From an uncultured Pirellulaceae bacterium (GTDB lineage: Bacteria > Planctomycetota > Planctomycetia > Pirellulales > Pirellulaceae), in assembly GCA_937981585.1 (NCBI GenBank), contig CALJOA010000051.1, positions 1 through 44,447 of the forward strand: DNA of 44,447 nucleotides. The letters are read 5' to 3'. Positions 1-44,447 of this stretch are shown piece after piece; position 1 is the first letter of the stretch, and every line of letters starts with the position of its first letter. Below the pieces are notes generated by a model. It was not told the DNA's origin. It searched no databases and saw nothing but the letters and a program-made list of their open reading frames with translations. A program made the translations under genes and the position numbers.

Positions 1-791
1 TTGCTCGCCTTCTTTTCTTTTGACTTGGCAGCAGGCTTCTCATTTTTCTCTGGCTCAGGTTCCTCTACTTTTGGCGGCTTAGGAGGCTCAATCGGCTCAA
101 GAATCTTCTTGCCGCGTTTAGGGAATCGGCTCTTGGCATCAGAATTGATCTTTAGAAGCTTGTCGCGAACCGCGGTTTTGCTGGGCGAGCTAAAAAATTC
201 AACGGCCAATTGATGGGTCAAGTTGAAAAACTCGGCGCCTTTGGCTTTGGGAATCGTTCGCTCCAATCCTGATACTTTGCCTTTAGCTGCTTCTTCGCGT
301 GTCACAATTCCCAAGACGTAAAACAGGCTCATCATGGCTTCGTCGAGTGGAATTGAATGGCCACCAAGACCATTTTGCGCCACATGCGAAACGACAAACG
401 GCGAGACACCACGGCATTTTTGAAACGTCTGGACGGCTTTGCTAAGATTCTCTTTGCGCAGAAAATCCAGATCGAACTGGTAGTAGTGTTCGAAAACTCC
501 TTGAAGCGTTTTCTTCACACTCGCTCCGGCGGCCGTCGGATCGCTAAGTCGTTTGGTGACCTCAGACAGTTCGGCAACCGTTGTGACTCGAATTTCATTC
601 CAGTCAAAGTAGTTCTCTTGCAACTTCGCAAAAGCATCATCGGCCGACTCGAAAGTCGAGTTCTCGAGGCAACAACCATAGATCAGGTGCTCAAGCACCG
701 TGCGATTAGAAGGGGACGCGATAACCTGATAGTTCTTTTTGACAAACTTGTGCAGCTTGGTGATCAGATCAGCTCGTTGTTTGGCAGACAT
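1..791 (-). CDS. HhH/endonuclease III-like domain protein (3' end beyond window)
   Basis: The reading frame starts at ATG (789-791) and stays open to the window edge, giving 263 residues without a stop. The first ~190 residues resemble the helix-hairpin-helix DNA glycosylase (endonuclease III) fold. They contain VLEHLIYGCCLEN near residue 33 and GVSPFVVSHV followed by GGHSIPLDE near residues 130-150, where the Asp sits where endonuclease III has its catalytic Asp. The lysine expected in a GVGRKTA-type hairpin is not seen; GVSPF stands in its place, so base-excision chemistry is doubtful. From about residue 225 the protein becomes a Lys/Pro/Glu/Ala-rich tail. It lies 116 bp downstream of rbfA on the same strand and could be the last gene of that operon. 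The function is unknown; a DNA-binding role is inference. Confidence 0.7.
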   Translation of the reverse strand, partial: MSAKQRADLITKLHKFVKKNYQVIASPSNRTVLEHLIYGCCLENSTFESADDAFAKLQENYFDWNEIRVTTVAELSEVTKRLSDPTAAGASVKKTLQGVFEHYYQFDLDFLRKENLSKAVQTFQKCRGVSPFVVSHVAQNGLGGHSIPLDEAMMSLFYVLGIVTREEAAKGKVSGLERTIPKAKGAEFFNLTHQLAVEFFSSPSKTAVRDKLLKINSDAKSRFPKRGKKILEPIEPPKPPKVEEPEPEKNEKPAAKSKEKKAS

Positions 792-907
792 GTATTCTCT
801 TTGGGGTCGTTGACCGTTTGTTGGGTTAATTGGTTTGAGGGAAAATTCGGCGTTGTTGCTGGGCGGAATTCGGCTCAACTGGATGACAAATAAAAATGCC
901 TGCTGAA

Positions 908-1381
908 TCAGCTTGGTTGATCGTTTGGAGTATCACCGGCTTCTGGGACTGGCTGATCGGGCAAGCCTGATTGCCCATTGGCTTGAGCATCTACTTCAGC
1001 TGATTCTGCCTCGGTGGATTCTGCTTCAGATTCGTTTTCCTTGGGCAACACCTCGTCCAAAATTCGAGTTACCAGCATCGCGTGTTTCAGTCCTTCGTCG
1101 AGGACAAATTCGATACGCGGGGTGTATTTGGTATCGATTCGTTTGCCGACCTTTTGCTGAAGATAGCCGGCTGAATTCTGCAGGCCACGCAGACAGAGAT
1201 TCTGCTTGGTTTCGTCGCCCATGACAGAGACATTGACTTTAGCCAGACGCATGTCGGGCGAGACCTCCACCAGCGTAACGGTGACGTCGCTGATGCGAGG
1301 GTCTTTGAGTTCCGCGATGATTGCCATGCTGACAACTTCGCGAATCGCCTGTGCGGCTTTCAAGACTCTGCGGGAACTCAT
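908..1381 (-). CDS. rbfA: 30S ribosome-binding factor A (RbfA)
   Basis: This 157-residue protein matches RbfA, the single KH-like-domain factor that binds the 30S subunit late in assembly and helps mature the 5' end of 16S rRNA. The family pattern is clear: an N-terminal SSRRVLKAAQAIREVVS segment, ELKDPRISDVTVTLVEVSPDMRLAKVNVSV forming the KH core, then a helix and TPRIEFVLDEG near residue 90. The last ~45 residues form an acidic Glu/Ala/Pro tail that E. coli RbfA lacks. It follows infB by 62 bp on the same strand, the order usual in bacteria, and is probably co-transcribed with it. The start ATG at 1381 fits the family N-terminus. Confidence 0.95.
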   Translation of the reverse strand: MSSRRVLKAAQAIREVVSMAIIAELKDPRISDVTVTLVEVSPDMRLAKVNVSVMGDETKQNLCLRGLQNSAGYLQQKVGKRIDTKYTPRIEFVLDEGLKHAMLVTRILDEVLPKENESEAESTEAESAEVDAQANGQSGLPDQPVPEAGDTPNDQPS

Positions 1382-1443
1382 TGATGACCTAAACTATGAA
1401 AAAGTAATAAAACAGAAGTATAAAAATCGAATACTAAATCAGA

Positions 1444-4269
1444 CTACAACGTTCGTGCGATCTCTTCGATTTTGTATGCTTCAAGCGTATCACCTTCCTT
1501 GATGTCATTGAACTTCTCGAGCTTGATACCACATTCCATGCCTCGCTGGACTTCCTTGGCATCGTCTTTCTCGCGTTTGAGCGATTCAATTGGATAGTCG
1601 CCAATCACCGTTTGGTCACGAATCACTCTCATGCGACACTCGCGTTGAATCGAGCCACGCATCACTCGGCAACCAGCGATCATGCCGGTCTTGCTGACGC
1701 TGAAGGTCTTGAGGACCATGGCCATACCAACCTCGACAACGTTTTCCTCTGGTTTCAAACGTCCTTCGAGCGTGGCTTTTAGGTCATCGGTGATTTTGTA
1801 GATCACGTCGTATCGACGAATCTCAACACCGACTTCATCGGCCAACGAACGGGCATCCTCGTTGGCAACGACGTTGAAGCAAACAATGACGGCTTTGGAC
1901 GCATCAGCCAGTCGGACATCACCAACGGTGACACCACCGGCGAGCGCCTGGAGAATTTTGATTTCGACCTCGGGGTGCGAAATCTTGCCTAGCTCTTTTT
2001 GAATCGCTTCGATCGAGCCTTTCACGTCGGCACGAATGATCAGGTTAAGCGTAACCATGTCGTCCGAGTTGCGGGAAAGATTACCCGACTCCATCATTTG
2101 CATGAAATCTTCAAGCGACGTTTCGACCGAACGACTGCCGACCTGGGCGACCTTGCCACGATGCTGCCGTGTCTCCGCGATCTGACGCGCTTTGGCGACG
2201 TCATCGACGACATAAAATTTATCGCCAGCACCGGGAGCGACATCGAGACCGGTCAAGTTAACGGGCGTCGATGGCTCGGCGGTCTTGAGCTTCTTCTTTG
2301 GATGCAACGTGTCGTGCATCGCTTTGACTTTTCCAAACGCTCCGCCACAAACGACGATGTCACCAACCTTGAGCGTACCGCCTTGCACCATCATTTTGGC
2401 GACGACACCTCGGTCAGCTTGGTGTTCGGCCTCCAAACATGTTCCGAACGCTTCGCGGTCGTGATTGGCTTTGTACTCGTGAAGTTCAGCAGTAACGAGA
2501 ATCGTTTCAAGCAAATTATCGAGACCGGTGCCCGCAATGGCACTGGTCTGAATCACCTCGGTATCGCCGCCCCATTCACTGGGTAATAGTTCGTGGGTCG
2601 CCAGGTCCTGCAACGCTTTGTCGGCAGTGATGCCAGGCAAGTCGATTTTGTTGAGGGCAACGATGATCGGAACCTCGGCTGCCTTGGCGTGACTGATCGC
2701 TTCTTCGGTTTGCGGCATGATGCCGTCATCGGCCGCGACCACCAAAACTGCGATGTCGGTGACGTTGGCACCACGAGCTCGCATCTCAGTGAACGCTTCG
2801 TGACCCGGTGTATCGACAAACGCGATTTTCTGGTCGCCTTTGGTAATTTCATACGCCCTGATGTGCTGCGTGATTCCGCCAGCTTCGCCCGATACGACAT
2901 CGATACCAATCAATGCGTCCAGCAACGATGTTTTCCCGTGATCAACGTGACCAAGAAACGTGACGATCGGTGCACGCGGGGAAAGCGAATCAGGATCTTC
3001 ATTAGCCGAATCAAAATTCGCAACCATCTCGTCTTCGAGCGATTGGGCTTCCCTGATCTCAAGCTGCACGTCGAAGTGCTCGACGAGCAAATCAACCATT
3101 TCATCGGGTAGATCCGAGTTGATGGTTCGATTGGATTCGTCGCCGAATTGCTTGATCGTCAACAAAACCTGAATCGACGATACACCAGCGGCTTCGGAAA
3201 ATTCGCGAACCGAACATGGCAACTGAAGAACAACACTGTCTTTTCGTGGAGCAGCCGTGTTGGTTTTGGGGCCAGACCGACGCGAGGCACCAGGTCGGCG
3301 GAAATTTCGATTGGGTCGACGGTTGGGCCGTGAACCCATCATAGCGCGCCCAGAGCCAGCACGACGGACCGATGATCCGCGACCCTTGCCGTCTTCGCCG
3401 TCGGCAGTTCCGTCGCCTTTGCCTTTTCCTTTGCCCTTCTTTTTCGAATTGGTCAGGTGCTCAAGTGGAGCAATTCCGCCGCCAGATTTGGCGCTCTTGA
3501 TGGCGTCTTGTGGCAGCGCGATATCAGGCTTTTGAACCTTCTCTCCTGGCGTCTTTGCACCCGCGGTAGGCTGTTTGACCTCCGGCATAGCGGCAAGACG
3601 AATGTTGGCTTGTCCTTTACGACGAGGCTCTTTCTTTTCGGAGCTAGAACCTGAACCACCCGAAGGTTGATCGAGATTGCGTAGCGGTTGCTGACGAAAG
3701 CCTGATCGACGAGGCGGAGTCGGAGCCAAAGGGGTTCTTGGCTGTTGAGGATCTGGCGTACGCTTGCGAGTAGGCCCGGTGGGTGCAGATGGAACAGGCG
3801 GTGCTGGCTTTTCTTCTAATTTGCCTCGCATCCGGTCGAGCAAACTGCCAGACTTACCTTTGGACTTAGCTTCCTGTGAAGCCGTCGATGTTGGCGATTC
3901 AGCTTCGTCGACTGGAGCCTCGAGTTCTGCCTCAGGCTCAGCGGGAGACTCAGGGGGAGACACTGGGGCTTCCTCAACCGGCGTCTCTTCGACTGTGGCT
4001 TTTGCCTGCGGAGTAACGATCTCGCCAATCTTCTTCTTAGAAGGCGCAGGGCGAAATGGAGCAGGGCGGACGGGGACGTTTTCCTCAACCGGTTCGGCAA
4101 CAGCGCCACCGCCACCGTCCATGAATGCTTTGATCGCGGTGACTTCGTCATCGTTGAGACTGGCTAGCGCAGAGCCTTTACCCTTGATATCTGCCTTCTC
4201 GCAAATATCAAGTAATTGCTTGTTATCAAGCCCTAGTTCTTTAGCAAACGCGTAGATGCGTACGGGCAC
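1444..4269 (-). CDS. infB: translation initiation factor IF-2
   Basis: This is the 941-residue GTPase that places initiator tRNA on the 30S subunit and promotes subunit joining. An IF2_N domain ([16 protein letters not shown]) opens the protein. It is followed by ~350 residues of Pro/Lys/Ser/Arg-rich linker with GKGKGKG runs. The G domain begins near residue 437 with G1 GHVDHGKT, then DTPGHEAF (G3) and ALNKIDLP (G4). The domain II and C-terminal initiator-tRNA-binding regions run to the end. The start is GTG at 4269. A strong Shine-Dalgarno AAGGAAGG on the minus strand (plus positions 4279-4286) lies 9 nt upstream and decides this start. The gene sits between nusA (188 bp gap) and rbfA. The long linker is typical of large IF-2 alpha forms. 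Confidence 0.97.
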
Positions 4270-4457
4270 GTGGAGTGACCTTCCTTAATTGGCGAAAACT
4301 GTCGTTTCCGCAGACACAAATTGTTCTACATAAATCGTCCTTTAAGCCTAAATGAAGTTAATCGCCCAACGCTGAAGTCGGTCGATTGAACCTGGCAGAG
4401 ACACGGTTTTGTACTCGATATATTTCATCGGAACCCAACTCGGGATCCGTCAACTTT

Positions 4458-5843
4458 TTACCCCTTTGCCGACTCAGAACCATCATCATCAATGGCGTCG
4501 GTCGGATTTTCCGAAGCCCCCGAATCGGTCTCGGCGACGGACTCAGAAGCTGCATCGCCTTCCGTGGCTTGGGCGGCTTTGGCTGCTGCTTCGGCCGCGG
4601 CCGCTTTCTTGGCCGCTGCTTCGGCCTGGGCGGCTTCAGCTGCAGCGAGTACCATCGCGGCTTTTTTGGCTCGCTTGGCTTCCGCATCACGAATCTCAGC
4701 CTCTTGAGCAAGCACGTCGGCTTGCTCGACAATGGCGTCGACCTGTTCTTCGGTCAGGCCACCCATTTCCATTAAATCTGGAGGCTCGATAACAGACAGA
4801 TCATCGTATGACAAATAGCCCTCTCCCACCAGACTATTTGCAAGATCTTCGTCAACTCCTTCGAGTTGAACATAGCCCTGGACGGCTCTGTCGATTTGCT
4901 GCTCGAGTTCGGCTTGGGTCATGATCTCAATGTCCCAGGAGCACAATTTACTGGCCAAACGCACGTTTTGACCGCGTTTTCCGATCGCCAGTGAAAGCTG
5001 ATCCTCCCGGACCAAGACGATCGCGCGACCCATCATGTGACACAAAATGACTTCGTCGACCTCTGCCGGCTGTAGTGCGTTGGGGATCATATTGATCGGA
5101 TCTTCATCAAATCGAACGATGTCGATTCGCTCTCCAGCAAGTTCATCGATGACCATCTTGATTCGATTGCCTCGAACACCGACACACGCTCCAACACAAT
5201 CGACTTTTGAATCAATGCTGCTGACGGCAACCTTGGAGCGATAACCTGGTTCGCGGGAGATCGCGTTGATCGAGATCACACCATCGGCGATCTCAGGAAT
5301 TTCGGATTCGAAAAGCCGTTTGACAAAGATCGGACGGGTTCGGCTGAGTACGACTTTGACGCGGCTGCCTTGAGCCTTGACCTCGGTGACTAAAGCGCGA
5401 ATCCGCTCGTTGGGTTGATGCGACTCGCCAGGAATTTGCTCGCTCCGCGGCAGGATTGCCTCAACGCTTCCCAGTGTCACCGTTGTGACCCGGCCTTCGT
5501 TTCGGTGAACCGTTCCGGTCACCACGTCGTTGATGATCTCGTTGAACTCGTCGATTTGCGAATCACGTTCGGCTTCGCGAACCTTCTGGATGATTACCTG
5601 CTTGGCTGTCTGGGCACCGATCCGGCCGATCACTTCTTCATAATCCAATTCGTCTTGACCGCAGCGACCGGCGATCGTGCCTGTATCACGCTCAATGATA
5701 AATTCGATATCGGCTTCTTCGCCAAAGTGTTTTCGCGCAGCGGATACCAGCGCCGACTCAATCGCGACGAAAACAATCTCCTTCTGGATGTTTTTCTCGC
5801 GATGAAGTGAATCAACAATTCGCAATACTTCGCTGGCATTCAT
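4458..5843 (-). CDS. nusA: transcription termination/antitermination factor NusA
   Basis: NusA binds RNA polymerase and nascent RNA and modulates pausing, termination and antitermination. The 461 residues show an N-terminal polymerase-binding domain (MNASEVLRIVDSLHREKNI), an S1 domain around 100-175 (GTVHRNEGRVTTVTLG), KH1 with GACVGVRGNRIKMVIDEL around 215-235 and KH2 with AIGKRGQNVRLAS near 285. A helix-hairpin-helix repeat follows (DLANSLVGEGYLSYDDL). The last ~90 residues are an Ala/Glu-rich, probably coiled or disordered tail. Its ATG lies 2 nt after the stop of the upstream ABC ATPase, so the two are almost certainly translationally linked. The usual upstream partner rimP is not present. 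Confidence 0.96.
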   Translation of the reverse strand: MNASEVLRIVDSLHREKNIQKEIVFVAIESALVSAARKHFGEEADIEFIIERDTGTIAGRCGQDELDYEEVIGRIGAQTAKQVIIQKVREAERDSQIDEFNEIINDVVTGTVHRNEGRVTTVTLGSVEAILPRSEQIPGESHQPNERIRALVTEVKAQGSRVKVVLSRTRPIFVKRLFESEIPEIADGVISINAISREPGYRSKVAVSSIDSKVDCVGACVGVRGNRIKMVIDELAGERIDIVRFDEDPINMIPNALQPAEVDEVILCHMMGRAIVLVREDQLSLAIGKRGQNVRLASKLCSWDIEIMTQAELEQQIDRAVQGYVQLEGVDEDLANSLVGEGYLSYDDLSVIEPPDLMEMGGLTEEQVDAIVEQADVLAQEAEIRDAEAKRAKKAAMVLAAAEAAQAEAAAKKAAAAEAAAKAAQATEGDAASESVAETDSGASENPTDAIDDDGSESAKG

Positions 5844-5845
5844 AG

Positions 5846-7120
5846 TTAGTTATCTTTCACCAAATTTTTGCCCGTTTCCGGGTCGAACCAAACGACTCGC
5901 TGCAGATCAACAATCAGCTTCACCTCATCTCCAACCTGAAGACTTGTATCAGCTTCGTGTCGAACCAAGATCTCTGAGTCAGCTCGATTCTCGCTTTCCA
6001 AATTGTCATCGTTACCAACAGATGCAGCCAACATGGTGCACTCGCCGAGCCGATCGACTTGAGTCAATCTGACACTCAACGAACCACCGAGCGAATCACT
6101 CAGCGCCGCAGTTTGACCCATGACTTTGACGTCATGGGCCCGAAACCCCAGCACAACATTTTGCTTGGAACCACTGGTCACGCCTGCACGATTGAGACTG
6201 TTTTTTGCGGCCTCAAACCCGGGCATACCCGCAGTCCATCGGATTTCAACATCACCACAACGATGTTCAAACCCAATCGCTTCATCTGTTTGCATTACTG
6301 TTCCCCGACAACAATTCATCGGCACATTGCCAACGAACGTTGCAACGAACAGGTTGGCAGGCTGCTGGTAAACTTCCAGCGGCGTGCCAACTTGCAACAC
6401 CCTTCCTTCGTTCATCACGGCGATCCGATCACCGAGCGCCATCGCTTCGACTTGGTCGTGCGTGACGTAAATCATCGTCGCCTGTAAATCACTATGTAGT
6501 TGTTTAAGTTCACGACGCATTTGGAGTCGAAGATTTGCATCGAGGTTCGAAAGCGGTTCATCCAACAAAAATGCCGCCGGATTCCGCACAATCGCACGCC
6601 CTAAAGCGACACGTTGGCGTTCACCGCCGGACAACTGGTGCGACCTTCGTTTGAGCAAATTTTCGATGCCCAAACTTTCGGCCGCTCGTCGAACCTTGAT
6701 GTCAATCTCATGTTGCAGTTGAGCAAGCTCCGCTGCACGTTGAGGTCGAAATATCTTTCTTAAACCACGAGCAAGTACCCCGCCGCCAAAAATTCCAATT
6801 CCACTTCGCAAACTCAAACCGAACTTCAAATTCTCATACACCGACATTTGCGGGTACAAGGCAAAGTTCTGAAACACCATCGCGATGTTGCGATCCTTGG
6901 GAGCAACGTGATTGACCACATCGTTTCCAATTTTCACTTCACCGGAAGCATTCGTTTCCAGTCCCGCAATCAGCCGCAACGTCGTGGACTTGCCACAACC
7001 GCTGGGCCCAACGAGAACAAAAAACTCTCGATCTTCAATTTCCAGACTGACCTGGTCTACGGCATTCTTGTCAGCCCCCGGAAATCGTTTTGACACATTC
7101 TCCAGAGACAAGTTCGCCAT
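5846..7120 (-). CDS. UgpC/MalK-type ABC transporter ATP-binding protein
   Basis: This 424-residue protein is the ATPase subunit of a carbohydrate-type ABC importer. Walker A GPSGCGKS is at 38-45, the Q-loop at Gln84, the signature LSGGE at 163-167, Walker B FLLDEP near 184-189 and the H-loop VTHDQ near 218. A C-terminal TOBE/MalK regulatory region ends the protein. Two things are unusual. About 35 extra residues, Gly/Arg-rich then charged, sit between the Q-loop and the signature (roughly 105-138), a part that contacts the permease in MalK. The signature also ends in Glu where LSGGQ is commonest. No permease or binding-protein gene lies in the window. It is 2 nt upstream of nusA, so its promoter probably also drives nusA-infB-rbfA. 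The substrate cannot be told. Confidence 0.9.
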   Translation of the reverse strand: MANLSLENVSKRFPGADKNAVDQVSLEIEDREFFVLVGPSGCGKSTTLRLIAGLETNASGEVKIGNDVVNHVAPKDRNIAMVFQNFALYPQMSVYENLKFGLSLRSGIGIFGGGVLARGLRKIFRPQRAAELAQLQHEIDIKVRRAAESLGIENLLKRRSHQLSGGERQRVALGRAIVRNPAAFLLDEPLSNLDANLRLQMRRELKQLHSDLQATMIYVTHDQVEAMALGDRIAVMNEGRVLQVGTPLEVYQQPANLFVATFVGNVPMNCCRGTVMQTDEAIGFEHRCGDVEIRWTAGMPGFEAAKNSLNRAGVTSGSKQNVVLGFRAHDVKVMGQTAALSDSLGGSLSVRLTQVDRLGECTMLAASVGNDDNLESENRADSEILVRHEADTSLQVGDEVKLIVDLQRVVWFDPETGKNLVKDN

Positions 7121-7370
7121 CAGTTAATTCACCGTGGCTGCCATCGCCAATCAAGCGTCGTCGCAACGCAATTTGAGCAACCTCAAGAGTATCCCGAGGC
7201 GCAGGAATCACTTCAAAAATCGAACAATCGAATATTTCAGGATACCGCCAAGCGGTTTTTTAGTCAACGGAACAACCCGAAACTTGGGTAGAGAATAAGC
7301 CGCTTGGTGGGGAGAAAAGACGTTTTGGGACGAGAACCGCCAATTTGTTTGGTGGCCAAAAATCCCTCAT
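7121..7370. other. gap upstream of the ABC ATPase-nusA operon
   Basis: This 250 bp stretch separates the end of the VWA gene from the start of the ABC ATPase gene, both on the minus strand. The promoter for the ABC ATPase-nusA-infB run is expected here, but I do not see a convincing consensus -35/-10 pair. A 5-bp stem followed by six T (7244-7261) faces the plus strand, where no gene reads in, so I do not call it a terminator. Confidence 0.4.
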
Positions 7371-8528
7371 CTAGCGGGCGTGAGTGAAGATTCCGTTGTT
7401 TTCTTCGGCTATTGTGCGCATCGTCTCGCGACCAAAGTTGGAGCCAAGCAGGATCGTGTGGATCGGAGTCAAGCGTTTAATGCCATCTGGACCCTTTCGC
7501 AGCCGGTTCCACTCTCTGAGGCCAAACATGGTATTGTCCCGCAATTCACCGTCAGAAAGAAAGTAAATCGCATCGGGCTTTTTCCTCAACGCCAGCCTGA
7601 TTGAGGTGCCTGGCCGAGTCCCGGCAAACGGCACTTGATCGCTTAGCCAGTTCCGGATCCGTCGCTTGTTCTCCTTCGTCGCAGCGATCAGTTTTTGATC
7701 CGTCGGAGCCCCAAACATCACGTAGTTTCGATCATTGTACAAAAGCACGAGAAACTTCTGTTTTCGGTCAAGCTGATCCAGCGTATCAAGCAGTTCATTG
7801 ACCGCCTGCTCCCACCGAGAAAGCTGCCCTAAGCTCGTACCTGAATACTGGGCCATACTGCTGGAGCGATCAATTACAAACACAAAATCAGAACCGTAGG
7901 ATTTGGTTCCAAAGAACTCGGTGGACTCTGACGCATCGTGCGGGCCGTGGTCGGTTCCGGCGATCGACTCGGATGAAAACTCTGGAAGACCAGTCATAAC
8001 AAACGGGTCAGCTGTATCATAGAGATCAGGCAACGCGGCTTGATCACTCAATTCAACTGTCGGCAATTCGGATTCGAGAAGCTCAGTTGCCTCCATCGAT
8101 TCAAGAGAATCTTCAATCGTTAGCTCTTCAAAAGTGATATCCGCGACCATCATTTCGCCGGGATTTTCAGTTTCAGCAAACTCAAGAAATATCGAACCGT
8201 CGTGCTGAGCAACGTAAGTGCAAGTTGCCAGCACCAAAAGCAACGCAAGATGGACAATGAAGCTCATCAACCAGCTGGGCAACATCATCAACGCAGCAAA
8301 CAAGCCTCGGTTTGGCTCCCATGATTCATCATTGTCAAAATCTAATGATGAACTGTCTTTTGAATTGACATTCGCTTGAGCCGAATCGGCAGCACCTGGA
8401 TCTGGTTGAGATTGCTGACGTTTAACAACGCGCAGCGGTGCCAACACCTCCAGCTTTGGAAGCACTCCCGTCAACGGCCCATCGTCATCCATCCAAATTG
8501 CCTTTCCTCGCCTGCCCGTCTGAGCCAT
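7371..8528 (-). CDS. membrane-anchored VWA-domain protein with a TonB-like helix
   Basis: The 385 residues comprise a ~75-residue cytoplasmic, polar N-terminus, one transmembrane helix (about 84-106), an acidic Glu/Leu-rich linker (112-200) and a C-terminal von Willebrand A domain (213-385). The metal-ion-dependent adhesion site is complete in outline: DRSSS at 220-224, Thr304 in a GTRPG turn, and LSDGE with Asp326. VWA domains bind ligands through a bound divalent metal. The helix carries Ser89-x-x-x-His93, with Leu100 and Thr104 at the spacing of the TonB Ser-His-Leu-Ser pattern; this suggests, but does not prove, coupling to an ExbB/ExbD motor. It is the first gene of the minus-strand block. 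The ligand is unknown. Confidence 0.8.
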   Translation of the reverse strand: MAQTGRRGKAIWMDDDGPLTGVLPKLEVLAPLRVVKRQQSQPDPGAADSAQANVNSKDSSSLDFDNDESWEPNRGLFAALMMLPSWLMSFIVHLALLLVLATCTYVAQHDGSIFLEFAETENPGEMMVADITFEELTIEDSLESMEATELLESELPTVELSDQAALPDLYDTADPFVMTGLPEFSSESIAGTDHGPHDASESTEFFGTKSYGSDFVFVIDRSSSMAQYSGTSLGQLSRWEQAVNELLDTLDQLDRKQKFLVLLYNDRNYVMFGAPTDQKLIAATKENKRRIRNWLSDQVPFAGTRPGTSIRLALRKKPDAIYFLSDGELRDNTMFGLREWNRLRKGPDGIKRLTPIHTILLGSNFGRETMRTIAEENNGIFTHAR

Positions 8529-8728
8529 TACGACTCAGGGTGTTCTCTCAACGATTATCGGCACGGAAGTCGGTTATTCAACTCAAAACCTGGATTTGGG
8601 ATGATTCTCAGGGCAAGTGTTGGCAAACTCGCAGAGCCTCAATCGGTCACTTGGGGAAATTCCGGCATTGACCGCCGATACGTTGACTGAATCTACGCTA
8701 AGGCGATTCAAAGCCGGCGCTGTGGTCG

Positions 8729-8840
8729 AATTCACTGGATGGGATTGGCTGGGATTCACTGGGTGGCTGGGGTCGAATTCACTGGGAGGCTGGGTGGGAA
8801 CACTGGGTGGCTGGGTTAATTCATTGGGTGGCTGGGGTCG
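8729..8840. repeat. imperfect tandem repeat block, unit ~TTCACTGGGTGGCTGGG
   Basis: About five degenerate units of the form TTCACTGGGTGGCTGGG follow one another, with irregular spacing. The last unit is the left end of the 8826 element, since GGGTGGCTGG is also the terminal inverted repeat there. The block therefore looks like amplified or nested ends of that element rather than an independent satellite. Confidence 0.75.
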
Positions 8841-8973
8841 GATCGCGAGGTAACGAGCGAGGAGCCCCCAGATCATGAGGTTCGTCTGGCTGTGAAACTA
8901 TGAAAACTGGGGGCTCGACCACCAGCCACCCAAAGCATGGAACCAGCCAAACCACAGCCCAAACTGAACTACA
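8826..8973. repeat. ~150 bp element with GGGTGGCTGG/CCAGCCACCC ends, copy A
   Basis: Copy A starts with GGGTGGCTGG and contains GCGAGGTAACGAGCGAG and TGAGGTTCGTCTGGCTGTG. It carries the inverted CCAGCCACCC at about 8921-8930 and continues with a conserved tail ending in GAACTACA. It is nearly identical to copy B at 9119. It has inverted ends but no transposase frame, so it resembles a non-autonomous (MITE- or REP-like) element. What mobilises it is not visible in the window. Confidence 0.8.
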
Positions 8974-9118
8974 TTCAATTGATTTTCGTTTTTCGGAAAC
9001 AGTCACCCTAGCCGGCAGTTTCACTTGATACGTAGCAGTGCTTAGTTCGTTTGCGCTTCGAAGGACAATCATCGATTCGCTGGCAAAGTGTTTTTTGATC
9101 GCAATCAATGTGCTGGGT

Positions 9119-9276
9119 GGGTGGCTGGGGTTGGATCGCGAGGTAACGAGCGAGAAGCCCCCAGATCGTGAGGTTCGTCTGGCTGTGAAACTATGAAAGC
9201 TCGGGGCTCGCTTATGCTCGACCACCAGCCACCCAAAGCATGGAACCAGCCAAACCACAGCCCGAACTGAACTACA
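9119..9276. repeat. ~150 bp element, copy B
   Basis: Copy B is in the same orientation as copy A, about 290 bp away. It differs by scattered substitutions and about 10 extra bases (GCTTATGCTC) just before the inverted CCAGCCACCC end. The shared tail also matches through GAACTACA. Direct orientation and high identity suggest either recent duplication or two insertions of one element. Confidence 0.8.
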
Positions 9277-9419
9277 CCCGAAATCCTGAACCAACCACGC
9301 ACCGAAACTTGAATTGAGCTAGCGGTGTTCGTATTGCTCTGCTGTCGGCGTTGTTCGTATACTCCGCCGCTCTAGAAAACTAGTTCCAAGCCACGTTCAG
9401 TGTGCCCTCGGAGATCGCA

Positions 9420-10841
9420 ATGCAGACAGGAATCGCAAGAAAATCCTTGACCCTCATTTTGGCAATCGCTGCCTGCTCGGTCATCGCTCGGCATTCAGAC
9501 AGCTTGGCCTTGGCCCAGTCAACGAACGTCGAAAGCCGGCAAACCCCGGCTCCTTGGCGACCTTCGTTTGGAAAAATCAATCGCCAAGCAGCCGAAGCAC
9601 AATCCAACGAATCCTTCGACCTTTCGCGGCCCTCTGACCTAGGCTCCGGTGCTAACAGCGCCAACAACGACTCAGGTCCAATCAACATTCAACCGGTCGA
9701 TTCGAATCAGAACCGCGATGAAGATCAGCGTCAGCGAGGTGCGGTTGCCGAAACGGCCCCGAGCTTGAAATCTGATTCCAATCCCGAAGAAGACCGCCGG
9801 TTTGGGCAGATCAAGCGAGGCGCGGCCCGAGTTACCAAGACGATGGACAAACTTCCCAACTCTGCAGGTCAGGTTTGGCGCGAGTACGACATCTCGCCAT
9901 ACACTTCTCAAATCACAACAACTCAAGATCCCCAAAAAGCAATTACCGAGTGGATCCTAAGAGAGACTGGCACGGAGATGTGGTTTGGAGAACCACTGGG
10001 AATCCTTCACGCCAACAAAAAACAGCTTTACGTTTATCACACTCCCGAAATCCAAGCAGTGGTTAAGTCGATAGTTGACCGGTTTGTTCGAACACGCGGC
10101 CAAGTTCAGAACATCGATGTCAATCTGGTAACGGTTGAGAAACCGAATTGGCGATCCCAGTCGTACACGATGCTTCAACCGATCGAGGTCAAATCACCCG
10201 GCGTTGAGGCTTGGATGGTTTCTAAAGAGAATGCGGCGATTCTATTGAGCCAACTAAGCCGCAGAGGCGACTTTAAACAACACTCCGGTGGACGGCTTAC
10301 TAATCACGATGGCCAGGCGCTAGTGCTAGAGAAAACCAAGCCCGTTCAATTCGTCCGAAGCCTCCGGTGGGTTCCCAATCAAATTCCCAACTATCAACCG
10401 CTGCTCACCAGTCTCGATGAAGGCTACCGGCTTTCGATCAGCTCGCTTGCTTCGTTGGACGACAACTCGATCGAAGCGGTAGTTAAATGCGACGTCGACC
10501 AAGTCGAGCGGCTTTCGACAGTCAAAGTCAATGTACCTGGCCAAAACGGCGGGGGTGAAACCATGAATCTTCAGATTCCGCAAATGGTCAGTTGGCGATT
10601 GCACGAACGATTTCGCTGGCCCAACGATCAGGTGCTCCTGCTCAGTTGCGGCGTCGTCGCAACGCCCGAACCCGATTCAGGCGGTGGGCTTCGATTGCCC
10701 GGTCGAGCCACTAAATCCAAGCGCGCCGATGCCTTGCTGTTCATCGAATATCGCGGACCTGCGTCGAGGCCGGGTGCTGCCCCCAACGGCGCGAGAACGG
10801 CTCAAAATCAACTTGCTCCAGTGTCGAGCGACCGACGATGA
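9420..10841 (+). CDS. secreted protein with secretin N-like region
   Basis: I prefer ATG 9420 over the in-frame GTG at 9402 because GGAG (9410-9413) stands 6 nt upstream of the ATG; this gives 473 residues. An N-terminal signal peptide (SLTLILAIAACSVIARHSDSLALA) is followed by a polar, disordered-looking stretch to about residue 150. The central part has REYDISPYT, WILRETGTEMWFGEP and LYVYHTPEIQAVVKSIVDRF. This is a beta-alpha-beta pattern resembling the small N domains of secretins, which form ring contacts. A beta-rich C-terminal domain follows. It looks like a conserved planctomycete envelope protein with no assigned function, and the secretin resemblance is inference from pattern only. 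The next gene, a ketoacyl synthase-like protein, is 120 bp away and may not be related. Confidence 0.7.
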   Translation: MQTGIARKSLTLILAIAACSVIARHSDSLALAQSTNVESRQTPAPWRPSFGKINRQAAEAQSNESFDLSRPSDLGSGANSANNDSGPINIQPVDSNQNRDEDQRQRGAVAETAPSLKSDSNPEEDRRFGQIKRGAARVTKTMDKLPNSAGQVWREYDISPYTSQITTTQDPQKAITEWILRETGTEMWFGEPLGILHANKKQLYVYHTPEIQAVVKSIVDRFVRTRGQVQNIDVNLVTVEKPNWRSQSYTMLQPIEVKSPGVEAWMVSKENAAILLSQLSRRGDFKQHSGGRLTNHDGQALVLEKTKPVQFVRSLRWVPNQIPNYQPLLTSLDEGYRLSISSLASLDDNSIEAVVKCDVDQVERLSTVKVNVPGQNGGGETMNLQIPQMVSWRLHERFRWPNDQVLLLSCGVVATPEPDSGGGLRLPGRATKSKRADALLFIEYRGPASRPGAAPNGARTAQNQLAPVSSDRR

Positions 10842-10961
10842 GGGGATTGGAAGACAATTGCCGCCGAGTTGACGCTTGGCAAAGTCGCCTCGACTACAAT
10901 TGACTCTCCCGTAGAATGTGTGCTGTAGTCTTTCGCCCATAACCATTTTTGCTTGCGTTCC

Positions 10962-12293
10962 ATGTCCCAATCAGATCGTCGCGTCGTCATTACAGGAATG
11001 GGTTTGATCAGCCCGCTCGGGCATAGCCCTGAAGACCTTTGGCAAGCTTTGGAGAGCAGGCAAAGCGGCGTCAAGCTACTTTCAGCGATCCCGACGGACC
11101 ATTTTCCGGCTGACTTTGGCGGAGAGTGTACAGAGTTCACGGGTAATATTTCGAATTTTGGACCGCTCGAAAAAAAGCTTCAACGCAGTATCAAAAAGGC
11201 CCTTCGGCTGATGTGCCGCGAGATTCAACTGGGCGTCGCGGCGGCTCAATTGGCGATCGTCGATGCAGGGCTAGAAGTAGGAAGCTTTGATCCGACTCGG
11301 TTTGGGACGTTGTTTGGAAGCGATTACATCATCACGTCACCACAGGACTTTGTCTCTGGAATTCAAAACTGCCTGGAGTCTTCTGAGTCCGGGACATCAG
11401 GCGAATTCAATTTTGAGAACTGGGCCGAAAACGGTTTACCCAAGGTCGAACCATTGTGGTTATTGAAGTACCTTCCCAACATGCCAGCCAGTCACGTTGC
11501 GATCTTCAACGACCTCCGGGGGCCGAGCAACTCGTTGACCGTTCGTGAAGCATCCGCGAATCTGTCGGTCGCCGAAGCGGCAACGATCATCCAGCGAGGT
11601 TCGGCTGACATCATGATTTCCGGATCGACCGGATCAAGAATCCATCCACTTCGAACAGTTCATTTGGTGCTTCAGGAACAACTGGCCGATCGAAACACCG
11701 AGGCCGCTGACGGCGATCCCGCCAAAGCGTGCCGGCCGTTTGACAAAGATCGATCCGGGATGGTGCTGGGCGAAGGTGCAGGCGTTGTGATTTTGGAAGA
11801 GCTGTCTTCAGCGCAAAAGAGGGGCGCCAACATCCTTGGCGAAGTAGTCGGCTACGGCTCATCATCGGTAGCCAGTCGTCAAGGCGTCGGGGATTACAAA
11901 ACGGCTTTTTCAAATGTTCTTCAAGGTGCACTCGAAACATCCGGTCTCAAACCGTCTGACATCGGCCACGTACATGCCCACGGGTTAAGCTCGCCTAAAT
12001 GCGATCGCGAAGAAGCCGAAGCGATCAATTCGATAATGGGTGACACTCCAGTCACGGCGGCCAAGAGCTATATGGGAAATCTTGGTGGCGGTAGTGGGAT
12101 GATTGAGATGATTTCCAGCCTTTTGGCGATTAAGAAAGACGCTTTGTTTCCAGTTTTGAATTGTGACTCGCTTGATGCTGCCTGCCCGATTTCCGCTGTT
12201 CGGGAAAACGGAACCTCGCCTGGCAAGTCTTTCATCAGCACCAGCATCACCCCGCAAGGCCAAGCCAGCTCGATCGCAATTCGGGCGATGTAG
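10962..12293 (+). CDS. beta-ketoacyl synthase-like protein lacking catalytic Cys and one His
   Basis: The 443-residue protein has the full thiolase fold of FabF-type ketoacyl-ACP synthases (RRVVITGMGLISPLGHS at the start, HAHGLSSPKCDREEAEAI near 340). ATG 10962 is chosen over TTG 10953 because it begins directly at the family N-terminus. The nucleophile elbow, normally TACxS/TG, reads VREASANLS, putting Glu196 where the acyl-accepting Cys belongs. The second catalytic His, in KSxxGH, is Asn373 (KSYMGN). The first His (His340) and the Lys (Lys368) remain. A condensation reaction through an acyl-Cys is therefore unlikely. It may act like a chain-length-factor subunit, as a decarboxylase, or on another acyl substrate. 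No acyl carrier protein or partner synthase is nearby. Confidence 0.85.
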   Translation: MSQSDRRVVITGMGLISPLGHSPEDLWQALESRQSGVKLLSAIPTDHFPADFGGECTEFTGNISNFGPLEKKLQRSIKKALRLMCREIQLGVAAAQLAIVDAGLEVGSFDPTRFGTLFGSDYIITSPQDFVSGIQNCLESSESGTSGEFNFENWAENGLPKVEPLWLLKYLPNMPASHVAIFNDLRGPSNSLTVREASANLSVAEAATIIQRGSADIMISGSTGSRIHPLRTVHLVLQEQLADRNTEAADGDPAKACRPFDKDRSGMVLGEGAGVVILEELSSAQKRGANILGEVVGYGSSSVASRQGVGDYKTAFSNVLQGALETSGLKPSDIGHVHAHGLSSPKCDREEAEAINSIMGDTPVTAAKSYMGNLGGGSGMIEMISSLLAIKKDALFPVLNCDSLDAACPISAVRENGTSPGKSFISTSITPQGQASSIAIRAM

Positions 12294-12544
12294 TCGCCAG
12301 CGCATGGCTGGCTCAGTGTCTACAAAACATTGGGATAGAGGCTCCGATGCTGCATTTTTGCAACATCAGCGCGCCATATTCTTGGTCCATCTGCGGCCTT
12401 GCCCGCAAAACCCGAATATTGAATCGAAGTTGAGCCTTCTATTTCTATCGGAAGTGGGACTTCGCTTCGTAAATCGTGACGTAGAGTTCGAGACTTGAGA
12501 GCCCTTGTGGTTTCAAAAATGCTCACCTGAACTCAAAGTTTACG
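12294..12544. other. intergenic region with one weak stem-loop
   Basis: This 251 bp stretch lies between the ketoacyl synthase-like gene and the sugar transferase gene. An 8-bp stem with one mismatch and a TTTT loop lies at 12346-12367, but no T run follows it, so I do not call a terminator. No open frame here looks like a protein and no promoter is clear. Confidence 0.45.
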
Positions 12545-13960
12545 ATGCTCGACAACGACCCCAGAAAACAGATTCGTCACGCGGAAAAAGTTCCTCGATT
12601 GTTGATGAAAGTCATCGATGCACTCGCGGTCATTCTCGGCGTGGCAACACTGATCAACTGGATGCCAGAGGTAAACAGTAAATCGACAATCGTGATCAGC
12701 CTTGTTGCGATCGGCGTATTTCATCTTTGGGCAGAAGTCGTTGGTGTATTCCGTAACTGGCGAGGAATTAAATTCGCACGCGAAGCAACTTGCACGATGA
12801 TTGCCTGGGTGATGACCTTCGCATTTCTCTGCGGTTTGGGCCACTTCAGTCTCTACTCGACCGAGTTGACTGGTAAATGCATCGTTATCTGGTTCGGATT
12901 GACGGCAACATTCTCGTTGGCGTTTCGACTGCTTTACCGATCTTATTGCAGCTGGTCACAGGACAAAGGCATCAACACACGGAACTTTGCCGTGATCGGG
13001 ATCAACGATCTTGGTATTCATCTGGTTCGCAATATCAACTCTGCTCCTGACCTCGGTTTAAAGTTCACAGGCTTTTACGATGACCGGCCAAGCAACCGAA
13101 TTTCCGAGCTGCCCGAAGACATCTCAACTAACCTGGGCAAGATCGACTCATTGATCCAGGACGCCAAGAATGGCGTTGTCCAAGTCGTATTCATCGTGCT
13201 TCCAATGCGGGCCGAAAAACGGATTCGTGGCGTCATTCAAGAATTGACTGACACGACGGCTTCGGTTTTCATCGTGCCAGATTTGTTTGTGTTCCAACTA
13301 CTCAATTCTCGATGGACTGACATTCAGGGCTTGCCTGTGGTCAGTGTTTTTGAGAATCCCTTTTACGGAGTTGATGGCGTCCTGAAGCGTTGTGTTGATG
13401 TCGCATTAGCTTCAGCTGCGATAGTCGTGTTCGCAATCCCGATGGCGCTAATCGCGCTGGCCGTGAAGCTGACATCAAAGGGCCCAGCGTTGTTCAAACA
13501 GAAACGATATGGTCTTGATGGCAAGGAAATCTTCGTCTGGAAGTTCCGTAGCATGACGGTTCAGGAGAACGGCGCCGAAGTCAAACAAGCGACCAAGAAT
13601 GATTCGCGACTGACCGCGATCGGTGGCTTTTTGAGAAAGTCGTCTTTGGACGAGCTTCCGCAGATTTTCAACGTACTCACGGGACGAATGTCGCTGGTCG
13701 GGCCGCGTCCACATGCCAATTCCCACAATGAATTTTATCGTGGTCAGATCGAAGGCTACATGCTTCGTCACAAAGTCAAACCGGGAATTACTGGCTTGGC
13801 TCAGGTCAACGGATGCCGCGGCGAAACTGAAACGCTTGACAAGATGGAAAACCGGGTGAAATTCGACCACCAGTACATTCGTGAATGGTCAATCTGGCTT
13901 GATCTCAAAATCATCCTGAGAACATTCACGGTTGTTTTCTCAAGGCAGAACGCCTACTAG
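12545..13960 (+). CDS. polyprenyl-phosphate sugar-1-phosphate transferase (WcaJ type)
   Basis: This 471-residue membrane protein matches enzymes that move a sugar-1-phosphate from a nucleotide sugar to undecaprenyl phosphate, the first step of exopolysaccharide repeat assembly. Four or five N-terminal transmembrane helices occupy about 15-135. A soluble Rossmann-like region follows (NFAVIGINDLGIHLVRN near 155). The catalytic domain, after a re-entrant membrane helix (RCVDVALASAAIVVFAIPMA near 285), carries KFRSMTV, the DELPQ(I/L)FNVLTGRMSLVGPRP signature and KPGITGLAQVNG. The sugar cannot be told. The convergent Wzz gene next to it and the nucleotide-sugar operon at 39-44 kb point to the same surface-polysaccharide pathway. 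Confidence 0.92.
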   Translation: MLDNDPRKQIRHAEKVPRLLMKVIDALAVILGVATLINWMPEVNSKSTIVISLVAIGVFHLWAEVVGVFRNWRGIKFAREATCTMIAWVMTFAFLCGLGHFSLYSTELTGKCIVIWFGLTATFSLAFRLLYRSYCSWSQDKGINTRNFAVIGINDLGIHLVRNINSAPDLGLKFTGFYDDRPSNRISELPEDISTNLGKIDSLIQDAKNGVVQVVFIVLPMRAEKRIRGVIQELTDTTASVFIVPDLFVFQLLNSRWTDIQGLPVVSVFENPFYGVDGVLKRCVDVALASAAIVVFAIPMALIALAVKLTSKGPALFKQKRYGLDGKEIFVWKFRSMTVQENGAEVKQATKNDSRLTAIGGFLRKSSLDELPQIFNVLTGRMSLVGPRPHANSHNEFYRGQIEGYMLRHKVKPGITGLAQVNGCRGETETLDKMENRVKFDHQYIREWSIWLDLKIILRTFTVVFSRQNAY

Positions 13961-13972
13961 ATTTAGGCGTTA

Positions 13973-14037
13973 AGTAGCACGGCTCTCCGAGCCGTGAAGT
14001 TGAACTTGTCTTTCTCGGCTCGGAGAGCCGAGCTACT
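13973..14037. repeat. AGTAGC...GCTACT palindromic repeat, family 1
   Basis: This 65 bp element has AGTAGC and GCTACT ends and two internal perfect 8-bp hairpins: CACGGCTC-TCC-GAGCCGTG on the left and CTCGGCTC-GGA-GAGCCGAG on the right. The two halves are also complementary to each other, so a cruciform or one long hairpin can form. It sits in the short gap between the convergent sugar transferase and Wzz genes and could end transcription in both directions, though no clear T run follows. Confidence 0.8.
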
Positions 14038-14042
14038 TTCTC

Positions 14043-16556
14043 CTAGAACTTTTCCGTTTTGGATCCGGCCTGACTCTTGACCGGAGTTGCAAAACTGGCG
14101 ATCGAGTCGCTTAGTTTTCTAATCTGGTCTGGAACTGGAATTACCGAAGCGTCTGAGTTCGCAACCGAACTTGGTGCCGGGGTTTTGACTGACGACGGTT
14201 TCACCGAGGCAGATGGAGTCAAATTGCGATTCTTGAGGAACGGATTACCATCAGGCAATGCCGCCGGTGGCGTTGAGTCGTTGCCTACCTTTTTCGAAAT
14301 AGACGGTTCACTCGAACCGGAATTCTTTTTCACCCGATCAAACTCATCACTTTGAGCCTGCCGCGCCAAATCAACTGGTCGTATATTTGCTGAACGAGGT
14401 TTGATTTGTGCGCCTCGCTTGGACGGCTCCTCAGCGACGGTTTCTTCTACAGCAGGTTCTTTTGCCGCCAGTTCGGAGGACACAGGAGCCGAAAGATCGA
14501 CCTCCTGCATTGGCGGTATGGGATTCATGTTGCTTCCAAGCGCTTTGGACAACGCGTCCAGTTGAATCGTTTGAGCCTCCACTCTGGAAGTGCTTTTGAG
14601 TTCTTCCTCAAAAGCCTGATCAACCATCTTGTTGAGACCACTTTGTTCCTCAGTCAAGTCGACCTCAGGGATTTCGACTTTGGGCACCTCAGGCTTGGCC
14701 AACGATGACTTTTGGGTCGCAGATTTCACGAGTTCCGCAGGGTCGATGGACTTCGGCTCAACCGTTGGCTCATCTAAGTTCTTGGAAAACGGATTGGTTG
14801 GGAGGATTTTGACTCCGTCAGACGACTTGGAAACAGGCGACTCGACGGCTTCGGTTGAAATCGAGCTGGTAACCGGCTTGTCAGTTTCGGGCGCCGACTC
14901 TGACGCAGGCTGTGAACCAATCGGAACTTCTGGCCGAGTCAGCACTTTTGCTTTACTGAGGCGGTTATCAATTATCTCTTGAGACTTCGCCTGTGCTACT
15001 TCCTCTTGCTCGGTGGTTGTCCTGTTGTTCTTTTTCGCACTCATCATGAGGTTGCGAAGCACATTTTTCGAAGCCTCCAGTCCGGACTCGGCTTTTGCCA
15101 GCCCGATGTCGGCAAGTGGACTACCGACTGGTTGACCAGCCGAGGGAGCTTCGGTCGAAGGGTTCGGAGTCAGACCTACTCTTCGTCCATCTCCTGGCGC
15201 CGGTGGAGGTGCAATCAGCATTACCAATCCCATACCCATCATCAGCCCACCAAGCCCACCGCAAAGTATCAGAGCTCGATTTCCCATTCCGTCAGGACGA
15301 GTCGAGACTTGCACCTCGTCAACTTTGGTCAACAAGTCTGCGTTTTGGGTTGAAGCAAGCCCTTGAATCTCGGCCAGATGGGACCTGGCGTTGTTAAGCA
15401 CCTCAGTTCGCTTTTTGATGTCTGCAAACAACGTCATACTGTCTGCGCGTTTTTCACCGAGAATTGTCATCCGCTTTTTGAGATTTGCAATGTCAGCATC
15501 AAGCCGATCTCGCTCGGCGGCTTTGACCACCAACCGCCCTTTGGTATCAGATTCAGCGTTAGCGAGTTCTAAACGAATCTGTTTCTGCATCACGTTTATC
15601 CCGTCCCGAGCGCTGACAACCGCAGGGTGGACGGGGGTATAGCGTCCTGCCAGGAGCGCAAAAGCACCTTTTTGTTGGGCCATCTCTCGCTTGAGCGAAT
15701 CAAGGGCCGGCTGGCGTGCCGTCAAATCGCTTGAAATGTTGAGAAGCGCTTCCGGATCTCGCTTGGCCGTCTTCAAGCTCTTAAGCATTCCTCGAATCTG
15801 CTCCACTTCCGATTGAACGACACGTCGCTCCAAGTTCAGCTGAGCGATCTCTCGAGCCAGTGGATCATCTCGAAATGCCGACTCGCTCATGGCAACCATA
15901 CTGGCGGCATCAAGGCCCAGTTGTTGGTCCATCTCTTTGAGTTTGTCTTTTGACGTCTCCAATGCGCTTTCGGCGGCTTCGCAAGTCTGAAGAATCTCGG
16001 CTTCCATACTTTGGAATTTACGATGACGAACTTCGTTGACTTTGGAGATTATTTCCTTGACCAAAACCTCAGTGAAGTCTCTAGCTCTTTCACGTGTGCC
16101 GCTCTTGGTGTTGAGGATGATGACTTCGGTTCGCCCAAACTCGGCGCCGTTGGGTGCGCTGAATGAGATCGCACCTTGCACGTGCTCGATGATTTCTTCG
16201 CTGGGATAGCCCACTGAGCCCAGACCGAGAAGCCCCTTCGAAGGCGGACCCAGTTGCTGAAGCGCACTTCTGATTACCTGCGGCTTTCGAGCGATGTCGA
16301 AAATCGTTTCCTGTGCGGACTTCATCGTGTCAAGCGACTCGAATTGACCGGGTTTGAAAGACTGTCCAAGCAAATCATCACGAACAATCAGAGACTGCCT
16401 CGCCGACCAAGTCTCCGACCGGAGAAAAACCGCATAGGCCGCAGACAAGATCAGCCCTAGGATCGTTGCAATGATCCAGAGCAGCTTGTACTTGTTGAGC
16501 GTCGATAGAATATGAGTGAGTCTATTCGACTGATTATTTGCAGGATGTGAGGTCAT
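14043..16556 (-). CDS. Wzz/GNVR-type polysaccharide chain-length protein with long cytoplasmic tail
   Basis: This 837-residue protein belongs to the polysaccharide co-polymerase family that sets chain length during export. The first transmembrane helix (KLLWIIATILGLILSAAYAVFL) is near residues 23-46. A periplasmic coiled-coil region runs from about 50 to 410. The second helix (ALILCGGLGGLMMGMGLVMLI) is near 420-445. The remaining ~390 residues form a Ser/Pro/Lys/Glu-rich, probably disordered cytoplasmic tail. Fused BY-kinases would show Walker motifs after the second helix; none are present. The gene converges on the sugar transferase gene. Tail function is unknown; it might bind a separate kinase or phosphatase, which is inference. 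Confidence 0.82.
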   Translation of the reverse strand: MTSHPANNQSNRLTHILSTLNKYKLLWIIATILGLILSAAYAVFLRSETWSARQSLIVRDDLLGQSFKPGQFESLDTMKSAQETIFDIARKPQVIRSALQQLGPPSKGLLGLGSVGYPSEEIIEHVQGAISFSAPNGAEFGRTEVIILNTKSGTRERARDFTEVLVKEIISKVNEVRHRKFQSMEAEILQTCEAAESALETSKDKLKEMDQQLGLDAASMVAMSESAFRDDPLAREIAQLNLERRVVQSEVEQIRGMLKSLKTAKRDPEALLNISSDLTARQPALDSLKREMAQQKGAFALLAGRYTPVHPAVVSARDGINVMQKQIRLELANAESDTKGRLVVKAAERDRLDADIANLKKRMTILGEKRADSMTLFADIKKRTEVLNNARSHLAEIQGLASTQNADLLTKVDEVQVSTRPDGMGNRALILCGGLGGLMMGMGLVMLIAPPPAPGDGRRVGLTPNPSTEAPSAGQPVGSPLADIGLAKAESGLEASKNVLRNLMMSAKKNNRTTTEQEEVAQAKSQEIIDNRLSKAKVLTRPEVPIGSQPASESAPETDKPVTSSISTEAVESPVSKSSDGVKILPTNPFSKNLDEPTVEPKSIDPAELVKSATQKSSLAKPEVPKVEIPEVDLTEEQSGLNKMVDQAFEEELKSTSRVEAQTIQLDALSKALGSNMNPIPPMQEVDLSAPVSSELAAKEPAVEETVAEEPSKRGAQIKPRSANIRPVDLARQAQSDEFDRVKKNSGSSEPSISKKVGNDSTPPAALPDGNPFLKNRNLTPSASVKPSSVKTPAPSSVANSDASVIPVPDQIRKLSDSIASFATPVKSQAGSKTEKF

Positions 16557-16827
16557 TGATAAGAACTTGCCGATTTTCAGATCTCGATGACAGTCTCTCT
16601 GAGTCCGCCACCGCGCTGGTTGAGGATACGGTTATTCTTTTGTTTCGTATGTTCAGGAAGCGTGGTCTATGTTTATCACGGAATACGGACTGGGAATCGA
16701 ATTTCCCCGCCTCAACACCCACACAACCCATCCGGACTAGCCAACCCTAAAAGTCAGCCTGCTCCGCCTGAAAGACTTGGTTTGGCGAACTTGGATAGAA
16801 AACGCACTTGGATGATGAAGATGACCG

Positions 16828-17289
16828 CTACTGCTGAATCTCAAGCCGAACAGACGCGATCAACTCACCCGATTGTTGCCCAACCATATCGGTCTCAAAA
16901 CGGATAAGGTTCGAAAGCTCCAGAAGTGAACCCACGTCCACGCGCAGATCCGACTCAAGTGAGTTGGGCTCAAGTTTGGCCTGAGGTCTAACCTTAACCA
17001 ACCCACCGATCTCGCGGTCATTCAAGTAGACTTTGCCATCGATGCCGGCTTGCTCGATAACAAGCCAAACCGGTTGGTCCGGCTCAAGTCCGGTCGGGCG
17101 ATTGAAATTGCGCCGAAACTCGATTTGCCCACGGAAGTTTGATAGAGGCCAGGATTCCCATTGCAAGGGAACTTTGACCTTGAATTCGTGATCGATATCA
17201 ACGTCACAGTTGCCATCAAAAACAGCAAGGACCTTGGCAACCCAAGGTCCATGCAAGCGAATCGTGTGAATTTCTAGGTCTTCGTTCAA
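16828..17289 (-). CDS. small galactose-binding-like (GH2 sugar-binding-type) domain protein
   Basis: The frame is open from TTG 17355, but that would overlap the upstream pseudopilin gene by 62 nt. TTG 17289 begins 4 nt after the pseudopilin stop and precedes the conserved part, so it is preferred; this gives about 153 residues. WPLSNFRGQIEFRRNFNRP, VWLVIEQAGIDGKVYLNDREIGG and LLELSNLIRFE follow the beta-sandwich pattern of the N-terminal sugar-binding domain of glycoside hydrolase family 2. No catalytic domain and no signal peptide are seen. It probably shares a transcript with the pseudopilin gene. The ligand and location are unknown. Confidence 0.6.
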   Translation of the reverse strand: MNEDLEIHTIRLHGPWVAKVLAVFDGNCDVDIDHEFKVKVPLQWESWPLSNFRGQIEFRRNFNRPTGLEPDQPVWLVIEQAGIDGKVYLNDREIGGLVKVRPQAKLEPNSLESDLRVDVGSLLELSNLIRFETDMVGQQSGELIASVRLEIQQ

Positions 17290-17293
17290 GCCG

Positions 17294-18589
17294 CTACTCA
17301 GGAACGTAGCTTTGAATAACTGATGACTGATGGACTTGCCGAGTCGTTTTCTCAATCAGCCGAGTCGAGATCTGAATCCCGCGAACCGGGTAAGGGTAGG
17401 GCGGCCGAGTTTCACGCTCACCGTCATCGTCAGGAGCCGCCGTTCCACCATTATTGATCCCGTTAGTACCTTGATCTATTCCGTCAACACCATCTTGGTC
17501 AATTCCATCATGCTCGTACGAAGGTGACCAAGTATCGTAGGTCAAAGCCAGTTGCGACTTCGGAGCTGCAGCACCAGAAAACCACTCTGACGCATTTAGC
17601 CCCGTATAACCTAAATCAACAAATGCTCCAGCACTGGTGTTCAATGTAGTCGCGGAAGGGGAGTAACCAGGGTCTCCTGGTTCGACAAGAATCGTATCGG
17701 TGGAAGCACCAGAATAATGCACGGTCGCGTTGGGCGAATAAACGCGAACATCGAACCCAGCAACGTCGGTGAGCAGAATGTCTTCGCCATTGTCCTTGAG
17801 CAAAGGGTCAGCGGGATCGACTATCGTTGCTTTTTGAAACTGACTTGGAAATACGTTGGTGTGGGCAAATCGGTTTCTTCTGACCGCTAGATCAGCCAAT
17901 GTATTTGCAACGATATTGAAGCTGCCTGGAGAAGTCTGGACAACCCGAACCGACACGTCGTTGTTGCGAACAAACGCTGCAACATCACCCACATTTTGAC
18001 CCGTCTCAAGCACGCCCAAATCAGGTCGAATCAACAATGCCCTACGATGCAGTCGAACAGAATCTTCAATCTCCACTGTGCCAGAACTATCCAAATCATT
18101 GATCGTCGTGAAGTACCAGACCTCAGCAATCGTTGATTCGATTACATCCCCATTTAACGTTCCCCGAAACTTGCGGCCATCAGCGCTGCGAACCGTCATG
18201 CCAATCGAGTCATCTATGTCGCCTAAGTAATTGGCCGCGAGCGTGTTTGCGTTGGCAGCATCGTTTCCAGCCCCTTCAACAATCTCCAAAAACCCGCTGG
18301 GCGACATCGACTCGGTGTAAGGTCTGGGATCGAGCGTTAGGTTTGCCAAGTCGTTCCGCAACAGCTCTTCGGCTGAACGAAGACGGTTGGCCATCTCCAT
18401 CACACCACGACCCATTTGCATTTTTTCGCTTGCGTAACGAAATGCCGACATCATCGCGCCTAAGACGATCAAGGTCATCGTCAACGCGATCATAATTTCG
18501 ATCAGAGTCAAACCGCGCTTTGCGGCGCGCTTGGTAACGAGCTTCCCAATTGGTTTGGATGAGAATCGGGTTTGAGAAACAGTCATCAA
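17294..18589 (-). CDS. pseudopilin of the PulJ/GspJ-PilW type
   Basis: A prepilin signal is plain: after a basic leader, KRG|LTLIE places the peptidase cut after Gly26 and the conserved Glu at mature position 5. The hydrophobic helix IEIMIALTMTLIVLGAMMSAF follows, as in type II secretion minor pseudopilins and type IV pilins. The 431 residues continue as a beta-rich globular domain with Asp-rich turns (DGIDQDGVDGIDQ near 385), possibly a calcium site. Pseudopilins assemble in the inner membrane and form the secretion piston tip. No other secretion or pilus gene is in the window, so it probably uses machinery encoded elsewhere. ATG 18589 is followed by a second ATG; either could start the leader. 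Confidence 0.85.
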   Translation of the reverse strand: MMTVSQTRFSSKPIGKLVTKRAAKRGLTLIEIMIALTMTLIVLGAMMSAFRYASEKMQMGRGVMEMANRLRSAEELLRNDLANLTLDPRPYTESMSPSGFLEIVEGAGNDAANANTLAANYLGDIDDSIGMTVRSADGRKFRGTLNGDVIESTIAEVWYFTTINDLDSSGTVEIEDSVRLHRRALLIRPDLGVLETGQNVGDVAAFVRNNDVSVRVVQTSPGSFNIVANTLADLAVRRNRFAHTNVFPSQFQKATIVDPADPLLKDNGEDILLTDVAGFDVRVYSPNATVHYSGASTDTILVEPGDPGYSPSATTLNTSAGAFVDLGYTGLNASEWFSGAAAPKSQLALTYDTWSPSYEHDGIDQDGVDGIDQGTNGINNGGTAAPDDDGERETRPPYPYPVRGIQISTRLIEKTTRQVHQSSVIQSYVPE

Positions 18590-19353
18590 AGCTCCTTTGG
18601 AGGGATGTGGCAGCTACGTGCTATTTTCCACAAATGATACGGTGAACGTAAAGCGAAAAAGAACATCTGTTGGCACTCGCAGCGACCGAAAGGGAGGGGT
18701 CACGTCCGTCAAGCACCGATTGGCTCAGGAAAAGCTTTTCCATTCTACAACTCCACTTTTGATTGTACACGTTATTTTACGTGTCCCATGGTTAATACAT
18801 CGTCAGTTTTGCCCAGATCAGCCACAAAACCCGCTATATGAAGACTGAGGAAACCCACTCGAACCTCAAAACGCCAATCGGATTGAGGCTCTGCCAACCG
18901 CTCGATCTGGACAGTTTGTCAGCCAGCAGTAGCAATCGGCTCCCTCTCACTGCACTCAGACTTTTGGTTTTAGGCTGAACCGTGATGCACTTCCGTTCAT
19001 ACATACACTACTGGATATGCAAATTCTTCCAACAGGCTTGGCTTTCACCAGCTTTCAGACCAACGATTGATTCAAGTTTCTGGTGGAAAGTTCGGTTGGG
19101 TTGTAGATAATGAAGGCCCGTAAATTTACTGGTGGTTTGTCAGCATTGAATTTTAGGATTAGCCGTTTTGGCGATAGCCACGGTTGCCGGGAAAAACCGG
19201 GGGCTATCGCCCAAACGGCTAATATTAAACGCCTAATATTGAAACTGGGACTGATCGCCCAAGCGGCCAAAAATTTCGACAAACCACTAGCTCAATCAAA
19301 CCAAGCAACGTCGTCTCACGTCTTCCCAAGAAGACAAGTACTACCAGTAGAAA
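18590..19353. other. 764 bp intergenic region with palindromes
   Basis: The region lies between the divergent pseudopilin and TPR genes. Near the pseudopilin start is a perfect 14-bp palindrome, GGAAAAGCTTTTCC (18728-18741), and an inverted pair ACACGT-TATTTT-ACGTGT (18767-18784); both are possible operator sites, by position only. The right part holds a family 2 repeat (19158-19223) nested inside a 10-bp inverted pair. Open frames here are shadows of the repeat. I see no gene. Confidence 0.6.
19158..19223. repeat. AGCCGTTT-GGCGATAGCC palindromic repeat, family 2
   Basis: The arms AGCCGTTTTGGCGATAGCC and GGCTATCGCCCAAACGGCT pair over 19 bp with one mismatch and are extended by ATT/AAT. An outer inverted pair GTGGTTTGTC (19132-19141) and GACAAACCAC (19278-19287) encloses the element plus an extra half-arm (ATCGCCCAAGCGGCC). 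The composite lies upstream of the TPR gene. Confidence 0.8.
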
Positions 19354-22300
19354 ATGAACTATCTAAACCGACCCCAATTCAGGTTAAGAGCCATCGCAAT
19401 TTTAGCCCTGCTGATCTCGGCAAGCTGTTTTGGACCAGGACAATCGATCGTCAATGCCGCTACCCAAGACGACGCTGGCCAGCGGATTTTTGAAACAGCC
19501 AGCTTGGCTCAGAACAATGAGTCCTATGAGTTTGCGATCAATGAATGGGACAAACTCCTGACACAGCATCCGAATTCGGAGCTGGTCCCGCGCGCCAATT
19601 ACAACGCCGGCGTCTGCAGCCTCCAGCTGGGACAATATGAAAAAGCGATCGAATATTTCAAAGCGGCTTCTCCGAAACTTGACCAAGAGTCAGGCCTCAA
19701 ACCAAAGTCAAATCTGTTTCTCGGTTTCGCTCAATTTCGTCACGGCAAAGACCTCAAAGAAGCTGGAACTCTATCGCAACAAGCGACCACTTTATTGACG
19801 ACCGCAACCCAAACGTTCGCAAGCCTACGGAGTTCAGAACCAAATTTCGAAGAGATAGATCAAGCCTGCTTTTTTCAAGGTGGCGCATTTGAGGAGCTTG
19901 GTCGTGATGAAGAAGCGGTCAAGTCGTACACGCAAATGCTGACCTACGCCAAACAGACTTTCAAATACGAAGGCCTGTTTGCCTTGGCTGATGCGGAAGC
20001 CAGACTGGGCCGGTATTCCAAGGCCCTCGAACACTACAATGCGTTTCGCACTGCCGCCAAATCCGAAGGCGGCCACCCGATGCTTAAGGACGTGGACCTC
20101 GAAGCCGGTCGGACCCTGATCCGCCTGGCGATCGCCGAGGAAAAGAGCGGCAACACTGATTCCGTCAACCAACAGCTCACTCAAGCCATCGAAATTCTCG
20201 CTCCGCTGTCGGCTCAAGATGTCGCGAGTCAAGAATCGGACGACGAGAAATTGATCGTTGAAGAAGCCCGATTTCAACAGGCATTTTGCGAATCCCGATT
20301 GGGTCGCTACGAAAAATCCGCCGGCCTTTACGCTTCGATTGCCGACAATCCCAAATCACCTCGTGCCGCCCAATCGCTGGTCAATGCGGGTCGTAACTAC
20401 ATCAACGCCCAACAGATCGACAAGGCAACCGTCGTTCTGGAAAAATCGTTGACGACCGATTCGAAATATGCGGCCGACGCGGCCCACTGGCTGGCCGAAG
20501 AAATCTATCTCAAATCTGAACCTGCACAGGCACAAAAAGCCTACGATCTCGCGACGTCGTGGATCTCAAAGTTAACCAGTGATCCAGCGACCGAAGGTTC
20601 CACAATCCTAGTATCGCTGAAGATGGACCAAGCCAACGCGATCTACGCGATGCCCGAGCGGCGCAAGGATTCGGTCGCGCTCTACCAAGAGATCGTCGAC
20701 AAACATTCCGATCATTCACTAGCTCCGCAGTCGTTGTACAACGCCGCGTTCGCATCACTTGAATTGGGCGACTACAAAAAAGCGATCGAGCAGGCCACTG
20801 CGTTTGAAACAGCCTACGCTTCATCCGACTATCTACCTGACACACTTGAAATCAAAGCCGACGCGTTGATGCTCGACGAACAACCCGAGCGAGCTGCCAA
20901 AGTTTTTGATCAGCTTGCGTCAAAGTTCTCTGATAACGAAAAAGCTCCGCTTTGGAAACTCGGAGCCGCGCGGTCGCTTTATATTCAAAAGCAGTACCAG
21001 CCCACGATCGACAAACTCCAACCAGTCGTTGGAACTCTGACCGATCCGGAAGTCAAAGCCGAAGCGCTGCACTGGATCGGATCGAGTCATTTTCAATTGA
21101 AAGATTATGCAAACGCTGCCGCCTCGCTTTCCAATGGCAGCCAGCTCAATGACAAATGGCGGCGTGCGGACGAAACGTTGTTGACGCTTTGCCAAGCCCA
21201 AATGGCGAACAAGCAAGTCGAGGCGGGCAAGCAAACGGCGTCCACGATGATTACCAAGTTTCCAAAATCGCCATTGCTCAGTGACCTGTACTATCACCTT
21301 GGTCGTCAGGCTTACGACGCCGAGCAGTTTGAAGAAGCGATCAAGAACTTTGAGCAGATCATCAAGAACTACGCCGATTCACGCTTTGCGCCTTATGCTC
21401 TTTATGATGCCGCGTGGAGCAAGATGGAACTGAAGAAGTTTGACGAATCTGAGAAGCTTTTCGCCACGCTGATGAGCAAGTTCCCCAAACACGAGCTGGC
21501 TCACAAGAGTAAGGTCGGCCGAGGTGCTTCGCTCCGAAAAACCGGTAACACAGAAGCTTCCATCGCAGAGTTGAAGGAGTTTATCGCAACCGGAAACGCA
21601 TCCGGACAAGCCAAATCGAATGCACTGTTTGAAATCGGCCTCAATCAGGTCGAATTGAAAAAATGGGACGATGCCATTGGCACTTTTAACCAGCTAATCA
21701 CCGAGTTTCCTGACTCGCCAAAACTGGACCGGTTTTATTACGAGCTGGCTTGGGCTCACAACTCGAAATCCGAAAAGGACAAGGGACTGGAGTATTTCAC
21801 CAAACTGGCAACCGAAAAACCGGACAGCCTTTTGGCTGGTGAATCGAATTTTCACGTGGGCACTTCTGCCTACGACGCTGGCAAGTTCGAAGAAGCCGTC
21901 AAAGCCTACACCGCTTGCCTGACTTCAAAAGCAGACGATCACGTGCGCGAGAAAGCCGCTTACAAACTTGCCTGGGCTCACTACAAACAAAATAAATTTG
22001 AACCTGCACTAAAGGCGTTCACCACCCAAACGGAATCGTTCCCAAAAGGCGACCTGCACACCGACGGGTTGTTCATGGTCGCCGAGTCACAGTTCCGTCT
22101 GAAGAACCACTCCGCGGCGCTGGCGGCGTACGAAAAAGCCCAACCGGCGATCAACGCTTCTAAAACCATTGAACCGAAAATCAAATGGCTCACAATGTTG
22201 CACGGCTCGCAAAGTGCCAATCAGGCGGGCCAGTACGATGCCGCAGTCAAGCTGGCATCTGGAATGGAATCGACCGAGGCTGACATCACTTACAAACAGG

Positions 22301-22734
22301 ACGCCGCCCTTGAACTGGGAACTGCTTACGCTTCCCTCAATCAACCTGAACAGGCGATGAAGTATTACCGCACCGCCGCAGAAAACCTCGGACGAACCGG
22401 GGCTCGAGCGCGTTGCATGATCGGCGACATGCATTTCGCAAACAAAAAGTTCCAGGATGCCGAGAACGAATTCAAATTGGTCTACTTCGGATTCGGAGGC
22501 CCCCAAGCTGCCGACGACGTCAAACCGTGGCAAGCCTACGCGATTTACGAAGCGGCTCGTTGCAGTTTCGTCCAAGTCGCAACTGCTCCCGAAGAATCGA
22601 AACAAAAACTGATCACTGAATCAATCCGGCAGTTTGAATATCTCATCAAAAACTATCCCGATGACAAACTTGCTCCCGAAGCCAAACGACAACTGGAAAC
22701 ACTTGCAAAACTAAAAAGTAGCTACTCAAGCTGA
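19354..22734 (+). CDS. large secreted tetratricopeptide-repeat protein
   Basis: The 1126 residues begin with a signal peptide (RLRAIAILALLISASCFGPG, likely cut after VNA at 35). They then consist almost wholly of TPR-type helical pairs; repeats such as YNAGVCSLQLGQYEKAIEYF and YHLGRQAYDAEQFEEAIKNFEQI are easy to see and run to about 1110. TPR arrays are protein-binding scaffolds. The repeats resemble those in YbgF/CpoB and BamD-like envelope proteins. The protein precedes exbB, exbD and the toroid gene on one strand, so it is probably a periplasmic partner of that motor. A similar pairing is known for TtpC, a TPR-containing partner of TonB systems in Vibrio. The exact role is unknown. Confidence 0.88.
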   Translation: MNYLNRPQFRLRAIAILALLISASCFGPGQSIVNAATQDDAGQRIFETASLAQNNESYEFAINEWDKLLTQHPNSELVPRANYNAGVCSLQLGQYEKAIEYFKAASPKLDQESGLKPKSNLFLGFAQFRHGKDLKEAGTLSQQATTLLTTATQTFASLRSSEPNFEEIDQACFFQGGAFEELGRDEEAVKSYTQMLTYAKQTFKYEGLFALADAEARLGRYSKALEHYNAFRTAAKSEGGHPMLKDVDLEAGRTLIRLAIAEEKSGNTDSVNQQLTQAIEILAPLSAQDVASQESDDEKLIVEEARFQQAFCESRLGRYEKSAGLYASIADNPKSPRAAQSLVNAGRNYINAQQIDKATVVLEKSLTTDSKYAADAAHWLAEEIYLKSEPAQAQKAYDLATSWISKLTSDPATEGSTILVSLKMDQANAIYAMPERRKDSVALYQEIVDKHSDHSLAPQSLYNAAFASLELGDYKKAIEQATAFETAYASSDYLPDTLEIKADALMLDEQPERAAKVFDQLASKFSDNEKAPLWKLGAARSLYIQKQYQPTIDKLQPVVGTLTDPEVKAEALHWIGSSHFQLKDYANAAASLSNGSQLNDKWRRADETLLTLCQAQMANKQVEAGKQTASTMITKFPKSPLLSDLYYHLGRQAYDAEQFEEAIKNFEQIIKNYADSRFAPYALYDAAWSKMELKKFDESEKLFATLMSKFPKHELAHKSKVGRGASLRKTGNTEASIAELKEFIATGNASGQAKSNALFEIGLNQVELKKWDDAIGTFNQLITEFPDSPKLDRFYYELAWAHNSKSEKDKGLEYFTKLATEKPDSLLAGESNFHVGTSAYDAGKFEEAVKAYTACLTSKADDHVREKAAYKLAWAHYKQNKFEPALKAFTTQTESFPKGDLHTDGLFMVAESQFRLKNHSAALAAYEKAQPAINASKTIEPKIKWLTMLHGSQSANQAGQYDAAVKLASGMESTEADITYKQDAALELGTAYASLNQPEQAMKYYRTAAENLGRTGARARCMIGDMHFANKKFQDAENEFKLVYFGFGGPQAADDVKPWQAYAIYEAARCSFVQVATAPEESKQKLITESIRQFEYLIKNYPDDKLAPEAKRQLETLAKLKSSYSS

Positions 22735-22746
22735 GCGCTCATCGAT

Positions 22747-22809
22747 AGTAGCGCGGCTGTCCCAGCCGTGTTATTGCAGCTTGTTCACGGCTGAGACAGC
22801 CGTGCTACT
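22747..22809. repeat. AGTAGC...GCTACT palindromic repeat, family 1
   Basis: This is a 63 bp copy, with left half CGGCTGTCCCAGCCG and right half CGGCTGAGACAGCCG. It is 12 bp after the stop of the TPR gene and before exbB. It shares ATCGATAGTAG at its left border with the 37684 copy. It may stabilise or trim the transcript between the two genes. Confidence 0.8.
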
Positions 22810-22906
22810 CAACGAATCCAATTAGAAAAACTAGCACTTGGATCTCGAGGTTTGAACGCCGCGTCGCGCAACCAGCGTTGGCGCAAAAACTAATATCGGA
22901 GTCACA

Positions 22907-23887
22907 ATGCATTTTTCCTTTTCAACATCCCAAACCAGATCAAATCGATTCGTAGTTGGGTTTTGTTTGATCGTGCTAAGCTTTTTGGCTTACACGTGCA
23001 GCAACATCCAAGGTCAACAAGTATCGATTCAATCAGGTGTTGGAGCAGCGGTAATCGCCAGTGCTCCACTGGCTCCCCAAGCCAAGGAAGCAGCATCTGA
23101 CGGAACGCAGCGGCGAGGAATCAACTTCCTTTCGTTGCTGACCCAAGGCGGCTGGTTCATGCTTCCGCTTTTGGTACTTTCGATTGCCGTGGTCACCATC
23201 GGAATTGAGCGTTACCTGGCGCTGCGTCGTGAGAAAGTATTTCCTCCCGAACTGATCGACCAGCTTTCGTTACTCAGTCAATCCGATGGAGGACTCGACC
23301 CTCGCCGGGCCTATCAAACGTGTCAGCGATATCCTTCATCGGCGGCTTACGTCCTACGTTCGATGCTGGTCAAAGTCGGTCGTCCACAACTTGAGATCGA
23401 AAACTCAATCAACGAAGCGAGCCAACGAGAAGCAACTCGATTGACCCAAATGACATCATGGCTGAGTCTTGCCGCTGCGATCGCGCCACTGATTGGATTG
23501 CTTGGAACCGTTTGGGGAATCACCCAAGCGTTCTACGATACCACCCAGCTGGCGGAGCTTAACGCTGGACAGAATCGCGGCGTCGCATTGGCTAACGGAA
23601 TTTATGTCGCGCTGGTAACCACGATGGTCGGATTGATGATCGCAATCCCGGCTGCGGTGCTTTCGCACTTTTACGAGAACCGGATCGTTCAGTTACTCAA
23701 CGAAATCAAAGAAATGGCGAGCAACCTGCTGCCGCAATTCGAGCGTTACGAAGGTCAAGTCAGATTCACCCAAGGCGTCGGGGACGTCTCAAGTGACTTT
23801 GACGGAGGAAAGCCTTCGGAAGACGCCTCGGCTCCGCTTGCGGACACGGAACAGAATTCCAAACAAGGAAAACGAGTCGCCCGCTGA
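22907..23887 (+). CDS. exbB: ExbB/TolQ/MotA-family proton channel subunit
   Basis: The protein is the channel subunit of a proton-motive-force motor in the inner membrane. An N-terminal hydrophobic, signal-like segment (VVGFCLIVLSFLAYTCSNIQG, to ~37) and a linker precede the three canonical helices. These are GGWFMLPLLVLSIAVVTIGIE (81-101), SWLSLAAAIAPLIGLLGTVWGI (184-205) and NGIYVALVTTMVGLMIAIPAAVL (230-252). The APLIGLLGTVWGI motif and Thr residues in helices 2 and 3 (201, 238-239) match ExbB positions that line the pore. The 326-residue length exceeds E. coli ExbB because of the N-terminal extension and an acidic tail. The gene is followed after 174 bp by exbD. Confidence 0.92.
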   Translation: MHFSFSTSQTRSNRFVVGFCLIVLSFLAYTCSNIQGQQVSIQSGVGAAVIASAPLAPQAKEAASDGTQRRGINFLSLLTQGGWFMLPLLVLSIAVVTIGIERYLALRREKVFPPELIDQLSLLSQSDGGLDPRRAYQTCQRYPSSAAYVLRSMLVKVGRPQLEIENSINEASQREATRLTQMTSWLSLAAAIAPLIGLLGTVWGITQAFYDTTQLAELNAGQNRGVALANGIYVALVTTMVGLMIAIPAAVLSHFYENRIVQLLNEIKEMASNLLPQFERYEGQVRFTQGVGDVSSDFDGGKPSEDASAPLADTEQNSKQGKRVAR

Positions 23888-23945
23888 CTTCCTCGCAACC
23901 GTCGCGACATCGTAGTGAACGACAACCCGCAGAGGCCGAGAATTT

Positions 23946-24011
23946 ATTAGCCGTTTGGGCGATAGCCCCGGTTAAACACCATTAACCGTGGCTATCGCCA
24001 AAACGGCTGAT
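23946..24011. repeat. AGCCGTTT-GGCGATAGCC palindromic repeat, family 2
   Basis: The arms AGCCGTTTGGGCGATAGCC and GGCTATCGCCAAAACGGCT pair with one mismatch and are extended inward by CCGGTTAA...TTAACCG. The element lies in the 174 bp gap between exbB and exbD, inside an apparent operon, so a hairpin here could process the transcript and change the ExbB:ExbD ratio. That effect is inference. Confidence 0.8.
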
Positions 24012-24061
24012 GTTGTTACTTTTTTTTCAAAAACGTTCTTCATCTTTTCTAAAACAAAACT

Positions 24062-24475
24062 ATGTCAGTAAGCATCAAACGCACTTCGGCCGTCGGATCG
24101 CTCAGCATCACGCCTTTGATTGATGTCGTGTTCCTGCTGCTGATCTTCTTCCTCGTCTCTTCCAGATTCTCTGAGGAAGAACGCGAATTGGACCTGAACC
24201 TGCCAAGTGTCACAGAAGCCCTTCCCGCTATGGCACAACCTCATGAGCTGGTCGTCAACATTGACGCACAGGGCCGCTACTACATCGACGGTGGGTTCCG
24301 GCAACTCGAACAAGTCGAACAAATCCTGCGCAGAGCCAAAACAAACAATCCGCTTACACAAACTGTCGTCATCCGGTGCGATAAGAAAACCGAATGCGAA
24401 CCGATGCTGGTAGCCATCGGGCTTTGTAAAAAAGTGGGCATCAACGAATACACTGCTACTATCGATGAACACTGA
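24062..24475 (+). CDS. exbD: ExbD/TolR-family proton channel subunit
   Basis: This 137-residue protein has a short cytoplasmic N-terminus, one transmembrane helix (about 19-36, LIDVVFLLLIFFLVSS) carrying Asp21, which is the proton-carrying residue in ExbD and TolR, and a periplasmic domain ending in a TolR-like fold. ExbD dimers sit within the ExbB pentamer and transmit proton flow to a TonB/TolA-like partner. It starts at ATG 24062 and is followed 58 bp later by the TonB-like toroid protein, the likely partner. Confidence 0.93.
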   Translation: MSVSIKRTSAVGSLSITPLIDVVFLLLIFFLVSSRFSEEERELDLNLPSVTEALPAMAQPHELVVNIDAQGRYYIDGGFRQLEQVEQILRRAKTNNPLTQTVVIRCDKKTECEPMLVAIGLCKKVGINEYTATIDEH

Positions 24476-24533
24476 CGGCCATCGGTCATCAATCACAGAC
24501 AGCAAAACCACAATCTCAAATCCCTGAATCGCC

Positions 24534-27500
24534 TTGAAGCGTAGAACCGTCCACAAGATAGAACCTGCCGCAAAGCAGAGCACATTGGACCATCAGTTTT
24601 GGCCAGTGCTGGTTGCGTTGACGGTTCTGTGTGGAATTGGGATGGGCGCTGTGTTGACGATTCTTCGTGGTCCCTGGCTATGGGGTAGCCTGCTGGTGCT
24701 TCCGCTGCTTGCCATCGGTGCAGTGTTCGCCCTGTTCCATTTGGACAATCATAGGCTTCGCCGCTCACTCCAGTTTGCGATTCTCCTGAGCCTGTCGCTT
24801 CACCTGCTGGTCATGGTGTTCGCATCGGTGATCAACATTTTCCAGAATCCCTATACGCCACAGGAAAAGCGGGTCGCCCAACGACGCGTTCGAGCAATCG
24901 AAGTTAGCGATCGTCGCGCGTCTTTCGTTTGGGAAGAGACAAACTCCAGAGATACGCCTGAACCCGAAGTCGCGCCTGACAAAGTCGAACGGCCCACGAC
25001 CACCCAAAAGAAACCTCAACCGGTTCCAGTCAAGGAAGAAGTCAAACCCGATATTTCGCCGCAACTGGTTCGCAAAGAAAAGCCAGTCGAATCGATTCCT
25101 CGCCAGAATCCTGAACTCTCTCGGCTTCAGCGACAGACTCAAAAGACGATCAAGTTAAAGTCCAGCCAAAAAGCAGTTGGCAAGACCAAGCAAGCCAAAA
25201 CAAAACCGGCAAAGTCCAGCCAGAAAAAGCCCAACCAAACAAAGCCGGACACAAAAGTCGAAAGCTCTCCCAAAGACGACTCGCTGGCCAAAAAGACCGA
25301 GCCAGCAAGTCGACCCAAACCGGTAATGCGAACACCTGCTCCCAAATCGACCTCGGCACCCAAGACTTCCCCGCGACCTGAAATGTCACCTGCTCCCTCG
25401 TCTCCGCGACGCGCACAGTTGGCGGATCGTAAAGTCGACTCGGCCGCCAATCCTTCTCCGTCTCAAGCCCGAACCAAGAAAACGACTCCCAACATTCCTC
25501 TGGCAAAAAGTAAAACGACGGCTTCAGAGAAAATCGCTTCTGCTCCAGCACCCAAACGAGCCGAGCTGCAACCTTCAAAAACCGCTGATCAGCTGATCAA
25601 ACGACCAACCAAATCGGCAACCAACAAACCGGCAATGACCAACAAGCCGACCGTATCGCTCAGCCCCAAATCACAGCTTGCCCGGTCAGTCACCCGGCGC
25701 AAGCCCAACCCGGTCAAGCCGACGATCTCAACCGAAACTTCACCAACTATGACCCCGCGGCGAGCGGTCACCGAAGCCTCGGTCGCCGTCACACCCAATC
25801 CGATCGAGAATCCTTCGCGTGCTCCGCAGTCCAATACGGCGTCGCGACAACTAAGCTCCAAAACTGTGTCCGTAACCAAAAGCACGACCGGCATGACCGG
25901 TGCTGGACGTTCGGAAAATCTTGACCGATTCGTTGGGGGAATCGAAAGCCGTGCCGTGCGAGCATCTGATTCTGCCCGGCGCGAACGAACAACCAACAAA
26001 TCTACCGACGCCCGGATGCTCTCGTCGTCTTCAAAATCCGAAGTTCGCCGAACCGTGGGAGAAACCAAGCTCCCAACCAGCGCGTTCAAGGCCGAAACGT
26101 CTGGTGCCGCAAAAATCGCCGGAACAACATCTCCACGCAGTAAAACCGTCGAATCTTCTGCGGCTCAAATTGACTCTCGGACAGGTTCAACGCGGGATCA
26201 GATTTCAGCGGAGAGGGGTTCAGCGTCGGTTGATATCGGACCAACCAAAATCGTCGCGGGCCGACAGTCGACTCGGCGGAGCGGCGGTGGCCAACCCGAG
26301 GTCTCACAGCTTGACCCTGACTCAACTCGTCGATCCAAAGACCGTTCGGATGTCCAACCGACCTTGGTCGCAGCAACGGCTGGAAGTGTAGCGGCACCTC
26401 GCAACCAATCCGCCATGACGCCAGCCACAGAGGCTTTTGAAGCGTCCGACAAAGCAACGTTCGCCTCTCGGACCGGTGGTGAATCGGAAATCACGGCTGA
26501 GCGTTGGTCATCCCAAAACGCTGGCGAGATTTCCAATCAAGGACAATCCGACACTGCAGAACAATTTGTCGACTCCCGCCGCCGCGCCCAACACAACGAG
26601 GATCAAGCCAGTTGGGATGAAGATGAGGACGAAGACGAAGAGAACCTCCGCGGCAATCGTCGAACTCGCACCGCTCAATCACCAGTGATCAACATAGCGC
26701 CCGGACTTGGGATTGCAAAATCAGATGGCCGCTCGGCCGCCAATCCCGATCAAACCGGTGATTCCCCCTCCGAATCAGTTGCTGCAGTTGTTCGCCGCCA
26801 GTCAACCGCCATGCTGCCTGGGTCTGGGCTAGGCCAGACAGCCGCCAATGCATTGCTTTCGGCGGCAACGTCGCTGCCGATCATCGAATCAACGCCTAGC
26901 CGGCGCACCGGCCGGGGCAGCTCGACCGCACCTCAAACCGAAATTAGTTCTGATTTGGTCGGTGGCGCCAATGAGCGCGGATCAAGATCGTTGCTTCCCG
27001 ACCTCTCACCAACGATGTCAGGCATGGCAACCAACGCTCCAGCGGCCGCCAGTTCGAATCCGGCGGCAGCATCAGCGTCGTCAGCAACCAGTGCGATCGA
27101 AGCGCTTGATGCGGCATCGGTTTCGTTGTCGCGGTCGAACCTGGAATCCATGGACGAAATTCAGGGAAGCGAACTTGATATCCAGGCCATCGAAGGTCCG
27201 GCTGGATTGGGCATGCGACCCGACAGTTTTGTTGGGGTCATGGCCCGGCCTTCATCCAAGGAAAGTAAGCAACTCCAGCCCGATTTCGACAACCGTTTCA
27301 AGAACGATAAATTCGGCGGAACTCCAACCATCAATCCGGACGCCGTGATCGCACGTGAAGCCTTCAAAAACCGTAGCCCTGCGGCGATGGCCAATGTCAC
27401 CGAACCGACCACCGAAGCCGCAATTCATTTGGGCTTGGAATTTTTGGCTCGTCACCAGTCGCCCGACGGTAGCTGGGCGTTGGGTGGATTTGACAAAAAC

Positions 27501-28664
27501 GAACCGCAACACGTTTCGCAGCTTCAGAGCGATACCGCTGCGACCGGATTGGCACTGCTCGCGTTCCAGGGAGCTGGTTTCAACCACCGCGAGTTCAAGT
27601 ACGCTCGGCAAATCGATCACGCCATCCAGTGGTTGATCGAAAACCAGTCAGCTGATGGCGGGCTTTATGTTCCCACCAACGCAAAATCCGATAACGCATG
27701 TCGGCTTTACAGTCACGGGATCGCGGCTCTGGCACTAACCGAAGCCTACGGGATGACCCAAGACGTTCGCCTCAAGCAGGCCGCTCAAAAGGCGCTTGAT
27801 TACATCTCCGAGTCTCGCGACCCACGCAAAGGCGGCTGGCGTTACTTTGACGCCCCCGGAAAAAAATCAACTGATACTTCGGTTTCAGGCTGGATGATGA
27901 TGGCGCTGCAAAGCGGCCGACTGGCAGGTCTTGAAGTGGACCAGAACTGTTTCGACGGACTCGACGACTGGCTCGACGTTGCCGCTGATCCAGATAATGA
28001 ATCACTCTACCGCTACAACCCGTATGCAGTCGACTCAAAGGGCGTGTCGCGAATTCAAGGCCGAAAACCATCGCCCACGATGACGTCGGTTGGACTGCTG
28101 ATGCGAGTTTACAGCGGCTGGGATAAAAACGATCCGCGTTTGGTCGCCGGAGCACAGTACATGCTCGACACCCAAATGCCCAGCGACGCGACGCCGCAAC
28201 AACGTGATACTTATTACTGGTACTACGCAACCCAGGTTCTCAAACATGTCGGAGGTGATATGTGGGTTGCCTGGAATGAAAAGCTTCGTCCGCTTCTGAC
28301 TCGTTCGCAGGAGACTTCGGGTGATCTGGCTGGAAGCTGGCATCCTTACAAACCGGTTCCCGATCGTTGGGGTTCGTTCGGTGGACGCATTTACGTCACC
28401 GCAATGAATCTGCTTTCATTGGAAGTCCGACATCGAATGCTGCCGATCTACCGTGGTGAGGAACCAAGTCTCGACGGATCCGTTGTTCCAGGATCCGTTA
28501 TTCCATTGACCGAAGAGGTTTCGACTTCGGTTGCACCCGTCACGACAAAACCACAACCTCACCCCAAGCCCAAACCTGTCAGACCCGAAGCAAACCCAAA
28601 AACTTCTTCGGCAACTCCGACTCAACGTACGATTCGAAAGAAACCTGCGGTACCTTGGCCCTGA
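24534..28664 (+). CDS. TonB-like membrane protein with long linker and C-terminal alpha/alpha-toroid
   Basis: The 1376 residues have three parts. (1) Residues ~22-103 hold three transmembrane helices. The third (RRSLQFAILLSLSLHLLVMVF) contains Ser86-x-x-x-His90, the Ser/His pair that TonB uses to engage ExbB/ExbD, although the TonB Leu and Ser further along are Ala and Asn here. (2) Residues ~105-950 are a Lys/Pro/Ser/Thr/Arg-rich linker with a short acidic patch near 700, long enough to span a periplasm. (3) Residues ~955-1305 form a prenyltransferase/squalene-cyclase-like toroid with repeats such as LGLEFLARHQSPDGSWALG and AIQWLIENQSADGGLY. No DxDD-type cyclase motif is evident, so a binding role is more likely than catalysis. 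The TTG 24534 start lacks a clear ribosome site. It follows exbD in the operon. Confidence 0.8.
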   Translation: MKRRTVHKIEPAAKQSTLDHQFWPVLVALTVLCGIGMGAVLTILRGPWLWGSLLVLPLLAIGAVFALFHLDNHRLRRSLQFAILLSLSLHLLVMVFASVINIFQNPYTPQEKRVAQRRVRAIEVSDRRASFVWEETNSRDTPEPEVAPDKVERPTTTQKKPQPVPVKEEVKPDISPQLVRKEKPVESIPRQNPELSRLQRQTQKTIKLKSSQKAVGKTKQAKTKPAKSSQKKPNQTKPDTKVESSPKDDSLAKKTEPASRPKPVMRTPAPKSTSAPKTSPRPEMSPAPSSPRRAQLADRKVDSAANPSPSQARTKKTTPNIPLAKSKTTASEKIASAPAPKRAELQPSKTADQLIKRPTKSATNKPAMTNKPTVSLSPKSQLARSVTRRKPNPVKPTISTETSPTMTPRRAVTEASVAVTPNPIENPSRAPQSNTASRQLSSKTVSVTKSTTGMTGAGRSENLDRFVGGIESRAVRASDSARRERTTNKSTDARMLSSSSKSEVRRTVGETKLPTSAFKAETSGAAKIAGTTSPRSKTVESSAAQIDSRTGSTRDQISAERGSASVDIGPTKIVAGRQSTRRSGGGQPEVSQLDPDSTRRSKDRSDVQPTLVAATAGSVAAPRNQSAMTPATEAFEASDKATFASRTGGESEITAERWSSQNAGEISNQGQSDTAEQFVDSRRRAQHNEDQASWDEDEDEDEENLRGNRRTRTAQSPVINIAPGLGIAKSDGRSAANPDQTGDSPSESVAAVVRRQSTAMLPGSGLGQTAANALLSAATSLPIIESTPSRRTGRGSSTAPQTEISSDLVGGANERGSRSLLPDLSPTMSGMATNAPAAASSNPAAASASSATSAIEALDAASVSLSRSNLESMDEIQGSELDIQAIEGPAGLGMRPDSFVGVMARPSSKESKQLQPDFDNRFKNDKFGGTPTINPDAVIAREAFKNRSPAAMANVTEPTTEAAIHLGLEFLARHQSPDGSWALGGFDKNEPQHVSQLQSDTAATGLALLAFQGAGFNHREFKYARQIDHAIQWLIENQSADGGLYVPTNAKSDNACRLYSHGIAALALTEAYGMTQDVRLKQAAQKALDYISESRDPRKGGWRYFDAPGKKSTDTSVSGWMMMALQSGRLAGLEVDQNCFDGLDDWLDVAADPDNESLYRYNPYAVDSKGVSRIQGRKPSPTMTSVGLLMRVYSGWDKNDPRLVAGAQYMLDTQMPSDATPQQRDTYYWYYATQVLKHVGGDMWVAWNEKLRPLLTRSQETSGDLAGSWHPYKPVPDRWGSFGGRIYVTAMNLLSLEVRHRMLPIYRGEEPSLDGSVVPGSVIPLTEEVSTSVAPVTTKPQPHPKPKPVRPEANPKTSSATPTQRTIRKKPAVPWP

Positions 28665-28821
28665 CCTTCGAAGTGAGACCCTACCTCGGTATCCCCAGCT
28701 TGTTTGTTCCAGTTTCAATGCGCGTGCCCGTTAAGGTGGGACCGGCAGCTTACCTCTCTGCTGTATCGAGGACCGGCTGATGCTTTCGCGTTGATTGGTG
28801 AAGCATGGGCGTATCAGTTCG

Positions 28822-28840
28822 GAAATGCCCTAAGCATTTC
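28822..28840 (+). promoter_or_regulatory. small hairpin upstream of purU
   Basis: GAAATGC and GCATTTC form a 7-bp perfect stem around a 5-nt loop, ending 49 nt before the purU start codon. No T run follows, so it is not an obvious terminator. It could lie in the purU leader or mark an operator; there is no further support for either. Confidence 0.3.
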
Positions 28841-28889
28841 AACGGCGTTTTGCTAACATGCTGCCAACTGAACAGGAGAGGGAATATAG

Positions 28890-29744
28890 ATGTCGAGCAA
28901 TTTTATTCTTAAAGCCGTGTGTCCTGCTAAAAGTGGGCTTGTCGCTGGTGTAACCGGATTCTTGTTTGAACGTGGTTGCTATCTTTTGGAACTGCATCAA
29001 TTCGATGATCCAGTTACTGGCCAATTCTTCTTGCGAGCTGACTGTGAGATTGAATCTGGGGCGGACTCGATCGCTTCCGTCTCAAAGGGATTTGCGGATG
29101 TTGCGTCTCAATTCGATATGCAATGGGAAATGCATGATGTAAGCCAGCCCGCAAAAGTCCTGATTATGGTCAGCAAGTTTGATCATTGCCTCGACAATCT
29201 GCTTTATCGACTTCGCAAGGGCGAGCTCGATATTGAGGTTACCGCGATCGTCTCAAACCACAAGGATCTGCGTCCGATTGCCGAACGCGAGGGTTTCCGA
29301 TTTATTCACATGCCGATTACGAAAAAGAGTAAGGCCACTCAGGAAAAGGCCTTGCTGGATGTCATCGAAGAAACCGAAACCGAGTTGGTGGTTCTGGCAC
29401 GATACATGCAGATTTTGACGAACGATTTTTGCGAGAAACTACCAGGAAAGATAATCAACATCCACCATTCGTTCCTCCCCGGATTCAAAGGCGCAAAGCC
29501 GTATCATCAAGCCTACCGGCGCGGGGTAAAATTGATTGGAGCAACAGCGCACTATGTTACATCGGATCTGGATGAGGGTCCGATCATCGAACAGTCGGTT
29601 CAACCGGTGGATCACAGTTACACGCCCGAAATGCTGGTTGCCGTTGGTCGGGATACTGAAACTGTGGCGCTTGCCCGAGCGGTAAAGTTGCATATCAGCC
29701 ATCGCGTATTTTTGAACAACAACAAAACAGTTGTACTGCGTTAG
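28890..29744 (+). CDS. purU: formyltetrahydrofolate deformylase
   Basis: PurU hydrolyses 10-formyltetrahydrofolate to formate and tetrahydrofolate in the cytoplasm, balancing one-carbon pools and supplying formate for purine synthesis. The 284 residues have an N-terminal ACT-type regulatory domain (about 8-85) and a formyltransferase-fold domain (about 90-284). Catalytic-site motifs NIHHSFLPGFKGAKPYHQAY and HYVTSDLDEGPIIEQ supply the Asn, His and Asp expected in this fold. A strong ribosome site AGGAGAGG lies 9 nt upstream of ATG 28890. The gene converges on a helicase remnant, with the two ends overlapping by 4 nt. A second folate gene, the cyclo-ligase, is 3 kb away beyond the accessory patch. 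Confidence 0.95.
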   Translation: MSSNFILKAVCPAKSGLVAGVTGFLFERGCYLLELHQFDDPVTGQFFLRADCEIESGADSIASVSKGFADVASQFDMQWEMHDVSQPAKVLIMVSKFDHCLDNLLYRLRKGELDIEVTAIVSNHKDLRPIAEREGFRFIHMPITKKSKATQEKALLDVIEETETELVVLARYMQILTNDFCEKLPGKIINIHHSFLPGFKGAKPYHQAYRRGVKLIGATAHYVTSDLDEGPIIEQSVQPVDHSYTPEMLVAVGRDTETVALARAVKLHISHRVFLNNNKTVVLR

Positions 29745-30384
29745 TTGGACAGCGTTACTTTGGCGCTCAACGGTAACCCACCCACGCTATCTTCGGTTTG
29801 GCCACCAAGCGGTTTTTCACCACCCGACTCAGCGAAGTCGAGAAACTGTTTTAGATGGTTCAGCCCAACCGACTTGGAGCGAGAAGAATCAAGTTGATCA
29901 GCAGTGAAACTACTGTAAACAAGCATCTGCTGCCGGGCTCGCGTCACAGCAACGTTGAGTCGTCGCTCGCCACCGTCTCGGTTTAACGCACCGAAGTTGA
30001 GGCTGATTCTCGGGTTGGTTGCCGTCGGGCCAAATGTAATCGAAAAATACATCACATCGCGTTCGTCGCCTTGAACGTTCTCAAGATTCTTGACTACCGT
30101 CGGTTCGATCCGAGCATCGTCAAAGAACCACTCGATCTCCGGCGATTTTCTCCGAGCCGCGTCAAACAAGTCCTGGATCAGCGATTGTTGCTGAATATTG
30201 AAAGTGATCACACCAAACGTTAACCGTTTGGCTACCGGTCGATCCAGATTTGCTTTCATGCGTTTAACGGCATCGTCAACAATGGCTTGAGCCTCCAATT
30301 GGTTGGTACGGCTTTTTTTCCCATGTCGTAGACGGCATCGGGAACGGCACGCTTCTTGGCACCCTCATCAGCGCTAAAACTGAG
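29741..30384 (-). pseudogene. remnant of a superfamily 1 (DUF4011/AAA_12-type) helicase, frameshifted
   Basis: The minus-strand frame ending at 29741 (185 residues from TTG 30298) is the C-terminal RecA-like domain of a large SF1 helicase. It has FGVITFNIQQQSLIQDL, the motif V-like ENVQGDERDVMYFSITFG and the motif VI-like RRLNVAVTRARQQMLVYS. The N-terminal ATPase half with Walker A is absent. Upstream, a second frame reads SADEGAKKRAVPDAVYDMGKK and joins if one A is added to a run of seven A (plus-strand T run 30313-30319), giving the family-like GKKSRTNQLEAQAIV. That frame ends at a stop at 30385-30387, beyond which I see no helicase sequence. This is a decayed 3' fragment, probably left after deletion or insertion. 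Confidence 0.8.
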
Positions 30385-30472
30385 CTATCAGTAGCAAGCA
30401 ATCAACCCAAATAACAAACGTTCTAAAACGCGTGATGTGATGCCTGTTGATACCCTCAGCAAAACGCTTCAA

Positions 30473-30493
30473 CACCCCGAGCCGACTCCCAAC
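30473..30493. repeat. 21-bp boundary repeat, copy 1
   Basis: The 21 bases starting CACCCCGAGCC and ending CTCCCAAC recur exactly at 31224-31244, so copies lie on both sides of the Uma2 gene. GCTTCAA precedes both copies. CGCTACTTTTT follows this copy, which is the reverse complement of the AAAAGTAGCG seen near copy 2 and near the tRNA. Confidence 0.8.
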
Positions 30494-30564
30494 GCTACTT
30501 TTTCGATCCATAAATTCGCGAGAATTCAGAAAACTACGAGAGGTGAAATCGGGCTAGTTTGATT

Positions 30565-30592
30565 TTGCCTTGTGACACTCTAGGTGTAGAAT
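30565..30592 (+). promoter_or_regulatory. candidate sigma-70-type promoter for the Uma2 gene
   Basis: TTGCCT (30565-30570) and TAGAAT (30587-30592) are separated by 16 bp and lie just upstream of the Uma2 start at 30611. They match the -35 consensus at 4 of 6 bases and the -10 at 5 of 6. GAAAGGG within the short leader is a possible ribosome site. Confidence 0.5.
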
Positions 30593-30610
30593 AGGGCGAA
30601 AGGGCTCTAA

Positions 30611-31171
30611 ATGATTCAGCAAACCAATAGTGAAATAACCTCAGCGGAGCAGCTGTTCAGGTCTTCTGATGATGGGAGTCGCTTTGAGCTTGTACGAGGA
30701 GTTTTAATCGTGATGTCACCAGCAGGAAGTGAGCACGGTTGGATTGCCAGTCGGATCCTTATCCGATTGGGAACGCATGTTGAAGCCAATGACCTGGGTA
30801 AGACTTTCGCTGCCGAAACAGGATTCTTGATTGAAGTTAATCCGGACACTGTCCGAGCGCCGGATGCTGCGTTTGTAAGCCACGAAAGACTCGGAACCGC
30901 CCCTCCTTCAACGTCTTATTTGCAAGTTGCACCTGATTTGGTTGCTGAAGTCGTCTCGCCGAATGACTCGTCGACAGATGTCGAAGCTAAAGCAGAGCAA
31001 TGGCTCGAGGCAGGCTCAAGAATAGTCTTGGTAGCCGACCCAAAAAACCAAACACTTCGGGTGTACAAGAGCAAGTCGCAGATCGAAGTGCTTCATAGTG
31101 GCGATGAACTATCGTGTGGTGACTTGTGTGGCGGTTGGAAAATCTCAGTCAATGAGATTTTCAATATTTAG
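30611..31171 (+). CDS. Uma2-family (DUF820) PD-(D/E)xK nuclease-like protein
   Basis: This 186-residue protein belongs to the Uma2 family, which has a restriction-endonuclease-like fold and is expanded in cyanobacteria and planctomycetes. The family pattern is present: FELVRGVLIVMSPAGSEHG near 25-43, RAPDAAFV with the metal-binding Asp near 79, and PDLVAEVVSPNDS with the Glu near 107, followed by a Lys in VEAKAEQWLEAG. Nuclease activity is assumed from the fold; the cellular role of these proteins is not settled. The gene stands alone between two copies of a 21-bp repeat in a patch of accessory genes, which suggests horizontal arrival. Confidence 0.88.
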   Translation: MIQQTNSEITSAEQLFRSSDDGSRFELVRGVLIVMSPAGSEHGWIASRILIRLGTHVEANDLGKTFAAETGFLIEVNPDTVRAPDAAFVSHERLGTAPPSTSYLQVAPDLVAEVVSPNDSSTDVEAKAEQWLEAGSRIVLVADPKNQTLRVYKSKSQIEVLHSGDELSCGDLCGGWKISVNEIFNI

Positions 31172-31223
31172 AAATATCTATTCTGTCCAAAAGTAGCGGA
31201 ACCAGAATCGTTGGCTTCAAAAG

Positions 31224-31244
31224 CACCCCGAGCCGACTCCCAAC
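31224..31244. repeat. 21-bp boundary repeat, copy 2
   Basis: This is an exact second copy of the 30473 repeat. It is preceded by AAAAG, so AAAAGCACCCC here is identical to the 11 bases at 32182-32192, where the minus-strand tRNA-Arg ends. AAAAGTAGCG stands about 30 bp before it (31189-31198) and again about 20 bp before the tRNA copy (32161-32170). Confidence 0.8.
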
Positions 31245-31274
31245 AGGTTGGAATCATCAGAATCACTCGCGGGG

Positions 31275-31310
31275 AATTCAAGTTTTTCTTGAATTGAGAT
31301 ACGTTATAAT
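31275..31310 (+). promoter_or_regulatory. palindromic operator candidate and -10 box of the nucleotidyltransferase module
   Basis: AATTCAAG-TTTTT-CTTGAATT (31275-31295) is a perfect 8-bp inverted repeat. It ends 9 bp before a consensus TATAAT (31305-31310). The first gene's ATG is at 31317, only 6 nt after the -10 box, so transcription would start at or next to the ATG, giving a leaderless mRNA; no ribosome site is present. The palindrome covers the -35 area, a usual place for an autorepressor. Confidence 0.6.
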
Positions 31311-31316
31311 CCCCTC

Positions 31317-31577
31317 ATGCCAACTCCACCCGCAATTGATGACACTACGCCCGAGGCAGAATCCATACTGATTCGCTTGCTTCAAGCCAAACCGGGTGCG
31401 GCGAGACTTGGAGATGCCGTTGCAGCGAGCAACCGCGTTGCTCGGCAGTGCAAAGAAGCAATTCGCAGAAGCAATCAAGATTGTTCCGAAGAAGATATCA
31501 AACTTCGATTCATTGCACTCAACTATGGTCAGGAACTCGCGCACAAAGTGAGAGCATACGTTGGCAAAAACAGATGA
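31317..31577 (+). CDS. small protein coupled to a nucleotidyltransferase (putative antitoxin-like partner)
   Basis: This 86-residue protein has no signal peptide or membrane segment and looks helical, with ARLGDAVAASNRVARQCKEAI followed by EEDIKLRFIALNYGQELAHKV. Small proteins with a similar pattern (a helix, a charged turn, then LRxxxLxYG) often precede stand-alone nucleotidyltransferases in cyanobacteria and planctomycetes; I recognise the pattern but not a named family. Its TGA overlaps the next gene's ATG by 4 nt, so the two proteins are probably made in a fixed ratio and may bind each other. The antitoxin idea is inference from this arrangement. Confidence 0.65.
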   Translation: MPTPPAIDDTTPEAESILIRLLQAKPGAARLGDAVAASNRVARQCKEAIRRSNQDCSEEDIKLRFIALNYGQELAHKVRAYVGKNR

Positions 31578-32155
31578 GTGAGAACCCGGGACTAATTGAA
31601 GCGTTGAGGCCCGTAGCCAAAGCTCTTCAGGCAATGGAAATCAAGTTCTTCATTGGCGGTTCTGTTGCCAGCTCATTTCACGGAGCTTCTCGCTCAACAA
31701 TGGATGTTGACTTGGTGGCAGACTTTAAGACAAAAGATGTAGATCAATTCGTTACTCGGCTTCAAAGCGAATACTATGTCAGCAAAGCAGCCATCATCGA
31801 TGCGATTGCTCAAATGTCATGCTTTAACCTCATCCATTTGGCTTCATCGTTCAAAGTAGACGTTTTTGTTTTGAAAAAACGGCCCTTTGACATCAACTCA
31901 ATGAACCGAGCGGTAGCTGGAAAAATTGATTCGATGAGTACCGCCGAATTCCCAATTGCTTCGCCCGAAGACACGATTCTAAGCAAGTTGGAATGGTATC
32001 GCTTGGGAAATGAAGTATCAGAGCGGCAATGGGAAGACGTCGTCCGCGTTATGAAGGTTCTTGGTGACCAAGCCGATCGCGAATACTTACTACAAAACGC
32101 CAACGATTTGAATGTTGTCGACCTGCTGCAAAAACTCTTGAGCGCCGTCAGTTGA
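31574..32155 (+). CDS. MNT/AbiEii-like nucleotidyltransferase-fold protein
   Basis: ATG 31574 is chosen because it overlaps the stop of the preceding gene (ATGA); a longer in-frame extension would run through that gene. The 193 residues carry an apparently intact nucleotidyltransferase site: Gly29-Ser30 in FFIGGSVASSFHG, Asp44-x-Asp46 in STMDVDLVADF and a third acid, Asp96, in FKVDVFVLKKRPFD. SPEDTILSKLEWYRLG follows, as in AbiEii- and DUF6036-type proteins. Related enzymes transfer nucleotides to tRNA or proteins in toxin-antitoxin and abortive-infection systems, or confer drug resistance. The target here is unknown. The location next to a tRNA-Arg gene in an accessory patch fits a defence or toxin module. 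Confidence 0.78.
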   Translation: MSENPGLIEALRPVAKALQAMEIKFFIGGSVASSFHGASRSTMDVDLVADFKTKDVDQFVTRLQSEYYVSKAAIIDAIAQMSCFNLIHLASSFKVDVFVLKKRPFDINSMNRAVAGKIDSMSTAEFPIASPEDTILSKLEWYRLGNEVSERQWEDVVRVMKVLGDQADREYLLQNANDLNVVDLLQKLLSAVS

Positions 32156-32185
32156 AAAGTAAAAGTAGCGTATCAAAGACAAAAG

Positions 32186-32259
32186 CACCCCCAGCAGGAC
32201 TCGAACCTGCAACCCTCTGCTTAGAAGGCAGATGCTCTATCCAGTTGAGCTATGGGGGC
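32186..32259 (-). tRNA. tRNA-Arg, anticodon TCT
   Basis: Read on the minus strand, 74 nt fold as a cloverleaf. The acceptor stem GCCCCCA pairs with TGGGGGT (first pair G-U). The D arm is GCTC/GAGC, the anticodon stem TCTGC/GCAGA with loop CTTCTAA (anticodon TCT, plus positions 32223-32225), and the T arm GCAGG/CCTGC with loop TTCGAGT. CCA is not encoded. It reads AGA codons as arginine. It borders the accessory patch at 29.7-32.2 kb; tRNA 3' ends are common integration sites. Confidence 0.95.
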
Positions 32260-32649
32260 AAATTGGGATTCTCGCTTGATTCACGAATCAATCGCAAACG
32301 AAGATTTGTGCCCGAATGATAACCAAAATCGTCGTTGGGTTTCAGTGGTGTTTGCCCAAAAAACGGACCGAAAAGAGTCGATCAAGGTTCACCGGGGAAG
32401 TTAGAATGTGCCTTGACCTGCAGTAGGCTGACCCGCAGTAAGCTGACTTGCAGGAGTGCGCCGAAGTTCCGCTCGATGGTTTGCAACGACTATTCCGGGG
32501 TCGTTCAAACAAGTCAAAACGTTTTGCCAATCGATCTCCAAGCCAATTTGCAGCCGACACCGTCGATGAATTGTACGATTCCAAAGCCGTGTCTTTAGCA
32601 AATTTTGAACAATCAATCGAACAAAACAATAAACGCGGTCTTTAAAACG

Positions 32650-33237
32650 ATGCCTAACGACGTTTCTCAAATTCGATCCAAAATTCGCGCCCAACGCAAA
32701 TCCGTCGGCCAGCGATCTCGGCTGCAATGGAGCCAAACCGCTTGCGAGCGAGTGCTTGAACTCGAGGCGTATAAGAACTCCAAACGGGTAGGAGCTTTCC
32801 AGTCGTTCGATGGAGAAGCTGACCCGATGGGTCTGATGAAAGATGCGATCGAGCAGAAGAAACAGGTTTACGTGCCTGTCATTATTGGCAAGGCAAAACC
32901 TCTGAAGTTCGCGCCTTGGCATCCAGATGTAGAATTCAAGCCCAATCGTTTTGGGATCGACGAACCAGTGGCTGAGCCAGCTGACTGGATCGACGGACGG
33001 CAATTGGATTTCGTGGTTACACCACTGGTTGCGTTTGATGAATCTTGCAATCGTATTGGGGTGGGAGGCGGTTTCTATGACCGAACGTTTGGGTTTTTGA
33101 ATGAACCAAGAGAAGAGAATTCAGTCATGCTGGTCGGGTTTGCGTTCGAACTTCAGAAGCTCGATTCTATCGAGCCGCAATCTTGGGACGTCCAGCTCGA
33201 TGCCGTTGTGACGCAATCCGGCGTTTATAAACGTTAG
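32650..33237 (+). CDS. 5-formyltetrahydrofolate cyclo-ligase
   Basis: The enzyme (methenyltetrahydrofolate synthetase, the YgfA/FAU1 family) uses ATP to convert 5-formyltetrahydrofolate to 5,10-methenyltetrahydrofolate, returning a storage folate to the active pool. ATG 32650 gives 195 residues and starts at the family N-terminus (DVSQIRSKIRAQRKSV). The basic ATP-binding N-terminal helix, VGAFQSFDGEADPMGL near 55 and the signature IGVGGGFYDRTF near 137-148 are present. Length is normal for the family. No clear ribosome site is seen. Half of a family 1 repeat begins at its stop codon. Confidence 0.93.
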   Translation: MPNDVSQIRSKIRAQRKSVGQRSRLQWSQTACERVLELEAYKNSKRVGAFQSFDGEADPMGLMKDAIEQKKQVYVPVIIGKAKPLKFAPWHPDVEFKPNRFGIDEPVAEPADWIDGRQLDFVVTPLVAFDESCNRIGVGGGFYDRTFGFLNEPREENSVMLVGFAFELQKLDSIEPQSWDVQLDAVVTQSGVYKR

Positions 33238-33251
33238 TAGCACGGCTGACG
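33236..33251. repeat. half copy of the family 1 palindromic repeat
   Basis: AGTAGCACGGCTGACG matches the left end of the family 1 elements and then diverges. No right half is found nearby. It overlaps the stop codon of the cyclo-ligase gene by two bases, so the gene's end is formed by the repeat. Confidence 0.55.
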
Positions 33252-33459
33252 TACTGGGCAGCAAATTCTGACACAGTAGTTGCAGCGACATCATCAAAGG
33301 GACATTGTCAGCTTTTGTTGGACTCAACTCAGCCCAGCAATCTGATATTCGTGATCCCAATCCATCGAGTTGCTTGACTAAAGGTTGCTTTAAATTATCT
33401 TGTCCTCCCACGCGATGGCCGGAGAGTCAGCGAACCTTATCGACTTTGAAAGAAATCTG

Positions 33460-34176
33460 ATGATGAACATAATTCGTATTTCTATTTGCGTCGGCCTGCT
33501 TCTGAGCATTGCTGGTGTTGCTAATGCAGACAGCTTCTACAAGCCCAACTACAACTCAGCCAATCTGATGGGTTGGGACGGCGTGAACGGAGGAGATGTG
33601 GTCGTTCCGTACACACTCTCTTCCGGTTCGGCGGTTCCTGGACTGGGCACTACGTTTAACATTACCTACAACTTCAGCCCCTTTACCGGCATCCAAGGTT
33701 CAGGGTACGAGATGGAATTAACGACCGGTTCGTTTGGCAATTCTCTGGACATCCGTCCAGATGATATTTTCGGTTTGCCTACCGCTCCTGCAGTGGGCTC
33801 GCAATGGGGAACCACGATCTCGGTTCAAGCACCGCCGGCAGCTCCGGCGGGCTGGAGTCTTGTTTCCGAGCAAACCACGCTCGGTTGGTGGGGCATTCTG
33901 GGTGCTCAGAATTCGGAAACACTTGCTGACGTTACTCCCGGTTCAACGGTTCAGCTGTTATTAAACCATGGTAATTCTCTCGAGTTGAGCTGGGAGGTGT
34001 CAGCCGGAGGATTTGCCGGAAGCGATCGTTTCGATTCAAACGGTCGGTTTTTCAACGACGACGGAGATGCGACTGGAGGGATTCATATTGCGTTCGCTGT
34101 TCCTGAACCGTCGAGCGTTTTGCTTTTTGGGATAGCTGGCGTCGTTTTTGGCCTTCGCCGCCGGACTTCACGGTGA
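33460..34176 (+). CDS. PEP-CTERM sorting-domain secreted protein
   Basis: Starting at ATG 33460 (or the next codon, also ATG) gives 238 residues that begin with a signal peptide (RISICVGLLLSIAGVANA). The body is Gly/Ser/Thr-rich and beta-stranded. The C-terminus is a standard PEP-CTERM signal: VPEPSS, then the hydrophobic run VLLFGIAGVVFGL, then RRRTSR. Such proteins are cut and anchored or released by exosortase, often in bacteria that make exopolysaccharide. No exosortase is in the window. The in-frame extension upstream to 33400 lacks a signal peptide at its front and is rejected. Function of the body is unknown. Confidence 0.85.
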   Translation: MMNIIRISICVGLLLSIAGVANADSFYKPNYNSANLMGWDGVNGGDVVVPYTLSSGSAVPGLGTTFNITYNFSPFTGIQGSGYEMELTTGSFGNSLDIRPDDIFGLPTAPAVGSQWGTTISVQAPPAAPAGWSLVSEQTTLGWWGILGAQNSETLADVTPGSTVQLLLNHGNSLELSWEVSAGGFAGSDRFDSNGRFFNDDGDATGGIHIAFAVPEPSSVLLFGIAGVVFGLRRRTSR

Positions 34177-34214
34177 CAGCGACAGCATCGCCATTTGGTC
34201 TCAAATTCTGTCCT

Positions 34215-35207
34215 TTATTGGCCAGCAAGTTTTGCCGCCAAATCGACTGCGGCAATCAAGCTTGCGACATCGGCTTTTCCTTGCCAGGCGATATCGAGCG
34301 CAGTTCCATGATCGACGCTGGTTCGAATCAAAGGAAGTCCAAGCGTGATGTTGACGCCGGTGTCAAAATTAAGGGCCTTGAACGGAATCAATCCTTGGTC
34401 GTGATACATGCAGATATAGCCATCGGTTTCTTCGCGTCGCCAAGGCAGAAAAGCCGTGTCTGGCGGAATCGGACTACTGATGTCAATACCTTGATCAATC
34501 GCAGCATCAACGGCCGGCTGAATGATGGTTTCCTCTTCGCGGTTACCGAACAACCCGCCTTCGCCAGCGTGAGGGTTCAGACCCAGGGTCGTTAGTTTCG
34601 GTTTGCGTCCACAGATTCGAGTTAGTGCTTCGTGGGTCAACTGAATGACTTCCAATACCAAATCGGTTGTCAACATTTGGGCGACTTCGTTGTAGCCAAC
34701 GTGAGTCGTGACCAAGCTGCAACTGAACGCAGGCGCGGTCATCATCATGCAAAAGCGATCAGTGTTGGCCCGATCTGCAAAAAGTTCCGTGTGCCCGGGG
34801 AACGCAATCCCGGCGGCTTGCCAAGCCTCCTTGTTGATTGGACCAGTGGCAACGGCGTCGATATGGCCGGCAAGCGCGGCCTTGATTGCATGTTCTATGT
34901 AAAGAAACGAAGCCGCACCAGTTTCTTCATTGATGGTTCCGGGTACCAAGGGCTTCTCCGAACGGTGATCCAGATCAAGAATTCCCGGTTCGAGAGCCTC
35001 AAACGTTTCGTGCGATCTGAATTTGATAATCCGGTCGGGCAGTGGAATACCGAGCTTTTCACCGCAGCGCTTGAGGATGTTCTCGTCTCCAAAAACAATC
35101 GGCGTGCAGAAGTTGACGACGCGCGTGTCGGCAAGCAGTCGCAGGCATAGCTCGGGTCCAACCCCGGCTGGGTCGCCCATCGTGATCGCAATTCGAGGAA
35201 GCCTCAA
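34215..35207 (-). CDS. pdxA: 4-hydroxythreonine-4-phosphate dehydrogenase
   Basis: PdxA oxidises 4-phosphohydroxy-L-threonine in the deoxyxylulose-phosphate-dependent route to pyridoxal phosphate, with NAD(P) and a divalent metal, in the cytoplasm. The 330 residues carry GDPAGVGPE near the start (11-19), FPGHTELFA near 135, NPHAGEGGLFG near 212 and MYHDQGLIPFK near 270; the His residues of the last three bind the metal. Length is normal for the family. Related PdxA2 enzymes act on other hydroxythreonine-like or sugar-acid phosphates, so the substrate is likely but not certain. The gene converges on the PEP-CTERM gene with 38 bp between them. Confidence 0.94.
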   Translation of the reverse strand: MRLPRIAITMGDPAGVGPELCLRLLADTRVVNFCTPIVFGDENILKRCGEKLGIPLPDRIIKFRSHETFEALEPGILDLDHRSEKPLVPGTINEETGAASFLYIEHAIKAALAGHIDAVATGPINKEAWQAAGIAFPGHTELFADRANTDRFCMMMTAPAFSCSLVTTHVGYNEVAQMLTTDLVLEVIQLTHEALTRICGRKPKLTTLGLNPHAGEGGLFGNREEETIIQPAVDAAIDQGIDISSPIPPDTAFLPWRREETDGYICMYHDQGLIPFKALNFDTGVNITLGLPLIRTSVDHGTALDIAWQGKADVASLIAAVDLAAKLAGQ

Positions 35208-35300
35208 AGAAAGTTACCTGTCTGTATGTTGCCGGAAGAACGCTGAGAGTCGAGCAGATCATTATACAACAAACACCTCCCAAAGAGTTGGCCAAGCCAA

Positions 35301-35498
35301 CTAGATAGAAAAAGACGGAACCGATTGCGGTTTGGCTCGCCTTCCCAAAGTGCTCCAGCGCACCGCCAGATCGGATCCGAGTTCAGCAACGGTCGCGGAA
35401 TCGAAATCAAACTTGTTGAATTCGCATTGCACGCGGAGAAACTCCCCGCGAGGATCACCACGATTGTCAAGCCAGTCTGCAGAACAGTCGTGGCTCAT
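35301..35498 (-). pseudogene. fragment of a TIGR02996-type (planctomycete repeat-companion) domain protein
   Basis: ATG 35498 opens 65 residues with ADWLDNRGDPRGEFLRVQCEF, very like the YADWLEExGDPRxEFIRxQ core of TIGR02996, a short domain abundant in planctomycetes and usually at the N-terminus of longer proteins. The normal lead-in (a DDDxPRLVYADWL-type segment) is replaced by MSHDCS, and nothing follows after about 40 more residues, so it looks like a cut-down remnant. The frame stays open far upstream, but that part opposes the PilZ-like gene and does not look like protein. It could also be a genuine small gene. Confidence 0.5.
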
Positions 35499-35844
35499 CA
35501 AGTTCGCGGCGCTCAACAAGTATTTCCCAAAAACGCAATAAGCGATTTTCAACAGATTGGATTCGAAAAGACTGACCGTCTTCATGAGTTCAACCGTGGC
35601 TAGGTCGCGTTTTATAAACTCAGCGCTTTGTACATTGCTTCCCCGGGAGGGCGAATTTCGGTGGAATCCACAGCAGGCAACTAATCGTTTTAACTTGCCA
35701 AATAGCTTGTCAAACGAATTTGGGTGATGTGGTTTATTTTTGTGATTCCGAATAACCGACCTCATGCACCTACGATAGCGTTGAGCACAAATATTGCCGA
35801 TTGAACCGAAATGTATCTGTGTCCTTCTTTTATGAGCACTAGTT
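35499..35844. other. gene-free stretch upstream of the PilZ-like gene
   Basis: These ~345 bp lie between the TIGR02996 fragment (minus strand) and the PilZ-like gene (plus strand). I see no repeat, RNA gene or clear promoter. The minus strand keeps one long open frame through this region, but its composition is not protein-like. Confidence 0.4.
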
Positions 35845-36420
35845 TTGGTTGTTAATCGCCGAAAATACGGTCGAATCGGAATCAATGACCAGAAATGTGT
35901 CATTCGAATGAACGGCGCTGCGACCGAGGGGTACTTGGTCGATGAGTCAATCGGTGGAATCCGTGTTGGCGGTGTCCCTTTGCTGCATTTATTTGTGAAC
36001 CAACCCTTCACAGTTGAGTACGAAGACATCGTTGTCAATGGTAGCAGTCGTACGGCTTCCCGTGGAGAAAACGGTCTTTTCGAAATCGGATTAGTCCGCG
36101 ACAGCGAAGAAGACACGTCTGCCTCAGAATCAACTCTGGTCAACAGTTTTTGGGAAGTCGATGGGATGACCGTCATTTGTTTCCCGAGAAGAGTCATCGA
36201 CGACGATCATATTTTGATCAGCTTTCCTGACGGAAAAGAGTTTAAGGTGCGAATGGACGAACTGACTCAGATGACTCGCGAAGAGCGAAGCAGCTACCTT
36301 CTTGACGCCGACCTGCGGAAAAAAATCGGAGAGTTCTACGCCACGATCTATAACAACCGAACATTGTTTAACGATCGACGATCAATCCTCAGCCACGAAT
36401 ACGGCCCCGAACCACGATAG
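35845..36420 (+). CDS. PilZ-like domain protein
   Basis: The only start that keeps the N-terminal motif is TTG 35845, because an in-frame stop lies 12 bases before it. The 191 residues begin VVNRRKYGRIGINDQKCVIRM and continue with GYLVDESIGGIRV and a strand-rich segment. This follows the PilZ pattern of RRxxR, then (D/N)xSxxG, the residues that bind cyclic di-GMP in true PilZ domains. The second half (about 100-191) is charged and helical and not recognised. Binding of cyclic di-GMP is plausible but not shown, since the Asp-x-Ser motif reads DESIGG. It may control polysaccharide production or motility. Confidence 0.6.
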   Translation: MVVNRRKYGRIGINDQKCVIRMNGAATEGYLVDESIGGIRVGGVPLLHLFVNQPFTVEYEDIVVNGSSRTASRGENGLFEIGLVRDSEEDTSASESTLVNSFWEVDGMTVICFPRRVIDDDHILISFPDGKEFKVRMDELTQMTREERSSYLLDADLRKKIGEFYATIYNNRTLFNDRRSILSHEYGPEPR

Positions 36421-36517
36421 AGCGTTTTCAATACCGCTATGAATGTGGTGGAACGTCGCAAACCGTCTAAGTTGTTTTTTTTGCAACACGCCTCGACAAC
36501 ACAAGCCGTCTTGGCGT

Positions 36518-36640
36518 TTGGGCGTTCGGGCGATAGCCCAGCGCTATTAGGCGCTTGCCACGGTTGAATCGCCATTGACCGTTGCCATCGCCAAAACGGT
36601 TGATGGCAGTTCAACCGGGGCTATCGCCCAAACGGCTAAT
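36518..36640. repeat. composite family 2 palindromic repeat
   Basis: Degenerate left arms (GGGCGATAGCCC), a middle half (GCCATCGCCAAAACGGTTGAT) and a good right arm (GGCTATCGCCCAAACGGCTAAT) are strung together over ~120 bp. It looks like two overlapping family 2 elements, one damaged. It ends 39 bp before the start of the next gene, so its hairpins would lie in or near the leader. Confidence 0.7.
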
Positions 36641-36679
36641 AAAATCACAGCCACTTCGAGCAACCAAAGAGAAAATCGA

Positions 36680-37651
36680 ATGAAAAACGCAAAACGACTT
36701 TCAAGCCAGAGCGAACCTTCGAGTACAGTCTCCACTCGGCGAAACTGGTTGCGGCAAACTACAGCAACGGCCGGACTGGCCGCTACCTTCGGATTGTACA
36801 CTTCGCCACTACGGGCCGATCAGCCGGTCCCTCAGGATGTCGATGTCCCTGGCGAAGACTACAAAGTCCTCCATGGCCGAGCGAAACAGTCGGTGATGGC
36901 TTGGTGCTTCAATCCGATGCCAATGACCGAGTTTGTTCCGGCTTGTGCCAAAATGGGCCTAAAGGCGATCGAAGGCATCGATAAAAAACACTACCCGCTA
37001 ATGAAAAAGCACGGGCTGGGCGTTTCGATTTGTGGTAGCCACGGTTTTAAGGACGGCCCTATTAACAAGGATAATCACAAGTCTTGTGCCAAAAAGATTC
37101 GCGATGGAATTGATCTGGCTGCCCAATGGAACAGCCCCGGAGTGATCACGTTCACGGGCATGCGGGAAAAGGGCATCTCGGACAAACAAGGATTCGACAA
37201 CTGCGTCGAGTTTTGGAAAGAAGCTTGCAAGTATGCCGAAGAAAAAGAGATCAATCTCGTTCTGGAAATGCTTAACACACGTGATGACTCCCATCCGATG
37301 AAAGGGCATCCCGGATATTTCGGCGACGATATCTACCGATGTATGGACATGATCAAAGCGGTCGATTCTCCTCGCATGAAACTTTTGTTCGATGTCTACC
37401 ATGTCCAAATCATGAATGGCGATCCGATCCGTCACTTTCGACAAAACAAGGATTTCATCTCACACGTTCACACTGCCGGCAATCCCGGACGCTGTGAACT
37501 GGATCAAAATCAGGAACTGAATTATCCGCCGATCATCAAAGCGATTCTCGAGACCGGTTACGATGGCTACATCGCTCAGGAGTTCATTCCAAACTGGAAA
37601 GACAAATTGGCTGCGTTGAGGCACGGTGTCAAAGTCTGCGACGTCGAATAG
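36680..37651 (+). CDS. Tat-exported hydroxypyruvate isomerase-like TIM-barrel protein
   Basis: ATG 36680, preceded by AAAGAGA, gives 323 residues; the upstream in-frame codons only translate the repeat and are rejected. A twin-arginine signal STRRNWLRQTTATAGLAATFGL (Arg20-Arg21) directs folded export. The rest is a xylose-isomerase/AP-endonuclease-2-type TIM barrel of the hydroxypyruvate isomerase group. It has LVLEMLNTR, LLFDVYHVQIMNGD, HVHTAGNPGR and YIAQEF giving the Glu, Asp, His and Glu metal ligands. Family members isomerise hydroxypyruvate and tartronate semialdehyde or act on other sugars. Exported versions are common in planctomycetes and may act on periplasmic sugars. The substrate is unknown. 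Confidence 0.85.
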   Translation: MKNAKRLSSQSEPSSTVSTRRNWLRQTTATAGLAATFGLYTSPLRADQPVPQDVDVPGEDYKVLHGRAKQSVMAWCFNPMPMTEFVPACAKMGLKAIEGIDKKHYPLMKKHGLGVSICGSHGFKDGPINKDNHKSCAKKIRDGIDLAAQWNSPGVITFTGMREKGISDKQGFDNCVEFWKEACKYAEEKEINLVLEMLNTRDDSHPMKGHPGYFGDDIYRCMDMIKAVDSPRMKLLFDVYHVQIMNGDPIRHFRQNKDFISHVHTAGNPGRCELDQNQELNYPPIIKAILETGYDGYIAQEFIPNWKDKLAALRHGVKVCDVE

Positions 37652-37683
37652 TTGCTGAGCTTTAGCAAACCACTGTGATCGAT

Positions 37684-37745
37684 AGTAGAACGGCTGTCCC
37701 AGCCGTTTTTTGCAGCATGTTCACGGCTGAGACAGCCGTGCTAAT
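37684..37745. repeat. AGTAGC-type palindromic repeat, family 1
   Basis: This 62 bp copy is very close to the 22747 copy, with shared ATCGATAGTAG at the left and the inner hairpins CGGCTGTCCCAGCCG and CGGCTGAGACAGCCG. Its left end reads AGTAGA and its right end GCTAAT, so both end motifs carry one change. A six-T run follows the first hairpin. It lies between the convergent isomerase-like and gluconokinase genes and could act as a terminator for the former. Confidence 0.75.
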
Positions 37746-37799
37746 ATGAATTTTGAGGCATGCAACAGCATGCCCTACTTTGGACTCACGAGTTCATGG

Positions 37800-38339
37800 C
37801 TACTGCGTCTTCAAAAGCTCACTGACCTTCTCCACTGCCTGTGCCATGACGTCTTCCTTTGATTGGTTGATGTCGATATTCACTACGCCCGGCTCGCCGA
37901 GGGGATCTTCCAGATCGGCAAACTGGCTGTTGAGCAATGAACTGGGCATGTAGTGGCCCTGACGAGCATCGATTCGTTTTTGAATGACTTCCTGAGGACC
38001 GTTGAGAAACACAAAATAGACGTTCCTTGAAACCGTCCTCAGCTGCTCGCGGTACTTCTTTTTCAAAGCCGAACAAGCCACGACCAGCGACCGATCTTGG
38101 GCAAAATGGGACAGAGCACATTGGCAAATCGCTGCCAACCAAGGCTTTCGAGTTTCGTCATCGAGCTTGATTCCAGCTTGCATCAATTCCACGTTTTCAA
38201 CTGGATGCAGATCGTCGCCGTCAACAAACGCCACATGTACCATCTGGCCAGTGATTTTTGGCAGTGAAGTGGCCAGATGATTTCCAATCAGTGATTTACC
38301 GCTTCCCGATACTCCCATTACAATGATCAGGCTGTTCAA
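37800..38339 (-). CDS. gluconokinase
   Basis: This 179-residue kinase phosphorylates gluconate to 6-phosphogluconate with ATP, feeding the pentose phosphate and Entner-Doudoroff routes. The P-loop GVSGSGKS is at residues 9-16. Family motifs FVDGDDLHP, DDETRKPWLAAI, VACSALKKKYREQLR and the late Gly-His-(Y/F)-Met-Pro-x-x-L-Leu segment (GHYMPSSLLNSQF) are all in place. Length and order match the GntK/IdnK family. It stands alone on the minus strand, divergent from the NusG-like gene with 59 bp between the two starts, where promoters for both must lie. Confidence 0.95.
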   Translation of the reverse strand: MNSLIIVMGVSGSGKSLIGNHLATSLPKITGQMVHVAFVDGDDLHPVENVELMQAGIKLDDETRKPWLAAICQCALSHFAQDRSLVVACSALKKKYREQLRTVSRNVYFVFLNGPQEVIQKRIDARQGHYMPSSLLNSQFADLEDPLGEPGVVNIDINQSKEDVMAQAVEKVSELLKTQ

Positions 38340-38398
38340 TTTTTAAGACTCTCAATTTTAGGCTTGGCTAAACTCCCAATTGCAGCCAATTATAGACG

Positions 38399-38959
38399 AT
38401 GCCCATTCTCGGTCGCGAAGACGACATTTACCCAAGCGATTTGCTTGACGGCGACACTACGCTGACTGACCTCGAGCGTCAGTGGTGGTGCGTCTATACA
38501 AAATCGCGACGCGAAAAAGACTTGATGCGAAAGCTCGCGACGCTGGGAATCTCGCATTATGGTCCCATTGTTCCCAAGCGATACCGTTCGCCCAACGGCC
38601 GATTGCGAACTTCCTTTATTCCGCTTTTTGCGAACTACGTGTTCATGTTTGGAAGCGACGAAGATCGCCAAAAAGCAATCAATACAAACTGCATCTCTAA
38701 ATGTAGCTTGATTGACGACCGCGAAGCACTGGTATCAGACCTGCGTCAAATTCTCAAAGTCGTTGATGCCGGCGTGGCGCTAACTCCCGAAGCGAAACTT
38801 TCCGCAGGAGCTCGTGTTCGAGTCCGAACCGGACCTTTTGCGGGCTATGAAGGAAATGTTATCCGCCGTGAGGGAAAAACCCGATTGTTACTATCAATCC
38901 AATACCTCGCTAAAGGCGTGTCCATGGAAATGGACGAAGGAGTCTTGGAGCCGATTTAA
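38399..38959 (+). CDS. NusG/RfaH-like transcription antiterminator
   Basis: The 186 residues hold an NGN domain (about 27-120, WWCVYTKSRREKDLMRKLATLGI) and a C-terminal KOW domain (GARVRVRTGPFAGYEGNVIRREGKTRLLLSIQYL). The first ~25 residues are extra. Specialised NusG paralogs (RfaH, UpxY, LoaP, TaA) bind RNA polymerase and carry it through long polysaccharide or secondary-metabolite operons. This one stands directly before a nucleotide-sugar operon, as UpxY does in Bacteroides capsule loci, so the same role is likely. It may also feed back on its own operon. The general NusG gene is expected elsewhere in the genome. Confidence 0.88.
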   Translation: MPILGREDDIYPSDLLDGDTTLTDLERQWWCVYTKSRREKDLMRKLATLGISHYGPIVPKRYRSPNGRLRTSFIPLFANYVFMFGSDEDRQKAINTNCISKCSLIDDREALVSDLRQILKVVDAGVALTPEAKLSAGARVRVRTGPFAGYEGNVIRREGKTRLLLSIQYLAKGVSMEMDEGVLEPI

Positions 38960-39269
38960 GCTGTGTCAAACTGACGCAAAGACGATTTTTGCGGTCTTTG
39001 AGCACACTTAGAATCGCGATTCCCGACAACTGCCAAATCCGTGCTAGCCACTAAGTTTTTGCCTATTTTGCCTGTGTTTGCAATCTAAGGCATACCGAAT
39101 CGTTTCGTGCGTTGCTATCGTGGAGTTGGCTGCTGGGGAACCAAAAGCCGCAAAAAAGCAGAGAAGAATTCGCAAAGGTGTGTGTCACCCAAGGGGACGA
39201 AGTCCGCGTTGAGTTAGGTTAAAACTCCGGATCTCTGCTGAAGAAAATCGTCTCAAACATCTCTTCCTA
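38960..39269 (+). other. 310 bp leader region between the antiterminator gene and fcl
   Basis: No gene is seen. A stem-loop CAAAGAC-(10 nt)-GTCTTTG lies at 38977-39000, 17 nt after the antiterminator stop, without a T run. If transcription reads through, this long untranslated stretch is where a recruitment element for the NusG-like protein would be expected, such as an ops-like pause site or a LoaP-type hairpin. No sequence like the E. coli ops element was found. Confidence 0.4.
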
Positions 39270-40232
39270 ATGAGCGCTTTAACATCACAACGTATCTTTG
39301 TCGCTGGCCATCGCGGGATGGTTGGATCGGCGGTGGTTCGCGCTTTGGAGGCAACCGATGTCGGCGAAATTATTACCAGGTCCCGGGAAGAACTCGACCT
39401 GACCAATCAAGCCGACGTTGACAAGTTCTTCGCCCAACAGCGCCCTGATAACGTCGTTTTCTGTGCCGGGAAAGTCGGTGGCATCCACGCCAACAACACT
39501 TATCCAGCAGAGTTCATTTACGAAAACCTTACGATGGCCGCCCATTCGATTCATGCGGCTTATCAGAACGATGTTCCGAGATTTCTGTTTCTTGGCAGCA
39601 CCTGCATTTATCCGCGAATGGCTCCCCAGCCGATGCCGGAAAGCTGTCTGCTCACCGGCCCGCTTGAGTTGACTAATGAGGCATACGCCCTGGCCAAAAT
39701 CGCTGGTCTACGGATGTGTCAGTATTACCGAACGCAGTACGGAGTAACCTATCACGCGGCAATGCCGACCAATTTGTATGGTCCTGGGGACAACTATCAT
39801 CCAAAGAACTCTCATGTCCTTCCGGCTTTGATCAGCCGTATTCATGCGGCCAAACAATCCGATGCACCCGAGGTCGTGATTTGGGGTTCGGGAACGCCCA
39901 GAAGAGAGTTTCTGCACGTTGACGATTTGGCCGACGGATTACTGCATTTGCTCAAACTCGATGATCCACCAGATTTGGTTAACGTGGGAACGGGATCAGA
40001 CGTCACAATCGCTGAACTGGCTGGTTTGATTGCCAATGCGATTGGCTACAAAGGCAATATCGTTCAAGATAAAACAAAGCCCGACGGCACACCTGTCAAA
40101 CGTACCGACTGTACGCTGATTCATTCCACGGGATGGAAAGCCACAATCGGTTTGATCGAAGGTATTGAACGGACGTATCAGGATTTCCTTCGAGAAACAG
40201 AGTCCGATACAGTAAGATTGAAAACGGCTTGA
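39270..40232 (+). CDS. fcl: GDP-L-fucose synthase
   Basis: The enzyme epimerises and reduces GDP-4-keto-6-deoxy-D-mannose to GDP-L-fucose with NADPH. The 320 residues form an extended short-chain dehydrogenase fold. The nucleotide-binding motif GHRGMVGSA is at 13-21, [18 protein letters not shown] is near 75, the catalytic Ser region [18 protein letters not shown] near 110 and the YALAKIAG Tyr/Lys pair near 140. It directly precedes gmd (27 bp gap), whose product is its substrate, in the usual paired arrangement though in reverse order to E. coli. Confidence 0.95.
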
Positions 40233-40259
40233 GAACTTCGCCGCACCAGCAATAACAGT

Positions 40260-41291
40260 ATGAAAAAAGCACTTATAACTGGAATCACGGGACAAGACGG
40301 TTCTTACCTTACCGAATTGTTGCTCGAAAAAGGCTACGAAGTGCACGGCTTGATTCGCCGCAGCAGCACCTTCAACACCGATCGTATCGAACATCTCTAT
40401 CGTGACCCTCACGATCCTCAGGCCAAACTGTTCCTCCATTACGGTGATCTCACCGATGGTCAGAACTTGACCAATCTGGTGCTGGATTTGGAACCCGATG
40501 AGATTTACAACCTCGGCGCCCAAAGCCACGTTCGCGTTTCATTCGATTCGCCCCAGTACACCGTTCAGACAACAGGCATCGGCGCGCTCAATGTGCTCGA
40601 AGCTGCCCGACAACTGGACAAGAGTAAAAAGACCAAGGTCTATCAGGCGTCGTCGTCCGAGATGTTCGGCGCTGTCTCTGAAACTCCACAAACCGAGACC
40701 ACGCCTTTTCATCCACAGAGCCCTTACGCCTGTGCCAAAGTCTACGCGTTTCATCAAACCGTAAACTACCGCGAAGCCTACGATCTGTTTGCCGTCAACG
40801 GCATCCTGTTCAACCACGAATCGCCGCGCCGTGGTGAGACGTTTGTCACGCGGAAAATCACCAGAGCAGCGACCCGTATCAAACTGGGACTTCAAGACAA
40901 ACTTTATCTTGGCAACCTCGATGCAAAACGTGACTGGGGATTCGCCAAGGATTACGTTGAGGGCATGTGGTTAATGCTCCAGCACGATACACCGGAGGAT
41001 TTTGTTCTGGCGACAGGAGAAACCCAAACAATCCGACAGTTTTTAGACTATTCATTTGGATATCTCGAGCTGGACTGGTCCAATTACGTTGAGATCGACC
41101 CAAGGTATTTCCGACCCACCGAAGTCAATCTATTACTGGGTGATTATTCAAAAGCGAAACAACACTTGGGATGGGAACCCAGAACCAGTTGTGAAGAACT
41201 TGCTCGAATCATGGTTGATCACGATTTGGAGCTGGCAAAGCACGAAGCCACGCAGCAGAGTCTGGCGCAACAAGCAGGCGATCTCTCGTGA
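40260..41291 (+). CDS. gmd: GDP-mannose 4,6-dehydratase
   Basis: The enzyme removes water from GDP-D-mannose with NADP to give GDP-4-keto-6-deoxy-D-mannose, the branch point for fucose, rhamnose and related sugars. The 343 residues carry [10 protein letters not shown] at 8-17, [15 protein letters not shown] near 38, [19 protein letters not shown] near 83-101, the SSSEMFG Ser/Glu site and YACAKVYAF (Tyr/Lys) near 160. Length is slightly short of E. coli Gmd. It works with fcl just upstream; the product GDP-L-fucose probably enters a surface polysaccharide. Confidence 0.96.
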
Positions 41292-41349
41292 ACGTCCATC
41301 GACATTGTTCTTTAATCTGTATTAGCCCAGCAATCTTGAAAGGTTATCG

Positions 41350-42441
41350 TTGAAAATACTCGTCTCCGGAGCAGCAGGTTTCATCGGAAGCACACTATGC
41401 CGATCACTTGTTGAAGGCGGCGATCACGAGGTCGTTGCAATCGACAAACTTACGTACGCCGGAAATTTGGCTTCACTGGCTGGTCTCGATTCGAATCCAA
41501 AATTTCACTTCCTTCGGGCAGACATAACTGATCGTGCGGCGATGGACGCGGCTTTCCTTTCCCACCAACCCGACGCTGTCATGCATCTGGCTGCTGAATC
41601 ACATGTGGATCGCTCCATCGATGGCCCCGACGCCTTCATTCAAACCAACATCATTGGAACCTACGTTCTTTTAGAAGCCGCCAGAGCGTACTACCTGCAA
41701 CTCACGGACACAGCCAAGGATCGTTTTCGTTTTCATCACATCTCAACCGATGAAGTTTACGGTTCACTTGGCCCAAATGACCCAGCATTTTCCGAAACCA
41801 CGCCCTACGATCCACATTCCCCATACTCAGCAAGTAAAGCCGCCTCGGACCATTTGGTCAGAGCTTGGTTCGATACCTATGGCCTTCCTGTCGTGTTGAC
41901 CAATTGCTCAAACAACTATGGTCCGTACCAGTTTCCAGAAAAGCTGATTCCGGTCGTGATCTTAAAAGCCATCCGTGGCGAGCCGATTCCCGTTTACGGC
42001 AAAGGTGAGAACATTCGGGACTGGCTCTACGTGGAAGACCACGCGCGGGCGCTCGAACTGGTGCTGACCAAAGGCCGAGTCGGCCAAACGTACAACATCG
42101 GTGGTGACAATGAGCAAAGAAACATTGATTTGGTGAACATGATTTGCGAGCTTCTCGACGAAGTCCGCCCGCCACAGGAAAATGGGCTCAGTATCGAGTC
42201 TTACTCGGAACTGATCACCTTTGTCACTGACCGGCCCGGGCATGACATGCGGTATGCGATCGACGCATCGAAAATCAAAACAGAACTTGGCTGGAATCCC
42301 AAGGAAGATTTTTCCAGCGGCTTTAGAAAAACGATAACTTGGTATCTCGAAAACGAACCTTGGTGGCAGGATATTCTCTCGGGAGATTACCAACTTCAGC
42401 GCCAGGGACTGGAAGAGACAAACGGCAGATCTCTGACTTGA
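41350..42441 (+). CDS. rfbB: dTDP-glucose 4,6-dehydratase
   Basis: RfbB/RmlB converts dTDP-D-glucose to dTDP-4-keto-6-deoxy-D-glucose using bound NAD, on the way to dTDP-L-rhamnose and other deoxysugars. The start is TTG 41350, with GAAAGG about 8 nt upstream; the next residues [19 protein letters not shown] open the Rossmann fold. [15 protein letters not shown] near 79-93, the STDEVYGSL active site and [15 protein letters not shown] (Tyr/Lys) are present. The 363 residues are a normal length. The next gene is an unrelated secreted protein, then rfbA; rfbC and rfbD are expected beyond the window. Confidence 0.96.
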
Positions 42442-42474
42442 TTACCTGTTCAGGAAATTACTGAGGTAAAGACA

Positions 42475-43854
42475 ATGGCCGCATTGAAATATTTGAATTC
42501 AAAACTGAACAACAACCCTTTGGCACTCCGATGTCGCAAAGTTGTCTCATTGGCGTTGGGCCTCATGCTTACAGGTTTCTTTGTAACGCACTCGTGCCTC
42601 GCCTGCGTTGATGGAACTGTAATTGCAACTGCTCAAGACCAGAAAACACCAGTGCCTAGTAAGGCTCAACGAAAAGAGTCATTGAAGCTGATTCGTTCGC
42701 TGTTTCCAAGTCAGTATGCCGATCGATCCGACGAAGGTAAACGCAAATTGGCTGGCATGCTGTTGAAACAGGCTCAAGATATCAGCGATGACCCTGTTTC
42801 CCAGTATGTACTGTTTGAACAGGCCAGCGAAATTGCCCAAAAAGTCGGTGCCGCCAAGACGGCCTGGGACGCTACCGAAGGCATCATCAAAGAATTCGAC
42901 GTTGATGCGTTTGAATTGAAATACGAGGTGTTGCGAGTCCTTAGCAAAACGCTTGAAGACTCTGCTCTCTATTCAACGCTGGTAGCAGATTGTCAGAAAT
43001 TGATCGATCAACGAATCGAGCTCGACCAGTATGAGTTGGCCATAACCCAATCGAGAAAATTGCTGGCCGTTGCCAAAAAAGGCGCCAACGAACCGACAAT
43101 CAACCTTCAGGACCGGTCGGCCAAGAGGATAAAAAGGCTGGCATCAGCGTACTCGGCAATCAAAGACCAGATTTCGATTGCCGATTCCCAATCCAATAAT
43201 GAAGCCGCTAATCAGGCTGTGGGCGAGTTTCTTTGTTTCTTAAAAGGCGATTTTGAGAAAGGTCTCCCCTATTTGTCAAATGGCGATTCTGCTGCAACCA
43301 AGACACTTGCCAACCAGGAACTGAACTCCGCCGAAACGACCAAAGAGAAAGTGGCACTGGCTGATTCATGGTGGGAGCTCGGAGAAAATGAAAATGGAAA
43401 TGACGAAGTTCTTGCAATCAAAACCCATGCTCTCGAGATTTATTTGGCGATCGTAGATGACACGACCGGTTTAACCAAAGCTCGAATTGAAAAACGGCTG
43501 GGAGAAGGCAATAAGGCTGAGCTTGGTGACAATTTTTTTGAAACCGTTTGGAACGTAAAGTGGCAAAACGGACACCCAGAATGGGTGAAGGCACAGTTCT
43601 TTACCGACGGTCGATTTCGGAGCTTTGCGTTAAACCAATCATGGGACCATCATTGGGAGAAAGATCAACCGCACCAGTTCCGAATCATCAGCTCATCGAA
43701 AAAGTTTGCTTTTGTATGCAGGCTAGAAAGCGGCGGGCTTGCTTGCGAAAAGTACGATATTGCCTCGGGGAAGCTGCTGGACCGGGGATCTGGATTTCCA
43801 ATTTCACAGCAATCCATGCATAGTCAAAACACGAACCAACGGAACAAGAAATGA
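42475..43854 (+). CDS. secreted helical-repeat hypothetical protein inside the rfb operon
   Basis: GAGGTAAAG stands just upstream of ATG 42475. The 459 residues start with a signal or membrane anchor ([21 protein letters not shown]). A helical, TPR-like stretch follows ([34 protein letters not shown] and on to about 225). Then comes [40 protein letters not shown] and a final beta-rich part with [15 protein letters not shown]. The middle pattern recurs in planctomycete secreted proteins of unknown function. Its TGA overlaps the rfbA ATG by 4 nt, so it is made together with RfbA. It has no known sugar-nucleotide role; a link to polysaccharide export or anchoring is inference. Confidence 0.75.
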
Positions 43855-44447
43855 AGGGCATAATCCTGGCAGGCGGTTCAGGTACCCGGTTGCATCCGAT
43901 CACCTTGGCAACCTCGAAACAGCTGATTCCCGTTTACGACAAGCCGATGATCTACTATCCCCTGTCTGTGCTAATGCTGGCCGACATTCGGGAGATCTTG
44001 ATTATCTCCACGCCTCAAGATTTGCCCAGTTTTGAACGACTGCTCGGTGATGGAAGAGATTTGGGGTGTGAGTTTTCGTATGCGGTACAAGAGGTTCCCA
44101 ACGGTCTGGCACAAGCGTTTGTGATCGGCGAAGAATTCATCGGTGATGACAAAGTTGCTTTGATTTTGGGCGACAATATTTTTTACGGTTCCAGCTTTGG
44201 GCAATTGATTCGCCGGCATAGCAGTCCGGAGGGAGCAGTTGTTTTTGCGTCACGAGTCCAAGACCCAGAGCGTTACGGAGTGGTTGAGTTCGATGAGAAT
44301 CGTAAAGCAATATCACTGGAAGAGAAACCGGAGAAGCCAAAATCAAACTATGCGGTGCCAGGCCTATATTTTTATGATAACGAAGTCGTCGAGATTGCCA
44401 AGAATGTCCAACCATCGGCACGGGGTGAATACGAAATAACCAGTGTC
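43851..44447 (+). CDS. rfbA: glucose-1-phosphate thymidylyltransferase (3' end beyond window)
   Basis: The first 199 residues are in the window. RfbA/RmlA joins dTTP and glucose-1-phosphate to make dTDP-glucose, the substrate of RfbB. The signature [39 protein letters not shown] opens the protein. [12 protein letters not shown], the metal-binding [10 protein letters not shown], and [13 protein letters not shown] with [13 protein letters not shown] follow in family order. ATG 43851 overlaps the preceding stop. The gene lies downstream of rfbB in the same operon. Confidence 0.95.

Follow-up and report, generated by a model that had tools for sequence, protein, structure and literature searches.

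A TPR protein-ExbB-ExbD cassette with a toroid-headed, TonB/TolA-like protein in Planctomycetota: a candidate proton-driven force transducer

Among published systems, the nearest relative of the locus analysed here is the vWA force transducer found in the PVC group and other bacteria, which, according to the available text of Williams-Jones et al. (2025, PMC12204202), is encoded together with TPR, tolQ-like and tolR-like genes and combines an inner-membrane helix bearing a Ser/His motif with a disordered linker and a head that is not of the TonB type. A motor, an anchored transducer and a periplasmic TPR protein likewise occur together in Tol-Pal (TolQRA, CpoB). To our knowledge, a toroid has not been described as the working end of any force-transducing system. 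TtpC, which the preliminary description of the present locus had named as a TPR partner of such motors in Vibrio, is not known to be a TPR protein. That naming was probably a slip, as the TPR-containing protein named for the TonB2 system in the available part of PMC6957404 is TtpD2, which is essential for siderophore uptake. In the same source, the TPR gene lies in the ExbB/ExbD/TonB operon, as in the cassette reported here, whereas ttpD2 stands last, the TonB is classical and the additional proteins TtpB and TtpC are present.

The window, i.e. the whole stretch of 44,447 nucleotides that was analysed, comes from an uncultured Pirellulaceae bacterium (contig CALJOA010000051.1) whose genome is 80% complete. 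Four same-strand ORFs at 19354-28664, separated by intergenic gaps of 172, 174 and 58 nt, encode in a row a TPR protein, ExbB, ExbD and a TonB/TolA-like protein with an α/α toroid, henceforth TOR. Gene predictions, Pfam matches and structural models thus bear out the earlier account of a secreted TPR protein, an ExbB, an ExbD with Asp21 and a toroid protein in this order, at unchanged positions. The features are:

19354..22734, forward strand: TPR protein, 1126 aa (Pfam TPR families, AlphaFold2 model)
22907..23887, forward strand: ExbB/TolQ-like channel subunit, 326 aa (Pfam MotA_ExbB, alignment)
24062..24475, forward strand: ExbD/TolR-like subunit, 137 aa, with the proton-carrying Asp21 (Pfam ExbD, alignment)
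24534..28664, forward strand: TOR, 1376 aa, TTG start, with an α/α-toroid head (Pfam, hydropathy, AlphaFold2)
24606..24743, forward strand: TOR helices 1 and 2 (residues 25-43 and 52-70), an extra hairpin ahead of the TonB-type helix (hydropathy)
24777..24833, forward strand: TOR helix 3 (residues 82-100), TonB-type, with Ser86-xxx-His90 (hydropathy, relatives)
24843..27323, forward strand: TOR linker, about 828 residues (composition)
27390..28451, forward strand: toroid head, residues about 953-1306 (AlphaFold2, profile match, fold comparison)
28470..28661, forward strand: TOR C-terminal tail, Pro/Lys-rich (sequence)
7371..8528, reverse strand: protein of 385 aa with an SxxxH helix (SFIVH), a linker and a vWA-like head (VWA_2 match, helix-only profile)

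The synteny of TPR, tolQ, tolR and transducer genes, the Ser/His helix and the disordered linker are common to this cassette and the vWA transducers as these are presented in the available text of PMC12204202. The vWA systems differ in their head and in having a pair of ExbDs, whereas the present cassette has an α/α toroid and a single ExbD; their linker is about 100 residues long, whereas TORs of the type found in the window (system 1) have three helices and a median linker of 804.5 residues, a figure that groups proteins by tree clade, covers those fitting a set motif pattern and does not count the divergent cassettes L063, L114 and L117 as system 1. The claim of an undescribed type of system can therefore not be upheld, since TPR, TolQ and TolR proteins with an anchored, non-TonB head have been published with a vWA head (PMC12204202, available text), and the toroid is better regarded as adding a second type of head to that class. 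The word "squalene" is absent from the main text of that paper, and searches of openly licensed PMC papers listed none dealing with a toroid-headed transducer.

Both motor subunits match their Pfam families above the cut-offs (ExbB, MotA_ExbB, 2e-24; ExbD, 3e-23), and ExbB carries an N-terminal hydrophobic stretch and extension ahead of TM1. Alignment to TolQ/ExbB chains equates Thr201 and Thr239 with the Thr ring (ExbB Thr148/Thr181), and these residues are kept in 71/71 and 70/71 aligned ExbBs, respectively. Pro248, which corresponds to Pro190, is Pro in 68/71, and ExbD, likewise aligned to known ExbD chains, has Asp at position 21 in 83/84 sequences. ExbB Ser92, conserved as Ser in 69/71, was placed by eye opposite ExbB Ser34, a contact of TonB Ser16/His20 (PMC12215075, available text). 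In contrast to TonB-ExbB-ExbD, where Trp38 provides the other TonB contact, the position aligned with it by eye is not conserved as such and is Val in 52/71 of the aligned ExbBs. Judged by sequence, ExbB and ExbD belong to the Ton/Tol type of proton motor.

TOR shares with TonB the Ser-xxx-His helix and a long linker containing Pro and Lys, besides the Thr ring and Asp of the motor, and probably also the N-in topology, which for TOR is predicted from hydropathy and charge. Its three hydrophobic helices are best delimited by hydropathy windows at residues 25-43, 52-70 and 82-100, the third containing Ser86 and His90, and the hairpin formed by the first two is also present in most of the system-1 relatives displayed. 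The low-complexity linker is rich in S, A, T and P, basic towards the membrane and slightly acidic towards the head. Among system-1 relatives Ser-xxx-His is found in 42/61, Cys, Gly or Ala replaces Ser in 15/61 and Asn replaces His in 1/61; the three scored as motif-less are L053, which has no His, L129, which has a single helix, and L173, in which SVLVH can be recognised by eye. Across the family, in a like-for-like comparison of ORFs with such helices, the motif occurs in 75/88 toroid ORFs versus 12/211 control ORFs (12/478 helices). As counts by motif pattern admit only proteins of their own pattern, the fair count is a census with a profile that was trained on Ser-xxx-His helices and masked at both motif positions. 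It gave His at the TonB His20 position in 131/147 toroid proteins and Asn in 5/147, with Ser four residues ahead in 124/147, after exclusion of 20 of the 167 ORFs for want of such a helix (12 of these start at a contig edge); the remaining 11 have neither His nor Asn, in some because the wrong helix was picked, the right one holding His in L114, L117, L133 and L140 and Asn in L169. Asn reportedly replaces TonB His20 fully, according to the title of a 2011 paper by Swayne and Postle cited in PMC8928145. The full SHLS motif is not kept: the position +7 from His is Leu in 39/79 and +11 is Ser in 8/79, the two are not retained together, and the window TOR has Ala97 and Asn101 there. The Leu and Ser of SHLS are also less conserved in Ton (PMC12215075, available text). 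At the sequence level, then, TOR bears the TonB/TolA motor-binding signature.

The head was modelled confidently (AlphaFold2 pLDDT 87.9, pTM 0.89), and the earlier assignment to a squalene-cyclase-like toroid proved correct: TOR matches SQHop_cyclase_C in Pfam at 4.1e-7, the toroid profile matches squalene-hopene cyclase at 3.6e-18, and by Z-score the top fold matches are squalene-hopene cyclases (8paj, Z 26.8, with 293 residues superposed at an rmsd of 3.0). Sugar epimerases, the sugar enzyme AprG and GH76 mannanases share the fold (Z about 22-24); by Foldseek E-value AprG ranks first (3.3e-6), with squalene-hopene cyclases just after, and complement thioester-containing chains appear low in the list. 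The C-terminal tail lies beyond most genus matches, orthologue alignments ending between residues 377 and 407 of the 446-residue query. Several polar and aromatic residues are invariant (e.g. Y135, D190, Y303, Y306, Y307, R361 and T365 in model numbering) and lie just ahead of the presumed inner helices or in their first ten residues, where active-site residues are often sited in such folds. These similarities would suit a membrane-anchored enzyme, terpene-cyclase-like or a glycan-acting α/α-barrel, in a loose cluster with an ExbB/ExbD pair that serves another purpose, and the many toroid copies that seem to lack an adjoining motor gene (see below) point the same way. However, of 96 toroid ORFs only 7 contain the DxDD string of terpene cyclases and none contains the thioester GCxEQ; moreover, an anchored enzyme leaves unexplained the TonB-type helix of most copies, the joint presence and absence of TOR and ExbB, and the existence of a second cassette. 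We consider such an enzyme distinctly unlikely. With class II terpene cyclases TOR shares the fold and QW-like repeats, but its toroid is single, anchored, presumably periplasmic and devoid of a conserved DxDD. For lack of a conserved DxDD a squalene-cyclase enzyme is rejected as the main reading, although the toroid may perform some other catalysis and a driven arm could carry a catalytic head; an alpha-2-macroglobulin thioester head is rejected for want of GCxEQ.

A helix of this type also appears ahead of other heads. A helix-only profile from toroid proteins finds vWA proteins in the genome of the window, and in the window itself it finds the 7371..8528 protein (E 2.4e-5), which matches VWA_2 at 2.9e-5 (25.1 bits, just below the curated cut-off of 27) and stands alone, with no motor gene among its Pfam-scanned neighbours. 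The window's own TOR was missed by the helix-only profile A3. For 30 loci fetched from 41 matches, 22 heads were toroids and 8 were not, a split that leans to toroids as the profile derives from toroid proteins and several of these belong to genomes that were searched. Seven of the 8 match vWA families (E up to 0.01), although only 2 of them exceed the curated cut-off; the eighth, L255, has no vWA match.

The client of these motors in the genus appears not to be a textbook one. Each of 25 genus genomes has 4-7 ExbB-like matches, whereas Pfam models found neither TonB_C nor TonB_2 in these 25, some of which are incomplete (TonB_2 is a weak model here, matching 1/14 control genomes). TolB_N (PF04052) was found in 0/40 genomes, i.e. 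the 25 and 15 others of the order, some again incomplete, while the model matched 3/14 control genomes, E. coli included. These results suggest that the ExbB/ExbD motors of the genus probably drive a client other than TonB or Tol. TonB_C and toroids are found together elsewhere in the phylum (105/148 and 140/148 genomes, respectively). As its motor subunits are of the Ton/Tol type, the cassette could be an ordinary TonB system whose odd C-terminus still serves TonB-dependent outer-membrane receptors. However, TOR has no match to the TonB C-terminal domain (PF03544; Pfam, E up to 0.1), which TonB possesses, its head is a toroid, and receptor barrels were detected in 1/25 genus genomes, with none found in the 80% complete genome of the window. 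Given these receptor counts and the failure to find TonB_C in the genus, we reject this highly improbable reading.

As a special case of the force-transducer explanation, the cassette might replace Tol-Pal in a lineage that lacks TolB and organise the cell wall or outer membrane during division. This reading is suggested by the lack of TolB_N matches, which sets the order apart from Tol-Pal proper, by the TolA-like topology, and by a TPR protein above the YbgF cut-off, though above that of BamD too. This protein has a signal peptide, judged by eye (hydrophobic stretch 9-32), followed by a predicted all-helical solenoid with helices from residue 33 to 1125 (AlphaFold2 pLDDT 88.7, pTM 0.58). Unlike TolA, TOR matches no TolA domain in Pfam. 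System 1 is absent from 7/25 genus genomes, although at least 5 of these have system 2, and no division gene was seen among the scanned genes flanking the cassette. The sole recurring neighbour examined is a divergent pseudopilin-like gene with an N-methylation motif. It lies upstream of the TPR gene, no more than 3 kb away, in 15/61 cassettes other than system 2 (12/40 where the room exceeds 1.8 kb) and in 0/18 system-2 loci, which indicates that it is no general partner. This special case thus seems rather unlikely.

The co-occurrence of the four genes in planctomycetes, which the preliminary description proposed to look for, is borne out. ExbB and TOR orthologues are both present in the same 18/25 same-genus genomes and both absent from the same 7. 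All four genes are found, among the matches listed, at 44 of the 79 nearest loci, which are the nearest relatives (best 80 kept) and not a random sample, and at 38 of the 52 with at least 5 kb upstream. A paralogous second cassette has the same order TPR-ExbB-ExbD-TOR, with all four genes in 16/20 loci chosen for an ExbB and a toroid match on one contig; no copy of it was detected in the genome of the window, which is 80% complete. The ExbB tree separates system 1 (n=62, support 0.98) from system 2 (n=22, support 1.0), and in the TOR tree they likewise form separate clades without cross-over (supports 0.98 and 0.67). Conservation of the same gene order in tens of loci places this arrangement beyond chance.

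The expectation that the toroid gene would not occur mostly without exbB and exbD holds for the orthologue group but apparently not for the family at large. In the former, among the matches listed, ExbD lies upstream in 44 of the 52 loci for which 5 kb or more of upstream sequence is available, and ExbB too in 39, 5/52 having ExbD only and 8/52 no motor genes. In the latter, genomes hold 5-16 toroid matches versus at most two cassettes seen per genome, and many copies across Planctomycetota apparently lack an adjoining motor gene (e.g. C153 and C142 in the window's own genome), the "solo" class including contigs that end inside or just ahead of TOR. Toroid matches occur in 140/148 phylum genomes, with at most 13 candidates scored per genome, and in 13 of the 140 they are weak only (E above 1e-20) and may be other proteins. 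One distant lone-toroid group adjoins housekeeping genes for a transcription-repair-coupling-factor-like protein and ribonuclease III, which is uninformative. That the lone copies keep the TonB-type helix argues for the force-transducer idea.

Taken together, we regard it as quite likely that the cassette is a proton-driven trans-envelope force transducer in which TOR docks on ExbB through helix 3 and its toroid grips a partner. The inner-membrane motor would consist of ExbB and ExbD, which probably assemble as a pentamer and a dimer, respectively, and helix 3 would dock on the outside of ExbB via Ser86/His90, in the manner of TonB and TolA. The toroid, borne by the disordered periplasmic arm, would extend in the direction of the cell wall or outer membrane; there it may grip a ligand or partner and be pulled or released by motor motion. 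In line with the preliminary description, we infer that it acts as the moving or ligand-binding end. The TPR solenoid is probably an adaptor or docking scaffold for the head, comparable to CpoB in Tol and TtpD2 in TonB2.

More tentatively, proton-driven arms with a common docking helix and exchangeable toroid or vWA heads may be phylum-wide, and might be the main ExbB/ExbD clients where TonB and TolB go undetected. Two toroid types would own a motor and a TPR scaffold, with the toroid as a gripping head, perhaps glycan- or lipid-binding and perhaps catalytic.

The planctomycete cell envelope is unusual, and how it is energised is poorly understood. The cassette, which appears to resemble the machinery energising nutrient uptake elsewhere among bacteria while differing in its working end, offers a candidate for this role, comprising motor, arm, head and scaffold, conserved in two paralogous sets and in a genus where the textbook clients were not found. 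It predicts that a single His (or Asn) couples the toroid head to the motor, and a second head fold beside vWA suggests that trans-envelope motors are modular.

Four genes lie in a row on one strand of the window and encode a TPR protein, ExbB, ExbD and the TonB/TolA-like protein TOR, with intergenic gaps of 172, 174 and 58 nt, which make a single operon likely. These and two further features of the window are:

7371-8528, minus strand: protein of 385 aa comprising an SxxxH helix (SFIVH), a linker and a vWA-like head; a helix-profile match
16828-18589, minus strand: pseudopilin-like gene (with N-methylation motif) and a small gene, oriented divergently to the TPR gene
19354-22734, plus strand: TPR protein
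22907-23887, plus strand: ExbB
24062-24475, plus strand: ExbD
24534-28664, plus strand: TOR

TOR begins with three hydrophobic helices, the third bearing Ser86-xxx-His90, followed by a linker of about 828 residues rich in Ser, Ala, Thr and Pro (basic on the membrane side and slightly acidic on the head side), an α/α-toroid and a short tail. Relatives of the pseudopilin-like gene occur upstream of 15 of 61 cassettes. A REP-like palindromic element is found once upstream of the cassette (19152-19229) and once between exbB and exbD (23946-24011); these related intergenic palindromes have arms of 28–30 nt that are 89–90% complementary, and are 84% complementary to each other across 67 nt. A further palindrome-like stretch was noted by eye at about 22748-22808.

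The TPR-ExbB-ExbD-TOR set is a unit and not a chance cluster. Seventeen genus loci were retrieved around the TOR orthologue, and in three (L056–L058) the contig starts inside TOR; all the remaining 14 contain ExbB-ExbD-TOR and 13 also TPR, the sole exception being a locus where the contig start falls inside ExbB. Orthologues of TOR (E <1e-160) and ExbB (E <1e-100) are both present in the same 18 of the 25 genus genomes and both missing from the same 7, a pattern with a chance of 2e-6 if the genomes were independent; as they are related, it may reflect a single loss or gain. Among the matches listed, a Mariniblastus MAG is the nearest record to carry a name (toroid identity 79%), and the 79 nearest public-genome loci show the four-gene set in 44 cases and ExbD directly upstream in 57. 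Where these listed loci have at least 5 kb upstream (n = 52), 38 contain all four genes, one ExbB and ExbD, five ExbD only, and eight no motor gene. ExbD-TOR pairs with neither ExbB nor TPR detected in at least 5 kb upstream are seen at loci L132, L150 (Blastopirellula marina DSM 3645), L155, L172 and L179; their motor would therefore need completing from elsewhere.

Many genomes have a second place where ExbB and toroid matches share a contig. Sixteen of the 20 such places retrieved contain TPR-ExbB-ExbD-TOR in that order; of the seven genus genomes that lack the window-type cassette (system 1), five are represented in this set of 16. In the others, L203 stops in ExbB and L206, L212 and L215 each have one gene unrecognised. 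L219 has two additional ORFs ahead of TOR. The TORs of this second system (system 2) are about 630–750 residues long, with a median linker of 248.5 residues (range 202–285; 22 proteins). In the ExbB tree systems 1 (62) and 2 (22) form distinct clades, with three divergent ExbBs outside, and the same two sets again fall into distinct clades in the TOR tree; there, 19 lone toroids and 11 with only ExbD are interspersed with system 1. No system 2 was found in the window's own genome, which is 80% complete.

The toroid model, built from an alignment of 38 toroids, is confident (pLDDT 87.9, pTM 0.89), and the toroid profile matches squalene-hopene cyclase at 3.6e-18. By Z-score squalene-hopene cyclases rank first (26.8), followed by drimenyl diphosphate synthase (about 24) and by sugar epimerases, AprG and GH76 mannanases (about 22–24); by Foldseek E-value AprG leads (3.3e-6), with squalene-hopene cyclases a close second. 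Of 96 toroid ORFs, 7 contain the cyclase DxDD string and none contains GCxEQ. Several of the 35 invariant alignment columns are polar or aromatic and sit at the start of the presumed inner helices, either just ahead of them or among their first ten residues, a placement that hints at a ligand pocket.

Toroid profile matches occur in 140 of 148 phylum genomes, strongly (E <1e-40) in 127. Lone toroid proteins mostly consist of one helix, often with P-x-W-x-x-S-x-x-x-H, a linker (median 99 residues; 66 proteins) and the toroid. In a census scored with both motif positions masked, such a helix was found in 147 of 167 distinct toroid ORFs; 12 of the 20 without it begin at a contig edge. The key position in the 147 is His in 131 and Asn in 5, with Ser four residues before in 124. 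In a like-for-like comparison, Ser-xxx-His marks 75 of 88 helix-bearing toroid ORFs; among other helix-bearing ORFs, taken as control from the first 46 large loci, it marks 12 of 211 (12 of 478 helices). The title of a paper referenced in PMC8928145 describes Asn as a full substitute for TonB His20, and the Asn exceptions thus fit TonB. Natural Asn at the His20-like site was noted in toroid proteins of loci L062, L139, L166, L169, L195, L196 and L247. Tandem pairs of toroid genes, frequent in distant planctomycetes (loci L083, L084, L088, L089, L092, L093 and L119), could provide heteromeric heads.

Most likely the cassette works in a TonB-like manner: a proton motor would drive TOR, which would dock through the putative contact His90, and a disordered arm would carry a gripping toroid head, with the TPR protein, a solenoid as modelled, probably serving as scaffold. 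By alignment Thr201, Thr239 and Pro248 of ExbB are the counterparts of the Thr ring and Pro190 (conserved in 71, 70 and 68 of 71), and Asp21 of ExbD is kept in 83 of 84. Ser34 and Trp38 of ExbB are TonB contacts according to PMC12215075. Ser92, matched by eye to Ser34, is kept in 69 of 71. Against a TonB-like working stand the unconserved Trp38 counterpart (the site matched by eye is Val in 52 of 71), the lack of the Ser in 15 of 61 cassette TORs and of a clear motif in three (one has it by eye), and the lone toroid copies, which, if driven at all, must borrow a motor. Among 58 system-1 proteins the linker varies from 374 to 1813 residues, with a median of 804.5; such variation is more in keeping with a tether than with a component of set length. 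The own genome has two more ExbB-ExbD-ExbD clusters (L076, L077), with TPR proteins nearby.

As to other clients of the motor, TonB_C, TonB_2 and TolB_N each had no match in the 25 genus genomes, and a TonB-receptor barrel was found in one; TolB_N was likewise absent from all 40 genomes searched. TonB_C is present in 105 of 148 phylum genomes, and its absence from the genus is therefore a property of the lineage. In family f18, from the same class, TonB_C occurs in one of 12 genomes, and all 12 have 6–10 toroid matches.

A helix-only profile search of the own genome (E up to 1) gave eight matches, of which two are toroid proteins and three have vWA-like heads; the others are a membrane protein that presumably resembles a succinate dehydrogenase subunit and two weak matches (E about 0.4). 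The three-helix TOR of the window itself was not among them. Some 11 kb separate the vWA-like protein at 7371-8528 from the toroid cassette. Across 12 order genomes, toroid heads account for 22 of the 30 loci retrieved from 41 matches, several of the 22 being sequences on which the profile was trained; of the remaining eight, seven match vWA families, two above the curated cut-off. A 2025 paper (PMC12204202) describes a vWA class that has TPR and TolQ/TolR-like genes adjoining it, and the 7371-8528 protein apparently belongs to this class. The word "squalene" is absent from the main text of that article, and searches of openly licensed PMC papers listed none on a toroid-type transducer. The vWA transducers share with the toroid cassette the neighbouring TPR and TolQ/TolR-like genes and the helix, but differ in the head. 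Given this common helix and gene context, the toroid proteins are best regarded as adding a second type of head to the vWA-transducer class.
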